DNA of 64,000 nucleotides from Pseudomonas sp. R5-89-07 (GTDB taxonomy: Bacteria; Pseudomonadota; Gammaproteobacteria; Pseudomonadales; Pseudomonadaceae). The stretch is from the NCBI RefSeq assembly GCF_003851685.1, contig NZ_CP027727.1, positions 434,001-498,000 on the forward strand, given 5' to 3'. Shown here one piece after another: positions 1 through 64,000 of this stretch. How positions within the stretch are numbered: the stretch's first letter is position 1; each line of letters begins with the position of its first letter. The notes under the pieces are model-generated. The model made no database searches. It saw only the letters and a program-made list of their open reading frames with translations, and was not told the origin of the DNA. Made by a program: the position numbers and the translations under genes.

Positions 1-38
1 TGAAGTAAACCGGGGCGCGAGCCTGCGGGAGAAGAAGA

Positions 39-608
39 ATGATGCGTTTTGTTGTGTTCCTTTGCGCCAGCCTGTTTTTGGCGGGCTGCGCCAGCCATTC
101 TGGCGATGATCTGCAACCCAAGACTGCGAGCAACGTCAACCTCAAGCGTTACCAGGGCACCTGGTATGAGTTGGCTCGCTTGCCGATGTATTTCCAGCGC
201 AATTGTGCGCAATCCGAAGCGCGCTACACCCTGCTGCCCGATGGCGACATGTCGGTGTTCAACCGCTGCCTGACGCCTGAGTGGAAATGGCAGGAAGCCA
301 AAGGCACGGCCACGCCGCAAGTGCCGGGCAAGACCGACAAGCTCTGGGTCGAATTCGATAACTGGTTTACGTCGTTACTGCCGGGCGTCGCCAAAGGCGA
401 TTACTGGGTGCTGTATGTCAGCGATGACTACAAGACGGCCATCGTGGGCAGCCCGAGCCGGCGTTATATGTGGATCCTGTCGCGCACGCCGACGGTAAGC
501 GCCGATACGCGTGAAGACCTGTTGAGCCGGGCGCGACAGCAGGGCTATGACACCACTCGCCTGATCTGGCGTACGTCGGACAAGCAGATGGCGAAGACTT
601 CGCAGTAA
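39..608 (+). CDS. blc: Outer-membrane lipoprotein of the lipocalin (Blc) family
   Basis: Probably a lipid- or small-hydrophobe-binding lipoprotein of the cell envelope. A short signal peptide ends in the lipobox LAGC (Cys17). The mature protein opens with the lipocalin GxW signature (YQGTWYE, about residues 39-45), and the 189-residue length fits bacterial Blc. Two in-frame ATGs sit at 39 and 42 behind a purine-rich GGGAGAAGAAG, so the exact start is uncertain by one codon. It converges on hutF, with a REP-derived hairpin between them. The stop codon at position 1 suggests that another gene ends just outside the window. The family call is firm; the ligand is unknown. Confidence 0.9.
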   Translation: MMRFVVFLCASLFLAGCASHSGDDLQPKTASNVNLKRYQGTWYELARLPMYFQRNCAQSEARYTLLPDGDMSVFNRCLTPEWKWQEAKGTATPQVPGKTDKLWVEFDNWFTSLLPGVAKGDYWVLYVSDDYKTAIVGSPSRRYMWILSRTPTVSADTREDLLSRARQQGYDTTRLIWRTSDKQMAKTSQ

Positions 609-627
609 CGGGATCACCCTAAATCCA

Positions 628-662
628 AATGTGGGAGGGGCAAGCCCCCTCCCACATTTTTT
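628..662. terminator. REP-derived hairpin acting as a terminator between blc and hutF
   Basis: AAATGTGGGAGGGG, loop CAAG, then CCCCCTCCCACATTT followed by a T run. The stem is long and nearly perfect. It is a collapsed single REP unit of the family found elsewhere in the window, placed between convergent genes. The run of T overlaps the hutF stop codon (TAA read from 663 to 661). A terminator role in the blc direction is well supported by shape; action in the hutF direction is an inference. Confidence 0.7.
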
Positions 663-2025
663 ACCCGAGTAAGCTTCTCAAGACTTGAGTGAATGCCCGG
701 CCGCTTTCTTCCTCGCCAGCATGATGTCCATCGCGCACCACCCACTGGCCGTTGACCAGCACATCCCGCACCTGTCGATCACCGCCGGCAAACAACCAGC
801 GGTTGAGAATCCCGTCCTCGCTGGCCGTCGCCAGGTAGGGATCGCTACCGTCCAGCACGATCCAATCCGCACGCTTGCCTACTTCCAATCGGCCAATCGG
901 CTGGCCCAATGCCTGGGCGCCGCCGTCCAATGCGGCATCGAACAGCGTACGTCCGACCATCGGCTGATCGCTGCGATACAAGCGATTACGCCGCTGGTCC
1001 CGCAGACGCTGCCCGTATTCCAGCCAACGCAATTCTTCCACCACGCTCAGTGACACATGGCTGTCGGACCCGATGCCCATGCGTCCACCCTGGGCAAGAA
1101 AATCCACCGCCGGAAAAATCCCGTCACCCAGGTTGGCCTCGGTGGTCAGGCACAAGCCGGCAATCGCGCGGCTTTTGGCCATGCGCGTGACCTCGGCGGA
1201 GTCGGCATGGGTGGCATGCACCAGGCACCAGCGTTCATCGACGTCAACGTTGTCATACAGCCACTGCAACGGGCGTTTGCCGCTCCAGGCCAGGCAGTCG
1301 TCGACTTCTTTTTGCTGTTCGGCGATGTGGATGTGCACCGGACACGCCTTATCGCTGGCGGCCAGCACGTGCTTGATCTGCTCGGGTGTGACCGCGCGCA
1401 GGGAGTGGAAACACAGGCCCAGTTGCTGCGCAGGTTGCGCGGCGAGCATCGGCTGCAAGCGCGCCTGCAAGTCCAGATAGTTTTCGGTGCTGTTGATAAA
1501 CCGGCGCTGCCCGTCGTTGGGCGCCTGGCCACCGAACCCCGAATGCGTATAAAGCACCGGCAGCAGTGTCAGGCCGATCCCGCTACTGGCGGCGGCCTGG
1601 CTGATCTGCTGCGACAGCTCCGTGCGGTCGGCGTAGGGCTGGCCGCTGACGTCGTGGTGCACATAATGAAACTCGGCCACCGAGGTGTAGCCGGCCTTGA
1701 GCATCTCGATGTACAACTGACGGGCGATGACCTGCAACTGCTCGGGGTTGATCTTGCCGACCATGCGGTACATCAGGTCACGCCAGGTCCAGAAGCTGTC
1801 GTTCGGATTACCCGCCACTTCCGCCAATCCCGCCATGGCGCGCTGAAATGCGTGGGAATGCAGGTTCGGCATGCCGGCCAGTACCGGACCTCTCAGCCGT
1901 TCGGCGCCCTCCGCGCTGGCATTGGCCTCAACCTGTGTCAGCACCCCATCGGCGCTGACTTCAAGACGTACATCATTGGCCCATCCATTAGGCAGCAGTG
2001 CGCGTTCGGCAAAGAAAGCGGACAT
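661..2025 (-). CDS. hutF: Formimidoylglutamate deiminase HutF
   Basis: Converts N-formimino-L-glutamate to N-formyl-L-glutamate and ammonia, the fourth step of the five-step histidine route. It is an amidohydrolase-fold metalloenzyme in the cytoplasm. The metal-binding HxH is visible as NLHSHAF near residue 56, with further HIHIAEQ and GSDSHVS segments typical of the family. The chosen ATG at 2025 follows CGAGGTG at a spacing of 8 and gives 454 residues; a TTG two codons upstream is also in frame. The gene is divergent from hutC and shares with it a region carrying TGTA-N2-TACA sites, so HutC very likely represses it. The partner HutG lies at the far end of the locus. Confidence 0.96.
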   Translation of the reverse strand: MSAFFAERALLPNGWANDVRLEVSADGVLTQVEANASAEGAERLRGPVLAGMPNLHSHAFQRAMAGLAEVAGNPNDSFWTWRDLMYRMVGKINPEQLQVIARQLYIEMLKAGYTSVAEFHYVHHDVSGQPYADRTELSQQISQAAASSGIGLTLLPVLYTHSGFGGQAPNDGQRRFINSTENYLDLQARLQPMLAAQPAQQLGLCFHSLRAVTPEQIKHVLAASDKACPVHIHIAEQQKEVDDCLAWSGKRPLQWLYDNVDVDERWCLVHATHADSAEVTRMAKSRAIAGLCLTTEANLGDGIFPAVDFLAQGGRMGIGSDSHVSLSVVEELRWLEYGQRLRDQRRNRLYRSDQPMVGRTLFDAALDGGAQALGQPIGRLEVGKRADWIVLDGSDPYLATASEDGILNRWLFAGGDRQVRDVLVNGQWVVRDGHHAGEEESGRAFTQVLRSLLG

Positions 2026-2054
2026 GATCAAGGCACCTCGGTCGTGTGTTTATT

Positions 2055-2070
2055 TGTATATACATATACA
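2055..2070. promoter_or_regulatory. Predicted HutC operator in the hutF-hutC intergenic region
   Basis: TGTATATACATATACA contains the perfect palindrome TGTATATACA (2055-2064), matching the TGTA-N2-TACA pattern described for HutC in fluorescent pseudomonads. The TATACA half repeats immediately after it. It lies 30 bases upstream of hutF and 64 upstream of the hutC start, so it can control hutF and autoregulate hutCD. Confidence 0.75.
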
Positions 2071-2133
2071 GACGTTTGCCTGCTCGGTAAACTCCGGCAA
2101 TCTATGCATCTTTTCCCCCTGCAAGGATTCCCT

Positions 2134-2883
2134 GTGCCGACTCCGCCTGCCAAGTCTCCGCTGGCTGCCCACATGGACGAAAGTCCGGCGCCCTTGTATG
2201 CCCGCGTCAAACAGATGATCAGCCAGCAGATCCTCAACGGCAACTGGCCGCCTCACTATCGTGTGCCGTCGGAGAGCGAACTGGTCAGCCAGCTGGGCTT
2301 CAGCCGCATGACCATCAACCGCGCACTGCGCGAGCTCACGGCCGAAGGCTTGCTGGTGCGCATGCAAGGCGTCGGTACGTTCGTCGCCGAGCCCAAGAGC
2401 CAGTCGGCGCTGTTTGAAGTGCATAACATTGCCGATGAGATCGCCTCCCGGGGCCATCGGCATACCTGCCAGGTCATTACCCTGGGCGAAGAGGCGGCCG
2501 GCTCGGAACGGGCCGTCGCGCTGGAAATGCGCGAAGGCGGGCGGGTGTTTCACTCGCTGATCGTGCATTTCGAAAACGACATTCCGGTGCAGATCGAAGA
2601 CCGTTTCGTCAACGCCCTGGTTGCGCCGCAATACCTGCAGCAGGACTTCACCCAGCAAACGCCCTACGCCTACCTCAACCAGGTCGCACCGCTGACTGAA
2701 GGCGAGCATGTGGTCGAAGCGATCCTCGCCGATGCCAGCGAGTGCAAGCTGCTGCAGATCGAGCCGAGCGAGCCTTGCCTGTTGATCCGCCGACGCACCT
2801 GGTCTGGTCGCCAGCCGGTGACAGCCGCGCGCCTGATTCACCCCGGTTCCCGGCACAGCCTTGAAGGACGTTTCAGCAAATGA
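2134..2883 (+). CDS. hutC: Histidine-utilisation repressor HutC (GntR family)
   Basis: DNA-binding repressor of the hut genes; in pseudomonads urocanate is the inducer that releases it. The N-terminal winged helix (about residues 20-88) includes the GntR segment FSRMTINRALREL. The rest is a UTRA ligand-binding domain. The open frame runs far upstream, but the GTG at 2134 follows AAGGA at a spacing of 6 and gives 249 residues, the normal size. An ATG at 2104 is a weaker alternative. The hutD start overlaps its stop as ATGA, so the two are translationally coupled. Predicted operators lie upstream of hutF and hutU. Confidence 0.95.
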   Translation: MPTPPAKSPLAAHMDESPAPLYARVKQMISQQILNGNWPPHYRVPSESELVSQLGFSRMTINRALRELTAEGLLVRMQGVGTFVAEPKSQSALFEVHNIADEIASRGHRHTCQVITLGEEAAGSERAVALEMREGGRVFHSLIVHFENDIPVQIEDRFVNALVAPQYLQQDFTQQTPYAYLNQVAPLTEGEHVVEAILADASECKLLQIEPSEPCLLIRRRTWSGRQPVTAARLIHPGSRHSLEGRFSK

Positions 2884-3440
2884 GTTCAGTCAACGTCTGG
2901 CGCGCCGCCGACTACGTGCGCATGCCGTGGAAGAACGGCGGCGGCAGTACCGAAGAAATCACCCGTGACGCGGGCACCGGCTTGGACGGTTTCGGCTGGC
3001 GTCTGTCGATTGCCGATATCGCCGAGTCAGGTGGTTTTTCCACCTTCGCCGGTTACCAGCGCGTGATCACCGTGATCAAGGGCGCGGGCATGGTGTTGAC
3101 CGTGGATGGTGAGGAACAGCGGGGTTTGTTACCGCTGCAACCCTTCGCATTCAAGGGTGACAGCCAGGTGTCGTGCCGCCTGATCACCGGGCCGATCCGC
3201 GATTTCAACCTGATCTACTCGCCCCAGCGTTATCACGCGCGGCTGCAGTGGGTGGATGGCGTGCAGCAGTTTTTCAGCACGGCGCAGACGGTGTTGGTGT
3301 TCAGCGTTGCCGATGAGGTCAAGGTGCTGGACCAGAAACTCGGCCATCACGACTGCCTGCAAGTGGACGGTAACACCGGCTTGCTGGACATCTCGGTCAA
3401 TGGCCGCTGCTGCGTCATCGAACTGACCCAGCGCGGGTAA
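2880..3440 (+). CDS. hutD: HutD family cupin protein
   Basis: A bicupin protein that in P. fluorescens limits hut expression, acting as a governor of the pathway. Its proposed ligands are formylglutamate or urocanate; the biochemical mechanism is not settled. The N-terminus VWRAADYVRMPWKNGGGSTE is the hallmark of the family, and 186 residues is the usual length. ATGA overlap with hutC. A REPIN begins 4 bases after the stop. Confidence 0.93.
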   Translation: MSSVNVWRAADYVRMPWKNGGGSTEEITRDAGTGLDGFGWRLSIADIAESGGFSTFAGYQRVITVIKGAGMVLTVDGEEQRGLLPLQPFAFKGDSQVSCRLITGPIRDFNLIYSPQRYHARLQWVDGVQQFFSTAQTVLVFSVADEVKVLDQKLGHHDCLQVDGNTGLLDISVNGRCCVIELTQRG

Positions 3441-3444
3441 ACAT

Positions 3445-3531
3445 GTGGGAGGGGGCTTGCTCCCGATAGCGGTGGATCAGTCATTATTCCATTGACTGAC
3501 ACACTGCAATCGGGGGCAAGCCCCCTCCCAC
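3445..3531. repeat. REPIN (GTGGGAGG family)
   Basis: Two inverted REP units: GTGGGAGGGGGCTTGCTCCC at 3445-3464 and its reverse complement ending at 3531, separated by about 40 bases. Each arm carries its own small GGGGGCTTGCTCCC palindrome. Such elements are moved by REP-associated tyrosine transposases (RAYT); none is encoded in this window. It separates hutD from the hutU promoter region. Confidence 0.9.
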
Positions 3532-3533
3532 AT

Positions 3534-3738
3534 TTGTTATGTGCTGCTCATAAAAACTGTTTCCAACCCGCGCACCAAATTGTTACCGAATGCCCCAGTG
3601 CGGCGCAAAGCCACGTTGTCTTGATAAACCTCCCCCGCTGTAAAACTCCTCCGTAAGAAATTTCATCCTCCTTCGAAGCCTTAATTTTCAAGGCTCGTAT
3701 GTGCTTTCCAAAAAAATTCGAACACGCGCTTAGCAAGT
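3534..3738. other. Non-coding region upstream of the hutU promoter
   Basis: About 200 bases without a convincing gene; a 62-codon minus-strand frame here has no family features. This is where enhancer sites for a sigma-54 activator would be expected. A TGTTAC at 3581-3586 is one possible half-site for CbrB, but I see no clear paired partner, so I do not call a site. Confidence 0.5.
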
Positions 3739-3754
3739 TGGCCGCTTGATTGCA
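3739..3754 (+). promoter_or_regulatory. Predicted sigma-54 promoter of the hutU operon
   Basis: TGGCCGCTTGATTGCA has GG and GC separated by exactly 10 bases, the -24/-12 spacing that RpoN requires. It starts about 105 bases upstream of the hutU start. Published work on P. fluorescens hut expression (RpoN, CbrAB and NtrBC dependence) is consistent with this. The predicted start point falls near 3765, inside the HutC operator. Confidence 0.7.
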
Positions 3755-3758
3755 TATG

Positions 3759-3772
3759 CTTGTACATACAAG
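3759..3772. promoter_or_regulatory. Predicted HutC operator at the hutU promoter
   Basis: CTTGTACATACAAG is a near-perfect inverted repeat containing TGTA-CA-TACA, the HutC motif. It begins 5 bases after the sigma-54 promoter match and covers the expected transcription start. A repressor bound here would block open-complex formation or promoter escape, not activator binding. Confidence 0.78.
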
Positions 3773-3843
3773 TAAAGATGTGTGCGTAAGACCTTTTTTT
3801 GCACCATCAGTGTCCGCGCATCGATCGCCGAGGAGTCCTAGCT

Positions 3844-5514
3844 GTGACCAAGCCTACAAAATACCGTGACGTCGAAATCCGCGCCGCCCGCGGTAACAAG
3901 CTCACCGCCAAAAGCTGGCTGACTGAAGCACCGCTGCGCATGTTGATGAACAACCTCGACCCGCAAGTGGCCGAGAACCCGAAAGAGCTGGTGGTGTACG
4001 GCGGTATCGGCCGTGCCGCGCGCAACTGGGAGTGCTACGACCAGATCGTCGAGAGCCTCACCCATCTGAACGACGATGAAACCCTGCTGGTGCAATCCGG
4101 CAAGCCGGTGGGCGTGTTCAAGACTCACAGCAACGCGCCGCGCGTGCTGATCGCCAACTCCAACCTGGTGCCGCACTGGGCCAGTTGGGAACACTTCAAC
4201 GAGCTGGATGCCAAGGGCCTGGCCATGTACGGCCAGATGACCGCCGGGAGCTGGATCTACATCGGCAGCCAAGGCATCGTCCAGGGTACTTACGAAACCT
4301 TCGTCGAAGCTGGTCGTCAGCATTACAACAGCGACCTCACTGGCCGCTGGGTGCTCACCGCAGGCCTGGGCGGCATGGGTGGCGCGCAGCCGCTGGCCGC
4401 AACCCTGGCGGGTGCTTGCTCGCTGAACATCGAATGCCAGCAGGTCAGCATCGACTTCCGCCTGAACAGCCGCTATGTCGACGAACAGGCCACCGACCTC
4501 GATGACGCCCTGGCGCGTATCGCCAAGTACACCAAGGAAGGCAAGGCGATCTCCATCGCGCTGCTGGGTAACGCGGCCGAAATCCTGCCGGAGCTGATCA
4601 AGCGTGGCGTGCGCCCGGACATGGTCACCGACCAGACCAGCGCCCACGACCCGCTCAACGGTTACCTGCCGGCCGGCTGGACCTGGGACGAATACCGCGC
4701 CCGCGCCAAGACCGAACCTGCCGCCGTGATCAAGGCCGCCAAGCAGTCGATGGCCGTGCACGTCAAAGCCATGCTGGAATTCCAGAAGCAAGGCATCCCG
4801 ACCTTCGACTACGGTAACAACATCCGCCAGATGGCCCAGGAAGAAGGCGTGGAAAACGCGTTCGATTTCCCTGGCTTCGTACCGGCCTACATCCGCCCGC
4901 TGTTCTGCCGTGGCATCGGCCCGTTCCGCTGGGCTGCGCTGTCGGGCGACCCGCAAGACATCTACAAGACCGACGCCAAAGTCAAAGAGCTGATCCCCGA
5001 CGACGCCCACCTGCACAACTGGCTGGACATGGCGCGCGAGCGCATCAGTTTCCAGGGCTTGCCGGCACGTATCTGCTGGGTGGGCCTGGGCCAGCGCGCC
5101 AAGCTCGGCCTGGCGTTCAACGAAATGGTGCGCAGTGGCGAGCTGTCCGCCCCGGTGGTTATTGGCCGCGATCACCTCGATTCCGGCTCGGTAGCCAGCC
5201 CGAACCGTGAAACCGAAGCCATGCAGGACGGCTCCGACGCCGTGTCCGACTGGCCGCTGCTCAACGCCTTGCTCAACACCGCGAGCGGCGCGACCTGGGT
5301 CTCGCTGCACCACGGCGGCGGCGTGGGCATGGGCTTCTCCCAGCACTCGGGCATGGTGATCGTGTGTGACGGCACCGACGAAGCAGCCGAGCGCATTGCG
5401 CGGGTGCTGCACAACGACCCGGCGACCGGGGTGATGCGCCATGCGGATGCCGGTTACCAGATCGCTATCGATTGCGCCAAGGAGCAGGGCCTCAACCTGC
5501 CAATGATCAAGTAA
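3844..5514 (+). CDS. hutU: Urocanate hydratase (urocanase) HutU
   Basis: Hydrates urocanate to 4-imidazolone-5-propionate, using tightly bound NAD+ as an electrophilic cofactor. The GTG at 3844 follows GAGGAG at a spacing of 8 and gives 556 residues, matching Pseudomonas urocanases. An upstream ATG at 3799 would add 15 residues absent from the family. The Rossmann-like glycine segment ([12 protein letters not shown]) and the C-terminal [15 protein letters not shown] signature are intact. It is the first gene after the predicted sigma-54/HutC-controlled promoter. A REPIN separates it from the next permease gene. Confidence 0.97.
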
Positions 5515-5519
5515 TAAGT

Positions 5520-5606
5520 GTGGGAGGGGGCTTGCTCCCGATGGCGGTGTATCAGCCAAAAAATCAGTGACTGATCCGCCGCTATCGGGGGCAAGCCCCC
5601 TCCCAC
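5520..5606. repeat. REPIN between hutU and the permease gene
   Basis: Inverted pair with GTGGGAGG at 5520 and CCTCCCAC ending at 5606, starting 6 bases after the hutU stop. It lies inside what should be one transcription unit, where its hairpins could alter mRNA stability or downstream expression. Confidence 0.9.
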
Positions 5607-5654
5607 ATTGGAGCGGCGGCGAACCCAAGACAATCCATCAGAGGTTGAACACAC

Positions 5655-7115
5655 ATGGCTGCAAACGACACCACCCCGTTGATCGAAAGGCGTTCGATCG
5701 ACTACATCCCGGAAGCGGAAAGACACGGTCGTCTATTGAGCCAGTTCACCCTGTGGCTGGGTGCCAACCTGCAGATCACTGCCATCGTCACCGGGGCCCT
5801 GGCCGTGGTGCTGGGCGGCGATGTGTTCTGGTCGTTGATCGGTCTGTTGATCGGTCAACTGCTAGGCGGCGGGGTGATGGCGCTGCACGCGGCGCAGGGC
5901 CCCAAGCTTGGCCTGCCGCAGATGATTTCCAGCCGGGTGCAGTTCGGCGTGTATGGCGCGGCCATCCCGATCGTGCTGGTGTGCCTGATGTACCTGGGTT
6001 TCACCGCAACCGGCACGGTATTGTCCGGGCAGGCGCTGGGCCAGTTGTTTGGGGTCAGCGACAGCGTCGGCATCCTGATTTTCGCCAGTGTCATCGTGCT
6101 GGTCACGGTGCTCGGTTATCGGGTGATCCACTTCATCGGTCGCGTCGCCAGCGTCATTGGCGTGATCGCTTTCGTCTACCTGTTCAGCCGCTTGATGGGC
6201 CAGGCTGACATTGGCGCACTGCTGCAGATCCGCCATTTCAGTTGGAGCAGTTTCTTGCTCGCGGTCTCGTTGGCGGCTTCCTGGCAGATCGCGTTCGGCC
6301 CCTATGTGGCGGACTACTCACGTTACCTGCCGAGCAGCACCTCCTCGGTGAAAACCTTTCTGGCGGCTGGCGCAGGTTCGGTGATCGGCGCGCAGGTGGC
6401 GATGATTCTCGGCGTGTTTGCCGCCGCCATGGCCAACGGGCAATTCGCCGGGCACGAAGTGGCCTATATCGTGGGCCTGAGTGGCAGCGGTGCCGCGGCC
6501 GCGTTGCTGTACTTCAGCATCGCGTTCGGCAAGGTGACGATTTCTACGCTGAACTCCTACGGCAGCTTCATGTGCATTGCCACCATCATCAGCGGCTTCC
6601 GGGGCCATCTGCGGATATCGCGCCTGCAGCGTCTGCTGTTCGTACTGGCGATTGTCGGCACGGCCACCCTGATCGCACTGCTCGGTCAGCACTCGTTCCT
6701 GGGCGCGTTCAAGTCGTTCATCCTGTTCCTGCTGGCGTTCTTCACGCCTTGGAGCGCGATCAACCTGGTGGATTACTACTGCATTACCCGCGAGCGCTAT
6801 GACGTGCCGGCGCTGGCCGATCCCAAAGGTCGCTATGGCCGCTGGAACCCGCTGGGCATCAGCGTCTATGTATTCGGCGTGCTGGTGCAACTGCCGTTCA
6901 TCTCCACCAAGTTCTATACCGGCCCGCTGGTGGAAACCCTGGGTGGCGTGGACATCTCCTGGATCATCGGCCTGGTGCTGCCAGCCGGCCTGTACTACCT
7001 GTGCGCGAAAAAATGGCATGGCACGATGCCTGATCAACTGATCCTGCCGGTCGAGCCGGACAGCGTTATACCCGTGCAAACAAGCGGGACCGGTCGCGCT
7101 GCGGCGCAGGCCTGA
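5655..7115 (+). CDS. NCS1-family permease, probable urocanate transporter
   Basis: Inner-membrane permease of the nucleobase:cation symporter-1 (CodB-like) family, 486 residues with about 12 hydrophobic segments. The N-terminal IERRSIDYIPEAER followed by LWLGANLQITAIVTGAL is typical of NCS1 proteins. Its position between hutU and hutXWV matches the gene called hutTu, the urocanate transporter, in P. fluorescens SBW25. The substrate rests on that context, not on a motif. Confidence 0.85.
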   Translation: MAANDTTPLIERRSIDYIPEAERHGRLLSQFTLWLGANLQITAIVTGALAVVLGGDVFWSLIGLLIGQLLGGGVMALHAAQGPKLGLPQMISSRVQFGVYGAAIPIVLVCLMYLGFTATGTVLSGQALGQLFGVSDSVGILIFASVIVLVTVLGYRVIHFIGRVASVIGVIAFVYLFSRLMGQADIGALLQIRHFSWSSFLLAVSLAASWQIAFGPYVADYSRYLPSSTSSVKTFLAAGAGSVIGAQVAMILGVFAAAMANGQFAGHEVAYIVGLSGSGAAAALLYFSIAFGKVTISTLNSYGSFMCIATIISGFRGHLRISRLQRLLFVLAIVGTATLIALLGQHSFLGAFKSFILFLLAFFTPWSAINLVDYYCITRERYDVPALADPKGRYGRWNPLGISVYVFGVLVQLPFISTKFYTGPLVETLGGVDISWIIGLVLPAGLYYLCAKKWHGTMPDQLILPVEPDSVIPVQTSGTGRAAAQA

Positions 7116-7183
7116 CGGGACGTGGACAAGGCAGGATGCCTTTTGACTGCCGTAATCCATTTCATGATTGGGAGCGTCACACA

Positions 7184-8149
7184 ATGAAAATGCATAAGAC
7201 CCTGCTGACCCCATTACTTTGCGCAGGTTTGCTCGCAAGCGCCGGCGCCCAGGCGGCCGGCTGGTGCGAATCGGGTAAGCCGGTGAAGTTTGCCGGGCTG
7301 AACTGGGAAAGCGGCATGTTGCTCACCGACATCCTGCAAACCGTGCTGGAAAAAGGCTACGACTGCAAAACCGACAGCCTGCCGGGCAACTCCATCACCA
7401 TGGAAAACGCCCTGAGCAGTAACGACATCCAGGTGTTTGCCGAAGAGTGGGTTGGCCGCAGTGAAGTCTGGAACAAGGCCGAGAAGGCCGGCAAGGTCGT
7501 CGGCGTCGGCGCCCCTGTCGTAGGCGCTGTGGAAGGCTGGTACGTGCCGCGCTATGTGATTGAAGGCGATGCCAAGCGCAAGCTGGAAGCCAAGGCTGCG
7601 GATTTGAAGAATATCGCTGACCTGGCCAAGTACGCCTCGGTGTTCAAGGACCAGGAAGAACCGTCCAAGGGCCGCTTCTACAACTGCCCGGCCGGCTGGA
7701 CCTGTGAGCTGGACAACAGTGAAATGCTGAAAAGCTACGGCCTGGAAAGCACCTACACCAACTTCCGCCCCGGCACCGGCCCGGCGCTGGATGCGGCGGT
7801 TCTGTCGAGCTACAAGCGCGGCGAGCCGATCCTGTTCTACTACTGGTCGCCGACGCCGCTGATGGGCCAGGTCGACCTGGTCAAGCTGGAAGAAAAGCCG
7901 GGCGTGGATAAAAGCGTGAGCATCAAGGTCGGCCTGTCCAAGGCCTTCCACGAGCAAGCGCCGGAACTGGTGGCTGTGCTGGAAAAGGTCAACCTGCCCA
8001 TCGACCTGCTGAATCAGAACCTCGGCCGCATGGCCAAAGAGCGAATCGAGTCGCCGAAACTGGCGAAAATTTTCCTCAAGGAACATCCTGAAGTCTGGCA
8101 CGCCTGGGTGAGCGACGACGCCGCCAAGAAAATCGACGCGGCCTTGTAG
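7184..8149 (+). CDS. hutX: ABC transporter substrate-binding protein HutX
   Basis: Periplasmic binding protein of the glycine betaine/choline (OpuAC/ProX-like) class, assigned to histidine uptake by its place in the hut locus. A cleavable signal peptide ends near AGAQAAG. The ATG at 7184 (MKMHKTLL, behind TTGGGAGCG) gives 321 residues; an in-frame ATG at 7136 would spoil the signal peptide. Trp and Tyr residues in segments such as WVGRSEVW and YYWSPTPL could form the aromatic box that binds cationic ligands. Followed by its permease and ATPase genes. Confidence 0.9.
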   Translation: MKMHKTLLTPLLCAGLLASAGAQAAGWCESGKPVKFAGLNWESGMLLTDILQTVLEKGYDCKTDSLPGNSITMENALSSNDIQVFAEEWVGRSEVWNKAEKAGKVVGVGAPVVGAVEGWYVPRYVIEGDAKRKLEAKAADLKNIADLAKYASVFKDQEEPSKGRFYNCPAGWTCELDNSEMLKSYGLESTYTNFRPGTGPALDAAVLSSYKRGEPILFYYWSPTPLMGQVDLVKLEEKPGVDKSVSIKVGLSKAFHEQAPELVAVLEKVNLPIDLLNQNLGRMAKERIESPKLAKIFLKEHPEVWHAWVSDDAAKKIDAAL

Positions 8150-8220
8150 GTCAAGCGTGTCCGGCTACCCTGAGGGGCAGCCGGACACCTGGCCTCAACC
8201 CACTGGATCGAGAGCACGCT

Positions 8221-9072
8221 ATGTTTCCTGAGAGTTTTACGTTTTCCATCGCCGACTGGGTCAACGGTTGGGTGGACTCGCTGGTCACCAACTACGGCGA
8301 CGTGTTCCGGCACATTTCCGACACCCTGCTATGGGCCATCGTCAACCTGGAAGGCCTGCTGCGCGCCGCTCCCTGGTGGCTGATGCTGGCCATCGTTGGC
8401 GTCATTGCCTGGCACGCCACCCGCAAAGTGGTGACCACGGCAGTGATCGTCGGCTTGCTGTTTCTCGTCGGCGCGGTTGGCCTGTGGGACAAACTGATGC
8501 AGACCCTGGCGCTGATGATGGTCGCCACGGTGATTTCGGTGCTGATCGGCATCCCGCTGGGCATCCTTTCCGCGCGCAGCAATCGCTTGCGTTCGGTACT
8601 GATGCCGTTGCTCGACATCATGCAAACCATGCCCAGCTTCGTGTACCTGATCCCGGTGCTGATGCTGTTTGGCCTGGGCAAGGTGCCGGCGATTTTCGCC
8701 ACGGTGATTTACGCCGCGCCGCCGCTGATTCGCCTGACTGATCTGGGCATCCGCCAGGTCGACGGCGAAGTCATGGAGGCCATCAACGCCTTCGGTGCCA
8801 ACCGCTGGCAGCAACTGTTCGGCGTGCAACTGCCGTTGGCGCTGCCGAGCATCATGGCGGGTATCAACCAGACCACCATGATGGCGTTGTCGATGGTGGT
8901 GATCGCCTCGATGATCGGCGCCCGTGGCTTGGGTGAAGACGTGCTCGTCGGCATTCAGACCCTCAACGTCGGCCGTGGCCTTGAAGCCGGGCTGGCGATC
9001 GTGATTCTCGCTGTGGTCATCGACCGCATTACCCAGGCCTATGGTCGTCCACGGCATGAGGCGAGCAAATGA
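8221..9072 (+). CDS. hutW: ABC transporter permease HutW
   Basis: Inner-membrane permease of the ProW/OpuAB class, 283 residues. Several hydrophobic spans are visible, with the EAA-type cytoplasmic loop ([23 protein letters not shown], about residues 183-205) that contacts the ATPase. Its last codons overlap the hutV start as ATGA, so membrane and ATPase subunits are translationally coupled. Works with HutX and HutV. Confidence 0.9.
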
Positions 9073-9893
9073 CTAGCGTCAGCAAAATCGAAGTCAAAAA
9101 CGTGTTCAAGATCTTCGGCAACCGTTCGAAGGAAGCACTGGCACTGATTGGCCAGGGCAAGACCAAGGACCAGGTGCTGGCCGAGACCGGTTGTGTGGTG
9201 GGCGTGAACGACTTGTCGCTGAGCATCGGCACCGGTGAGATTTTCGTAATCATGGGCCTGTCGGGCTCCGGCAAATCCACTTTGGTGCGTCACTTCAACC
9301 GCCTGATCGACCCCACCAGCGGGGCGATCCTGGTTGACGGTGAAGACATCCTGCAACTGGACATGGAAGCCCTGCGCCAATTCCGTCGCCACAAGATCAG
9401 CATGGTGTTCCAGAGCTTCGGCCTGCTGCCCCACAAGAGCGTGCTCGACAACGTCGCCTACGGTCTGAAGGTGCGCGGGGAAACCAAGCAGGTTTGCGCC
9501 GAGCGTGCCCTGCATTGGATCGAAACCGTGGGCCTGAAGGGCTATGAAAACAAATACCCGCACCAGCTCTCCGGCGGCATGCGTCAACGCGTCGGCCTGG
9601 CCCGTGCATTGGCGGCGGACACCGACATCATCCTGATGGACGAAGCGTTCAGCGCCCTCGACCCGCTGATTCGCGCCGAGATGCAGGACCAGTTGCTCGA
9701 GCTGCAAAAGACCCTGCACAAGACCATCGTGTTCATTACCCATGACCTCGACGAGGCGGTGCGCATTGGTAACCGCATTGCGATCCTCAAGGACGGCAGG
9801 CTGATTCAGGTCGGTACGCCGCGCGAAATTCTGCATTCGCCGGCGGATGAGTACGTGGACCGGTTCGTTCAGCGGCGGGCGGCGGTGGTCTGA
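9069..9893 (+). CDS. hutV: ABC transporter ATP-binding protein HutV
   Basis: ATPase of the glycine-betaine type, 274 residues. Walker A is GLSGSGKST, the ABC signature is LSGGMRQR and Walker B is [12 protein letters not shown]; the switch histidine is in FITHDLDEA. The N-terminal extension before Walker A (about 60 residues) is characteristic of ProV-like ATPases. The protein stops soon after the ABC domain and so lacks the tandem CBS domains used for osmotic sensing in ProV/OpuAA. That fits a nutrient-uptake role. Confidence 0.92.
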
Positions 9894-9923
9894 TCCAGGT
9901 TTTGTGGTGAGGCTGCTGGCCCT

Positions 9924-9995
9924 ATCGGGGGCAAGCCCCCTCCCACCTTTGAAGGTGTTCACAGTTCAAAATGTGGGAGGGGGCTTGCCCCCGAT
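9924..9995. repeat. REP pair in reversed (tail-to-tail) orientation
   Basis: Here the unit that begins ATCGGGGGC comes first (9924-9946) and the GTGGGAGG unit second (9973-9995), the opposite order to the other REPINs nearby. The spacer is only 26 bases. It lies inside the hut operon between hutV and hutH1. Confidence 0.88.
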
Positions 9996-10030
9996 GAGGC
10001 CGGCAAAGCTGCATAAGCATTGAAGAAGGT

Positions 10031-11545
10031 ATGAACATGTCCCAGGCAACAAAAATCACCCTCGCCGATACGCCACTGCGCTGGCAGGACGTGGTCGCCG
10101 TCGCTCGCCACGGCGCAGTGCTCGAACTCTCGGGCCACGCCTGGGCGCGCATCGACAATGCCCAGGCCATCGTGCAGTGCATCGTCGCCAGCGGCGAGCG
10201 CGCCTATGGCGTGAACACCGGCCTGGGCGCGCTGTGCAATGTCTCGCTTCAGGGCGAACAACTGAGCCAGTTGTCGCGCAACACCTTGCTGAGCCACGCC
10301 TGTGGTGTCGGCCCGGTGCTGAGCGACGAGCAGACCCGCGCGATCATCTGCGCCGCCATCGTCAACTACAGCCACGGCAAATCCGGCCTGCATCCGCAGG
10401 TGGTACAGGCGCTGCTGGCGCTGCTCAACCACGGCATCACGCCACAAATACCATCCCAGGGTTCGGTCGGTTACCTGACCCACATGGCCCATGTCGGCGT
10501 GGCGCTGCTTGGCGTGGGCAACGTCAGCTATCGCGGCCAGGTGGTGCCGGCCCAAGCGGCGCTGGCCGCCGAAGGTTTGCAGCCAGTAGTGCTCGGCGCC
10601 AAGGATGGCCTGTGCCTGGTCAACGGTACGCCGTGCATGACCGGCCTGAGCTGCCTGGCCCTGGCCGAAGCGCATCACTTGCTGGAATGGGCCGATGTGA
10701 TCGGTGCCATGAGCTTCGAAGCCCAGCGCGGCCAGATCGATGCGTTCGACGAAGAAATCATCGCCCTCAAGCCGCACGCCGGCATGCAGCACGTCGGTCG
10801 GCATCTGCGCGCCTTGCTCGACGGCAGTGAAGTGATCGCCAGCAGCCACGGCATTCGCACCCAGGACGCCCTGAGCCTGCGCTCGATCCCGCAGATCCAC
10901 GGCGCGGCGCGTGACCAGCTGGAGCACGCTACCCGTCAGATCGAGACCGAACTCAATAGCGTCACAGACAACCCGCTGGTGCTCGGCACGCCGGAGCATT
11001 ACCGCGTGGTGTCCCAGGCCAACCCCCACGGGCAGTCGGTGGCGCTGGCCGCCGACCTGCTCGCCATCGCCATGGCCGAAATCGGCTCGGTGGCCGAACG
11101 CCGCCTGGACCGCCTGATCAACCCGCACGTCAGTGGCCTGCCGGCGTTCCTGGTGAGCAACCCCGGGGTCAACTCCGGGATGATGATCGTGCAGTACGTC
11201 GCCGCTTCGTTGTGCGGGCAGAACCGCCAGTTGGCGCAACCGGCGGTGCTCGACAATTTCGTCACCTCGGGCCTGCAGGAAGACCACTTGAGCATGGGCA
11301 CCAACGCCGCGCTCAAGCTGCATCAGGTATTGGCCAACGTTACCCAGATCCTGGCCATCGAATACTTGCTGGCAGCCCAGGCGTTCGAGTTCCTCAAGGA
11401 CCAGCGCTTCGGCGCCGGCACCGACCGCGCCTGGCGCTTGCTGCGCGAGAAAGTACCGGCCTATGAACAGGACCGCTGGCTGGCGCCGGACATTGCGGCG
11501 GCCGCCCAGTTACTCAAGGACACCGCAACACCGAACGTGCACTGA
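10031..11545 (+). CDS. hutH1: Histidase paralogue HutH1 lacking the MIO triad
   Basis: Member of the histidine/phenylalanine ammonia-lyase family, 504 residues with an intact frame and AGAAGG ahead of the ATG. The catalytic MIO group of these enzymes forms from Ala-Ser-Gly in [12 protein letters not shown]. Here the sequence reads GSVGYLTHMAHV: the three residues are missing after Gly147 and nothing else is disturbed. The Tyr of QDPYSLR is also replaced (QDALSLRS). Other active-site elements stay: AYGVNTG near the N-terminus, LVNGT, and QEDHLSM. It cannot make MIO in the known way, so histidase activity is unlikely. P. fluorescens SBW25 is reported to need only hutH2. A regulatory, heteromeric or novel role is open. 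Confidence 0.88.
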   Translation: MNMSQATKITLADTPLRWQDVVAVARHGAVLELSGHAWARIDNAQAIVQCIVASGERAYGVNTGLGALCNVSLQGEQLSQLSRNTLLSHACGVGPVLSDEQTRAIICAAIVNYSHGKSGLHPQVVQALLALLNHGITPQIPSQGSVGYLTHMAHVGVALLGVGNVSYRGQVVPAQAALAAEGLQPVVLGAKDGLCLVNGTPCMTGLSCLALAEAHHLLEWADVIGAMSFEAQRGQIDAFDEEIIALKPHAGMQHVGRHLRALLDGSEVIASSHGIRTQDALSLRSIPQIHGAARDQLEHATRQIETELNSVTDNPLVLGTPEHYRVVSQANPHGQSVALAADLLAIAMAEIGSVAERRLDRLINPHVSGLPAFLVSNPGVNSGMMIVQYVAASLCGQNRQLAQPAVLDNFVTSGLQEDHLSMGTNAALKLHQVLANVTQILAIEYLLAAQAFEFLKDQRFGAGTDRAWRLLREKVPAYEQDRWLAPDIAAAAQLLKDTATPNVH

Positions 11546-11584
11546 ATACTTATTCAAAAAGAACAATTCACAAGGAGAACGAAT

Positions 11585-13117
11585 GTGACTGCGCTAAACC
11601 TGATTCCAGGCCAACTGAGCCTCGCCCAACTGCGGGCCATCTACCAGCAGCCGGTAACCCTCAGTCTGGATGACAGCGCCACGGCGCAGATCGACGCCAG
11701 TGTGGCCTGTGTGGAGCAGATTCTCGCCGAGAACCGCACCGCGTATGGCATCAACACCGGTTTCGGCCTGCTGGCCTCGACCCGCATCGCAAGCGTTGAC
11801 CTGGAAAACCTCCAGCGTTCCCTGGTGCTGTCCCACGCTGCCGGTGTAGGTGAGCCGATCAGCGATGCGCTGGTGCGGCTGGTCATGGTGCTCAAGGTCA
11901 ACAGCCTGAGCCGTGGGTTCTCCGGGATCCGTCGGCAAGTGATCGACGCGCTGATCGCCCTGATCAACGCCGAGGTGTATCCGCATATTCCACTCAAGGG
12001 CTCGGTCGGTGCCTCCGGTGACTTGGCGCCGCTGGCCCATATGTCCCTGGTGCTGCTGGGCGAAGGCAAGGCGCGTCACAACGGCGAATGGCTTTCGGCA
12101 ACCGAAGCGCTGAAGGTCGCCGGCCTCACGCCGCTGACCCTCGCCGCGAAGGAAGGCCTGGCCTTGCTCAACGGCACCCAGGTGTCCACCGCCTACGCCT
12201 TGCGCGGCCTGTTCGAAGGCGAAGACCTGTTCGCCGGCGCCCTCGCCTGCGGTGCCCTGACCGTGGAAGCGGTGCTCGGCTCGCGCTCGCCGTTCGACGC
12301 GCGGATTCATGCCGCACGCGGCCAGCGTGGGCAGATCGATGCCGCGGCGGCCTATCGTGACCTGCTCGGTGAAAGCAGCCAGGTATCGCAGTCGCACCAG
12401 AACTGCGACAAGGTGCAAGACCCGTACTCCCTGCGCTGTCAGCCACAAGTGATGGGCGCCTGCCTGACCCAGTTCCGCCAGGCTGCCGAAGTGCTGGTGG
12501 TAGAAGCCAACGCCGTGTCGGATAACCCGCTGGTGTTTGCCGCTGAAGGCGATGTGATTTCCGGCGGTAACTTTCACGCTGAGCCTGTGGCCATGGCTGC
12601 AGACAACATGGCCCTGGCCATCGCCGAAATCGGCTCGCTCAGTGAGCGCCGTATCTCGTTGATGATGGACAAGCACATGTCGCAATTGCCGCCGTTCCTG
12701 GTGGGCAATGGCGGGGTCAACTCCGGTTTCATGATCGCGCAGGTGACGGCGGCGGCGCTCGCCAGCGAGAACAAGGCGCTGGCCCACCCCCATAGCGTCG
12801 ACAGCCTGCCGACGTCGGCCAACCAGGAAGACCATGTATCCATGGCCCCGGCTGCGGGCAAGCGCCTGTGGGAAATGGCCGAGAATACCCGGGGTGTACT
12901 CGCGGTGGAGTGGCTCGCCGCCTGCCAGGGCCTGGACCTGCGCGACGGCCTGAAAACCTCGCCAACCCTGGAAAAAGCCCGTGCCCTGCTGCGCGACAAG
13001 GTAGCGTTCTACGAGAAAGACCGCTTCTTCGCCCCGGACATCAACGCCGCCAGCGAACTGCTCGCCAGCCGCTGCCTGAATGAGCTGGTGCCGGCCAAGC
13101 TGTTGCCGAGTCTGTAA
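11585..13117 (+). CDS. hutH: Histidine ammonia-lyase (histidase) HutH2
   Basis: Deaminates L-histidine to urocanate, the first step of the pathway; a cytoplasmic homotetramer in which each active site is built by three subunits. The MIO-forming Ala143-Ser144-Gly145 lies in [15 protein letters not shown]. The catalytic Tyr is in QDPYSLRC, the Asn in LLNGTQ and the Glu in QEDHVSMAP. The GTG at 11585 follows AAGGAG at a spacing of 7 and gives 510 residues, the length of the P. putida enzyme; the overlapping ATG at 11583 runs straight into a stop. This is the functional partner of the degenerate paralogue just upstream. Confidence 0.97.
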
Positions 13118-13138
13118 CTCATTCGAAGGACGGATTCC

Positions 13139-13217
13139 TGTGGCGAGGGAGCTTGCTCCCGCTCGTAGTTTCTCGGGGCCGCTGCGCAGCCCAGCGCGAG
13201 CAAGCTCGCTCGCCACA
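13139..13217. repeat. REPIN of a second family (TGTGGCGAGGGAG arms)
   Basis: TGTGGCGAGGGAGCTTGCTCCC on the left and the inverted GAGCAAGCTCGCTCGCCACA on the right. The arms differ from the GTGGGAGG family and match another known Pseudomonas REP class. Located between hutH2 and the histidine permease gene. Confidence 0.85.
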
Positions 13218-13274
13218 GAGCCCGTGGTTCGCTGCTTTGAATTTTTCTCAGGATAAAAATAATAGGGACGAGAA

Positions 13275-14684
13275 ATGCACCAGCAAGAAACAGGTTTGAA
13301 ACGCGGGCTCAACGCCCGACATATTCGCTTCATGGCCCTCGGTTCCGCGATCGGTACCGGGCTGTTCTACGGTTCTGCCTCAGCCATCCAGATGGCCGGC
13401 CCCGCCGTGCTGCTGGCCTACCTGATCGGCGGCGCCGCAGTATTCATGGTGATGCGCGCCCTCGGTGAAATGGCCGTGCACAATCCCGTGTCCGGCTCTT
13501 TCGGCCAGTACGCCGGCACCTACCTGGGGCCCATGGCCGGGTTTATCCTCGGCTGGACCTACGCCTTCGAAATGATCATCGTCTGCCTCGCCGACGTCAC
13601 CGCCTTCGGCATTTACATGGGTTTCTGGTTTCCCGAAGTCGCACGTTGGGTCTGGGTGCTCGGCATTGTCTTTTTGATCGGCGGCCTGAACCTGTGCAAC
13701 GTCAAAGTGTTTGGCGAGATGGAGTTCTGGCTGTCGCTGCTCAAGGTCGGCGCCATTGTCGCGATGATCCTCGGCGGCTTCGGCATCATGCTGTTCGGTA
13801 TTCATTCGGCCGGTGAAACCCAGGCCGCTGGCTTGAGCAATCTGTGGGCGCACGGCGGCTTCATGCCCAATGGCGTCGGCGGCCTGATCGCATCCTTCGC
13901 CGTGGTGATGTTTGCCTTCGGTGGCATCGAAATCATCGGCATCACCGCCGGCGAAGCCAAAGACCCGCAGCGCGTGATCCCCAAGGCGATCAACGCCGTG
14001 CCGCTGCGCATCCTGCTGTTTTACGTGCTGACCCTGTTCGTGCTGATGGCGATCTACCCATGGCCGCAGATCGGCAGCCAGGGCAGCCCGTTCGTGCAGA
14101 TCTTCAGTAACCTGGGTATCGGCTCGGCGGCGACCCTCCTCAATATCGTGGTGATCTCGGCGGCGGTTTCGGCCATCAACAGCGACATCTTTGGCGCCGG
14201 TCGCATGATGTACGGCCTGGCCCAGCAAGGGCAGGCGCCCAAGGGCTTCGCGCAGCTGTCCAGGCACGGCGTGCCGTGGATGACCGTGCTGGTGATGGGC
14301 GCCGCGTTGCTGGGCGGCGTGGTGCTCAACTACCTGATCCCGGAAAACGTGTTCCTGCTGATCGCCTCGATCGCCACCTTCGCCACTGTGTGGGTGTGGC
14401 TGATGATCCTGTTCACCCAGGTCGCCATGCGCCGCTCGATGACCAAGGCGCAGGTGGCCGAGCTGAAATTCCCGGTGCCGTTCTGGCCCTATGCGCCGGC
14501 TGCGGCCATCGTGTTCATGCTGTTTGTGTTTGGCGTACTCGGTTACTTCCCAGACACCCAGGCGGCCTTGATGGTCGGTGCGGTATGGATTGTGCTGCTG
14601 ATCGTTGCCTACCTGCTGTGGGTCAAGCCCGCTGCCGGGCAAGCGGCCAAGGTCCATTACGAACCGGCTTTGTCTCATCGATAA
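13275..14684 (+). CDS. hutT: Amino-acid permease, probable histidine transporter HutT
   Basis: APC-superfamily permease of the AAT (amino-acid transporter) type, 469 residues with about 12 hydrophobic segments. The first-helix motif [13 protein letters not shown], which carries the substrate-binding Gly-rich break, is plain. The [19 protein letters not shown] segment marks the sixth helix and following loop. The position between hutH2 and hutI matches hutTh, the main histidine importer of SBW25. It gives the locus a secondary carrier beside the HutXWV pump. Confidence 0.9.
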
Positions 14685-14699
14685 CTTAGGGAGGCGTTG

Positions 14700-15905
14700 A
14701 TGAAAACCCTTTGGCAACACTGCCACGTCGCAACCATGGCTCATGGCAAATACTCGATCATCGAGGACGCCGCCATGGTCACCGCCGGTTCGCTCATCGA
14801 GTGGATCGGCCCGCGCAGCCAAGTGCCGACGGCGGACTACGCTCATGTGCATGACCTGCAAGGCGCGTGGGTCACCCCCGGGCTGATCGACTGCCACACC
14901 CACACGGTGTTCGGCGGTAACCGCAGCGGCGAATTCGAGCAGCGTCTGGAAGGCGTCAGCTATGCGGACATCGCGGCCAAGGGCGGCGGGATTGCCAGCA
15001 CCGTGCGCGCTACCCGTGCGGCAACCGAAGATGAATTGTTCCTCAGCGCGGAAAAGCGCCTGCGCAGCCTTTTGCGCGACGGCGTGACCACGGTGGAGAT
15101 CAAGTCCGGCTACGGCCTGGACCTGTTCAACGAACGCAAGATGCTGCGCGTGGCGCGGCGCCTTGGGCAAGTGCTGCCGGTGAGCGTGCGCGCCACCTGC
15201 CTGGCGGCCCACGCGTTACCGCCGGAGTACCAGGATCGCGCCGACGACTACATCGACCACATCTGCAACGAAATGCTGCCGGCCCTGGCCGCAGAGGGGC
15301 TGGTGGACGCGGTAGACGCGTTCTGTGAATACCTGGCGTTTTCCACCGAGCAGGTGGAGCGGGTGTTCAAGGTCGCCCAGCAACTGGGCCTGCCGGTGAA
15401 ACTGCACGCCGAGCAATTGTCTTCCCTGCATGGCTCCAGCCTGGCAGCGCGCTACCACGCGTTGTCGGCGGACCATCTGGAATTCATGACCGAAGAGGAC
15501 GCCATCGCCATGGCCGCTGCCGGCACCGTCGCCGTCTTGCTGCCGGGCGCTTTCTACTTTTTGCGCGAAACCCAGCTGCCGCCGATGGAAGCCCTGCGCA
15601 AGCACGGCGTGAAGATAGCGATCGCCAGCGACCTCAACCCTGGCACCTCGCCGGCACTGTCGGTGCGACTGATGCTGAACATGGCCTGCACCCTGTTCCG
15701 CATGACCCCGGAAGAAGCCCTGGCCGGCGCCACGCAACATGCGGCCACTGCGCTGGGCATGGGCGATACCCATGGCTCCCTGGAAGTGGGCAAAGTCGCG
15801 GATTTTGTCGCCTGGCAGATCGACCGCCCTGCCGACCTGGCCTATTGGCTGGGCGGCGAGCTGGATAAACGCGTCGTGCGCCACGGCGTGGACGTCACTG
15901 TATAA
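14700..15905 (+). CDS. hutI: Imidazolonepropionase HutI
   Basis: Hydrolyses 4-imidazolone-5-propionate to N-formimino-L-glutamate, the third step. Zinc/iron amidohydrolase with the metal-binding DCHTHTVF near residue 64-71, then KSGYGLD, KLHAEQ and ASDLNPGT, all family signatures. The ATG at 14700 follows AGGGAGG at a spacing of 5 and gives 401 residues; the TTG one codon earlier is not needed. The hutG start follows 11 bases after its stop. Confidence 0.97.
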
Positions 15906-15916
15906 GGAGTCGCGCT

Positions 15917-16717
15917 GTGGAAAAGGTTCTGACATTCAAACAAGGCAACACACCGCTGCTGATCAGCATGCCCCACGCCGGACTGCGGCTCACGCCCGCA
16001 GTCGAGGCCGGGCTGATCCCCGAAGCGCAAAGCCTGCCGGACACCGACTGGCACATCCCCACCCTGTACGACTTTGCCGAAGAACTGGGTGCCAGCACCC
16101 TGGCGGCGGAATATTCGCGGTTTGTCATCGACCTGAACCGGCCGTCCGACAACAAACCGCTCTACGCGGGTGCCACCACCGGCCTGTACCCCGAGACACT
16201 GTTCGACGGCGTGCCGTTGTTCCGCGAAGGGCAGGCACCGTCCGAGGCCGAGCGCGCAAACTATCTGCAGAAAATCTGGGGGCCGTATCACCGCACACTG
16301 CAGGAGGAGCTTGCCCGCCTCAAGGCCAAGTTCGGCTACGCGTTGCTGTTCGACGCCCATTCGATCCGCTCGGTAATCCCGCATCTGTTTGACGGCAAGT
16401 TGCCGGACTTCAACCTCGGCACCTTCAACGGCGCCGCGTGCGATCCAGCATTGGCCAGCCAGCTCGAAGCCATCTGCGCCCAACACCCGCAATACACCCA
16501 TGTGCTGAACGGGCGCTTCAAGGGCGGCCATATCACCCGGCACTACGGTGACCCGGCGCAGGATATTCATGCGGTGCAGTTGGAGTTGTGCCAGAGCGCT
16601 TATATGGAAGAGTTCGAGCCGTTCCGGTACCGCCCCGACCTCGCGGAGCCGACGCAGGGGGTGTTGAAACAATTGCTGCAAGCTCTGCTGGCGTGGGGGC
16701 AAACGCATTATCGATAA
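15917..16717 (+). CDS. hutG: N-formylglutamate amidohydrolase HutG
   Basis: Last step of the HutF-dependent five-step route: formylglutamate to glutamate and formate. N-formylglutamate amidohydrolase family, 266 residues, with the SMPHAG (about residues 16-21) and FDAHSIRS segments that hold metal ligands. GTG start behind AAGGAG at a spacing of 7. Final gene of the hut operon. Confidence 0.95.
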   Translation: MEKVLTFKQGNTPLLISMPHAGLRLTPAVEAGLIPEAQSLPDTDWHIPTLYDFAEELGASTLAAEYSRFVIDLNRPSDNKPLYAGATTGLYPETLFDGVPLFREGQAPSEAERANYLQKIWGPYHRTLQEELARLKAKFGYALLFDAHSIRSVIPHLFDGKLPDFNLGTFNGAACDPALASQLEAICAQHPQYTHVLNGRFKGGHITRHYGDPAQDIHAVQLELCQSAYMEEFEPFRYRPDLAEPTQGVLKQLLQALLAWGQTHYR

Positions 16718-16838
16718 AGGCTGACCCCGGTCTACGCGCTCAAGGGCATGCTCATTGCACAATTCGGGTTTATGATGCCAGACGGCAGAATAATAGACGT
16801 CCCCCCAGGGATGAACCCGGCACCCTACGGAGCGCGCA

Positions 16839-17810
16839 ATGCAGACTTGGTACCCGCAGATCAAACCCTACGCCCGGCACGATCTGGCAGTCGATGATGT
16901 TCACACCCTGTACGTCGATGAAAGCGGCTCCCCCGAAGGGCTGCCTGTGGTGTTCATCCATGGCGGCCCCGGCTCCGGTTGCGACGCGCAGAGCCGTTGC
17001 TACTTCGATCCGAACCTGTACCGCATCGTCACCTTTGACCAACGCGGTTGCGGGCGCTCCACGCCCCGCGCCAGTCTGGAAAACAACACCACCTGGGACC
17101 TGGTCGCCGACCTTGAGCGCATCCGCGAGCATCTGGGCATCGACAAATGGGTGGTATTCGGCGGCTCCTGGGGGTCGACGCTGTCCCTGGCCTACGCGCA
17201 AACCCACCCCGAGCGCGTGCATGGGTTGATTGTGCGTGGCATTTTCCTGGCCCGCCCGCAGGACATTCATTGGTTCTACCAGGAGGGCGCGAGCCGCCTG
17301 TTCCCGGATTATTGGCAGGACTATTTGGCGCCAATCCCTGCAGACGAGCGCCACGACATGATCGCGGCGTATCACAAGCGCCTGACCGGCAACGACCAGA
17401 TCGCCCAGATGCACGCGGCCAAAGCCTGGTCCGGCTGGGAAGGGCGCATGCTGGGCCTGTGCCCGAACCCCCAGCACGTCGAGCGCTTCTCCGAGCCGCA
17501 GCGGGCGTTGTCGATTGCCCGTATCGAATGCCATTACTTCACCAATGACTCGTTCCTGGAGCCCAACCAGCTGATACGCGACATGCACAAGATCGCCCAT
17601 CTGCCGGGCGTCATCATCCACGGCCGCTACGATATGATTTGCACGCTGGATAACGCCTGGGAGCTGCATCAGGCCTGGCCGAACAGCGAATTGCAGGTGA
17701 TCCGCGAAGCGGGGCATGCCGCGTCCGAGCCTGGTATTACCGATGCGTTGGTACGCGCAACCGGCGAAATGGCACGGCGCCTGCTTGATTTGCCGCCCGA
17801 AGAAGCATGA
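16839..17810 (+). CDS. pip: Proline iminopeptidase
   Basis: Alpha/beta-hydrolase of peptidase family S33 that removes N-terminal proline from peptides. The HGGPGSG oxyanion loop starts at residue 41, and the nucleophile elbow GGSWGS places the catalytic Ser at 110. Asp in GRYDMIC and His in REAGHAAS complete the triad. The 323-residue length is normal. The dtd start overlaps its stop as ATGA, so the two are coupled; both act on amino-acid or peptide quality control, though a joint role is not established. Confidence 0.93.
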
Positions 17811-18244
17811 AGGGCCTGTTGCAGCGGGTGCGAGGCGCCCGGGTCGAGGTGGCCGGTGACATAGTCGGGGCGATTGAACAAGGTTTGCTGGTGCTGGTGG
17901 CCGTCGAACCTTCAGATACGCCCGAGAGCGCCGATAAACTGCTGCATAAGCTGCTTAACTATCGGGTGTTCAGCGACGATGAGGGCAAGATGAACCTCTC
18001 GTTGAAAGACATCGACGGCGGTTTGCTGCTGGTGTCGCAGTTCACCCTGGCGGCGGATACCAAAAGCGGGCTGCGACCAAGCTTCTCCACAGCAGCCCCA
18101 CCGGCCCTGGGAGCGGCGCTATTTGATCACTTGTTGTTACAAGCGCAACAATTGCATGGCAAGGTGGCGTCGGGGCGTTTTGGCGCGGATATGCAGGTGC
18201 ATCTGGTCAATGATGGCCCTGTGACGTTCCTCTTACAGACCTGA
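17807..18244 (+). CDS. dtd: D-aminoacyl-tRNA deacylase
   Basis: Hydrolyses D-amino acids (and glycine mischarged on tRNA-Ala) from tRNA, a proofreading enzyme. The SQFTLAAD motif and the Gly-cisPro motif in NDGPVTF, which together form the chirality filter, are both intact. 145 residues, normal length. The start overlaps the pip stop. Confidence 0.95.
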
Positions 18245-18511
18245 ATGTATGAAAAACGACTTTAATGCCTAAAAACGCAGGGTTTCGCTACAAATACTTC
18301 GTTGTCCCTGATGCGTTGTCTCGCGGGCTACTAGATAATCGCGCGCTACGGGGATCAGCGTTGTTTGGTCCATTTTTGACTTAGGTAGAGACTTGTCCGA
18401 TAAACCAGTGGGGAATCATTTTGCCCCTGGGGAGTCGGAACAATGCTCGCCAACCTGGCATATAGATAGCTGGCCGTTGGTTTTTTGATCTGTTTTCGGC
18501 GAGGGTTGCTC
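18245..18511. other. Intergenic region between dtd and opgG
   Basis: 267 bases without a credible gene; the only frame, on the minus strand and of 65 codons, has no recognisable features. It should hold the opgGH promoter, but I could not find a convincing -35/-10 pair. Confidence 0.4.
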
Positions 18512-20263
18512 GTGATTGTTAGTCCCTGTAATGCACCAAAATTGTCTGCCAAACGGTTACGAAACGCACTGGTGACGGGCTCTGCCCTGTTTTGCCTGTT
18601 CGGCGCGGGTCAACTGTGGGCATTCAGTCTGGACGATGTGTCGGCCAAGGCAAAAGAGCTGGCTGGGCAGAAATACGAAGCTCCGCGCAGCAATCTGCCG
18701 AACGAATTCCGCGAAATGAAATTCGCTGACTACCAGAAGATTCGTTTCCGCAACGAAAAAGCCGAGTGGGCCGATCAGAACACCCCGTTCAAGCTGTCCT
18801 TCTATCACCAGGGTATGCACTTCGATACACCGGTGAAAATCAATGAAGTCACCGCTGACAGCGTCCAGGAAATCAAGTACGACCCCAATCGTTTCGATTT
18901 CGGCGACGTGAAGTTTGATCCGAAAGCCACCGAACAGTTGGGTTATGCCGGCTTTCGTGTGTTGTTCCCGATCAACAAGGCCGACAAGCAAGACGAAATC
19001 ATGACCATGCTCGGCGCCAGCTATTTCCGCGTCGTCGGCAAGGATCAGGTGTATGGCCTGTCCGCCCGTGGCATGGCAATCGACACCGCGTTGCCGTCCG
19101 GCGAAGAATTCCCGCGTTTCACCGAGTTCTGGATCGAGCGTCCAAAGCCTGGCGACAAGCACCTGGTGATCTTCGCCCTGCTGGATTCGCCGCGTGCGAC
19201 GGGCGCCTACCGCCTGATCCTGCGTCCGGGCACCGACACCGTGGTGGACGTCAAGTCCCAGATGTACCTGCGCGACAAGGTCAGCAAGCTGGGCGTGGCC
19301 CCGTTGACCTCGATGTTCCTGTTCGGCGCCAACCAGCCGTCCAAGGTCCTCAACTACCGTCGCGAGCTGCATGATTCCAGCGGCCTGTCGATCCATGCCG
19401 GCAATGGCGAGTGGATCTGGCGCCCGCTGAACAACCCTAAACACCTGTCGGTCAGCAACTTCAGCGTCGAAAACCCGCGTGGGTTCGGCCTGCTGCAACG
19501 TGGTCGCAACTTCAGCCACTACGAAGACCTGGACGACAACTACGACAAGCGCCCGAGCGCCTGGATCGAACCTGAAGGCGACTGGGGCAAGGGCAGCGTC
19601 GACCTGGTAGAGATTCCGACCGCTGACGAAACCAACGACAACATCGTTGCTTTCTGGAGCCCGGCCGAACTGCCGGAAGTCGGCAAGCCGCTGGACGTGT
19701 CCTACCGCCTGCACTGGACGCTGGACGACGCTGCCTTTCATTCGCCGGACAGCGCCTGGGTCAAGCAGACCCTGCGTTCCACCGGTGACGTCAAGCAATC
19801 GAACCTGATCCGTCAGCCGGACGGCACTGTGGCCTACCTGGTGGACTTCGAGGGCCCGTCCCTGAAGAAACTGCTGCCGGACGCCCCGGTGCGCAGCCAG
19901 GTGAGCGTTGGCGACAACGCCGAGCTGGTTGAGAACAGCGTGCGCTACAACGAGCACACCAAAGGCTGGCGCCTGACCCTGCGCATGAAGATCAAGGACG
20001 CGGGCAAGCCGACTGAAATGCGTGCCGCGCTGGTGCAAGAGATTGCACAGGCCGAGCCTGAGCAGGTGTCGACCCATGTGCTCAAGGCTGACAAGGTCTT
20101 GGCCAAGCAGCACGAGAAACAGGCCAGGAAAGACGCCAAAGAGGCCAAGGACAAGGACGCCAAGCAGCCAGAAGCTGCACCGGTTCCTGCCACGCCGGAG
20201 CCGGCCAAGACCGAACAAGTCCTGACCGAAACCTGGAGCTACCAGTTGCCCGCCGATGAGTAA
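18512..20263 (+). CDS. opgG: Periplasmic glucan biosynthesis protein OpgG (MdoG)
   Basis: Periplasmic protein needed to make osmoregulated periplasmic glucans, thought to introduce or process branches on the beta-1,2 backbone made by OpgH. The GTG at 18512 follows GAGGG at a spacing of 6 and opens a signal peptide with a basic start (KRLRNAL) and cleavage near LWAFS. An upstream in-frame ATG at 18485 lacks support. 583 residues; the last roughly 60 form a Lys/Ala/Pro-rich tail that extends past the usual fold. Its stop overlaps the opgH start by 8 bases. Confidence 0.94.
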
Positions 20264-22826
20264 TTCACACGCCAAGCCAGAGACTCTTTCCGAGTACCTG
20301 GCGCATCTCCCCATGACGGCTGAGCAGCGCGCCGAGCTGGCGGGCTGCAGCTCCTTCAGCGAGTTGCACGAACGCCTGTCGTCCGCCACCTTCGATGCAC
20401 CTGTCGACGCTGCCCAAGCGTCGGTGGGCCGCAGGCTGACGCTCAGCACGGCCGAAGAACTGCAGGACGCCGAGATGCTGGCGCTCGACGCCAGCGGTCG
20501 GGTTTGCCTCAAGGCCACGCCGCCGATCCGTCGTACCAAAGTCGTGCCCGAGCCGTGGCGTACCAATATCCTGGTACGCGGCTGGCGCCGGATGACCGGG
20601 CGTACCAACCCGCCGAAGCCGCCAAAAGACGAGCGGGTACTGCCGGCTGCGCGCTGGCGCACTGTGGGCTCGATCCGCCGCTATATTCTGCTGGTGCTGA
20701 TGCTGGGCCAGACCATCGTGGCTGGCTGGTACATGAAAGGCATCATGCCGTATCAGGGCTGGTCGCTGGTCGACTTCGACGAGATCCGCAACCAGACCCT
20801 GCTGCAAACGGCGACCCAGGTACTGCCTTACGCACTGCAGACCAGCATCCTGATCATGTTCGGGATTCTGTTCTGCTGGGTGTCGGCCGGTTTCTGGACC
20901 GCGCTGATGGGCTTTCTCGAACTGCTGACCGGCCACGATAAATACCGTATCTCCGGCAAAAGTGCCGGCAATGAGCCGATTCCGAAGGATGCACGCACCG
21001 CGCTGGTGATGCCGATCTGTAACGAAGACGTGCCCCGGGTATTTGCCGGTTTGCGCGCCACGTTCGAATCGGTGGCCGCCACCGGTGACCTGGATCGCTT
21101 CGACTTCTTCGTGCTCAGCGACAGTAATGAAGCCGATATCTGCATCGCCGAACAGCAGGCCTGGCTCGACGTATGCCGCGAAGCCGGTGGTTTCGGCAAG
21201 ATTTTCTATCGCCGCCGTCGCCGTCGCGTCAAACGCAAGAGCGGTAACCTCGACGACTTCTGCCGTCGCTGGGGGGGTGACTACAAGTACATGGTGGTGC
21301 TCGACGCTGACAGCGTGATGAGCGGCGAATGCCTGACCAGCCTGGTGCGCTTGATGGAAGCCACGCCGGATGCCGGGATTATCCAGACCGCGCCGCGTGC
21401 GTCGGGCATGGACACCCTGTATGCGCGCATGCAGCAGTTCGCCACCCGCGTCTACGGCCCGCTGTTCACTGCCGGTCTGCACTTCTGGCAGCTGGGTGAA
21501 TCCCACTATTGGGGCCACAACGCAATCATCCGCATGAAGCCGTTTATCGAGCACTGCGCCCTGGCGCCGCTGCCGGGTAAAGGCGCGTTTGCCGGTGCGA
21601 TCCTTTCCCACGACTTCGTTGAAGCAGCGCTGATGCGCCGTGCTGGCTGGGGCGTGTGGATTGCCTACGACCTGCCGGGCAGCTACGAAGAACTGCCGCC
21701 AAACCTGCTCGACGAGCTCAAGCGTGACCGTCGCTGGTGCCACGGTAACCTGATGAACTTCCGCCTGTTCCTGGTCAAGGGCATGCACCCGGTGCACCGT
21801 GCGGTGTTCCTGACCGGCGTGATGTCCTACCTGTCGGCGCCGTTGTGGTTCTTCTTCCTGGTGTTGTCCACCGCGTTGCTGGCGGTGAACACCCTGATGG
21901 AGCCGCAGTACTTCATGGCGCCGCGCCAGTTGTACCCGCTGTGGCCACAATGGCACCCGGACAAGGCAGTGGCGCTGTTCTCCACCACTATCGTGCTGCT
22001 GTTCCTGCCTAAACTGCTCAGCATCATCCTGATCTGGGCCAAGGGCGCGAAAGAGTTCGGCGGCAAGTTCAAGGTGACCCTGTCGATGCTGCTGGAGATG
22101 CTGTTCTCCATGCTGCTGGCGCCGGTGCGCATGATCTTCCACACCCGTTTCGTACTCGCCGCGTTCCTCGGCTGGGCCGCGACCTGGAACTCGCCGCAGC
22201 GCGACGACGACTCCACCCCGTGGAGCGAAGCGGTCAAGCGCCACGGCCCGCAGACCGTGCTGGGCTTCCTGTGGGCCTTGCTGGTGGTGTGGCTGAACCC
22301 GAGCTTCCTGTGGTGGCTGATCCCGATCGTCGGTTCGCTGATGCTGTCGATCCCGGTGTCGGTCATTTCCAGCCGGGTCAAGCTGGGCCTCAAGTCCCGT
22401 GACGAGAGCCTGTTCCTGATTCCCGAGGAATACAATCCGCCGCAGGCGTTGCTGTCGACCGAGAAGTACACCCACGAAAACCGCTGGCACGCGCTCAATG
22501 ACGGCTTCGTGCGTTCGGTGGTCGACCCGCAGCAGAACGCCCTGGCCTGCGCCCTGGCCACTTCGCGTCACCGCGAGGCGGAGCCGATCGAGTACCTGCG
22601 TGGGGAGCGAGTTCGCCACGCGTTGAAAGTCGGCCCGGCAGGCCTCAACAACAGCGAACGCCTGGCCTTGCTCAGCGACCCGGTGGCCCTGGCGCGCTTG
22701 CATGAGCAAGTGTGGAGCGAAGGCCACGCCGAGTGGCTGGACGCTTGGCGTGCTTCGATCAAGGCCGATCCCCACGCGCCGTTGCTGCCTTTGCAACCGC
22801 AGTCGCCCCAGGCTCAACCGGCCTGA
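20256..22826 (+). CDS. opgH: Glucan glucosyltransferase OpgH (MdoH)
   Basis: Inner-membrane family-2 glycosyltransferase that polymerises glucose from UDP-glucose into the periplasmic glucan backbone and exports it. 856 residues. Hydrophobic spans near residues 140-160 and 190-225 are followed by the cytoplasmic GT2 domain, with VVLDADSVM as the DxD-type motif and [10 protein letters not shown] as the (Q/R)xxRW motif. A cluster of membrane helices follows, then a cytoplasmic tail. Overlaps opgG and is followed by a hairpin. Confidence 0.95.
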
Positions 22827-22834
22827 TTCAGACG

Positions 22835-22857
22835 CCCCCGAGGGCTCACCTCGGGGG
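22835..22857 (+). terminator. Hairpin after opgH
   Basis: CCCCCGAGG, loop GCTCA, CCTCGGGGG: a perfect 9-bp stem beginning 8 bases after the opgH stop. The tail (TGTTCC) is poor in T, so termination may be weak or may need help. Confidence 0.6.
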
Positions 22858-23011
22858 TGTTCCAGGCGCTGGTCCTACAGCGTTTCGCATCCTTTCATTT
22901 CTTTCCTAAGTCCTTGTTATTTCGAAACAAAAGACCTTGTGCCGAGGCGTATTGCCGTGCCTGCAGCTGGGGTAGCATCGCCCCCAAATTCGACTCGCCA
23001 TGGGGGCATAC

Positions 23012-23812
23012 ATGTTCAGAAGGTATTGTTCGGCACTGCTGATGGGTATTGCCGCATTGATTCACGCAGGCCTGCTCAATGCCGGAGCGATTGACGATGC
23101 TGTGCGCCGTGGCGTGTTGAAAGTAGGCACCACGCCGACTTACGTGCCTTTCGAAATGACGAACAAGCAGGGGCGCATCGTCGGCTTCGAGATCGACCTG
23201 CTCCACGCCATGAGTCGTGCGCTGGGGGTTGAACTCGAACTGGTTGCGGTGCCCTACACGGATTTGCTGTCGGGCTTGATGGCCAAGAAGTACGACCTGA
23301 TTGGCAGCGGCATGACGGTTACCCAGGAGCGCAACCTGAAGCTCAACTTCAGTGATTCCTTCATCGTGGTGGGCCAGACGGTGCTGCTGCACCCGCGCCT
23401 GGCCGGCACGGTATCCAGCATCGAAGACCTGGACGAGGCGGGCTATCGGATTGCCGTTATTGAAGGCACCACCGGCGAGGCAGCGGCGCAGCGCTTTCTC
23501 GGAGCGGCCCGGTTGCAGAGCTTCGCAACGCCGGAGGAGGGTGTGCGCGAGGTAGTGGCGGGCAGGGCCGACGCCTTCATCCATGATGCGCCCTACAATC
23601 TGGTGGCAATGGCTCGGCCCGAGAACAGCGCATTGCTCACATTGGAACAACCGTTCACCTTCGAGCCCCTGGCGTTTGGCCTGAAAAAAGGCGATTACGA
23701 CAGCCTCAACTGGATCAATCATTTCCTTAATCAAGTGGCCCAGGACGGGACCTACGATCAGCTGCATGACAAGTGGTTCAAGGACACGGCCTGGATCGCG
23801 GAGGTTGACTGA
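23012..23812 (+). CDS. Amino-acid ABC transporter substrate-binding protein (first of two)
   Basis: Periplasmic solute-binding protein of the polar amino-acid family (SBP_bac_3). The signal peptide ends near LLNAGA, and the body shows VGTTPTYVPFEM, GFEIDLL and GSGMTVTQERNLKLNFS. The ATG at 23012 gives 266 residues and a normal signal peptide; the ATG at 23000 is in frame but less likely. It is clearly a paralogue of the protein at 24032, sharing for example VVGQT and FEPLAFGLKKGDYDS. Ligand contacts such as the Arg of TQERN are kept. The exact ligand cannot be read from the sequence. Confidence 0.9.
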   Translation: MFRRYCSALLMGIAALIHAGLLNAGAIDDAVRRGVLKVGTTPTYVPFEMTNKQGRIVGFEIDLLHAMSRALGVELELVAVPYTDLLSGLMAKKYDLIGSGMTVTQERNLKLNFSDSFIVVGQTVLLHPRLAGTVSSIEDLDEAGYRIAVIEGTTGEAAAQRFLGAARLQSFATPEEGVREVVAGRADAFIHDAPYNLVAMARPENSALLTLEQPFTFEPLAFGLKKGDYDSLNWINHFLNQVAQDGTYDQLHDKWFKDTAWIAEVD

Positions 23813-23937
23813 TCGTCATAACTACTTACACATCAACCCATTAGCGCATCCGTGCACTGAGGTGTCTAGGCCTGTGGTCCGGCGCCGCGCCGTAGGGCTT
23901 CTCTTACATACGCCGATAACATTTAGCCGTGAAACCT

Positions 23938-23965
23938 TTGTGACGGGCATCGAGTGGGTTAGGAT
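23938..23965 (+). promoter_or_regulatory. Predicted sigma-70 promoter for the second binding-protein gene
   Basis: TTGTGA and TAGGAT with a 16-base spacer, ending about 64 bases before the ATG. A related but poorer arrangement (TTGCCG, 15 bases, TAGCAT at 22973) precedes the first paralogue, and both are followed by ATCGC(A/C)CC. Confidence 0.5.
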
Positions 23966-24031
23966 CGCACCCCGAAATGGCGCAGCCCGTTTGTGCGCCA
24001 ACCTTATAAGAACCGTTCAGGGGACTTGATG

Positions 24032-24829
24032 ATGAAAAAGTATCTGTCGATGCTGATGCTCGGCGTCACCGCGCTGGTGGCGGCCACTGCGGCCCAGGCC
24101 GGCGCCATCGATGATGCGGTCAAGCGCGGCACGCTGAAAGTCGGCATGGACCCGACCTACATGCCGTTCGAGATGACCGACAAGCGCGGCGAAATCATCG
24201 GCTTCGAAGTCGACATCCTCAAGGCCATGGCCAAGTCCATGGGCGTCAAGCTGGAGCTGGTATCCACCGGCTACGACGGGATCATCCCGGCCTTCCTGAC
24301 CGGCAAGTTCGACATGATCGGCAGCGGCATGACCCTGACCCAGGAGCGTAACCTGCGCTTGAACTTCAGCGAACCGTTCATCGTGGTCGGCCAGACCCTG
24401 CTGATTCGCAAGGACCTGGAAGGCACCATCAAGTCCTACAAAGACCTGAACGACGAAAAATACCGCCTGACCTCCAAGCTGGGCACCACCGGCGAGATGG
24501 TCGCCAAAAAGCTGATCGCCAAAGCCAAGTATCACGGCTACGACAATGAGCAGGAAGGCGTGCTGGACGTGGTCAACGGCAAGGCTGACGCCTTTGTCTA
24601 CGACGCACCGTACAACGTGGTGGCCGAGAAGAAAGTCGGCAATGGCAAGCTGGTGTTCCTTGAAGAACCCTTCACCTTTGAGCCCCTGGCGTTCGGCCTG
24701 AAGAAAGGCGATTACGACAGCGTCAACTTCATCAACAACTTCCTGCACCAGATCAAGAACGACGGCACCTACGATCGTATCCATGACAAGTGGTTCAAGA
24801 GCTCCGAGTGGCTCAAGGACATGGAATAA
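24032..24829 (+). CDS. Amino-acid ABC transporter substrate-binding protein (second of two)
   Basis: Periplasmic binding protein of the polar amino-acid family, 265 residues, with a signal peptide cut near AAQAGA. It shows VGMDPTYMPFEM, GFEVDIL and GSGMTLTQERNLRLNFS. The start could be ATG 24029 or 24032 behind AGGGGA; 24032 has the better spacing. It is followed by a reversed REP pair and then its permease and ATPase. Being nearest to them, it is the likelier main partner. A tandem duplicate lies upstream. Confidence 0.92.
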   Translation: MKKYLSMLMLGVTALVAATAAQAGAIDDAVKRGTLKVGMDPTYMPFEMTDKRGEIIGFEVDILKAMAKSMGVKLELVSTGYDGIIPAFLTGKFDMIGSGMTLTQERNLRLNFSEPFIVVGQTLLIRKDLEGTIKSYKDLNDEKYRLTSKLGTTGEMVAKKLIAKAKYHGYDNEQEGVLDVVNGKADAFVYDAPYNVVAEKKVGNGKLVFLEEPFTFEPLAFGLKKGDYDSVNFINNFLHQIKNDGTYDRIHDKWFKSSEWLKDME

Positions 24830-24851
24830 GGCTTAAGACCGAGTTGCCTGT

Positions 24852-24916
24852 ATCGGGGGCAAGCTTCCTCCCACATTTGGAATGCGTTTCCCTGTGGGAG
24901 GGGGCTTGCCCCCGAT
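24852..24916. repeat. REP pair in reversed orientation between binding-protein and permease genes
   Basis: An ATCGGGGGCAAGC unit (24852-24874, with TT in place of CC in the second stem half) comes first, and the GTGGGAGG unit (24894-24916) second. The spacer is 19 bases. Its position is analogous to intercistronic REPs that protect binding-protein mRNA in other transport operons. Confidence 0.87.
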
Positions 24917-24952
24917 AGCGGCCTACCAGGCAACACCTATGCGGACAGTGAA

Positions 24953-25912
24953 ATGAAACAGAAAAAAGCCCAATGGCCCTGGCACCTGCTGACGGTAGCC
25001 GTGCTGGTCGGCCTGGCTGGCGCCCTGTATTACGCCACCTCGCTGATGTCTTACGAATGGCGCTGGAACCGCGTGCCGCAGTACTTCGCCTATCAGGCCG
25101 AGGAAGCGCAACGTGCGGCGGATATTTCCACCGTCATTGAATTGGTACGCAAGGGCGATGTAGCCGAAGTCACCCTGCGCAACGATGCCGGGGTCGAGCA
25201 GCGCGTGAGCGTCGCCGACAACAGCCTGCAAGTGGCGCGCGGCGATGATGTGGCTGAAGGTGACGTCATTGGTGTCAACCGTCATTGGGCATTGGGCCCG
25301 CTGATGTGGGGCTTGTGGACCACGCTGTGGTTGTCGGTGGTGTCCGGCATCCTTGGCCTGGCGATAGGCCTGGCTACCGGCTTGTGCCGGCTGTCGAGCA
25401 ACCCGACCTTGCGCGACCTGTCGACGATCTATGTCGAGCTGGTGCGCGGTACGCCGTTGCTGGTGCAGATCTTCATTTTCTATTTCTTCATCGGCACGGT
25501 GCTAAACCTGTCCCGGGAGTTTGCCGGGATCGCCGCCCTGTCGCTGTTCACCGGTGCCTACGTGGCGGAAATCGTGCGAGCCGGCGTACAGTCCATCACC
25601 CGTGGCCAGAACGAAGCCGCGCGCTCCCTGGGCTTGAGTGCCAGCCAGTCGATGCGGCATGTGGTGCTGCCACAGGCCTTCAAGCGCGTACTGCCGCCGC
25701 TGGCCGGGCAGTTCATCAGCCTGGTGAAAGACACTTCGCTGGTCTCGGTGATCGCGATTACCGAGCTGCTCAAGAGCGGACGCGAAGTGATCACCACCTC
25801 GTTTTCGCCTTTCGAAATCCTGTTCTGTGTGGCAGGCCTGTACCTGCTGATCAACCTGCCGCTGTCGAAAATGGCCAGCCGGCTTGAGCGGAGGCTTGCG
25901 CAAAGTGATTGA
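24953..25912 (+). CDS. Amino-acid ABC transporter permease with N-terminal extension
   Basis: Inner-membrane permease of the HisM/GlnP class. The conserved core starts near residue 115 ([20 protein letters not shown]) and carries the EAA loop [20 protein letters not shown]. At 319 residues it is about 90-100 longer than the minimal family. The extra N-terminus is one membrane segment (about residues 10-28) followed by some 80 mostly polar residues, probably periplasmic. Its end overlaps the ATPase start by 8 bases. Confidence 0.9.
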
Positions 25913-26639
25913 AGTCCGCGATCTGGTGAAAGTCTTCGACACCCGTGGCCAAGTGGTGCGTGCGGTGGACCATGTGACCACCCAGGTGGCCAAGGGCGAA
26001 GTGCTGGTGGTGATCGGCCCGTCCGGTTCCGGCAAGTCCACTTTCCTGCGCTGCCTGAATGGGCTGGAGGAGTTCGATTCGGGCTCGGTGAGCATCGACG
26101 GTCTGCAACTGGCCGACCCGAAGACCGATGTGAATGCCTATCGCCGTGAAGTCGGCATGGTGTTCCAGCATTTCAACCTGTTCCCGCACATGACCGTGCT
26201 GGAGAACCTGTGCCTGGCGCAAAAGGTCGTGCGCAAGCGCGGCAAGCAGGAGCGTGAAGCCAAGGCCCTGGCGCTGCTGGAAAAGGTCGGTATCGCACAG
26301 AAAGCCCACGAGTTTCCGTCGCGCCTCTCCGGTGGCCAGCAGCAGCGGGTAGCGATTGCCCGAGCCCTGGCGATGGAACCCAAGGTGATGCTGTTTGACG
26401 AACCCACCTCGGCCCTCGACCCGGAAATGGTCGGCGAAGTGCTCGACGTGATGAAGACCCTGGCCCTGGAAGGCATGACCATGGTGTGCGTCACCCACGA
26501 AATGGGCTTTGCCCGCGAAGTGGCGGACCGGGTGTTGTTCTTCGACCACGGCAAACTGCTCGAGGACGCCGCGCCAGCGCAGTTCTTCGATGCGCCGAAA
26601 GACCCGCGGGCCCAGGCCTTCCTGCGCCAGGTCCTATAG
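25905..26639 (+). CDS. Amino-acid ABC transporter ATP-binding protein
   Basis: ATPase of the GlnQ/HisP class energising the preceding permease. Walker A is GPSGSGKST, the signature is LSGGQQQR, Walker B is [12 protein letters not shown] and the switch is CVTHEMGF. The GTG at 25905 follows GGAGG at a spacing of 10 and gives 244 residues; a TTG at 25884 is in frame but has no better ribosome site. The terminal gene of its operon, converging on the first chemoreceptor gene with a REP hairpin between. Confidence 0.93.
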
Positions 26640-26650
26640 GTTCGGGCGCC

Positions 26651-26682
26651 AATGTGGGAGGGAGCCCGCCCCTTCCCACATT
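26651..26682. terminator. Degenerate single REP hairpin between convergent genes
   Basis: AATGTGGGAGGG with CCTTCCCACATT 8 bases later. It is a lone, decayed REP unit at the meeting point of the ABC operon and the minus-strand chemoreceptor gene. A terminator role for both is plausible from position, though there is no long T run. Confidence 0.5.
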
Positions 26683-26695
26683 GGATAGTGGTGTT

Positions 26696-28603
26696 TCAAA
26701 GCTTGAATTTGTCGACCAGCGTCTGCAAATCCAGGCTCAACCTCGTCAACTGAGCACTCGCCGCCGCCGTTTCCTCGCTGGCGGCGGCGGTCTGTTCCGA
26801 CACATCCCGTACCTTCAATACACTGCGATTGATCTCCTCGGCCACCGCGCTTTGCTGTTCGGCGGCGGCGGCAATCTGCGGGTTCATTTCCTGGATGACC
26901 GATACCGTGCGGGCAATCGCTGCCAGGGCATCGCCGGCGTCGCGGGTCAGGGCCACGCTGTTGTCGGTGAGGTTGCGACTGCTGTCCATGATGTCCGCTA
27001 CCTGCTGGGTGCCGTTGTGCAGGCCCTGGATCAGCCCTTCAATTTCTTCGGCCGACTCCTGTGTGCGCTGGGCCAGGCTGCGCACTTCATCGGCGACCAC
27101 GGCGAACCCTTGGCCGGCAGTGCCCGCGCGCGCCGCTTCGATGGCGGCGTTCAGGGCCAGCAGGTTGGTCTGTTGGGACACGGACTTGATCACGTCCAGC
27201 ACGCTGGCGATCTTATTGCTCTCCTGCTGCAGGGTCAGCATCGCGCGGCCGGACAACGCCATTTCGCTGGCCAGGTTGCCAATTTGCTCAACGGCCTGAG
27301 TGACCACCTGCTCGCCAGCGCCGGCCTGCTGGTCGGCCTCGTTCGCAGCGACGGAAGCGCGTTCGGCATGGCGTGCGACTTCCTGGGCAGTGGCGAGCAT
27401 TTCGTTCATCGCCGTGGCCACTTGGTCGGTTTCATCTTTCTGGTTGTTCAGCCCGTTGCGGGTCTGTTCGGTTACCGTGGATAACTGCGTCGCCGCACCA
27501 GCGATCTGCCGAGCGCTGTCACCGATGCTGCTGATCAGGCTGCGCAGGCTGCGGGTCATTTGCCCGATGCTTTGCTGCAACTGGCCCAGCTCGTCACCGC
27601 GCTCCGATTGGGTGTCGTGGCTCAAGTCGCCTTGGGCGACGCGGTTGGCGGCAACGAGGATGTCACGCAACGGCGCGGCGATCTGGCTGGCAATCCACCA
27701 CGCGGCCAGGGCGCCGAGGACCAATGCAGCCACTGTGACACCGATCAGCAATGTGCGGGTGTGGTCGGCCTCGTCATTGCGCTTGGCGTTCTGGCTCTGG
27801 CTCAGCAGGTCACTGTTGTCGCGCAACTCATTGAGCTGTTGTTCGAAGCGATTTTGCGCGGTCTCGACGTTGAGTTGGGCTTGCTTGAGCTTGAGCAATT
27901 GCTCACGGTAGTCGGCCAAGTCGGTTTTAAGCGGTGCTGAGTCCACCGGCAGGGTGGACACGCTCGCCTGTGCGACGTCCAGCGCATCCAGCGCCTGGCT
28001 CGCAGCCTCGGCATAGGCTTGCAGCGATTCGGCAGCCCAGGCGGGATTCTGGGCGCGATCCTCGGCCTGCTCCATGGCCTGGCGCAAATGCTCGAGGGCG
28101 TCGAGCGCCTTTTCGTCATTCTGGTCGGGCAGGTCGCTGGCGAACTGAGCGAGGGTGTCGCTGGCTTGCAGGGCGGATTTTTTCAGCGCTGGCCGGACAG
28201 TCTCCCGCTGCTCGATCAACGCGGGCAGTTCGGCCAGCGCCGCTTTGAAACCGGCCGCCAGGCGTATCGCCTCCTGATTGCGTTGCACATCGACCGGGTC
28301 GACCAGGCGATGCGAGAGGTCTGCCAGGAGCTGGTCGATTTTCTCGACCTTCTGCAGCATCTGTTCCCGGCTCGCACTGTCTGCCAGGGTGCGGTACACG
28401 ATGCGGTCGGCGCGCATGGCCTCCGCGTACACGGCCAGTTCGCCCAGGCTCGTCAGGCTATTGGACCGATAAAGCACGGCGTTCAGGGCTTGCCAGCCCG
28501 CTGCGGCAATCATGAAACTGAGTATCAGCACTTGGCCAAAGCCCAGCGCGAGTTTGAGGCGGACGCTGGCATTCACCAGTATGCGGGTCAGGCGAGAAAA
28601 CAT
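26696..28603 (-). CDS. Methyl-accepting chemotaxis protein (first)
   Basis: Transmembrane chemoreceptor, 635 residues. One membrane span lies near residues 16-36 and a second near 290-312. They enclose a large, helix-rich periplasmic domain of about 255 residues. That size suits a helical-bimodular (HBM) sensor, but the class is inferred. A HAMP domain (about 313-365) and a long cytoplasmic coiled coil follow, with the invariant hairpin [16 protein letters not shown]. No C-terminal CheR/CheB tether pentapeptide is present. The ATG follows GGGAGGTG. A paralogue lies immediately upstream. Signal unknown; the neighbouring amino-acid transporters suggest amino acids. Confidence 0.92.
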   Translation of the reverse strand: MFSRLTRILVNASVRLKLALGFGQVLILSFMIAAAGWQALNAVLYRSNSLTSLGELAVYAEAMRADRIVYRTLADSASREQMLQKVEKIDQLLADLSHRLVDPVDVQRNQEAIRLAAGFKAALAELPALIEQRETVRPALKKSALQASDTLAQFASDLPDQNDEKALDALEHLRQAMEQAEDRAQNPAWAAESLQAYAEAASQALDALDVAQASVSTLPVDSAPLKTDLADYREQLLKLKQAQLNVETAQNRFEQQLNELRDNSDLLSQSQNAKRNDEADHTRTLLIGVTVAALVLGALAAWWIASQIAAPLRDILVAANRVAQGDLSHDTQSERGDELGQLQQSIGQMTRSLRSLISSIGDSARQIAGAATQLSTVTEQTRNGLNNQKDETDQVATAMNEMLATAQEVARHAERASVAANEADQQAGAGEQVVTQAVEQIGNLASEMALSGRAMLTLQQESNKIASVLDVIKSVSQQTNLLALNAAIEAARAGTAGQGFAVVADEVRSLAQRTQESAEEIEGLIQGLHNGTQQVADIMDSSRNLTDNSVALTRDAGDALAAIARTVSVIQEMNPQIAAAAEQQSAVAEEINRSVLKVRDVSEQTAAASEETAAASAQLTRLSLDLQTLVDKFKL

Positions 28604-28738
28604 GGCGCACCTCCCAGTCAGAAAAAGCGTTTCACGACAGCTGAAACGCTAATTCGAATCGAGGTGAGGGCGGGCTGATAACTGCGTAGGAAATTTCACA
28701 AGATACGGCAGCCTCGATCGGCCGCCGCGCAGTTCCAG

Positions 28739-30655
28739 TCAGATGCGGAAGCGCCCGACCAGGGTTTGCAAGTAGATGCCCAGGCGTGCCAACTCTGCGC
28801 TGGACGCCGCCGTTTCTTCACTGGCCGAAGAGGTTTGTTCGGAGACATCGCGCACGTTCAATACGCTGCGGTTGATCTCTTCGGCGACGGCGCTCTGCTG
28901 CTCGGCAGCCGTGGCGATCTGCGAGTTCATCGCCTGGATGGTCGAAACGGTGCGCGTGATGCTCTCCAGCGCGCTGCCGGCACGACGGGTCAGTTCGACA
29001 CTGCTGTCGGTCAAGCCGCGGCTGTTGTCCATGATGGTCGCCACCTGCTGGGTACCGTTTTGCAGGCCGACGATCAGTTCCTCGATCTCTTCGGTGGACT
29101 TCTGTGTGCGCTGGGCCAGGCTGCGCACTTCGTCGGCCACCACGGCAAAGCCACGCCCGGCTTCACCGGCGCGTGCGGCTTCAATGGCCGCATTGAGCGC
29201 CAGCAGATTGGTTTGCTGGGCCACGGATTTGATCACGTCGAGCACGCTGCCGATCTTGTCGCTTTCGCGTTTCAGATCACCCATGGCGGTCGTCGAATTG
29301 CCGACTTCGGTGGCCAGGCGTTCGATCTGGGCGATGGCTTCGCCGACCACCTTGTCGCCTTCACGGGCCTGCAGGTCCGCAGCTACGGCGGCCTCCGACG
29401 CTTCTTCGGCATTGCGTGCTACTTCCTGCACGGTGGCTGCCATCTCGTTCATGGCAGTGGCCACCTGGTCGGTCTCGATCTTCTGGCTGTTGACCCCGGC
29501 GCTGGTCTGTTCGGTCACCGCCGACAACTGCTCGGCGGCGCTGGCGATTTGGGTGACACCGTCACTGATGCCGCCAATCAACTCGCGCAGGCCCACGGTC
29601 ATGCTTTGCATGGCGCGCTGCAGTTGGCCCAGTTCGTCCTGACGAGAGGATTCCAGGTTTTGGCTCAGATCGCCCGAGGCGACGCGTTCGGCAACCTTGA
29701 GGGTTTGATTCAACGGAATGATGATCTGGCGGGTGATTACCCAGGCGGCGAAGACGCCAAAGGCGAGCGCCAACACGGTCGCCAGCAGCAACAGGTATTT
29801 GGCCCGAGCGGCATCGGCGTCGCGCACGGCGGTTTGGGAGGTGGTGAGTTTATCGCTGTGGTCCAGCAGGATATCGCCCTGGGCCATCATGATTTTCAAG
29901 GCTGCAGCGCTGGCTACCTGCGAATCGCGGTACTGGCTGACGGCAGCGCGGTAAGCCTGCAGCGAGACGCCGGCCTCCTGCAGGTTGGCGTGGAATTGCT
30001 CAGGCAGTTGCCCTTCGAGTTCGCTGGCTTTCTTCAGGGCATTGTCGATGGCGTCGAGCGCGGGCTGCTCGGCTTCGACCTTGCCGCTGTAGGTGTAGCC
30101 ACGCACCTGGAAGCGCGCTTGCTGGATCAGCTTGCTCAGGTCGACCACGCTGTTGAACTGGCTGACGCTATCGCCCTGCAACAGGTTTTTTTCGATTTCG
30201 TTGATCTTGAGTACGGCATTGTCGGCGGTATCGCCGAGCTTGCTGCGCGCGCCTTCACGCTTTAGACCGGCCTGCACCATGGTGCCGAAGGCCTTTTTGT
30301 ACTGGCTCAGGGCGTCCTGTTGTTGTTCGACCAGCGCCTTGTCGCCGGGCTGTTCGATCAGCTCGGCGGCGGTTTTCAGGCCATTGTCCAACTGCGTGAT
30401 CAGGCCGTTGACTACATCCGTGCCTTGTTCGCCGCGACGCATTTCGAAGTCCAGGCGCGCCAGGCGCAGGTCCTTGGTCAGCCCGTTGAGACTGGAGATA
30501 AAGCCCAGTTTGTCGCCTCGACTGATCACATCGCTCAAGCCGGTCCAGCCGGTGAACGTGATCAACAGCGTCAGGATCAATACCAAGCCAAAGCCTACGC
30601 TCAGCTTGCGGTTGACGCTCACGTTCCCCAATTTTTCGGCTGACCAACGATACAT
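28739..30655 (-). CDS. Methyl-accepting chemotaxis protein (second)
   Basis: Chemoreceptor of 638 residues with the same plan: first span near residues 18-40, a periplasmic helical domain of roughly 250 residues, second span near 286-308, HAMP, then the signalling hairpin [16 protein letters not shown]. The ATG at 30655 follows GGGGAG at a spacing of 8 and is preferred over an ATG 13 codons upstream. The signalling half is very close to the protein at 26696, while the periplasmic halves differ. That is the pattern of a duplication followed by ligand divergence. Each gene probably has its own promoter, since 135 bases separate them. Confidence 0.92.
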
Positions 30656-30740
30656 GCTGCAAACTCCCCTGGAACAAGGCTTGGACTTATTCACAGGCTA
30701 TCGGCATGTGCACAGGATTCTGTAGCGCCGCCGATCCACT

Positions 30741-30828
30741 GTGGGAGGGGGCTTGCCCCCGATGGCTGAGTGTCAGTCACCCCATTCAGTGACCAATGCA
30801 TCGCTATCGGGGGCAAGCCCCCTCCCAC
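30741..30828. repeat. REPIN between the second chemoreceptor gene and rsmE
   Basis: GTGGGAGG unit at 30741-30763 and inverted unit at 30806-30828. It lies downstream of rsmE and upstream of the chemoreceptor gene on the minus strand. Confidence 0.9.
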
Positions 30829-30860
30829 ATTGGGCCGGTATGGTTTTCCGAATTATTGGG

Positions 30861-31568
30861 TCAGAACAGCCGGGCGAGCAGGGCGGTCACGGCGGTTTCA
30901 ACCCGCAGGATGCGCGCACCGAGCTGCACCGGTTGCAAGCCGGCCTTGGTCAGCAACTCGACTTCATAGGGGATCCAGCCGCCTTCCGGCCCAATCGCCA
31001 GTGTCACCGGTTCATCCAGGCCGCGGGGACAGGGCGGGTAGTCGCCGGGGTGGCCGATCAGGCCCAGCGTGCCCACGGTCATGGCCGGCAGGCGATCTTC
31101 AACGAACGGCTTGAAGCGTTTCTCGATAATGATCTCGGGCAGTATCGTGTCCCGCGCCTGCTCCAGGCCCAGGATCAGTTGCTCGCGGACCGCTTCCGGC
31201 TCGAGGAACGGGGTTTGCCAGAAGCTTTTTTCCACCCGATAACTGTTAACCAGCACCACCTTTGGCACGCCCATGGCCGCGACGGTTTGCAGCACCCGGC
31301 GTAGCATCTTCGGGCGTGGCAACGCCAGCAGCAGGGTCAGCGGCAGTTTGCTCGGCGGCGGTTGGTCGAAACTGACCTGCAGCTCGGCCTCGCTGGCGTC
31401 AAGGCGCAGCAATTGCGCATTGCCCATCAACCCGCCAATACGCCCGACCCGCAGGTTGTCACCCACCTCGGCGCGATGCACTTGCTGCATATGCACCAGG
31501 CGCCGATCACGCAGGACCACCCGGTCGGCCGCAATGAAATCGGCCTCTTCAAGCAGCAGCAGATTCAC
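30861..31568 (-). CDS. rsmE: 16S rRNA (uracil1498-N3)-methyltransferase RsmE
   Basis: Methylates N3 of U1498 in 16S rRNA; a SPOUT-class enzyme with a C-terminal trefoil knot. The knot signature is visible as [13 protein letters not shown] followed by [15 protein letters not shown]. The frame extends upstream, but the family N-terminus starts at the GTG at 31568 ([11 protein letters not shown]), giving 235 residues. This GTG overlaps the tatC stop as GTGA, which implies translational coupling and makes up for a weak ribosome site. Confidence 0.94.
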
Positions 31569-32353
31569 GGCTGGGTCGCTGGCGGCTGGTCGTCGTCGGC
31601 CTGTTCGTCCGGGTGTTCGCCGCGCTTGCTGATCAGCCCGCTGAACAGGATACCGATCTCGAACAGCATCCACATCGGCACGGCCAGCAGGGTCTGGGAG
31701 AAGATGTCCGGTGGGGTGAGGATCATGCCGACCACGAAGCAGCCGATGATCACGTACGGGCGGATCTTCTTCAGGTACGCCACGTTGACCACGCCGATCC
31801 ACACCAGCAACACCACCGCCACCGGGATTTCGAAGGCCACGCCAAAGGCGAAGAACAGCGTCATCACGAAGTCGAGGTAGCTGGTGATGTCGGTCATCAT
31901 CTCCACGCCGGCCGGGGTAGCGGCGGCGAAGAATTTGAAGATCAGCGGGAACACCAGGAAGTAGGCGAACGCCATGCCGGTGTAGAACAGCAGGATGCTT
32001 GACACCAGCAACGGCACGGCAATGCGCTTCTCATGCTTGTACAGCCCTGGCGCGATGAAGCCCCAGATCTGATGCAGGATTACCGGGATGGCCAGGAACA
32101 GCGAGACCATCATGGTCAGCTTCAACGGCGTCAGGAACGGCGACGACACGTCGGTGGCGATCATCGTCGCGCCCGCCGGCAGGTACTGGCGCAGTGGCGT
32201 GGAGACGAAGGTATAGATCTGCTGGGTAAAGGCAAACAGCCCGGCAAAAATGATGAAGATGGCCGCTACGCAACGCAGCAGGCGGGTACGCAGCTCGGTG
32301 AGGTGCGAGACCAGCGGCATGTGCTGGTCGTTTTCCGGTTTATCAGCGCTCAT
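31565..32353 (-). CDS. tatC: Sec-independent protein translocase TatC
   Basis: Six-span inner-membrane core of the twin-arginine translocase, the receptor for RR signal peptides; 262 residues. The N-terminal [17 protein letters not shown] and the [12 protein letters not shown] segment are family signatures, and the conserved Glu of the latter region is kept. A hydrophilic C-terminal tail rich in Glu/Asp follows the last span. Its start lies at the end of tatB with a 4-base overlap. Confidence 0.96.
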
Positions 32354-32751
32354 GGGGCTCGCGGCGGCAATGTAGGGTCATGGGGCGCGGGCGACGCAAC
32401 GGGCGTCGGCGCAGGCTCTGTCGAGGTGGGCGCAGCGGGGGCGGCAACGGCGGCTGGCGCGATGCTGTTTTCGACCACAGGCTCCGCGGGTTTGGCGGGC
32501 TCCTGCACCGGCGACAGAATCTTGCGCGTTTCCTGCTCCAACGACAGGATATGTTCGTTGTGCAGCTGCCTGCGGATCTCGTCGGCGCCGATTTCCCGTT
32601 CAACTTCCTGTTTGATCGCGTTGAAGCTGCGTTTCAGGCGCCCGATCCATAGGCCGGCCGTGCGTGCTGCACCGGGCAGGCGTTCCGGCCCCAGTACCAG
32701 CAGGGCCACGAGGCCGACAAGCAGCAGTTCAGAGAAGCTGATACCAAACAT
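32350..32751 (-). CDS. tatB: Sec-independent protein translocase TatB
   Basis: TatA/B-family protein that pairs with TatC in substrate recognition. A single N-terminal span ([20 protein letters not shown]) has the polar Glu characteristic of TatB, then the amphipathic helix [19 protein letters not shown]. The C-terminal tail is rich in Ala and Pro. 133 residues; the last bases overlap the tatC start. Confidence 0.95.
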
Positions 32752-32761
32752 TAGTCAGTGC

Positions 32762-33040
32762 TCACGAGTCTTTGCGGGTCGGCTCTTCGACTTTTTCAGC
32801 CTGCACGTCGAAGGTGCGACGCTCGGTGATCGGCTGGGTGGCCTGGGGGTGCACAGGCTGGGCCGGCGGGACCGGGTTCACCACCGGGTCGGCAGGTTTT
32901 TCGTCATCGTTCATGGCCTTGCGAAAGCCCTTGATCGACTCGCCAACGTCAGTGCCGAGGTTTTTCAGTTTCTTGGTGCCGAACACCAGTACCACCACCA
33001 CCAGAATGACGATCCAGTGTTTCCAGTCAAAAATGCCCAT
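32762..33040 (-). CDS. tatA: Sec-independent protein translocase TatA
   Basis: Pore-forming Tat subunit with one N-terminal span ([16 protein letters not shown]) and the [20 protein letters not shown] amphipathic helix carrying the invariant Phe-Gly. A short polar tail follows; 92 residues. First of tatABC, directly downstream of hisE with a 25-base gap, so the his and tat genes may share a transcript. Confidence 0.95.
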
Positions 33041-33065
33041 GCTGTAAATCCTCAGTCAAAGTTGT

Positions 33066-33398
33066 TCAGGCGGACGGGCGCGAAGCCTTCTCGGCGTGCC
33101 CGGACAGGCCGAAGCGACGGTCCAGTTCATCCAGCACGGCCTGGGGGTGCTGCCCCAGTTGGGCGAGCATGACCAGGCTATGGAACCACAGGTCGGCGGT
33201 CTCATAGATGACATCGCTGCAATCGCCGCTGATCTGCGCATCCTTGGCGGCGATGATGGTCTCGACGGATTCTTCGCCGAGCTTTTCCAGGATCTTGTTC
33301 AAGCCCTTGTGATACAGGCTGGCGACGTAGGAGCTGTCGGCGTCCGCGCCTTTGCGCTCTTCCAGCACCTGGGCCACACGGTTGAGGGTATCGCTCAT
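33066..33398 (-). CDS. hisE: Phosphoribosyl-ATP pyrophosphatase HisE
   Basis: Hydrolyses phosphoribosyl-ATP to phosphoribosyl-AMP and pyrophosphate, the second step of histidine synthesis. All-alpha MazG-like fold with the [13 protein letters not shown] and ETADLWFH motifs holding the acidic metal ligands. Start at MSDTLNRV, behind GCAGGA; the frame extends further upstream without meaning. 110 residues. In enterics this domain is fused to HisI; here the two are separate, adjacent genes. Confidence 0.96.
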
Positions 33399-33400
33399 GT

Positions 33401-33793
33401 TCAATGTCCTGCCGAATAGATGGCGTGCGGGTCTTTGAGCACCGGTTCCACCACCTTCCATTCGCCGTTCTCGAACACGCGATAGAAGCAACTGTGACGG
33501 CCGGTGTGGCAGGCAATGCCGCCGATCTGTTCGACCTTGAGGATCACCACGTCGGCATCGCAGTCCAGGCGCAGCTCATGCAGTGTTTGCACATGCCCGG
33601 ATTCTTCGCCCTTGCGCCACAGTTTGCCACGCGAACGTGACCAATAGATGGCGCGCTGCTCAGCGGCGGTAAGGCTCAGGGCCTCGCGGTTCATCCAGGC
33701 CATCATCAGCACGCGCCCGGTCTTGTAGTCCTGGGCAATGGCCGGCACCAGGCCGTCACTGTCCCACTTGATCTCGTCCAGCCAGTCTTTCAT
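33401..33793 (-). CDS. hisI: Phosphoribosyl-AMP cyclohydrolase HisI
   Basis: Opens the adenine ring of phosphoribosyl-AMP, the third step of histidine synthesis. The zinc-binding cysteines are present in [13 protein letters not shown] and [24 protein letters not shown] and [17 protein letters not shown] are the other signatures. Start at MKDWLDE, 130 residues. Two bases separate it from hisE. The window thus carries a histidine-synthesis step as well as the whole catabolic route. Confidence 0.96.
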
Positions 33794-33834
33794 GTTCGGC
33801 TCCGGCAATTTGCGACAGTGTATAACCGGATGGG

Positions 33835-35439
33835 TTATCGACGCACGATCAGATAAACGCCCACGGCGACCATGATGCCGGCCGGCCAGTGGCCCAATTG
33901 GTTCAACGGACCGCCAATCGCCAGCATGACCCCACCCACCAGATGGGCGGCACCGAGCAGGCGCAGGAACCAATCGTCCTTGCGCTTGCGCCATGGCGGC
34001 TCAGGGTCGTTGGCGTGAGGCTGGGACATGCGCTCCAGCAGGTCGCGGGTCATGTTGGCCAGGTGCGGCAGCTGTTCCATCTGGCTGTGCAGGTTACCCA
34101 GCACGGTTTTCGGGCTCATCCGCTCACGCATCCAGCGCTCCAGGAACGGCTGCGCGGTGTTCCACAGATCGAGGTCCGGGTACAGCTGGCGGCCCAGCCC
34201 TTCGATGTTGAGCAAGGTTTTTTGCAGCAGCACCAATTGCGGCTGCACTTCCATATTGAAGCGCCGCGCGGTCTGGAACAGGCGCATCAGCACCTGGCCG
34301 AAGGAAATATCTTTTAACGGTTTTTCAAAGATCGGTTCGCACACGGTGCGGATCGCCGCTTCGAATTCATTGAGCTTGGTTTCTGCCGGTACCCAGCCCG
34401 AATCGATGTGCAACTGCGCCACGCGGCGGTAGTCGCGCTTGAAAAAGGCGAACAGGTTGCGTGCCAGGTAGTCCTGGTCTTCCGGCGTAAGGCTGCCGAC
34501 GATGCCGCAGTCGATCGCAATGTACTGCGGGCTCCACGGGTTGACGGTGCTGACGAAGATGTTGCCCGGGTGCATGTCGGCGTGGAAGAAACTGTCGCGG
34601 AACACCTGGGTGAAGAAGATTTCCACGCCGCGCTCGGCCAGCATCTTCATATCGGTACGCTGGTCGGCGAGGGTCGCAAGGTCGGTGACCTGCACGCCGT
34701 AGATGCGCTCCATCACCAGCACTTTGGGACGGCACCAGTCCCAATACACTTGCGGCACGTAGAGTAATTGCGAGCCTTCGAAGTTGCGGCGCAACTGGCT
34801 GGCGTTGGCGGCTTCGCGCAGCAGGTCGAGTTCGTCGTAGATGGTTTTTTCGTAGTCGGCCACCACATCCACCGGATGCAGCAGGCGCGCATCGGCAGAG
34901 AAGCGCTCGGCGGCGCGGGCGAGAATGAACAGCCACGCCAGGTCCTGGCCGATGATCGGCTTGAGGCCCGGACGGATGACCTTCACCACCACTTCTTCGC
35001 CGCTCTTGAGCTGCGCGGCATGTACCTGCGCGACCGAGGCCGAAGCCAGCGGCTCGACATCGAAGCGGCTGAACACCTCGCTGATCTTCTTGCCCAGCTG
35101 TTCCTCGATCAGCTTCATCGACAGCTGCGAATCGAACGGCGGTACGCGGTCTTGCAGCAGCATCAGCTCATCGGCGATGTCTTCGGGCAGCAGGTCGCGG
35201 CGCGTCGACAGGATCTGCCCGAACTTGATAAAGATCGGCCCCAGGTCCTGCAAGGCCAGTCGCAGACAGGCGCCGCGGCTCAGCGCAAGCTTCTTGCGCG
35301 GCAACCAGCGCCACGGCAGCACGTAGCGCACCGCCAGCAGGAACCATGGCAGGGGCAGGGCGAACAGCAGGTCATCGAGGCGGTAGCGGATTACGACGCG
35401 CTGGATACGAAACAAACGGCGGACGGCGAGCAGCTTCAT
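33835..35439 (-). CDS. ubiB: Ubiquinone biosynthesis ATPase/kinase-like protein UbiB
   Basis: Member of the ABC1/ADCK/UbiB atypical kinase family that supports aerobic ubiquinone synthesis. The Ala-rich loop and KxGQ motif are seen as KFGQILSTR. The kinase-like core carries VKVIRPG (the nucleotide Lys), [11 protein letters not shown] (catalytic-loop Asp-Asn) and IDCGIVG (DFG-like). Two C-terminal hydrophobic segments anchor it in the inner membrane. 534 residues; the start overlaps the ubiJ stop by 4 bases. Confidence 0.95.
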
Positions 35440-36059
35440 GCGTTATCGCTTGGCTCAAGGGAACGGCTCAGGCGCTCGAAGCGGGCCTCAAGGCGTTCCA
35501 GGTCGATTTTGGCCTTGTCGAGCTCACGAAAGCGCGCTTGCGCTTCCCGTTGCCCGACCAGGGTGCGCGATTCTTCGCTCAGGTATTCGGCGAGGTTCTG
35601 GTTGAGGCTGGCGAACCCTTGCTGGTACCAGCGCGAACGGCTGCGCAGGTGGCCGCCGATCAACTGGGTGGCGACAGGGCCGATCCAGCGTGACAGTTCG
35701 TATTCCCAGTCCAGTTCCAGGTCCTGCAGCACGGCGGCCAGGTCCATCAGCACCGCGCTGTCGCCTTCCAGCGCCACTTCGGGGCTGTGCAGGATAGCGG
35801 TCTTGTTGCGGCTCACGGCCAGGTGCAACAGGCTGGCGGCTGGCGCACGCAGGGTGCAGTCGGCCTCGGCGGCCCATTGCGTGGCGAGCAGCAGGCCTTC
35901 ATCGCTGGGCAGGATAAACAGCTGCAAGGCAGGGCTGCGGCAATCGACGGCGATGACTTTGCCGGTCAGGTGCGCAAGCCGCGCCAGGGCGGTGCTGTCC
36001 AGGCGCAAAACACGGTTGAGGCCGTGTTCGACGCTGGCGAGAAGGCCGGCGAGCAGCAT
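35436..36059 (-). CDS. ubiJ: Ubiquinone biosynthesis accessory protein UbiJ
   Basis: SCP2-domain protein of the soluble ubiquinone synthesis complex that binds the hydrophobic intermediates. 207 residues, with an SCP2-like N-terminal half and a C-terminal coiled coil ([22 protein letters not shown]). The ubiE stop and ubiJ start share a base (TGATG) and its end overlaps ubiB, so ubiE-ubiJ-ubiB is a tightly coupled operon. Confidence 0.93.
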
Positions 36060-36829
36060 CAGGGTTTGATGCCGCGGTGCAGGGCCACGATGCCCGAGGT
36101 CATGTTGTGGTAGGTCACGCGGTCGAAACCGGCCTCCACCATCATCGACTTCAGGGTTTCCTGGTCGGGGTGCATGCGGATCGATTCGGCCAGGTAGCGG
36201 TAGCTCTCGGCGTCATTGGTGATCAGCTTGCCCATCAGCGGCATGAAGGCGAACGAGTAGGTGTCGTACACCTTGGACATCAGTGCGTTGGTCGGCTTGG
36301 AAAATTCCAGCACCAACAGGCGGCCACCTGGCTTGAGTACGCGCAGCATCGAGCGGATCGCGTCTTCCTTGTGGGTGACGTTGCGCAGGCCGAAGGCGAT
36401 GGTCACGCAATCGAAGTGGTTGTCCGGGAACGGCAGCTTTTCAGCGTCGGCCTGGACGAATTCGATATTGCCGGCCACGCCCTTGTCGAGCAGGCGATCA
36501 CGGCCCACCTTGAGCATCGAGCCGTTGATATCGGCCAATACCACCTGGCCGGTCGGGCCCACGAGCTTGGAAAACTTGGCCGCCAGGTCGCCCGTGCCAC
36601 CGGCGATATCCAGCACGCGATTGCCGGTGCGTACGCCCGACAGTTCGATGGTGAAACGCTTCCACAGGCGGTGCATGCCGCCGGAAAGCACGTCGTTCAT
36701 CAAGTCGTACTTGGCGGCTACGGAGTGGAACACCTCAGCGACTTTTTCCGCTTTCTGGCTTTCCGGGACGTTCTTGAAGCCGAAGTGAGTGGTGGGTTCG
36801 GCATCGCTGCCTTTGCGCTGATCAGTCAT
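36059..36829 (-). CDS. ubiE: Demethylmenaquinone/ubiquinone C-methyltransferase UbiE
   Basis: SAM-dependent C-methyltransferase acting on 2-polyprenyl-6-methoxy-1,4-benzoquinol in ubiquinone synthesis. The [17 protein letters not shown] motif, the SAM-binding [12 protein letters not shown], and [13 protein letters not shown] are all diagnostic. Starting at MTDQRKGS (ATG at 36829) gives 256 residues; a longer in-frame start 21 codons upstream is not conserved. Divergent from the PHA-associated gene at 36974. Confidence 0.96.
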
Positions 36830-36973
36830 ATCGCTGTCACCAAAAGAGAATGCGGGACATGATAATCCCCAAGGCCTGCTTTGTCTTGGCAAGGCTGAAG
36901 GTAAGATAGGTGCTTATCGAGACCTTTTGCCGCATGGAAGGTTTCCAGGCCTTTATAGAGAGGAGTCATTGCA

Positions 36974-37249
36974 ATGGCCCGTATCACCGTTGAGCGCGAA
37001 CATTCCCTGGGTAAAGAAGGCGCACGGGCGAAGGCCGAAACGCTGGCGCAAAAACTCAAGGACAAATATGGCGTGGAGTCGTCATGGTCCGGCGATACTT
37101 TGAAGCTCAAGCGATCGGGCGTCAAAGGCAGTGTTCTGGTCGCCGATGACTCATTGCGTATCGACGTGGAACTGGGCCTGTTGATGTCGGCCATGAGCGG
37201 TACCCTCAAATCCGAGATCGAAAAAGCCCTGGACAAGGCGCTGGCCTGA
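36974..37249 (+). CDS. Polyhydroxyalkanoic acid system family protein
   Basis: Small 91-residue protein of the family linked to PHA granules (PHA_gran_rgn type). The start MARITVEREHSLGKEGARAKAE is typical. Behind GAGGAG, ahead of phaI and next to the PHA locus. The fold is probably a small alpha/beta domain; the molecular function is not known. A weak hairpin after it suggests it may be transcribed separately from phaIF. Confidence 0.85.
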   Translation: MARITVEREHSLGKEGARAKAETLAQKLKDKYGVESSWSGDTLKLKRSGVKGSVLVADDSLRIDVELGLLMSAMSGTLKSEIEKALDKALA

Positions 37250-37254
37250 TTCGA

Positions 37255-37283
37255 CGGCACTTAGGGTGCCGATTCTAATTTTT
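37255..37283 (+). terminator. Weak intrinsic terminator
   Basis: CGGCAC, loop TTAGG, GTGCCG, then ATTCTAATTTTT. A 6-bp stem with an interrupted T tract, placed 6 bases after the stop of the PHA-associated gene. Confidence 0.5.
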
Positions 37284-37353
37284 CACCCTACTTTGTGCCC
37301 ATGCCCCCAACTCCGGTGGGCGGTTCCTCCACCCTTTTTGCGTGAGGTGCACC

Positions 37354-37776
37354 ATGGCCAAAGTTATTTTGAAGAAAAAAATCGACACTCAAACCAGCGC
37401 TCTGAGTGAGGTTAAAAGCTATGCCCGCAAGATCTGGCTGGCAGGTCTGGGTGCCTATGCCAAGGTCGGCAGTGAGGGTGGCGAATACTTCAAAGAGTTG
37501 GTTAAGAGCGGTCAAGATGTTGAAAGTAAAAGCAAAAAAGTTGTGGTTGAACAACTGGATGCTGCCAACAGTCAGATTGACCAAGTAAAGCGTAACGTCT
37601 CCGGCGTCAGTCGCGTGGTTGAAGTTCAACTGGATAAAGTTGAGAAAGCTTTTGACACACGTGTTGCAAGTGCCTTGAATCGAATCGGCATTGCGTCTAA
37701 ACATGACGTGGAGACACTCTCTGCTAAGCTCGAAGAGCTGACGGCATTGCTCGAACGTGTCGCGCGTAAACACTAA
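37354..37776 (+). CDS. phaI: PHA granule-associated phasin PhaI
   Basis: Phasin that coats polyhydroxyalkanoate granules; 140 residues. The phasin domain YARKIWLAGLGAYAKVGSEGG is close to the PhaF N-terminus, and a leucine/valine heptad-like coiled coil follows. The ATG at 37354 follows GTGAGGTG; an upstream in-frame alternative adds only four residues. Codons are more AT-rich than in neighbouring genes (many GTT for Val, AAA for Lys). Thirteen bases upstream of phaF, with which it forms an operon. Confidence 0.93.
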   Translation: MAKVILKKKIDTQTSALSEVKSYARKIWLAGLGAYAKVGSEGGEYFKELVKSGQDVESKSKKVVVEQLDAANSQIDQVKRNVSGVSRVVEVQLDKVEKAFDTRVASALNRIGIASKHDVETLSAKLEELTALLERVARKH

Positions 37777-37788
37777 GGAGACATCGGG

Positions 37789-38673
37789 ATGGCTGTTAAA
37801 AAAACTACTCAGAAAGAAGGCAGCTCGTGGGTCGGGGAAGTTGAAAAATACTCCCGAAAAATCTGGCTTGCTGGTTTAGGCGTGTACTCGAAGGTTAGCA
37901 GTGACGGCGGCAAATACTTCGAGACTCTGGTCAAGGACGGTGAGAAAGCCGAGAAGCTGACCAAGAGCACCGTTGGTAAAAAAGTTGATGCCGCCAAGGC
38001 GAGCGCGGGTTCGGCCAAGTCGAGCATTTCCGACACCTGGAACAAGTTGGAAGAAACATTCGACAAGCGCCTTAACAGCGCTATTTCGCGACTGGGCGTG
38101 CCGAGCAAGGCTGAACTGAAAACCCTGCACAGCAAGGTTGACACCCTGACCAAGCAAATCGAAAAACTGACCGGCGCCAAAGTGGCACCCGCGAAAGTTG
38201 CAGCGGCCAAACCTGCTGCAAAGCCGGCAGCCAAGCCGGCCGCTAAAACGGCTGCGGCTAAACCCGCTGCTAAAGCGGCTGCCAAGCCCTTGGTTAAAGC
38301 TGCGGCTAAACCTGCGGCCAAGGCGCCTGCCAAAGCGGCTGCAAAACCTGCCGCCAAGCCTGCGGCGAAAACTGCAGCTGCCAAGCCAGCTGCAAAACCC
38401 GCAGCCGCCAAAGCTGCGGCAAAACCCGCAGCCAAGGTCGTCGCGAAACCCGCCGCCAAACCTGCCGCTGCAAAAACCGCAGCCAAACCTGCCGCCGCCA
38501 AGCCTGCGGCAAAACCCGCTGCGAAGAAGCCAGCAGTCGCGAAAAAACCAGCGGCAGCCAAGCCTGCTGCGGCGACAACCGCTTCCACAGCCAACTCAGT
38601 GTCCGCACCGACCCCTGCTGCTGTGGCCCCGACTGCTACGTCGACGACGCCGACGCCATCCAGTCAGTCCTGA
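37789..38673 (+). CDS. phaF: PHA granule protein PhaF with histone-like tail
   Basis: Two-part protein. Residues 1-125 or so are a phasin domain (YSRKIWLAGLGVYSKVSSDGG plus a coiled coil) that binds granules. The remainder is a Lys-Ala-Pro repeat tail (AAKPAAKPA units) like histone H1 or AlgP that binds DNA. In P. putida PhaF attaches granules to the nucleoid and helps even segregation. 294 residues. The ribosome site GGAG sits 11 bases before the ATG. A strong terminator follows. Confidence 0.94.
   Translation: MAVKKTTQKEGSSWVGEVEKYSRKIWLAGLGVYSKVSSDGGKYFETLVKDGEKAEKLTKSTVGKKVDAAKASAGSAKSSISDTWNKLEETFDKRLNSAISRLGVPSKAELKTLHSKVDTLTKQIEKLTGAKVAPAKVAAAKPAAKPAAKPAAKTAAAKPAAKAAAKPLVKAAAKPAAKAPAKAAAKPAAKPAAKTAAAKPAAKPAAAKAAAKPAAKVVAKPAAKPAAAKTAAKPAAAKPAAKPAAKKPAVAKKPAAAKPAAATTASTANSVSAPTPAAVAPTATSTTPTPSSQS
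38178..38585 (+). repeat. Tandem Ala-Lys-Pro coding repeat in phaF
   Basis: Imperfect 9-15 base units encoding AAKPA and variants, about 400 bases in all. They create long spurious open frames on both strands. Such arrays commonly vary in copy number between strains through slippage. Confidence 0.8.
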
Positions 38674-38688
38674 GTTTTTCCAGGACAC

Positions 38689-38724
38689 AAAAAATGCCCG
38701 GCCTGCAAAGGTCGGGCATTTTTT
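38689..38724. terminator. Bidirectional intrinsic terminator between phaF and phaD
   Basis: AAAAAATGCCCGGCC, loop TGCAAA, GGTCGGGCATTTTTT. A strong GC stem flanked by A and T runs, so it can end both the phaIF transcript and the leftward pha transcript. Confidence 0.92.
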
Positions 38725-38755
38725 ATGGCACCGCATTCATAGAACGTTCACCTGT

Positions 38756-39376
38756 TCAATCGGCGTCATCCAGGTATTTCAGCGCAAATCGCTCGGCCGC
38801 CTGCCGTGCCGGTGCGAGCAAGTGCGGCGCTACCAGCATCATCACCTGGTAAATCACCACTTGCACTTCACCCTTGCGGTCGAGAATCCGTTGGTAGTCC
38901 AGGGAAAACAGCAGGGTCATGGTGATCTGTTCCACCAGTTGCCCGAGCGCCTGCGTATCGCTGACCAATTGCCCCGCCGCCTTCAACCGTGCCAGCAACG
39001 AGGCCAGTGTGCGTTTGAGCGCGGTGAGCAGGTTGCGAATACCCTTGGCCAGCTTCGGCAATCGCCCGGCCAGGTTCGACAGGTCCTGGAAAAGGAACCG
39101 GTAGTGGGCCATGCGCTCCACGATCAGGTGCAGGAACAGCCAGTAATCTTCTGCCTCCAGTTGTGCGTCGGGGGGCGGATCGAGCAAGGGCGCCAGCTCA
39201 GCCTGAAAGCGCTCGAACAGCCCGAGTACCAGAGGCTCTTTACCGTGGAAGTGGTAATAGAGATTGCCGGGGCTGATCCCCATTTCATTGGCCACCTCCA
39301 TGGTCGACACGTTCGGTTCGCCCTTGTGATTGAACAACTGCAGGGCACATTCAAGGATACGGTCGCGGGTCTTCAT
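38756..39376 (-). CDS. phaD: TetR-family regulator PhaD
   Basis: Activator of the medium-chain-length PHA genes in P. putida, thought to respond to a fatty-acyl-CoA-type ligand and to act at the phaC1 and phaI promoters. The N-terminal helix-turn-helix (residues 1-55) has TRDRILECALQLFNHKG and GISPGNLYYHFHGKE. An all-helical ligand domain follows; 206 residues. Last gene of the leftward pha cluster. Confidence 0.94.
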   Translation of the reverse strand: MKTRDRILECALQLFNHKGEPNVSTMEVANEMGISPGNLYYHFHGKEPLVLGLFERFQAELAPLLDPPPDAQLEAEDYWLFLHLIVERMAHYRFLFQDLSNLAGRLPKLAKGIRNLLTALKRTLASLLARLKAAGQLVSDTQALGQLVEQITMTLLFSLDYQRILDRKGEVQVVIYQVMMLVAPHLLAPARQAAERFALKYLDDAD

Positions 39377-39403
39377 CCAGCCTTCTTAGTGTGATCGTTG
39401 AGC

Positions 39404-41086
39404 TCAACGCACGCGCACGTAAGTGCCTGGCGCCGCCTCCATCGGTGGGTAATTCTGGTTGCCCAGGGCAGTAAGGGTTTCGCGTTGCACGCCCGAACGT
39501 TGCTGGACCCACGCCAGCCACTGCGGCCACCAGCTGCCTTCGACGTGGCTGGCGTCGTAGTACCAGGCGCGCGGATCGCTGCTCAGCTTGGGGTTCTCGA
39601 CGTAATTGGCCTTGGGGTTGCCGGGCGGGTTGAGGATGCTCTGGATATGCCCGCTGTTGGACAGCACGAAACGCCGCTCACCGCCCAGCAGTTGGGTGGA
39701 GCGATACACAGCGTCCCATGGCGTGATGTGATCATTGATGCCGGCCACGCTGAAGCTGTCTACCGTGACCTTCTGCAAGTCGATGGGGGTGCCACACACC
39801 TCAAGGCCGCCGGGATGGCTCAGCGGGTTGTGCTTGAAGAAATCCAGCAGGTCGCCATGCAGCGCGGCGGGCAGGCGCGTGTTGTCGTTGTTCCAGTACA
39901 GGATGTCGAAGGCCGGCGGTTCCTTGCCCAGCAGGTAGTTGTTGACCCAATAACTCCAGATCAGATCGTTGGGGCGCATCCAGGCGAACACCTTGGCCAT
40001 GTCGCGGCCGTCCAGCACGCCTTGCTGGTATGAGCGGCGCTTGGCGGCTTCAAGGGTTTGCTCATCGGCGAATAACATGGCCGGGCTGTCGATCTGGCTG
40101 TCCAGCAAGCTCACCAGGTAACTGGCGCTGGCGATGCGTCGCAACTGGCGCTTGGCTTGCAGATGACCTTGCAGGGCGGCAATGGTCAGGCCACCCGCGC
40201 AGGCGCCCATCAGGTTGACCTCCCGCGCGCCGGTGATCGACCGGCAGACATTGAGCGCTTCCTCCAGTGCGGCAACGTAGGTGGACAGGCCCCATTCGCG
40301 ATGGCGCACATCCGGGTTGCGCCAACTGACCATGAAGGTCTGCAAGCCGTTTTTAAGGGCGTATTGCACAAAGCTGTTCGCAGGGCTGAGGTCGAAGATG
40401 TAGTACTTGTTGATTTGCGGCGGCACCACCAGCAAGGGCTTGGCGTATTGTTTTTCGCTCATGGGCCTGTACTGGATCAACTCCAGCAGCTCATTGCGAA
40501 ACACCACGGCGCCGGGGGTGGTGGCGACGGTCTTGCCGACTTCAAAGGCATGCTTGTTGACCTGGCGCGGCAGGCCGTTGTTGTGCAGCAGGTCTTCGAA
40601 CAAGTGGCTCACGCCGCGCACCACACTGTTGCCGCCGGAATTGAGCAGTTCCTTGATCGCCAGCGGGTTGAGCAAGGTGTTGGACGGCGAGACGGCATCG
40701 TTGAGCAGGGCGAATGCGAACTGCGCGCGCGCACGGTCGTCCGCGCTGAGGGCGCTGTCGTCGATCCAGCTGCGCGTCTGTTTTTGCCAGCTCAAGTAGG
40801 CTTGCAGGCTGCGCCGGTACAGCGGATTGAGCTTCCAGGTGGGGTCGGCGAAGCGCTTGTCGTGGGGGTTGGGCTCATGCACCGTTTCACCCAGCAACAC
40901 GCGGCCCAACTGACCGCCTAGGGCCAGGGCGTGGCGTGCGCTGTGCACCGGGTTGCGCAGGCCATGCGCCGCAACAGTGCGCAGGGTCGACAGCAAATCC
41001 CGGCCGCGCAGGCCGGTGATCGCATTTTGCGCGTTGATGAACGCAGCGGGGGTGGGCGCCGGGTTCGTCACGGGTCTTTCTCGCAT
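39404..41086 (-). CDS. phaC2: Class II poly(3-hydroxyalkanoate) synthase PhaC2
   Basis: Polymerises (R)-3-hydroxyacyl-CoA of medium chain length. The lipase-like box is GACAGG with the catalytic Cys near residue 297; VAGINDHITPWD and SNSGHIQSILNPPG contain the Asp and His. The ATG at 41086 (MRERPVTN), behind AAGGAG, gives 560 residues, the family length; 12 upstream codons in frame are excluded. One of two synthases flanking phaZ. Confidence 0.96.
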   Translation of the reverse strand: MRERPVTNPAPTPAAFINAQNAITGLRGRDLLSTLRTVAAHGLRNPVHSARHALALGGQLGRVLLGETVHEPNPHDKRFADPTWKLNPLYRRSLQAYLSWQKQTRSWIDDSALSADDRARAQFAFALLNDAVSPSNTLLNPLAIKELLNSGGNSVVRGVSHLFEDLLHNNGLPRQVNKHAFEVGKTVATTPGAVVFRNELLELIQYRPMSEKQYAKPLLVVPPQINKYYIFDLSPANSFVQYALKNGLQTFMVSWRNPDVRHREWGLSTYVAALEEALNVCRSITGAREVNLMGACAGGLTIAALQGHLQAKRQLRRIASASYLVSLLDSQIDSPAMLFADEQTLEAAKRRSYQQGVLDGRDMAKVFAWMRPNDLIWSYWVNNYLLGKEPPAFDILYWNNDNTRLPAALHGDLLDFFKHNPLSHPGGLEVCGTPIDLQKVTVDSFSVAGINDHITPWDAVYRSTQLLGGERRFVLSNSGHIQSILNPPGNPKANYVENPKLSSDPRAWYYDASHVEGSWWPQWLAWVQQRSGVQRETLTALGNQNYPPMEAAPGTYVRVR

Positions 41087-41175
41087 GAGCCAACACTCCT
41101 TCGTCAAGCCATCAAGAGGCACGCCAATTCAGAACCATAGTCGGTTCCTGGCAAGTTGCGCGGCGGTGCGATCCT

Positions 41176-42021
41176 TCACACCGCCGGTCGCGGATGTATC
41201 ACGGCGCGCAGGCGCTCTTCTTCGAGAAACTTCATGATGATCGGCGCTACGGCTTCAGCCCGGGTGATCAGGAATAAGTGACCATCGTCGATGATGTGCA
41301 GCTGCGCATTGGGGATGCGCCAAGCCAGCATGCGCATGTTGACCAGCGGGATCAGCGGGTCGTCGTCCCCGGCCAGCACCAGGGTGGGCTGGCGGATCTT
41401 GTGCAGCCAATGGATGCTGGTCCAGCCCAGCCCTGCGAACAGCTGCCAGTAATAACCGAGCTTGCCGGCCGAGCGCACTTTGCTGGCATGTTCGGCGGCC
41501 AGCTTGGCGTCGCGGCGGAATGAGCCGCCGTAAATCATCGGTGCAATGCGCACCACATGGGACGGCTGGATATAACGGCGCGGGCTGGCCATCAGCCACA
41601 GTACTTTCGGTTTGCCCGGTACCATCACCGCACCCGCCGCCGTGGCGGCCAGGATCAGTTTCTTGCAACGCTCCGGGTAGTCATAGGCGAACTGCTGCGC
41701 CAGCGCTCCGCCCCAGGACACGCCCACCACGTTGACTTGGCCATAATCGAGGTAATCGAGCATGCGCGCCGTGAGCTTGGCCAGGCCGGGGAAGCGATAG
41801 GGCCGGTTGGGCGTGGAGGAACCGCCCACGCCCGGCACGTCGAAGGCGATCACCTCCAGGTCCGGGTCCAGGGCCTGGACGAATGGGAACACCAGCTCCA
41901 GGTTGGCGCCGATACCGTTGAAGATCAGCAGCGGCGTCAGGTGCGGCTTGCCCGGTCGTACCGCCGTGCGGATGGCCTGGCCGTCCAGGTCGATGGTGCG
42001 GAAGATGAACGGTTGCGGCAT
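41176..42021 (-). CDS. phaZ: Intracellular PHA depolymerase PhaZ
   Basis: Alpha/beta-hydrolase that mobilises stored medium-chain-length PHA. The nucleophile Ser lies in GVSWGGALAQQ (about residue 102), with Asp in AGDDDPLIP and His in IDDGHLFL. The ATG at 42021 (MPQPFIFR) gives 281 residues; the longer frame would begin with TTG. A REPIN lies between it and phaC1, so its expression may be partly separate. Confidence 0.96.
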   Translation of the reverse strand: MPQPFIFRTIDLDGQAIRTAVRPGKPHLTPLLIFNGIGANLELVFPFVQALDPDLEVIAFDVPGVGGSSTPNRPYRFPGLAKLTARMLDYLDYGQVNVVGVSWGGALAQQFAYDYPERCKKLILAATAAGAVMVPGKPKVLWLMASPRRYIQPSHVVRIAPMIYGGSFRRDAKLAAEHASKVRSAGKLGYYWQLFAGLGWTSIHWLHKIRQPTLVLAGDDDPLIPLVNMRMLAWRIPNAQLHIIDDGHLFLITRAEAVAPIIMKFLEEERLRAVIHPRPAV

Positions 42022-42062
42022 GTTCAAGCCCTGTGAAGTACGACAGCCGGAATGCAGTCAGT

Positions 42063-42139
42063 GTGGGAGGGGGCTTGCCCTCGATGCAGGCGGCGCGGTG
42101 TATCTGTTACACCGTTATCGGGGGCAAGCCCCCTCCCAC
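42063..42139. repeat. REPIN between phaC1 and phaZ
   Basis: GTGGGAGG unit at 42063-42085 (with a CTCGAT end in place of CCCGAT) and inverted unit at 42117-42139, with a short 31-base spacer. Confidence 0.9.
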
Positions 42140-42174
42140 ATTTGATCCCCATCTCAATCAATAAGTCTGTGTTC

Positions 42175-43854
42175 TCAGCGCTCATGCACATAAGTGCCCG
42201 GCGCTGCTTCGGCTGCGGCGTAGGTTTTGTTACCCAGAGCAGTCGGCGCCTTCTTCAACTTTCCGGCCCGTTCCGCCTGCCATGCCTGCCAGTGCAGCCA
42301 CCACGAATCAGTGTGCTTGGTCGCATTTTCCTGCCACTCCAGCGCATTGCCCGCCAAACCGTCGCTGGTCTGGTAACGCGACTTGGGGTTGCCCGGCGGG
42401 TTGAGGATGCTTTGGATATGCCCGCTGCTGGACAGCACGAACTCCACCTTGCCGCCAAACAATTGCGCCGACTTGTAGCACGACTGCCAGGGCGTGATGT
42501 GGTCATTGGTGCCAGCCAGGGAATAGATATCGGCCGTGACTTGCTTGAGGTCGATGGGCGTGCCGCACACTTCCAGGGCGTTGGCGCGTACCAGCGGGTT
42601 GTTCTTGAACAGCTCGATCAGATCGCCATGGAAGGCGGCCGGCAGGCGCGTGGTGTCGTTGTTCCAGAACAGAATGTCGAACACCGGCGGCTCGTTGCCC
42701 AGCAGGTAGTTGTTGACCCAGTAATTCCAGATCAAGTCGTTGGGCCGCATCCATGCGAACACCTTGGCCATGTCGCGGCCTTCCAGCACGCCGGCCTGAT
42801 AGGAATGGCGCTTCGCCGCTTCCAGGGTCTGCTCGTCGACAAACAGCGCCACCTGGGTGTCCAGCGTGGTGTCCAGCACACTCACCAGCAGGGTCAGGGC
42901 GTTGACCTTCTTCTCCCCAAGCGCCGCGTAATGGCCCAGCAGCGCGGTGCAGGTGATGCCGCCGGAGCAGGCGCCCAGCATGTTCACGTCCTTGCTGCCG
43001 GTAATCGCCGTGATCACATCGACCGCTTCCTTGAGCGCCTCGATATAGGTCGACAGGCCCCACTCGCGCTGGGCCTTGGTCGGGTTGCGCCAGCTGACGA
43101 TAAAGGTTTGCTGCCCGTTGCGCAGGCAGAAACGCGCCAGGCTCTTCTCCGGGCTCAGGTCGAATACATAGAATTTGTTGATCTGCGGCGGCACCACCAG
43201 CAGCGGGCGCTCGTGCACCTGCTCGGTGATCGGCTTGTACTGGATCAGCTCCAGCACGTCGTTGCGAAACACCACGGCGCCGTCGGTGGTGCCCAGGGTC
43301 TTGCCCACTTCGAACGCGCCCATGTTGACCTGGCTCGGCATGCCGCCGTTGTGCACCATGTCCTTGGCGAGGTGGGACAGGCCATCGAGCAGGCTTTTGC
43401 CGCCGGTTTCAAAGAAGCGTTTGACCGCCGCCGGGTTGGCCGCGCTGTTGGTGGGCGCCATGGCTTCAGTCATCAGGTTGATCACGAAGTGGCCACGGCT
43501 GATGTCCTGTTCCGACAGATTGCTGTCGCCAATCCAGTCGTGCAGTTCCTTGCGCCACGCCAAGTAAGTCTGCAGGTAGCGCTTGTAGAGCGGGTTCTGG
43601 CTCCAGGCCGGGTCATTGAAGCGACGGTCGTCATTCTCGGGCACCAGCGCCGACTTGCCGAACATCACGTTCTTGAGCTCCATCCCGAAATGGGCGACGT
43701 GCTTGACGCTGTGTAACGGTTGCTTGATGGCTTGGGTCAGCACCATCTTCGCCGAGGCCAGTAAATCCTTTTTGCGTAACGCGATGATCGGGTTCAGCCC
43801 CAGGGTGTTTTCCGAGGCCTGGCGTTTCAAGTCATCGTTATTCTTGTTACTCAT
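42175..43854 (-). CDS. phaC1: Class II poly(3-hydroxyalkanoate) synthase PhaC1
   Basis: Main medium-chain-length PHA synthase. The nucleophile box is GACSGG (Cys near residue 296), with Asp in LAGTNDHITPWQ and His in SSSGHIQSILNPPG. 559 residues. The ATG follows GGAG at a spacing of 8. First gene of phaC1-phaZ-phaC2-phaD, behind a predicted sigma-54 promoter. Confidence 0.97.
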   Translation of the reverse strand: MSNKNNDDLKRQASENTLGLNPIIALRKKDLLASAKMVLTQAIKQPLHSVKHVAHFGMELKNVMFGKSALVPENDDRRFNDPAWSQNPLYKRYLQTYLAWRKELHDWIGDSNLSEQDISRGHFVINLMTEAMAPTNSAANPAAVKRFFETGGKSLLDGLSHLAKDMVHNGGMPSQVNMGAFEVGKTLGTTDGAVVFRNDVLELIQYKPITEQVHERPLLVVPPQINKFYVFDLSPEKSLARFCLRNGQQTFIVSWRNPTKAQREWGLSTYIEALKEAVDVITAITGSKDVNMLGACSGGITCTALLGHYAALGEKKVNALTLLVSVLDTTLDTQVALFVDEQTLEAAKRHSYQAGVLEGRDMAKVFAWMRPNDLIWNYWVNNYLLGNEPPVFDILFWNNDTTRLPAAFHGDLIELFKNNPLVRANALEVCGTPIDLKQVTADIYSLAGTNDHITPWQSCYKSAQLFGGKVEFVLSSSGHIQSILNPPGNPKSRYQTSDGLAGNALEWQENATKHTDSWWLHWQAWQAERAGKLKKAPTALGNKTYAAAEAAPGTYVHER

Positions 43855-43969
43855 CTACGACGCTCCATTGTCCGAAAGACGAGTACCGGCGATTGCTGCG
43901 CACCCATTTCGATACACGACACCAGCCTGGTACTGCGACTCGGGTGACCGTTGATACCGCATCGTCAAA

Positions 43970-43985
43970 TGCAGGGAACTTGCCA
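43970..43985 (-). promoter_or_regulatory. Predicted sigma-54 promoter of phaC1
   Basis: Read on the minus strand: TGGCAAGTTCCCTGCA, with GG and GC 10 bases apart. It ends about 115 bases upstream of the phaC1 start. Sigma-54-type sequences have been proposed ahead of phaC1 in P. aeruginosa. The match is good at -24 and fair at -12 (CTGCA for TTGCA). Confidence 0.6.
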
Positions 43986-44102
43986 GTTCCATTGGTTACC
44001 CGAGTTTAATTTTTTTCGCAAGCGGGCCAATCATTGGCCACCAGACAGGGCATTCAAGCAGATGAAATTAGAAAATGCCCTCTAAAGCGCAAGAGGCCTG
44101 CG

Positions 44103-44480
44103 CTAGAGCATCAGCCGCACGACCGACTGGTTCGGGTCGCGGGTTTTTCCGGCCGCTTTGAGTTCGGCCAGGTAATCAGCCCACAGCGCGTCCTGACGCA
44201 CGGCCAACTGATAAAGGTAATCCCAGGTGAACAGTCCGCTGTCATGGCCGTCGTCGAAGGTCAATTTCAGTGCGTACTGGCCGGCCGGCTCCAGCTTGAT
44301 CAACTTAACGTTGAGCTTGCCGAATTGCAGGATGGGTTTGCCGTGGCCCTGGACCTCGGCGGAAGGCGAGTGCACCCGCAGGAACTCGGCGGGCAGTTGG
44401 TAGGTTTCGTCCGGGCCGTAAGTCAGGCCAAGGGTATTGGAGGTTTTGTGCAGGTTTACAGCAGTAGGAAATTTCGACAT
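44103..44480 (-). CDS. DUF971 (GBBH-like N-terminal domain) protein
   Basis: 125-residue protein made only of the DUF971 domain, which also forms the N-terminus of gamma-butyrobetaine hydroxylase. FRVHSPSAEVQGHG-type and FDDGHDSGLFTWDYLYQL segments are characteristic. The starting ATG at 44480 (MSKFPTAV) is chosen because upstream codons come from a REPIN. Family members often sit near hslVU or in iron-sulfur contexts; the function is not known. Confidence 0.88.
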   Translation of the reverse strand: MSKFPTAVNLHKTSNTLGLTYGPDETYQLPAEFLRVHSPSAEVQGHGKPILQFGKLNVKLIKLEPAGQYALKLTFDDGHDSGLFTWDYLYQLAVRQDALWADYLAELKAAGKTRDPNQSVVRLML

Positions 44481-44513
44481 TAGAGATAACCCTGAAGGAA
44501 CCGGCCTAACAAT

Positions 44514-44600
44514 GTGGGAGGGGGCTTGCCCCCGATAGCAGTGTGTCAGCCAGCATACATCTGTCTGACAGACCGCCATCGGGGGCAAGCCCCCTCCCAC
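44514..44600. repeat. REPIN between hslU and the DUF971 gene
   Basis: GTGGGAGG unit at 44514-44536 and inverted unit at 44578-44600. Lies 34 bases after the DUF971 start and 29 beyond the hslU stop. Confidence 0.9.
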
Positions 44601-44629
44601 ATTTGAAGCAAAGCAGTTCTGTGTGAGGC

Positions 44630-45967
44630 TTACAGGATATACCGCGACAGGTCTTCGTTCTGCGCCAATTCGCCCAGGTGGCTATTGACGTAGTCCGCAT
44701 CGATCTTGATCGCTTCGCCATTCTGCAAACCTGCCATGTCGCCGGCGCTGAACGACACTTCTTCCAGCAAGCGCTCCAGCAGGGTGTGCAGGCGACGGGC
44801 ACCGATGTTCTCGGTCTTCTCGTTGACCTGCCAGGCGATCTCCGCCAGGCGCTTGATACCGTCGGCCTGGAATTCGATGCCCAGGCCCTCGGTTTTCAGC
44901 AGCTCACGGTATTGCTCGGTCAGGGAGGCATGGGGCTCGCTGAGGATGCGCTCGAAGTCGCCCGGGGTCAGGGCCTTGAGTTCCACGCGGATCGGCAGGC
45001 GGCCTTGCAGCTCCGGCACCAGGTCGCTTGGCTTGCTCAGGTGGAAAGCACCGGAGGCGATAAACAGGATGTGGTCGGTCTTGACCATGCCCAGCTTGGT
45101 GTTGACCGTGCAGCCCTCGATCAGCGGCAGCAGGTCGCGCTGTACGCCTTCGCGAGACACATCGACACCACCGGAGTTGCCGCGCTTGGCCACCTTGTCG
45201 ATCTCATCGATAAACACGATGCCGTGCTGCTCGACCGCTTCCAGGGCCTTGGCTTTGAGCTCTTCCTCATTCACCAGGCGCCCGGCTTCTTCGTCGCGCA
45301 CCAGTTTCAGCGCTTCCTTCACCTTGAGCTTGCGGCTTTTCTTCTTGCCCTTGCCCATGTTGGCGAACAGGTTCTGCAACTGGCTGGTCATTTCTTCCAT
45401 GCCCGGTGGCGCGGAAATATCGACGCCGGCCACTTCGGCGACTTCGATCTCGATTTCCTTGTCGTCCAGCTGGCCTTCACGCAGGCGCTTGCGGAACAGC
45501 TGACGCGTGTTGGAATCCGACGACGGTGCGGCGTCTTCGTTGAAACCCATGCGTGCCGGTGGCAGCAGGGCGTCGAGGATGCGTTCTTCGGCGGCGTCTT
45601 CGGCGCGGTGGCTGACCTTGGTCACTTCCTGCTCGCGCAGCATTTTCAGGGCGGCATCGGCCAGGTCGCGGATGATCGATTCGACGTCGCGGCCCACGTA
45701 GCCCACTTCGGTGAACTTGGTGGCTTCGACCTTGATGAACGGGGCATTGGCCAACTTGGCCAGGCGCCGGGCGATTTCGGTTTTACCGACGCCGGTCGGG
45801 CCGATCATCAGGATGTTCTTCGGCGTTACTTCAACGCGCAGTTCTTCGGGCAGTTGCATCCGGCGCCAGCGGTTGCGCAGCGCAATGGCAACGGCGCGCT
45901 TGGCATCGTCCTGGCCGATGATATGGCGATTGAGTTCATGGACGATTTCGCGGGGAGTCATGGACAT
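44630..45967 (-). CDS. hslU: HslUV protease ATPase subunit HslU
   Basis: AAA+ unfoldase that feeds substrates to the HslV peptidase. Walker A is GPTGVGKTE (about residues 57-65) and Walker B is [10 protein letters not shown]. The I-domain is inserted between them, and the C-terminus ends in EDLSRYIL, the tail that docks into HslV. Start MSMTPREIV at 45967, 445 residues, six codons inside the open frame. Heat-shock induction is expected from the family. Confidence 0.97.
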
Positions 45968-46004
45968 AGTGTTTGGCGGCCTCAAGCGGGAATAAGCCTA
46001 CGGC

Positions 46005-46535
46005 TTACTCGGCGAGGTCCTGCTCCTCAATGGTCTGGTTGTGGTTGGTGAACACGCAGATATCGCCAGCGATACCCAGGGCGGTCTCGACGATTTCACG
46101 GGCCGACAGGTCGGTTTTCTTCAACAGTGCGCTGGCCGCGGCTTGTGCATAGCCGCCACCGGAGCCCATGGCGATCAGGCCATGCTCGGGTTCAACCACA
46201 TCGCCGTTGCCGGTGATGATCAGGGACGCGTCTTTGTTGGCGACCGCCAGCATGGCCTCGAGGCGGCTGAGGGAGCGGTCGGTGCGCCATTCTTTGGCGA
46301 GTTCGACGGCGGCGCGAACCAAGTGGCCCTGGTGTTTTTCGAGCTGGCCTTCGAAACGCTCGAACAGGGTGAAGGCGTCGGCGGTAGCGCCTGCGAAGCC
46401 GGCGAGCACCTGGCCGTGGTACAGGCGACGCACTTTCTTGGCGTTGCCTTTCATCACGGTATTACCCAGGGAAACCTGGCCGTCGCCGCCCATGACGACT
46501 TTGCCGTGGCGACGTACTGAAACGATGGTGGTCAA
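46005..46535 (-). CDS. hslV: HslUV protease peptidase subunit HslV
   Basis: Threonine peptidase forming the dodecameric core of HslUV. The mature N-terminus must be TTIVSVRR, with the first Thr as nucleophile after removal of Met. This fixes the start as the TTG at 46535 behind GGAGA, giving 176 residues. A GTG at 46550 is in frame but would bury the catalytic Thr; it overlaps the ribosome site. The [11 protein letters not shown] segment is conserved. It precedes hslU by 37 bases. Confidence 0.95.
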
Positions 46536-46681
46536 GGGGAGAGTCTCCACGCAGCGGGGCGAAAATGCCCTGATGGAAACTCATATGGGGGTGGCGAGGA
46601 GGATTTCAACCGTAGGGCAGTGCGGCGGACGAGTGGCGTTTATTGATCTGACACTCATCCAAGAACACCACCAAACCAAAT

Positions 46682-46769
46682 GTGGGAGGGGGCTTGCCCC
46701 CGATGGCGGGCTGTCAGCCAATGAATATGTTGACTGATAAACCGCTATCGGGGGCAAGCCCCCTCCCAC
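46682..46769. repeat. REPIN between hslV and the SPOR gene
   Basis: GTGGGAGG unit at 46682-46704 and inverted unit at 46747-46769, in the region upstream of hslV on the minus strand. Confidence 0.9.
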
Positions 46770-46793
46770 ATTTTGCTGGGTGTTGAGCTTGAG

Positions 46794-47495
46794 TCAGCGG
46801 CTCTGGCGCTGTTGTAACAGCAGGTTGCTAAAGCCTGCCCCGGCCAATTGTTTCTGCGCCACGGTCAACTGTTCGCGGTTGCTGAACGGCCCCACCAGCA
46901 CGCGATACCAGGTCGCGTCCTTGACGGTGCCAGACTCTACCGTCACCGCTTGCCCCAACAGAATGATCTGCGCGCGCACACGGTCGGCGTCCGCCTGTTT
47001 GGGGAACGAGCCCGCCTGCAGGAAGAACTTGGTCACCGGGGCGGCCTTGGTCGCGGCCACCGGTGGCGCGGGCGGCGGGGTGATCCCGGCCAGCGCGGCC
47101 TGGGCGCGTGCAGTGTCGATCTTCGCCGCTTCCGCAGGCGTTACCGGCGTGGTCGGCACTTGCGGCGTCGGCAGGGTTTTCTCCGGCACGGCGTCGGGCG
47201 GCACGATCACTTCCGATTCGGGCAGCAACGTGTAGAAGTCGTACTTGGGCTTCACCGGAGCGGTCGGGCTCGGCGCCGTCTTGTTGGCCTCGGCGATTTT
47301 CGTGGCCTTCTGCTGCTCCTGTTTGACGCGCTTGACGTCATCGCCCTGGCCGGGCTCCAGCTTCATCAGAAAGACCACGAATGCGCCGACCGTGAGGCCG
47401 ATGGCCATCCACAGCCAACCTGGGATCGGCTGCTTCGCCGGGGCCTGGTAGCGACTCGCGCCGCGCTTGGGTGCAGGTTTTTTCTTGGCGGCCAA
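46794..47495 (-). CDS. SPOR-domain inner-membrane protein (FtsN-like)
   Basis: Bitopic protein of 233 residues: a basic cytoplasmic tail (AAKKKPAPKRGASRY), one span (about residues 26-45), a Pro/Ala-rich periplasmic linker, and a C-terminal SPOR domain (FLQAGSFPKQADADRVRAQI to about residue 225) that binds denuded septal peptidoglycan. The layout matches FtsN, but the essential-domain motif cannot be verified by eye. The start is a TTG at 47495, one base after the argS stop, with GGAG inside argS as ribosome site. Co-transcription with argS is likely. Confidence 0.88.
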   Translation of the reverse strand: MAAKKKPAPKRGASRYQAPAKQPIPGWLWMAIGLTVGAFVVFLMKLEPGQGDDVKRVKQEQQKATKIAEANKTAPSPTAPVKPKYDFYTLLPESEVIVPPDAVPEKTLPTPQVPTTPVTPAEAAKIDTARAQAALAGITPPPAPPVAATKAAPVTKFFLQAGSFPKQADADRVRAQIILLGQAVTVESGTVKDATWYRVLVGPFSNREQLTVAQKQLAGAGFSNLLLQQRQSR

Positions 47496-47496
47496 C

Positions 47497-49233
47497 TTAC
47501 ATGCGCTCCAGTGTTTCCAGGCCCAACAGCTCCAGGCCTTGCTTGAGGGTCCGTCCCGCCAGTGCGGCGAGGCGCAGGCGACTTTGCTTCTGCGCTTGGT
47601 CGTCTGCGCTGAGAATCGGGCAGTTCTCGTAGAAGCTGGAGAACAGGCCGGCCACTTCGTACAGGTAGGTGCAGAGGATATGCGGCGTGCCTTTCTCGCC
47701 GACGCTGTTCAGCACTTCGCCGAACTGCGCAAGCTTGGCGGCCAGTTCCTGCTCCTGGGGCGCGTCCAGCACGATCTGGCCCTCGACTTCGCTGAAGTCC
47801 TTGCCCAGTTTGCGGAACACGCCGGCCACGCGGGTGTAGGCGTAGAGCAGGTACGGCGCGGTGTTGCCTTCGAAATTGAGCATCAGGTCGAAGTTGAAGC
47901 TGTAGTCGCTGGTGCGGTGCTTGGACAGGTCGGCGTATTTCACCGCGCCAATCCCCACCACGCGGGCGATGTTGCGCAGGTCGGCCTCGGCCAACTCGGG
48001 GTTCTTTTCCTTCACCAGGTTGTAGGCGCGTTCCTGGGCTTCGGTCAGCAGGTCGATCAGCTTCACGGTGCCGCCGTCACGGGTCTTGAACGGGCGGCCA
48101 TCGGCGCCGTTCATGGTGCCGAAGCCCATGTGTTCCATATGCATCGGGTGGGTGACGAAGCCGGCACGGCGCGCCACTTCGAACACCTGCTGGAAGTGCA
48201 GGGCCTGGCGCTGGTCAACGAAATACAGCGCACGGTCGGCCTTGAGCACACCGCTGCGGTAGCGCACAGCGGCCAGGTCGGTGGTGGCGTAGAGATAGCC
48301 GCCATCGGCCTTGACGATGATCACCGGCAGTGGCTCGCCGTCGGCGGTCTTGAATTCTTCCAGGAACACGCACTGCGCGCCGTTGCTTTCGACCAGCAGG
48401 CCCGCGGCCTTGAGGTCGTTGACCACGTTGATCAGATCGTCGTTGTAGGCGCTTTCGCCCATCACATCGGCCATGGTCAGCTTGACGTTGAGCAGCTCGT
48501 AGATTTCCTGGCAGTGGGACAGCGAGATGTCGCGAAAGCGCCCCCACAATTCCAGGCATTCCTTATCGCCCGCCTGCAGCTTGACCACCAGGCTGCGCGC
48601 ACGGTCGGCGAATTCTTCGGATTCGTCGAAGCGCTTCTTGGCGGCGCGGTAGAAGTTTTCCAGGTCGGCCAGCTCGTTGCTGGTGATCGGGTTCTCCTGC
48701 AGGTACGCCATCAGCATGCCGAACTGGGTGCCCCAGTCGCCCACGTGGTTCTGGCGGATGACGGTGTCGCCGAGAAACTCCAGCACCCGCGCCACGCCGT
48801 CGCCAATGATGGTCGAGCGCAGGTGGCCAACGTGCATCTCCTTGGCCAGGTTCGGCGCCGACAGGTCGATGACCACGCGCTGGCTGTCGCCGGCCTTGCG
48901 TACGCCGATGCTGGCGTCGGCCAGGGCTGCATCCAGGCGCGAGGCCAGGGCCTGGGTGTTCTGGAAGAAGTTGATAAAGCCTGGGCCGGCGATTTCGGCC
49001 TTGGTGACACTGGCGTCGGCCGGCAGCGTGGCGATGATTTTTTCCGCCAGGTCGCGCGGCTTCATGCCGGCCGGCTTGGACAGCATCATCGCGATGTTGC
49101 TGGCGAAGTCGCCGTGGGTCTTGTCGCGGGTGTTCTCCACCTGGATCGCCGGCGACAGGCCTTCAGGCAACACACCTTCGTTGACGAGTTGGGTGAGGGC
49201 TTGTTGGATCAGCTGGCGAATGGTGTCTTTCAT
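47497..49233 (-). CDS. argS: Arginyl-tRNA synthetase
   Basis: Class I synthetase charging tRNA-Arg. The N-terminal Add-1 domain is followed by [22 protein letters not shown] with the HVGH form of the HIGH motif. The C-terminal DALR anticodon-binding domain starts near residue 460. Starting at MKDTIRQL (49233) gives 578 residues. The enzyme lacks a canonical KMSKS, as is usual for ArgS. Confidence 0.97.
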
Positions 49234-49360
49234 GGTGTTCTCTTTCGACCGCAAGCGGCGGCGCGCGATGCGCAGGTGGAAAAACTGGGCATTATCCGTG
49301 GCGAGGGCGGGCTTGCCAACCGTTCCAGACCTGCGGAGCTGTTTAAGGCAGTTGTGCCCC

Positions 49361-49459
49361 TGTAGGAGCGAGCTTGCTCGCGAAAAACCCGAGGGCGGCG
49401 CGTGAAATCAGGATACCGCGTTATCGTTAACGATTTTCGCGAGCAAGCTCGCTCCTACA
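49361..49459. repeat. REPIN of a third family (TGTAGGAGCGAGC arms)
   Basis: TGTAGGAGCGAGCTTGCTCG at the left (49361) and its inverted copy ending in GCTCCTACA at 49459, with a spacer of about 55 bases. Lies between argS and priA; the right arm ends 9 bases before the priA stop. The only copy of this class in the window. Confidence 0.88.
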
Positions 49460-49467
49460 GGGGCGGG

Positions 49468-51687
49468 TCAGTAGAGGTCGACCGGGTCTACATCCAGTGA
49501 CCATCGCACCTGTCGCCCGCTGGGCATTTGCTCCAGAGCAAGCAACCAGCTACTTAGTAGCCGATGCAGCGGTGCACGGGACGTTGCCTGCAAGAGTAGT
49601 TGAGCCCGATACCGCCCGGCACGGCGTTCCATGGGCGCGGGCACCGGGCCGAGCAACTCGATGCCGCTCAGACCCAGTTCGGCAAGCAAACGTTCGGCGG
49701 CGCTGCAGGCTTCGTCGAGGAAACCTTCGGCCTGGCCCGGCTTGTGCGCTTCGGCGCGCAGCAATGCCAGGTGCGCAAACGGCGGCAGCCCGGCGGCGCG
49801 GCGTTCGCTCAGCGCCTGCTCGGCGAAGGCAAAGTAGCCTTGTTCGGTCAGTTGAATCAGCAGCGGGTGGTCGGCCAGGTGTGTCTGGATAATCACCCGG
49901 CCCGGCTCTTCGGCACGCCCGGCACGGCCGGCGACCTGCACGATCAGCTGCGCCATGCGCTCGCTGGCGCGGAAGTCACCCGAGAACAAGCCACCGTCGG
50001 CATCCAGGATCGACACCAGCGTCACTCGTGGGAAGTGATGCCCTTTGGCGAGCATCTGCGTACCGACCAGAATGCACGGCTGGCCTTTCTGGATGGTGGC
50101 GAACAATTGGTTCATCGCGTCCTTGCGCGAAGTACTGTCGCGGTCGACCCGCAGCACCGGGTAGTCCGGGAACAGGATGCCCAGGCGCTCTTCGGCGCGC
50201 TCGGTGCCCGCGCCGACCGGGCGCAGGTCGACCTTGCCGCATTGCGGGCAGTGGCGCGGCACGCGCTCGACATGGCCGCAGTGGTGGCAGCGCAGTTCGC
50301 CGTAGCGCTGGTGCACGGTCATGCGCGCATCGCAGCGCTCGCATTCGGACATCCAGCCGCAGTCATGGCACAACAACGTCGGCGCAAAACCACGGCGATT
50401 GAGGAATACCAGGACTTGCTGGCCAGCGGCGAGGGTCTGGCCGATGGCTTGCTGCATCGGGCCGGAAATGCCGCTGTCCAGGGGCCGGCTTTTTACGTCC
50501 AGGCGTAGGAGACGCGGTTGTTTGGCGCCACCTGCGCGCTCATTCAGGCGCAGCAGGCCATAACGGCCGGTGTAGGCGTTATGCAGGCTTTCCAGGGAGG
50601 GCGTCGCCGAACCCAGCACAATCGGGATGTCTTCCTGGCGTGCGCGCACCAGCGCCAGGTCGCGGGCGTGGTAACGCAGGCCTTCCTGCTGTTTATAGGA
50701 GCCGTCGTGCTCTTCGTCGATGATGATCAGCCCGGGATTTTTCATCGGCGTGAACAGCGCCGAGCGGGTGCCGATAATAATGTCGGCTTCGCCGTCCCTT
50801 GCCGCCAGCCATGACTCCAGGCGCTCACGGTCGTTGACCGCCGAGTGCACCAGGGCGATGCGGGCGTTGAAGCGCTGTTCGAAACGCGCCAGGGTTTGCG
50901 GGCCTAGGTTGATTTCCGGGATCAGCACCAGCGCCTGTTTACCGGCTTGCAGGGTTTCGCGGATCAGCTGCAAATAGACTTCGGTCTTGCCGCTGCCGGT
51001 GACACCGGCCAGCAGGAACGCGTGGAAGCTGTCGAACCCGGCGCGGATCGCTTCATACGCGGCGCGTTGTTCGGGGTTCAGCGGCAGCTCGGGTTGCGCC
51101 AGCCAGTGTTCATGGCGCGGGTCGGGGGCATGCTTGCGGATTTCCACCTGCACCAGGCCTTTGGCGAGCAGCAGGTCGAGGCTGTCCTTGCTCAGCATCA
51201 GCTTGCTCAACAGCTGATGGGCGACGCCATGGGGATGCTGGGCCAGGGTTGCCAGGGCCTCGCGCTGGCGCGGGGCGCGGGCGATGCGTGGGTCATCGAG
51301 GCGGGCGCCAGGCGTCATCGACCAGAAACGCTCCTGGCGCGCTTCGGCCAGTTCACCCTGGCGCAGCAGCACCGGCAACGCCCAGCTCAAGGTGTCGCCC
51401 AGGCTGTGCTGGTAATACTGCGCGGTCCACAGGCACAGCTTGAACAGCGCGGGCGGCAGCGGCGGTGTGGCGTCGAGGATGGCGATGGCCGGCTTGAGCT
51501 TTTCGGCGGGCACTTCGCTGTGGTCGGTGACTTCCACCAGGATGCCGATCATTTCCCGGCGCCCGAACGGCACGCGCACACGCATGCCTGGCTCCAATTG
51601 CGCACGCGGCACGCCGGCCGGGGCCCGGTAATCGAACAGGCGGCGCAGGGGCGAGGGCAGGGCTAGGCGCAAAATGGCGTCGGGCAC
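49468..51687 (-). CDS. priA: Primosomal replication-restart helicase PriA
   Basis: DEAH-type 3'-5' helicase that reloads DnaB at stalled forks. The N-terminal 3'BD and winged-helix domains are followed by Walker A (GVTGSGKTEVY), the DEEH box (IIDEEHDGSYK) and the cysteine cluster (CHDCGWMSECERC, CHHCGH, CPQCGK) binding two zinc ions. 739 residues with a GTG start at 51687 and only a poor ribosome site. Divergent from rpmE. Confidence 0.96.
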   Translation of the reverse strand: MPDAILRLALPSPLRRLFDYRAPAGVPRAQLEPGMRVRVPFGRREMIGILVEVTDHSEVPAEKLKPAIAILDATPPLPPALFKLCLWTAQYYQHSLGDTLSWALPVLLRQGELAEARQERFWSMTPGARLDDPRIARAPRQREALATLAQHPHGVAHQLLSKLMLSKDSLDLLLAKGLVQVEIRKHAPDPRHEHWLAQPELPLNPEQRAAYEAIRAGFDSFHAFLLAGVTGSGKTEVYLQLIRETLQAGKQALVLIPEINLGPQTLARFEQRFNARIALVHSAVNDRERLESWLAARDGEADIIIGTRSALFTPMKNPGLIIIDEEHDGSYKQQEGLRYHARDLALVRARQEDIPIVLGSATPSLESLHNAYTGRYGLLRLNERAGGAKQPRLLRLDVKSRPLDSGISGPMQQAIGQTLAAGQQVLVFLNRRGFAPTLLCHDCGWMSECERCDARMTVHQRYGELRCHHCGHVERVPRHCPQCGKVDLRPVGAGTERAEERLGILFPDYPVLRVDRDSTSRKDAMNQLFATIQKGQPCILVGTQMLAKGHHFPRVTLVSILDADGGLFSGDFRASERMAQLIVQVAGRAGRAEEPGRVIIQTHLADHPLLIQLTEQGYFAFAEQALSERRAAGLPPFAHLALLRAEAHKPGQAEGFLDEACSAAERLLAELGLSGIELLGPVPAPMERRAGRYRAQLLLQATSRAPLHRLLSSWLLALEQMPSGRQVRWSLDVDPVDLY

Positions 51688-51834
51688 GCGGGGAGTCTCA
51701 TATGAAAACAGGCGGTGGTGCAGGGGCGCGAGACTAGCAGACCGGCGGCACGGGTGTCCCGTCTCTGGCGTTGCACATGAGCACTGGCGCGCCAGAATTT
51801 CTGATGAAAGGGAGTTTTCGGGTGTCGCCGCCGC

Positions 51835-51862
51835 TTGCGCGAAAAGAAAGGTCTGGTAGAAT
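51835..51862 (+). promoter_or_regulatory. Predicted sigma-70 promoter of rpmE
   Basis: TTGCGC and TAGAAT with a 16-base spacer, ending 69 bases before the rpmE ATG. A good match for a strongly expressed ribosomal-protein gene. Confidence 0.6.
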
Positions 51863-51931
51863 CCGCGGCCTAATTACGTGCGGTATTCGACAATAGTGTC
51901 GAGTGGCGGCACGCTAGCCCGAGGAAGTGCC

Positions 51932-52162
51932 ATGAAAGCCGATATCCATCCAGCGTACGAAACCATCGAAGTCACCTGCAGCTGCGGCAACAAGTTCGAA
52001 ACGCGTTCGAACCTGTGCAAGCCACTGGGTACCGACGTATGCAACGAGTGCCACCCGTTCTACACCGGTAAGCAGAAAACTCTGGACACCGGCGGCCGTG
52101 TACAGCGCTTCGCAGATCGCTTTGGTGCTTTCGGCAAGAAGCCTGCTACTCCAGCAGAGTAA
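51932..52162 (+). CDS. rpmE: Ribosomal protein L31 (zinc-binding form)
   Basis: 50S subunit protein bL31. Four cysteines (CSC near residues 16-18, then CNEC near 37-40) mark the zinc-binding C+ form, which zinc-starved cells replace with a C- paralogue. 76 residues; ATG at 51932 behind GAGGAAG. The frame extends upstream but has no other support. Followed by a terminator that lies inside the next gene. Confidence 0.97.
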
Positions 52163-52176
52163 GGCGCAAAAGCCTT

Positions 52177-52983
52177 ATGGGCTTTTACCCGCTGTTGAAA
52201 AAGGCGTCCCTTGTGGGCGCCTTTTTTGTGCCTGGGATTTGGCTCTGCGCTGCCCAGGCCCAGACGTTCTGCTCGGCGCCGGCATCGATGGTGCGTGTCG
52301 AGGTGCAGCGCGTGGTAGATGGCGACACCGTGCGCCTCAAGGATGGCCGCAGCGTGCGCATGATCGGCCTCAACGCCCCGGAGACCGGCAAGAAGGGGCG
52401 CCCTGACGAACCGTTTGCCATCGCCGCTCGCCAGCGCCTGCAGGCTTTGGTAGAGGCCAGTGAGGGGCGCGTCGGCTTGGTGCCAGGCCGCGAGGCCAAG
52501 GATCGCTATGGGCGAACCCTGGCGCACCTCTACGGCGCCGACGGCGAAAACCTGGAAGCACGAATATTGGCCGAGGGACTGGGCTTTCAGGTGGGCGTCG
52601 CGCCCAACGTCGACCTCGTAGCCTGCCAGCAGGCTGCTGAAAACACCGCGCGGCGGGCCGGGTTGGGTTTATGGCGGCGATCGCCGGTGCAATCGGTGGC
52701 CCAACTCAAGCGGTCCGGCTTCGCCCTGGTCAGCGGCCGAGTCAGCAAGATCGAGCGCAATCGCGGCGCAATCTGGATCGAGTTACAAGGTTCACTGGTA
52801 TTGCGCATTGCACCCGATCTGGCCCGTCAATTCGACCCAGGCCTGCTCAGTGGGCTGAAAGGCAAGACAATCGAGGCGCGCGGCTGGGTGCAGGATCGCT
52901 CTCGGCGTGGAGCGCTTAAAGGTGGTCAGGCACGTTGGCTGCTGCCGATCAGCGACCCCGGCATGCTCAAAACAACGATTTAA
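52177..52983 (+). CDS. Secreted thermonuclease-like (SNase) protein
   Basis: Probable exported nuclease of the staphylococcal-nuclease fold. The signal peptide (KKASLVGAFFVPGIWLCAAQA) precedes the SNase domain at about residues 40-160: VDGDTVRL, RMIGLNAPE with the catalytic Arg and Glu, and KDRYGRTLAHLY with the second Arg. Residues 165-268 form an OB-like tail seen in Pseudomonas homologues. The ATG at 52177 best fits the signal peptide, but the intrinsic terminator of rpmE lies within codons 8-17. Later GTG starts at 52213 or 52228 would delete the basic N-region. Confidence 0.82.
   Translation: MGFYPLLKKASLVGAFFVPGIWLCAAQAQTFCSAPASMVRVEVQRVVDGDTVRLKDGRSVRMIGLNAPETGKKGRPDEPFAIAARQRLQALVEASEGRVGLVPGREAKDRYGRTLAHLYGADGENLEARILAEGLGFQVGVAPNVDLVACQQAAENTARRAGLGLWRRSPVQSVAQLKRSGFALVSGRVSKIERNRGAIWIELQGSLVLRIAPDLARQFDPGLLSGLKGKTIEARGWVQDRSRRGALKGGQARWLLPISDPGMLKTTI
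52198..52227 (+). terminator. Intrinsic terminator of rpmE inside the nuclease signal-peptide codons
   Basis: AAAAAGGCGTCC, loop CTTGT, GGGCGCCTTTTTT: a 12-bp stem with one G-T pair and a six-T run. It has every mark of a strong terminator 36 bases after the rpmE stop, yet is read as protein by the next gene. Confidence 0.88.
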
Positions 52984-53164
52984 TAAAAAATTGTAGACAT
53001 TTTCTAAGTTGATTGTGAACAGTCAAGCCCTTGTATCCCGTGGCTTTAGACTAAAGTACGCCGCCGCAGGGCCTTGACACCTGTGACTGACCAGTCTTGT
53101 AGGGGCTTTGCGACACGCGTATCCTCGGCGGTCCGTCGACCAACAGTAAAAGCGGAATGCCGAT

Positions 53165-54433
53165 ATGTCTGATTTGAAAACTGCCGCTCTCGAATATCAT
53201 GCCAATCCTCGTCCAGGGAAGCTGAGTGTAGAGCTCACCAAAGCCACTGCCACCGCCCGTGATCTGTCGCTGGCCTACAGCCCTGGCGTTGCCGAGCCCG
53301 TACGTGAAATCGCCCGCGACCCCGAGCTGGCGTACAAGTACACCGGCAAAGGCAACCTGGTTGCAGTGATTTCTGATGGCACCGCGATCCTGGGCCTGGG
53401 CAACCTCGGCCCATTGGCTTCCAAGCCGGTCATGGAAGGCAAGGGCGTGCTGTTCAAGCGCTTTGCTGGCATCGACGTTTTCGACATCGAAGTCGACTCC
53501 GAAAGCCCGCAGGCCTTCATCGACACCGTCAAGCGCATCTCCATCACCTTCGGTGGCATCAACCTGGAAGACATCAAGGCACCTGAGTGCTTCGAGATCG
53601 AAAAGGCCCTGATCGAGCAGTGCGACATCCCGGTATTCCACGATGACCAGCACGGCACCGCAATCGTTACCGCGGCCGGCATGATCAACGCCCTGGAAAT
53701 TGCCGGCAAAACCCTGGCCGAGGCGAAAATCGTCTGCCTGGGTGCCGGTGCTGCAGCTATTTCCTGCATGAAGCTGATCATCAGCATGGGCGCCAAGCTG
53801 GAAAACATCTACATGGTCGACAGCAAGGGCGTGATCCAGTCCGAGCGTACCGACCTGAACCAGTACAAGGCGATGTTTGCCCACCCGTCCTCCAAGCGCA
53901 CCCTGGCTGATGCCCTTGACGGTGCTGACGTATTCGTCGGCCTGTCCGGCCCGAACCTGCTGAGCGCTGAAGGCCTGAAGTCGATGGCGCCGAACCCGAT
54001 TGTGTTCGCCTGCTCCAACCCGGACCCGGAAATCTCGCCGGAACTGGCCCACGCCACCCGCAGCGACGTGATCATGGCCACCGGCCGTTCGGACTACCCG
54101 AACCAGGTCAACAACGTACTGGGCTTCCCGTTCATCTTCCGTGGTGCTCTGGACGTTCGCGCCAAGCGCATCAACGAAGAGATGAAAGTAGCGGCCGCCA
54201 ACGCCCTGCGTGAACTGGCCAAGCTGCCGGTACCGCAGGATGTATGCGATGCCTACGGTGGCGCCAAGCTGGAATTCGGTCGTGAGTACATCATTCCCAA
54301 GCCAATGGATAAGCGCCTGATCACCCTGATCTCCGATGCCGTGGCCAAGGCCGCAATCGAGACCGGTGTGGCAACCCTGCCGTATCCTAAGAACTACCCG
54401 CTCAAAAGCGTGGATGATGTGTTCAACGGCTAA
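53165..54433 (+). CDS. maeB: Malic enzyme, short form
   Basis: Oxidatively decarboxylates malate to pyruvate. YSPGVAEPVREIARDP, the catalytic KRFAGIDVFDIE region, FHDDQHGTAIVTAAG and the Rossmann segment LGAGAAAIS are all intact. At 422 residues it lacks the C-terminal phosphotransacetylase-like domain of the approximately 760-residue enteric MaeB. NADP use is expected from the family but not proven here. A strong terminator follows. Confidence 0.94.
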   Translation: MSDLKTAALEYHANPRPGKLSVELTKATATARDLSLAYSPGVAEPVREIARDPELAYKYTGKGNLVAVISDGTAILGLGNLGPLASKPVMEGKGVLFKRFAGIDVFDIEVDSESPQAFIDTVKRISITFGGINLEDIKAPECFEIEKALIEQCDIPVFHDDQHGTAIVTAAGMINALEIAGKTLAEAKIVCLGAGAAAISCMKLIISMGAKLENIYMVDSKGVIQSERTDLNQYKAMFAHPSSKRTLADALDGADVFVGLSGPNLLSAEGLKSMAPNPIVFACSNPDPEISPELAHATRSDVIMATGRSDYPNQVNNVLGFPFIFRGALDVRAKRINEEMKVAAANALRELAKLPVPQDVCDAYGGAKLEFGREYIIPKPMDKRLITLISDAVAKAAIETGVATLPYPKNYPLKSVDDVFNG

Positions 54434-54452
54434 GCCGTTGTAGCGCACCAAC

Positions 54453-54487
54453 AAAAAGCCCCGGCTCTCGCGAGTCGGGGCTTTTTT
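54453..54487 (+). terminator. Intrinsic terminator after maeB
   Basis: AAAAAGCCCCGGCTC, loop TCGC, GAGTCGGGGCTTTTTTT: a long stem with one mismatch and a seven-T run, 19 bases after the stop. Confidence 0.95.
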
Positions 54488-54527
54488 TGTGGCTGGCGAT
54501 TTACTTGAAGTCTATGAAGAGCCAAAT

Positions 54528-54614
54528 GTGGGAGGGGGCTTGCCCCGATTGCAGACTGTCAGCCAATGAGCTTGGTGACTGACACACCGCTATCGGGGGC
54601 AAGCCCCCTACCAC
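54528..54614. repeat. REPIN with decayed arms between maeB and mrcA
   Basis: The left unit (54528-54549) has lost one C (GCTTGCCCCGAT). The right unit ends CCCCCTACCAC, with A in place of C. The inverted layout is still clear. Confidence 0.88.
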
Positions 54615-54632
54615 ATTTTGAACGCTATGGCG

Positions 54633-57098
54633 TTAGAACAGATCGATCGGCGCACTTTCATCCGCTGGCAGCGGGCTGCCCGGCGCAACGCCATTGCCCA
54701 GTTCGTTGACCGACGGCGGCGTGTCTTCGCTCTTGAACAGCTCAAAGTACGCGTTCGGCGTGCTTGGGGAGGCAGCGCGGCCACTGACCGGGTCGATGCG
54801 CAGGCTGAGAATGCCTTCCGGTTCCGGCTGGGTGTGCAGCGGTTTGTCCTTCAGGGCAGCGCCCATGTAGCTCATCCAGATCGGCAGCGCGACGGTGCCG
54901 CCGAACTCGCGACGACCCAGGCTCTCGGGCTGGTCGTAACCGGTCCACACCGTCGTCACGTAGTCGCCGTTGTAGCCGGAGAACCACGCATCCTTGGATT
55001 CGTTGGTGGTACCGGTCTTGCCGGCGATATCCGCGCGGCCCAGGGCCAATGCACGTCGGCCGGTACCCTTCTTGATCACGTCCTGCAGGATGCTGTTGAG
55101 GATATAGGTGGTGCGGCCATCCACGATGCGCTCGGCCACCGCCGGTGCCTGCGGCTCGGTCGGTGCGGGCGTGTTGGCGGCAGGCGTCGTGCCAGGCGTC
55201 GGCTCGATGGTGATGCCACCGTTGCTCGGTGCGGCGAGGCCATCGGTTGCCGCCACCCCATTGACCACATCGCCCGGCACCCGTGGCGGGTTAGCGGTGA
55301 ATAGCGTATCGCCATTGCGGCTTTCGATCTTGTCGATCAGGTACGGCGAAATTTTGTAACCGCCGTTGGCAAAGGTGCTCCAGCCAGTGGCGATTTCCAT
55401 TGGCGTGAGGGTCGCGGTGCCCAGGGCCAGGGACAGGTTCGGCGGCAGGTCGGACTTGGCGAAGCCAAAGCGGGTCATGTAGTCGATGGTCTTGCCCACG
55501 CCCATCGCCTGCAGCAGGCGGATCGACACCAGGTTGCGCGACTTGTACAGCGCCTCGCGAATGCGGATGGGGCCCAGGAAGGTGTTGGTATCGTTCTTCG
55601 GGCGCCAGACCTTGTCCAGGTACTCGTCGACAAACACGATCGGTGCATCGTTGACCAGGCTGGCGGCGGTGTAGCCGTTATCCAGTGCGGCGCTGTAGAT
55701 GAACGGCTTGAAGCTTGAGCCCGGCTGGCGCTTGGCCTGGATGGCGCGGTTGTAGTTGCTCTGCTCAAAGGCGAAGCCGCCGACCAGCGAACGGATCGCA
55801 CCATTTTGCGGGTCGAGGGACACCAGAGCACCCTGGGCGACCGGCACCTGGCTGAATTTGAGGCTGTCATCCGCCTGGCGCTGCACGCGGATCAAGTCGC
55901 CCACCTGCGCCACGTCGGACGGCTGCTTGGGCATCGGGCCCATGCTGTTGGTATTCAGGAATGGGCGCGCCCATTTCATGCTGTCCCACGCCACATGTGC
56001 TTCGCCGGTACGGGTCAGGACTTGTACACCATCTTTCTGCACCTGGGTGACGATGGCTGGCTCCAGGCCGCTGATGGAGCGCTGTTTGCCCAGCTCGGTG
56101 GTCCAGGCACTCAGGGTCTTGCCCGGCAGGCGCGATTCAGGGCCGCGATAGCCGTGGCGCTGGTCATAGGCGATCAGGCCGGAATGCAGCGAATGGTTGG
56201 CAATTTCCTGCAGGTTGCTCGGAACGGTCGTAGTGACACGGAAACCCTCGGTGTAGGCCTCGCTGCCATACCGGCCGACCATCTCGGCACGGGCCATTTC
56301 GGCGATGTAGGGCGCGTTCACTTCCGGCGTGGGCACGTGGTAGCTGGCGTTCAACGGTTCGGCCACGGCGCTTTCGTAAGCGGCCTGGTCAATCTTGCCG
56401 AGCTTGTACATACGCCCCAGGATCCAGTCGCGACGCTCCTTGCTACGCGCCGGGTTGGCCAGGGGGTTGAAGCGCGACGGCGCCTTGGGCAGGCCGGCAA
56501 TCATCGCCATCTGCGCCAGGCTGGCATCCCGAATCGACTTGCCGTAGTACACCTGGGAAGCCGCCTCGATGCCGTAGGCGCGGTTGCCCAGGTAGATCTT
56601 GTTGACGTAGAGCTCGAGGATTTCGTCCTTGGTCAACTGACGTTCGATCTGCAACGCCAGCAGGATCTCGGTGGCCTTGCGTGAAAAACTGCGCTCGCTG
56701 GTGAGGAAGAAATTCTTCGCCACCTGCATGGTGATGGTGCTGCCGCCGGATTGAATGTGTCCGCTTTTTACCAGCTGCGTGGCTGCACGCACCAGGCTGC
56801 TGGGGTCGACGCCATAGTGGTTGGCGAAGTTATCGTCTTCAGCCGACAGCAATGCGCTGATGAAATTGGGTGGAATGTCGGCGAAACGGATCGGGGTGCG
56901 GCGCATTTCGCCGAACTCCGCGATCAGTTTTTCATCGCTGCTGTAGACCCGCAGAGGAATCTGCAACTGGATACTTCTGAGGGCCTCTACGGAGGGCAAA
57001 CCCGGACTAAGGTAGAGGTAGGCCCCGCTGAGCACGAGCAGCAGCCCGCAGACGATCGCGACAATGGAGTACCCGAAAAACTTCAGCAGACGAATCAA
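54633..57098 (-). CDS. mrcA: Penicillin-binding protein 1A
   Basis: Bifunctional peptidoglycan polymerase of the inner membrane. One N-terminal span (residues 7-30) precedes the GT51 glycosyltransferase with catalytic Glu87 in LLSAEDDNF. The transpeptidase shows SSFK (Ser461), SRN (520-522) and KTG (694-696). The Pro/Thr-rich stretch 630-655 is a variable insertion. 821 residues from a TTG at 57098; no ATG or GTG is available near the conserved N-terminus. Divergent from pilM, as in P. aeruginosa and as for mrcA-hofM in E. coli. Confidence 0.95.
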   Translation of the reverse strand: MIRLLKFFGYSIVAIVCGLLLVLSGAYLYLSPGLPSVEALRSIQLQIPLRVYSSDEKLIAEFGEMRRTPIRFADIPPNFISALLSAEDDNFANHYGVDPSSLVRAATQLVKSGHIQSGGSTITMQVAKNFFLTSERSFSRKATEILLALQIERQLTKDEILELYVNKIYLGNRAYGIEAASQVYYGKSIRDASLAQMAMIAGLPKAPSRFNPLANPARSKERRDWILGRMYKLGKIDQAAYESAVAEPLNASYHVPTPEVNAPYIAEMARAEMVGRYGSEAYTEGFRVTTTVPSNLQEIANHSLHSGLIAYDQRHGYRGPESRLPGKTLSAWTTELGKQRSISGLEPAIVTQVQKDGVQVLTRTGEAHVAWDSMKWARPFLNTNSMGPMPKQPSDVAQVGDLIRVQRQADDSLKFSQVPVAQGALVSLDPQNGAIRSLVGGFAFEQSNYNRAIQAKRQPGSSFKPFIYSAALDNGYTAASLVNDAPIVFVDEYLDKVWRPKNDTNTFLGPIRIREALYKSRNLVSIRLLQAMGVGKTIDYMTRFGFAKSDLPPNLSLALGTATLTPMEIATGWSTFANGGYKISPYLIDKIESRNGDTLFTANPPRVPGDVVNGVAATDGLAAPSNGGITIEPTPGTTPAANTPAPTEPQAPAVAERIVDGRTTYILNSILQDVIKKGTGRRALALGRADIAGKTGTTNESKDAWFSGYNGDYVTTVWTGYDQPESLGRREFGGTVALPIWMSYMGAALKDKPLHTQPEPEGILSLRIDPVSGRAASPSTPNAYFELFKSEDTPPSVNELGNGVAPGSPLPADESAPIDLF

Positions 57099-57315
57099 GG
57101 CTTTTGGATTTCCAGAGAAAAGAAAGAGTTACGCGTCGGGGCATGCATGGCAAACGATGGATCGACCCGGGCAGCAGATAAAAAGCGGGAAAAAACGCTG
57201 GGCATTAAAGCATTTTCGCCTTCGGGCGTCATTCGCGCGGCTTAAACAAGTCGACCGAATGCACGCTGCCCGGCGGCAATCAGGCGGTAAGACAGGCAAA
57301 GCTTTAGGGAGTTTT
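57099..57315. other. Divergent promoter region between mrcA and pilM
   Basis: 217 bases with no gene I can support; frames that cross it are upstream extensions of pilM. I see no convincing promoter or operator. Confidence 0.5.
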
Positions 57316-57972
57316 ATGGGAAAGGGATTTTTCAGGCGAAAACGCGACGTCGTCCTTGGCGTCGACATCAATGACCAGGGGATCAAGCTGGTCGAACTGG
57401 GCCGCTCGGCGCAAGGGTTCAGCATTCAGGGGTATGTCACGCAGCTATTGCCGGCCCATGCGATGGTCGATGGCACATTGCTCGACCTGGCGGCGGCCGG
57501 GCGGGCGTTGCACCAGGCCGTATCCCGGCTGCACAGTGGCGCGAGTCTCGCGGCCGTGGCAGTGTCGGGCCCTTCGGTGATAACGCGGGTGATCGAAATG
57601 GCTGCAGGCCTGAGCGATGAGGAAATGGCCTGGCAGATACAGATGGAAGCCGACCAGTACATTCCTTACCCGCTGGATGAGGTAGCTCTCGACTTTCAGG
57701 TGCGCGGGTCGTCGCCTCAAGGCGCGGGGCGGGTCGAGGTATTGCTGGCGGCGTGCCTGCGTGAGCAGGTCGAGGCTCGCGAGGCGGTTTTGGCCCTGGC
57801 CGGGCTGGTGACACGGGTGGTGGATGTCGAAGCGTTTGCATTGGAGCGCGCTTGCCTTCAGGATTTTGCCAGCTTCACGCCGGGGCATCGAGTCGATGGC
57901 GCACAATGGGCCGTTGATGCCCAAGGGATGGGAGTGGCTTGCGGGTTGGCCCTGAGGAGTTTCGCTGGATGA
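57316..57972 (+). CDS. pilM: Type IV pilus-type protein PilM with internal deletion
   Basis: PilM is an actin/FtsA-like cytoplasmic ATP-binding protein that caps the PilNO complex. The first roughly 180 residues align well with the family (VVLGVDINDQGIKLVEL, VITRVIEMAAGLSDEEM, EADQYIPYPLDEVALDF). The end (GVACGLALRSF) is the normal C-terminus. Between residues about 180 and 204 there is only a short unrelated stretch, where full-length PilM (354 residues in P. aeruginosa) has about 135 more. The second phosphate-binding strand and the adenosine motif are therefore missing. 218 residues with no stop or frameshift; ATG behind AGGGAG. ATP binding is doubtful. Enteric HofM is also short. Confidence 0.88.
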   Translation: MGKGFFRRKRDVVLGVDINDQGIKLVELGRSAQGFSIQGYVTQLLPAHAMVDGTLLDLAAAGRALHQAVSRLHSGASLAAVAVSGPSVITRVIEMAAGLSDEEMAWQIQMEADQYIPYPLDEVALDFQVRGSSPQGAGRVEVLLAACLREQVEAREAVLALAGLVTRVVDVEAFALERACLQDFASFTPGHRVDGAQWAVDAQGMGVACGLALRSFAG

Positions 57973-58520
57973 CACGAATCAATCTTTTGCCCTGGCGCCA
58001 AGCGCTGGCAGAACGGCGCCGCAAATATTTCCTGGCATTGTTGCTGGCCTTTGCCTGCCTGGCGCTCGCGGCGGTGTGGCTGGCTGATCAAGTGATCGAC
58101 CAGGCGATAGACCGGCAGGTAACCCGCAATGTCCGCCTGGGTGGGGAAGTTGCCGTGCAAGACTCACGGATCAAGACCATCGACGACCTGCAGGAGCGAA
58201 GCCAGCAATTGGCGCAACGCATGAAGGTTGTGCAGGACCTGCACGATGCGCGCTCATCCGGCGCTCGGCTGTTCGATCAATTGGCTCGGACGATGCCTGA
58301 TGGGGTTCACCTGCACGAAGTGGTAGCGAGCGGGGATACGCTCAGCATCCGCGGCAGTGCAGACAGCAACCAGGATATCGCCCAGTTGATGCGCCGGTTG
58401 GAGGCGTCGCAAGGCGGCCACTCCGCGCGCCTCGAGCGGGTGCGCGCCGAGGGAGAGCGCGGCGATCATGAGTTCCAGCTGATGGTACGCCAGGGAGAAA
58501 CCATCGAGGTGCAACCATGA
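57969..58520 (+). CDS. pilN: Type IV pilus assembly protein PilN
   Basis: Bitopic inner-membrane protein of the alignment complex. The cytoplasmic tail TRINLLPWR is the conserved PilM-binding motif. One span (about residues 20-40), a coiled coil, and a periplasmic ferredoxin-like domain follow. 183 residues. The start overlaps the pilM stop as ATGA, and its end overlaps the next gene by 4 bases. The INLLPWR motif is retained although PilM is truncated, so the PilM-PilN contact is probably preserved. Confidence 0.93.
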   Translation: MTRINLLPWRQALAERRRKYFLALLLAFACLALAAVWLADQVIDQAIDRQVTRNVRLGGEVAVQDSRIKTIDDLQERSQQLAQRMKVVQDLHDARSSGARLFDQLARTMPDGVHLHEVVASGDTLSIRGSADSNQDIAQLMRRLEASQGGHSARLERVRAEGERGDHEFQLMVRQGETIEVQP

Positions 58521-59488
58521 GCCTGCCCCGGCTCGACTTTTCCGCACTCTCCCACAACGCTGCAAAATGGCCCTGGCCTGGAAGGGGCCTGCTTGGCTGC
58601 GTGCTGGCCGGCCTGGTGCTGTTGATAGGCGAGGTGTTGTACCTGGGGCCTTCGCGGGAGCGATTGCACGGGGCCGAGGTGCGGGAGCAAGTGCTGCGGC
58701 AACAGCTTGACGAAAAAACCGGTGCGGCCGCCGACCTTGAGGCGTACACCGAGCAAGTCAAGGTGATGGAAGAGGCTGTCGCGGGCCTTGAAGGACAGTT
58801 GCCCGGTGAGTCTGCAGTACCGGCCCTGCTTGAAGACATCGCTCGGCTGGCGGTTGCCAAAGGCGTTTGGGTCGAGGGCGTCGAGGTACTGGAGGAGGCG
58901 TTGCTGCCGTTCCATATCGAGCAGCCCTTGAAGATGGGCGCTACCGGGGCGTATCACGACCTTGCGGCGTTCGTCAGTGCCCTGGGTGGGTTGCAGCGCA
59001 TTGTCACGGTGCATGACGTGGCGTTGCGGCCTGGGGGTGCCTTGTTACGTCTTGAGCTGCTGGCCAAGGCCTATCGAAGCACGTCCCAGGCAGGTAAAGC
59101 GTCCCACACAGTCGTCCCGGCCCCGCGCTTTGTCTATGACTCATCTTCCCTGCGCGACCCATTCCAGCTGCTGGCCTTGCAACCGGACCACATACCTGGG
59201 CGACCAGCCCTTGCACCGGATCTCACTCGGCCCCGCGGGCTGCTGGAGGGCATTGCAATCGATCGGTTCAACATGGTCGGTACGCTGTCGGGCGGTGGGC
59301 AGACCTACGCGTTGTTGCGTGCCGGATCGACCGTGCATCGGCTGGCGGTCGGTGACTACCTCGGGCCGGATCATGGCCGGGTCATGTCCATTCAGGAGGG
59401 ACATGTCGAACTGCTCGAGCGCTTTCCCGATGAACAGGGCCTCTGGCTGGAGCGTCCACGAACATTGGTGCTAAACGTCAACTCATAA
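58517..59488 (+). CDS. PilO-PilP fusion protein
   Basis: Single 323-residue protein that joins two normally separate components. Residues 1-190 are PilO-like: a span near 22-43, a coiled coil, then a ferredoxin-like domain ending LELLAKAYRS. Residues about 205-323 are the PilP beta domain: SLRDPFQLL, then DRFNMVGTLSGGGQTYALL, VHRLAVGDYLG and LERPRTLVL. The lipoprotein signal and Cys that anchor PilP are gone. The linker near 190-204 is short and Ser/Ala-rich. The fusion would tether the secretin-contacting PilP domain directly to the inner membrane through PilO. Confidence 0.88.
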   Translation: MSLPRLDFSALSHNAAKWPWPGRGLLGCVLAGLVLLIGEVLYLGPSRERLHGAEVREQVLRQQLDEKTGAAADLEAYTEQVKVMEEAVAGLEGQLPGESAVPALLEDIARLAVAKGVWVEGVEVLEEALLPFHIEQPLKMGATGAYHDLAAFVSALGGLQRIVTVHDVALRPGGALLRLELLAKAYRSTSQAGKASHTVVPAPRFVYDSSSLRDPFQLLALQPDHIPGRPALAPDLTRPRGLLEGIAIDRFNMVGTLSGGGQTYALLRAGSTVHRLAVGDYLGPDHGRVMSIQEGHVELLERFPDEQGLWLERPRTLVLNVNS

Positions 59489-59500
59489 CGGAATCAAACA

Positions 59501-60883
59501 ATGAAAAGGATTTTCTCGTCCTTCGGTGTGGCGCTATGGATAGCGTTCACGGCGCCGATGGCTGCTGCTGTACCCAATCGCGTCGACCTGATCCACCTGC
59601 CGCCGCCCGAAAGCCCACCTGCGGTGGGTTATACGGGCGACAGACTGAGCCTTAATTTTCAGAACATCGAATTGCGCGCGGCGTTGCAGCAGATCGCCGA
59701 CGTCGCAGGCCTCAACCTGGTGGCCGGGGACGAAGTGCAAGGTTCGATCACCCTGCGGCTCAAGGATGTGCCCTGGGACCAGGCGCTGGACCTGGTGTTG
59801 CAAGCCAAGGGCCTGGATAAACGCGTGAAGGCCGGCGTATTGCTGGTGGCTCCCGCCGATGAAATGGCCGCTCGTGAACTGCTGACGCTGGAGGCGCGCA
59901 AGCAGTTGGCGGAGCTGGCGCCGTTACGTCGGGAATTGCTGCAGGTCAATTACGCCAAGGCAGCCGACCTGGCCAAGCTGTTCCAGTCAGTGACCGGCTT
60001 TGAAGGCGCGACCGACGAGCGCGGTTCGGTGGCGGTAGATGATCGCACCAACAACATCATTGCCTACCAGACCAGTGAGCGGCTGGAGGAACTGCGACGG
60101 ATCGTGGCGCAGTTGGACGTGCCGGTGCGCCAGGTGATGATCGAGGCACGCATCGTCGAGGCCAATGTCGATTACGACAAAAGCCTGGGCGCACGCTGGG
60201 GCGGGCGCCTGGATCGCGGCAATTGGAGCGCTGGCGGGATTCCCAAGCCCCAGGCGGACGGTGCACAGCCCCCCGAGAACCCACCCAGCTCACCCTTTGT
60301 CGACCTGGGTTCGCTGACCGGCACCTCTGGCCTGGGGCTGGCCTTTATCACCAACAACCTGCTGCTCGACCTCGAACTGACCGCCATGGAAAAATCCGGC
60401 AATGGTGAAATCGTCTCGCAGCCCAAGGTGGTCACCTCCGACAAGGAAACCGCGCGCATCCTCAAGGGCACCGAGATTCCCTACCAGGAATCCACGTCCC
60501 AGGGCGCTACCTCGGTCTCGTTCAAGGAAGCCTCGCTGTCGCTGGAGGTCACGCCGCAGATCACCCCCGACGACCATGTGATCATGGAGGTCAAGGTCAC
60601 CAAGGACGAGCCCGACTATCTGAACAAACTCAACGACGTTCCACCGATCAAGAAAAACGAGGTCAACGCCAAGGTCCTGGTCAAGGATGGCGAGACCATT
60701 GTCATCGGCGGGGTTTTCTCCAATACCCAAAGCAAAGTGCTAGATAAAGTGCCATTTTTGGGCGATGTGCCGTATCTTGGCCGCCTTTTCCGGCGCGATG
60801 TGCGGGCGGAGAAAAAATCCGAGCTGCTGGTATTCCTGACTCCGCGTATCATGAATAACCAGGCGATTGCTGTGAGTCGTTGA
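59501..60883 (+). CDS. pilQ: Short type IV pilus-type secretin PilQ/HofQ-like
   Basis: Outer-membrane secretin. A signal peptide (cut near MAAAVP) is followed by an STN/N0 domain ([24 protein letters not shown]), an N1 domain around [15 protein letters not shown], and the secretin beta-barrel domain ending [16 protein letters not shown]. At 460 residues it lacks the N-terminal AMIN domains of the roughly 714-residue P. aeruginosa PilQ. In size it resembles E. coli HofQ and Haemophilus ComE. It could still form a gated pore, but peptidoglycan anchoring by AMIN is absent. Confidence 0.92.
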
Positions 60884-60887
60884 TTCT

Positions 60888-61406
60888 GTGCGAAATTTGA
60901 TTCTTGTAGGGCCGATGGGCGCTGGAAAAAGCACCATCGGCCGTTTGCTGGCCAAAGAGCTGCGCCTGCCATTCAAAGATTCCGACAAGGAAATTGAATT
61001 GCGCACGGGTGCCAATATCCCATGGATCTTCGATAAGGAAGGCGAACTGGGCTTTCGCGACCGCGAGCAGGCGATGATTGCCGAGCTGTGCGGCTGCGAT
61101 GGCGTGGTATTGGCCACCGGCGGTGGCGCGGTGATGCGCGACGAAAACCGCCGCGCCCTGCATGCCGGTGGACGCGTGGTCTATCTGCATGCCTCGGTCG
61201 AGCAGCAGGTGGGTCGCACCGCCCGTGATCGCAATCGCCCGTTGCTGCGCACGGCCAACCCGGAAAAAACCCTGCGCGACCTGCTTGCGCTGCGCGATCC
61301 GCTGTATCGGGAAATCGCCGATCTGGTGGTGGAAACCGATGAACGGCCGCCTCGAATGGTGGTACTCGATATCCTTGAGCGCCTGCAACGGCTACCACCC
61401 CGTTAA
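60888..61406 (+). CDS. aroK: Shikimate kinase AroK
   Basis: Phosphorylates shikimate at O3 in the aromatic pathway. The P-loop GPMGAGKST (residues 8-16), DSDKEIE and GGGAVMR are diagnostic. The GTG at 60888 comes 4 bases after the pilQ stop and gives 172 residues. Followed by aroB, as in most gammaproteobacteria. Confidence 0.96.
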
Positions 61407-61531
61407 AGCCTGGCCGCAAATGCGCTATTCTCGGCGGCGCGCCATGACCTTGCGGGGTATGGCGTAGAGCCATCAGGCAGCGTCTGACCCAGGCGCTGCC
61501 GGTCGTCAAAATATCTTCAACGCGGGGACAC

Positions 61532-62632
61532 ATGCAGACACTTAAGGTCGATCTAGGCGAGCGCAGCTACCCGATCCATATTGGCGAAGGTCTGTTGGAC
61601 CAGCCTGAGCTGCTCGCACCGCATATTGCCGGTCGGCAAGTGGCGATCATCTCCAATGAAACGGTGGCGCCGCTTTATCTGGAGCGCCTGAGCCGTAGCC
61701 TGGCAGCGTACTCGGTGATCTCGGTGATCCTGCCCGACGGCGAAGCCCACAAGAACTGGGAAACCCTGCAACTGATCTTCGATGGCCTGCTGACCGCGCG
61801 GCATGACCGCCGTACTACCGTGGTCGCCCTGGGCGGCGGTGTGATCGGCGACATGGCCGGCTTCGCGGCTGCCTGCTACCAGCGTGGCGTGGACTTCATA
61901 CAGGTGCCGACCACGTTGCTGTCCCAGGTCGATTCGTCGGTGGGCGGCAAGACCGGCATCAATCACCCACTGGGCAAGAACATGGTCGGTGCGTTCTATC
62001 AGCCGCAGGCCGTGCTGATCGACACCGCGACCCTTAACACCCTGCCGCCTCGCGAGCTGTCGGCGGGCCTGGCCGAAGTCATCAAGTACGGGCTGATTTG
62101 CGACGAGCCCTTCCTGACCTGGCTGGAAGAACACATGGACGCCTTGCGCGCCCTTGACCAGGTCGCACTCACCGAAGCGATTTCCCGCTCATGCGCAGCC
62201 AAGGCGCTGGTGGTGAATGCCGACGAACGGGAGTCCGGTGTACGCGCTACCCTGAACCTGGGCCACACCTTCGGCCATGCGATCGAAACGCACATGGGCT
62301 ATGGTGTGTGGCTGCATGGGGAAGCCGTAGCGGCTGGCACCGTGATGGCATTGGAGATGTCGCAGCGCCTGGGCTGGATCAGCGCCCAGGAGCGTGATCG
62401 CGGTATCCGTCTGTTCCAGCGCGCCGGTCTGCCGGTGATTCCGCCGTCAGAAATGACCGAGGCGGATTTCCTGGAACACATGGCAATAGACAAGAAAGTG
62501 ATCGACGGTCGACTGCGCCTGGTGCTGTTGCGCCACATGGGCGAAGCAGTGGTGACCGACGATTATCCGAAAGAGATTCTACAGGCCACGCTGGGAGCGG
62601 ATTACCGCGCCCTGGCCCAGCTCAAAGGTTAA
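61532..62632 (+). CDS. aroB: 3-dehydroquinate synthase AroB
   Basis: Cyclises DAHP to 3-dehydroquinate using NAD+ and a metal ion. [15 protein letters not shown], the substrate-binding [15 protein letters not shown] and the metal-binding [12 protein letters not shown] are intact. 366 residues, ATG preceded by GCGGGGAC. Nine bases separate it from damX. Confidence 0.97.
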
Positions 62633-62641
62633 CAAGACCCG

Positions 62642-64000
62642 ATGACTAGTTTGCATGCCGACGAGGCGTTCCTCGGCCATTACCACCTGAGCCACGACCC
62701 TTTCGCGCCTCGGGTGCCAGGTTTCAAATTCTTCCCTGCCCAGCGCAAGCCGGTGCTGGGGCAACTGCATCATCTCGCGCGCTACAGCCAGTTGCTGCTG
62801 GTAGTCACGGGGCCGTTGGGCAGCGGCAAGACCTTGCTGCGCCAGGCGCTGGTCGCCAGCACCAACAAGCAATCGGTGCAGAGCGTTGTGGTCTCGGCCC
62901 GTGGTGCCGGTGATGCGGCCGGCGTGCTGCGCCAGGTGGCGCAGGCGCTGGACGTCGCCAACGCCGAGCCCAACGCGATCCTCAAGCAGGTGGTGCAACT
63001 GGGCCTGACCGGCCAGGAAGTCTATCTGCTGGTGGATGATGCCGAGCAGCTCGATGAGTCCGCCCTGGAAGCACTGTTGGCGCTGGCCGCGGGTACGCCG
63101 GAAGGTCGCCCCCATGTGTTCCTGTTTGGCGAGTCATCGTTGATCGCCGATCTGGAGCAGATCAGCGGTGAGCAAGAGCTGTTTCACGTCATCGAATTGC
63201 AGCCGTACGAAGAAGAAGAAACCCGCGAATACCTGGCGCAGCGCCTCGAAGGTGCCGGGGCCGGTATCGAACTTTTCACCGCTGCGCAGATCTCTGATAT
63301 TCACGAAAGCTCCGATGGCTGGCCTGGCAACATCAATCAGGTTGCCCGCGATGCAATGATCGAAGCCATGATTGCCAGCCGCTCCGCGGTCAAGCGTCCA
63401 AAGATGGGGTTCACTATGCCTAAGAAGCACGTATTGGCTATTTCCGCCGTTGTCGTGGTCGCTGTCGCCGCCGCCTGGTTGATCCCAGGTCGCAGCAAGG
63501 CACCGACAACCGCCGGCGCGCCAACCGAACAGGCGCAGTTGCCACTGGGCAAGCCCACGCCAAATGTCGAATTCGCCAACTCTGGCCAACCGACCAACCT
63601 GCCGATGGTCGGCCAACCTGTGATGCGCGGCCCGCTGGCTGAAGAAGCCGGTGGCATCTCCGAAGGCGACGACGGCGTGCCGGTGGAAGGCTCCAGCGCC
63701 ACGCCGCCGACCGTGACCACCACCGCGCCGCCTGCGGGCGTGCCTGCCGGTACGCCAGCGACCCCAGTTGCACCGGTTGCCAAGCCTACCCCGGCACCGA
63801 CGGTTGCCACAGCCAAGCCTGCGCCGGCCGCCAAGCCCGCTCCAACACCTGCTCCAGCGGCCAAGCCTGCTGAAAAGCCTGCGGCCACCGTTGCCAAGGC
63901 CGGTGCTGCCGGCAGCAGCTGGTACAGCAGCCAGCCTACCGGCAACTTCGTGGTGCAGATCCTCGGCACCAGCTCCGAGGCCAACGCCCAGGCGTTCGTC
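62642..64000 (+). CDS. damX: DamX-like AAA/SPOR-domain protein (cut by window end)
   Basis: Cell-division-associated bitopic protein; 453 codons are visible and the gene continues past the window. An N-terminal ExeA-like AAA ATPase domain carries Walker A (GPLGSGKT, residues 57-64) and a Walker B-like YLLVDDAEQL. One span (about 261-283) is followed by a Pro/Ala/Thr-rich periplasmic linker with AKPAP repeats. The SPOR domain starts near residue 437 (NFVVQILGTSSEANAQAF). Enteric DamX is the closest counterpart by context (aroK-aroB-damX). Confidence 0.9.
   Translation, partial: MTSLHADEAFLGHYHLSHDPFAPRVPGFKFFPAQRKPVLGQLHHLARYSQLLLVVTGPLGSGKTLLRQALVASTNKQSVQSVVVSARGAGDAAGVLRQVAQALDVANAEPNAILKQVVQLGLTGQEVYLLVDDAEQLDESALEALLALAAGTPEGRPHVFLFGESSLIADLEQISGEQELFHVIELQPYEEEETREYLAQRLEGAGAGIELFTAAQISDIHESSDGWPGNINQVARDAMIEAMIASRSAVKRPKMGFTMPKKHVLAISAVVVVAVAAAWLIPGRSKAPTTAGAPTEQAQLPLGKPTPNVEFANSGQPTNLPMVGQPVMRGPLAEEAGGISEGDDGVPVEGSSATPPTVTTTAPPAGVPAGTPATPVAPVAKPTPAPTVATAKPAPAAKPAPTPAPAAKPAEKPAATVAKAGAAGSSWYSSQPTGNFVVQILGTSSEANAQAFV

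Follow-up and report, generated by a model that had tools for sequence, protein, structure and literature searches.

What is known of Pseudomonas pili comes largely from P. aeruginosa, and a compact locus in Pseudomonas sp. R5-89-07 raises the question of what kind of machine a shortened set of pilus genes encodes. The locus occupies positions 57316-60883 on the forward strand of the window, by which we mean the whole 64,000-nucleotide stretch that was analysed, and holds four intact ORFs: pilM, pilN, a fused pilO-P, and pilQ (Table 1). The original prediction held that the genes had been reduced with their reading frames and operon overlaps kept, and this was borne out, with ATGA overlaps joining pilM to pilN and pilN to pilO. 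A promoter scan at the locus found none. The predicted hof- or com-like position, with mrcA divergent upstream and aroK-aroB-damX downstream, was also correct, as hofMNOPQ of E. coli K-12 has the same flanks. We take the Haemophilus ComABCDE locus to be comparable to hof in position and layout.

Table 1. Coordinates in the window of the pilus genes, their parts, and the neighboring genes
Feature	Position	Strand	Description
pilM	57316-57972	+	218-aa ORF
pilM, retained first half	57316-57852	+	residues 1-179; equals P. aeruginosa PilM 6-181
pilM, C-terminal tail and stop	57853-57972	+	residues 180-218 (...ACGLALRSF..); alignment and motif counts
pilN	57969-58520	+	183 aa; starts MTRINLLPWR; hydrophobic helix
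pilO-P, fused gene	58517-59488	+	323-aa ORF
pilO-P, PilO part	58517-59083	+	two helices (one hydrophobic, one long) and an alpha-beta domain resembling PilO 2rjz
pilO-P, PilO-PilP fusion linker	59084-59200	+	low pLDDT
pilO-P, PilP HR domain and stop	59201-59488	+	Pfam match; structures 2lc4, 2y4x
pilQ	59501-60883	+	460 aa; signal region followed by residues 43-460, which correspond to P. aeruginosa PilQ 278-714
mrcA	54633-57098	-	divergent neighbor, locus marker outside the machine; recognition and BLAST across relatives
aroK	60888-61406	+	downstream neighbor, locus marker; recognition and BLAST across relatives
aroB	start 61532		downstream flank; recognition and BLAST across relatives
putative damX ORF	start 62642		downstream flank; taken for damX

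When window PilM was aligned with the solved P. aeruginosa PilM (5eou/5eox), it corresponded to residues 6-181 joined to residues 320-356, the second stretch being a weak match of about 12 bits. This alignment implies excision of the stretch equivalent to P. aeruginosa PilM 182-319 (138 residues), in agreement with the prediction that PilM lacks its center. The Pfam PilM_2 match covered only profile positions 1-166 of 340, and the NCBIfam pilM cut-off was passed (178.5 versus 133). Window PilM does not have a complete actin-like ATPase fold, its nucleotide-binding half being gone, and the retained half folds like PilN-bound PilM. The phosphate-2-like and LxGG motifs are missing from the window protein and were found in 0/40 loci of its clade. 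In contrast, the phosphate-2-like motif was present in all 29 PilB+ loci; the other PilB-less groups gave 0/7, 0/42 (P. putida-type), 1/8, and 7/15. The N-terminal MTRINLLPWR of PilN is presumably its PilM-binding motif. In the form [I/V]NLLP[W/Y]R, it was found in 29/29 PilB+ loci, in 39 of the 40 window-clade loci, and in 7/7, 3/42 (P. putida-type), 8/8, and 13/15 loci of the other PilB-less groups, and the eight putida-type exceptions displayed read [L/M]NL[L/M]PWR. Passages of published work on T. thermophilus report that motor stimulation by PilM in vitro does not need PilM ATP binding, and therefore loss of the PilM site need not be linked to a motor swap.

The PilO-PilP fusion and the AMIN-less PilQ had likewise been predicted, and both held. 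Pfam matches to PilO and PilP fell on one ORF, and the PilP lipoprotein start, present in six unfused relatives, is missing at the fusion. Two clades share the fusion, with 40 genomes (one per species) in the first and 42 in the second. We rejected a private deletion or an assembly artifact as the origin of the locus because the window lies within a single 5,997,145-bp contig and the fused layout is found in 39 sampled relatives of the clade. Dozens of species carry these shortened and fused genes, so the layout is not due to chance. Window PilQ contains STN, Secretin_N, and Secretin domains, with a GspD N0 match below the cut-off, and passes the NCBIfam model IV_pilus_PilQ TIGR02515 (505.8 versus 284.35 bits). 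A Pfam scan found no AMIN match in it, so that both AMIN domains are missing; the identical scan found two AMIN stretches in one PilB+ relative and one stretch in one intermediate relative. In P. aeruginosa, polar placement depends on the PilQ AMIN domains, according to passages of PMC5285504, and excerpts from the literature describe AMIN-less PilQ there as forming secretin oligomers that are stable yet nonfunctional. Compared with P. aeruginosa PilMNOPQ, the locus keeps the gene order, the locus type, and the domains of PilN, PilO, and PilP HR but differs in the 138 residues lost from PilM, the absent PilP lipoprotein start and fusion to PilO, the loss of both AMIN domains from PilQ, and a genome without PilB.

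The resemblance to hof stood for locus position and layout but not for family membership. E. coli HofQ is also an AMIN-less secretin, HofM barely matches PilM_2 and has no phosphate-2-like motif, and HofN keeps INFLPWR. However, HofO and HofP are separate proteins, each matching its own Pfam family, and in Pseudomonas the reduced forms branch from within lineages whose PilMNOPQ is full. Comparison of HofM with PilM profiles gave no clear match (probabilities of 0.1 and 32 per cent). Membership in HofMNOPQ was rejected because window PilQ scored below the HofQ cut-offs (288.3 versus 554 and 234.6 versus 598 bits). Thus, the locus is a reduced PilMNOPQ converging on the hof layout, outside the HofMNOPQ subfamily. 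The shared locus and similar losses also speak for a DNA-uptake (competence) machine like E. coli Hof or Haemophilus Com, in which a short pseudopilus would draw DNA via PilQ to ComEC. The window genome encodes a 741-aa ComEC (ComEC_Rec2, 333.4 versus 190.05 bits), and passages of PMC8213720 report that TfpB of A. baylyi supports transformation. Against this, ComEC was found in 80/80 genomes tested, 18 PilB+ ones among them, and because it does not discriminate PilB+ from PilB-less genomes, it lends no weight to DNA uptake. Additionally, the P. putida phenotype given in passages of PMC12918733 is surface spreading on soft agar that requires pilA. We regard competence as a possible but rather doubtful account of the locus.

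Which motor could drive such a machine? The best TIGR02538 match in the window genome did not reach the PilB cut-off (503.8 versus 675.65 bits), and 198 bp separate the starts of pilA and pilC, a gap that contains no remnant of pilB. By comparison, pilB lay between the pilin gene and pilC in 10/10 PilB+ loci inspected and was divergent from the pilin gene in 9. A TfpB-like ATPase is encoded at 5.69 Mb, matching TfpB (NF053534; E 2.8e-251) far above the PilB and GspE models while falling just under the TfpB cut-off (835 versus 850 bits). Relative to the TfpB of relatives, it has two short deletions in an alignment with ten control rows (L185, in the wrong frame, was left out), and it retains the catalytic motifs, which we take to be Walker A, Walker B, Asp, His, and two CxxC. 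With four candidates scored per genome in the ATPase searches (six in the PilM search), the best TfpB-like match lay beyond E 1e-185 in 296/298 genomes, including 129/131 PilB-less ones; only 206/298 passed the model cut-off, the window genome not among them. In passages of PMC8213720 (Ellison 2021), P. fluorescens A506 is given as tfpB-only. A. baylyi TfpB acts beside PilB, whereas the TfpB-like ATPase of the window genome apparently works alone.

Other pilus parts accompany this ATPase. PilA (137 aa; prepilin model, 38.7 versus 16.3 bits) matches the P. aeruginosa-type pilin 1oqw at 3.7e-16 and is divergent from pilC. The adjoining 402-aa PilC/GspF-family protein is below the equivalog cut-offs (GspF, 365.1 versus 424; PilC, 356.9 versus 700), its name resting on place and sequence, as does that of a 288-aa PilD-like ORF with no NCBIfam match at E 0.01. 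The retraction ATPase PilT is present in one copy (pilT_fam, 479.1 versus 319.1 bits), and no second PilT-family ATPase was found in the genome. A minor-pilin cluster is kept, and a search of the genome for PilY1 gave 0 matches. The original prediction had named missing pilin, PilB/PilC, or ComEC genes as signs of a relic; pilin, PilC-family, PilD-like, PilT, minor-pilin, and ComEC genes are all present, PilB is absent, and a TfpB-type motor is there. Alternatively, the PilM-Q core could have been recruited to another filament, such as a type II secretion system (T2SS) with a GspE motor. We assumed the GspC layout in comparing it with the GspL, GspC, and GspD core. The shape is T2SS-like, with an N0 secretin lacking AMIN, a membrane-anchored HR domain, and a half-size PilM that also matches the cyto-GspL folds 4pht_X and 1yf5, and the genome has two more T2SSE ATPase clusters with several N_methyl pilins (2.26 and 3.85 Mb), which we took for T2SSs. 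However, the Pfam scan showed no PDZ domain on the fusion, and a pilus is what the pilins, PilT, and the locus point to, with the PilC-family and PilD-like proteins kept as well. Moreover, in each of G176 and G197, only one of the four scored candidates matched the TfpB model at E 1e-100 (E 3e-247 and 7e-248), so no GspE was close enough to show. Recruitment of this kind is very improbable.

A survey of the genus had been proposed, and it showed that the trimmed layout is not private to the window genome. PilM scored weakly (shortened or diverged) in 115/298 Pseudomonas genomes, none of which (0/115) had a full PilB match, whereas all 167 PilB+ genomes scored full for PilM. In total, 131/298 sampled genomes had no full PilB match, some of them from the P. 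fluorescens group and some from the P. putida group. Draft assemblies were rejected as a general cause because PilB-less genomes include single-contig ones (G003, G017, G061, G099, and G171, among others); PilB-less G034, G075, G076, G177, and G223 are possibly incomplete or fragment cases. PilY1 was found in 18/18 PilB+ versus 4/61 PilB-less genomes tested, and at least two PilT-family matches were found in 18/18 versus 3/61. A tree built from flanking proteins required at least 6 changes in PilB status, 8 in AMIN number, and 2 in the PilO-P fusion. The analysis included L281-L319, with 80 of 119 stretches listed, and a second tree was made without L068 and L073, whose stretches do not reach mrcA. 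Independent contrasts (5 to 6 pairs) all went in the same direction or showed no difference, the pairs being too few for significance in a sign test (p = 0.125 to 0.25 for AMIN and 0.125 to 1 for the PilM motif).

Such losses could also mean that the pilus stopped working after PilB was lost and that the locus is a decaying relic, eroding through in-frame deletions. PilM, PilO, and PilP do evolve faster in the window clade than in PilB+ genomes (PilM dN/dS, 0.21 versus 0.056), a gene is split over two frames in 6/112 PilB-less loci (G080, G096, G116, G144, G186, and G243), and of 79 genomes, 5 carry an in-frame TAG within the PilT match and 2 lack the match. However, all five gene parts were found in 141/141 loci, and no gene was split in 106/112 PilB-less loci versus 28/29 PilB+ loci. 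A Fisher value for this comparison was given no weight because it takes no account of kinship. A separate frame scan used models built from the 29 PilB+ loci, so that the full match of those loci is to some extent built in. With pairs of dS outside 0.1 to 1.2 dropped, window-clade dN/dS was 0.21 for PilM, 0.13 for PilN, 0.29 for PilO, 0.19 for PilP, and 0.095 for PilQ, and the constraint on PilN and PilQ was close to that in PilB+ genomes (0.128 versus 0.112 and 0.095 versus 0.092). In the putida-type clade, dN/dS was 0.35 to 0.53 for PilM, PilN, PilO, and PilP, with dS near saturation, and aroB left no pairs. The spread of the fusion through two clades also argues against a relic, which we consider unlikely, and splits and dN/dS showed no decay in the clade of the window.

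Taken together, these results show that, on several separate occasions in the genus, the pilus machine lost the motor it normally uses and large parts of its frame and that the remainder is intact and selected. They suggest a slimmed-down pilus that works otherwise than the crawling pili of other species, and the predicted coherent minimal machine, apparently specialized away from twitching, is supported. The locus probably encodes the alignment and secretin core of a type IVa pilus that is functional, is driven by TfpB, and does not twitch. In this pilus, TfpB would be the sole extension motor, docked on half-size PilM, and the PilO-P fusion would join the inner-membrane complex directly to the PilQ N0 ring. 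Lacking AMIN anchoring, the machine would not be held at the pole and would not bear twitching loads. The resulting pili may be short or sparse and non-polar, serving surface spreading, adhesion, or DNA capture; DNA uptake is a possible function. The trimming would have followed PilB loss, several times in the genus. Published P. putida phenotypes fit such a TfpB-driven pilus: passages of PMC12918733 describe no clear PilB, twitching that is not demonstrated, soft-agar spreading that depends on pilA, and non-polar appendages (as cited therein). Against it, the same passages describe pili as almost never seen by microscopy.

PilB-less strains are already noted in the literature, as excerpts from it attest, and we found no report in openly licensed literature of trimming of PilM, PilO-P, and PilQ coupled to PilB loss. 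We tentatively propose, at somewhat less than even confidence, that PilB loss and reliance on TfpB remove the need for the PilM nucleotide half, PilQ anchoring, and a separate PilP lipoprotein, so that the genus has repeatedly, through one and the same series of steps, cut a polar twitching pilus down to a minimal T2SS/Com-like machine that is no longer polar. If this is true, the puzzling ATP site of PilM would be a PilB-specific feature. The trimmed machine may explain why P. putida pili are reported, in passages of the literature, as non-polar and why pilus-dependent spreading is reported there as independent of FimV. The 131 of 298 genomes without full PilB, 115 of them with altered PilM, amount to a natural experiment that bears on which pilus parts belong together, on the roles of the PilM ATP site and the PilQ AMIN domains, and on whether TfpB alone is able to drive a pilus.

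The original prediction had placed a reduced pilMNO(P)Q module in a hof/com-type position, and there we found four intact reading frames, with mrcA divergent on one side and aroK-aroB on the other, which is the place of E. coli hofMNOPQ. Each predicted reduction was also observed. Against the solved P. aeruginosa PilM, the 218-aa PilM covers residues 6 to 181 and then 320 to 356, so that its centre is missing, and of the PilM family model it matches just the first half. PilN (183 aa) begins with MTRINLLPWR, a PilM-binding motif; the complex with a solved structure is PilM:PilN1-12. PilO and PilP form one 323-aa protein in which both the PilO soluble domain (structure match 2rjz) and the PilP HR domain (2lc4) were matched; the PilP lipoprotein start, present in six unfused relatives, is missing from the fusion. 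PilQ residues 43 to 460 correspond to P. aeruginosa PilQ 278 to 714, and no AMIN domain was found in it. In controls, we detected two AMIN stretches in one relative with a full match to the extension ATPase PilB (PilB+) and one stretch in one intermediate relative. The region's best-shared 17-mer, TTGATTCTGTGCGAAAT (identical in 116 of 121 loci), runs from the pilQ stop into the start of aroK and is perhaps an aroK expression element.

A whole-genome check of the single 5,997,145-bp contig recovered PilA (137 aa), a PilC-type protein, and ComEC; PilB is absent. This platform protein and a PilD-like one were named by place; neither passes an NCBIfam equivalog cutoff. There is one PilT. In the minor-pilin cluster, pilV was identified by model and fimT, pilW, pilX, and pilE from order and prepilin starts; pilY1 is absent from this cluster. 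In all 10 PilB+ loci inspected, pilB lies between the pilin gene (divergent in 9) and pilC. No pilB remnant was found between pilA and pilC of the window genome, whose starts are 198 bp apart. An ATPase at 5.69 Mb matches the NCBIfam model of TfpB, a second type of extension motor (E 2.8e-251); its catalytic residues and CxxC motifs are retained, and it differs from its relatives by two short deletions. Because it falls narrowly under the model cutoff (835 versus 850 bits), motors of this kind may go unnamed in automatic annotation. Two further T2SSE-family ATPases, near each other, are possibly on an integrative element.

Coordinates of the features described (L023, fetched sequence stretch; G000, window genome)
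Feature	Coordinates	Detail
pil locus	window 57316-60883	pilM, pilN, fused pilO-P, pilQ
Shared 17-mer	window 60880-60896	17 bases
TfpB-like ATPase	L023:5145-6830
T2SSE-family ATPase pair	G000:C1:967507-971175	522- and 379-aa frames

Among 298 evenly drawn genomes of the genus, PilM_2 was found in 296, in two score classes, the weak class (weaker than E 1e-120, a line that we set) comprising 115 genomes. The PilB model (TIGR02538) cutoff was passed in 167/298. PilB was missing from all 115 weak-PilM genomes, and all 167 PilB+ genomes had strong PilM. The 16 PilB-less genomes with strong PilM or no PilM match include five (G034, G075, G076, G177, and G223) that may be incomplete or fragment cases. 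The strongest TfpB-like match was better than E 1e-185 in every genome except G080 and G218, and 206/298 exceeded the TfpB cutoff. In 79 chosen genomes, PilY1 was found in 18/18 PilB+ versus 4/61 PilB-less genomes, and at least two PilT-family matches in 18/18 versus 3/61, with none in 2/61. An in-frame TAG lies inside the PilT match of G198, G292, G116, G106, and G024, and PilT was not found at E 1e-80 in G009 and G256; given these matches, retraction may be decaying in places. ComEC was present in 80/80 genomes tested.

We then scanned the window locus and 140 fetched relatives with models made from 29 PilB+ loci, whose full match is therefore partly by construction, although their reading frames do run to 354 to 375 aa (PilM) and 680 to 748 aa (PilQ). 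Among the 112 PilB-less loci, the reduction is graded: full domain content in five (G021, G128, and G264, plus G080 and G243 with split PilM); one AMIN in four (G073, G172, G204, and G272); no AMIN with PilM still full in five (G061, G071, G251, G293, and G297); shortened PilM with separate PilO and PilP in 16; and fused PilO-P in 82, versus 0/29 in PilB+ loci. PilQ domain edges recur, with matches starting at model position 155 to 159 or 257 to 285. In L063 (G007) and L091 (G096; PilM starting in a different frame), PilM and PilN share one open frame in addition to the PilO-P fusion, giving a three-gene version. Unlike in other loci, mrcA was not found beside the pil locus in the fetched stretches of L068 (G025) and L073 (G045).

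Of the 96 organism-titled loci with a PilQ match, several are short of upstream sequence, and PilB status is known just for those matching sampled genomes. Fused loci carry the titles P. canadensis, P. poae, P. grimontii, P. yamanorum, P. edaphica, P. costantinii, P. putida HAI-2 and 31753, P. guariconensis, P. japonica, and P. entomophila; AMIN-less, unfused loci P. protegens, P. fragi, P. helleri, and P. saxonica; and full loci P. syringae, P. fuscovaginae, and P. gingeri. Fluorescens-group and putida-group are used here as conventional labels. One fused Pseudomonas-type locus (L245) is titled Pantoea sp. Cy-639 and is probably from a mislabelled genome.

On a FastTree tree of MrcA, AroK, and AroB (139 rows, 30 open forks), genes that adjoin the pil locus, the minimum numbers of changes were 6 for PilB status, 8 for AMIN number, 4 for PilM shortening, 7 for the PilM phosphate-2-like motif, and 2 for PilO-P fusion. 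Because this sample is enriched for reduced loci, trait frequencies are to be taken from the 298-genome PilM and PilB surveys. In five independent pairs differing in PilB, the other trait differed in the same direction or not at all, and never in the opposite one, in a sign test unable to reach 0.05.

Median dN/dS values for M, N, O, P, and Q were 0.211, 0.128, 0.294, 0.194, and 0.095 in the window's clade (40 genomes, fused PilO-P) and 0.056, 0.112, 0.124, 0.126, and 0.092 in 18 PilB+ genomes; the flanking aroK and mrcA gave 0.030 and 0.038 in the window's clade. PilN and PilQ of this clade are about as constrained as in the PilB+ genomes, and PilM, PilO, and PilP are under lower constraint with purifying selection still present. 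The putida-type clade, a separate group of 42 fused loci, gave 0.17 to 0.53, at dS values close to saturation. In 6/112 PilB-less and 1/29 PilB+ loci, one of the five genes is divided between two frames; the G144 and G216 splits, both in PilO, may be chance second matches.

PilB-less Pseudomonas organisms are already known, strain by strain or species by species. In the open-licence literature searched, we found no report that PilM, PilO-P, and PilQ have repeatedly been trimmed in a coupled manner. Taken together, the original observation of a reduced module is confirmed, and its scope is larger than was stated.
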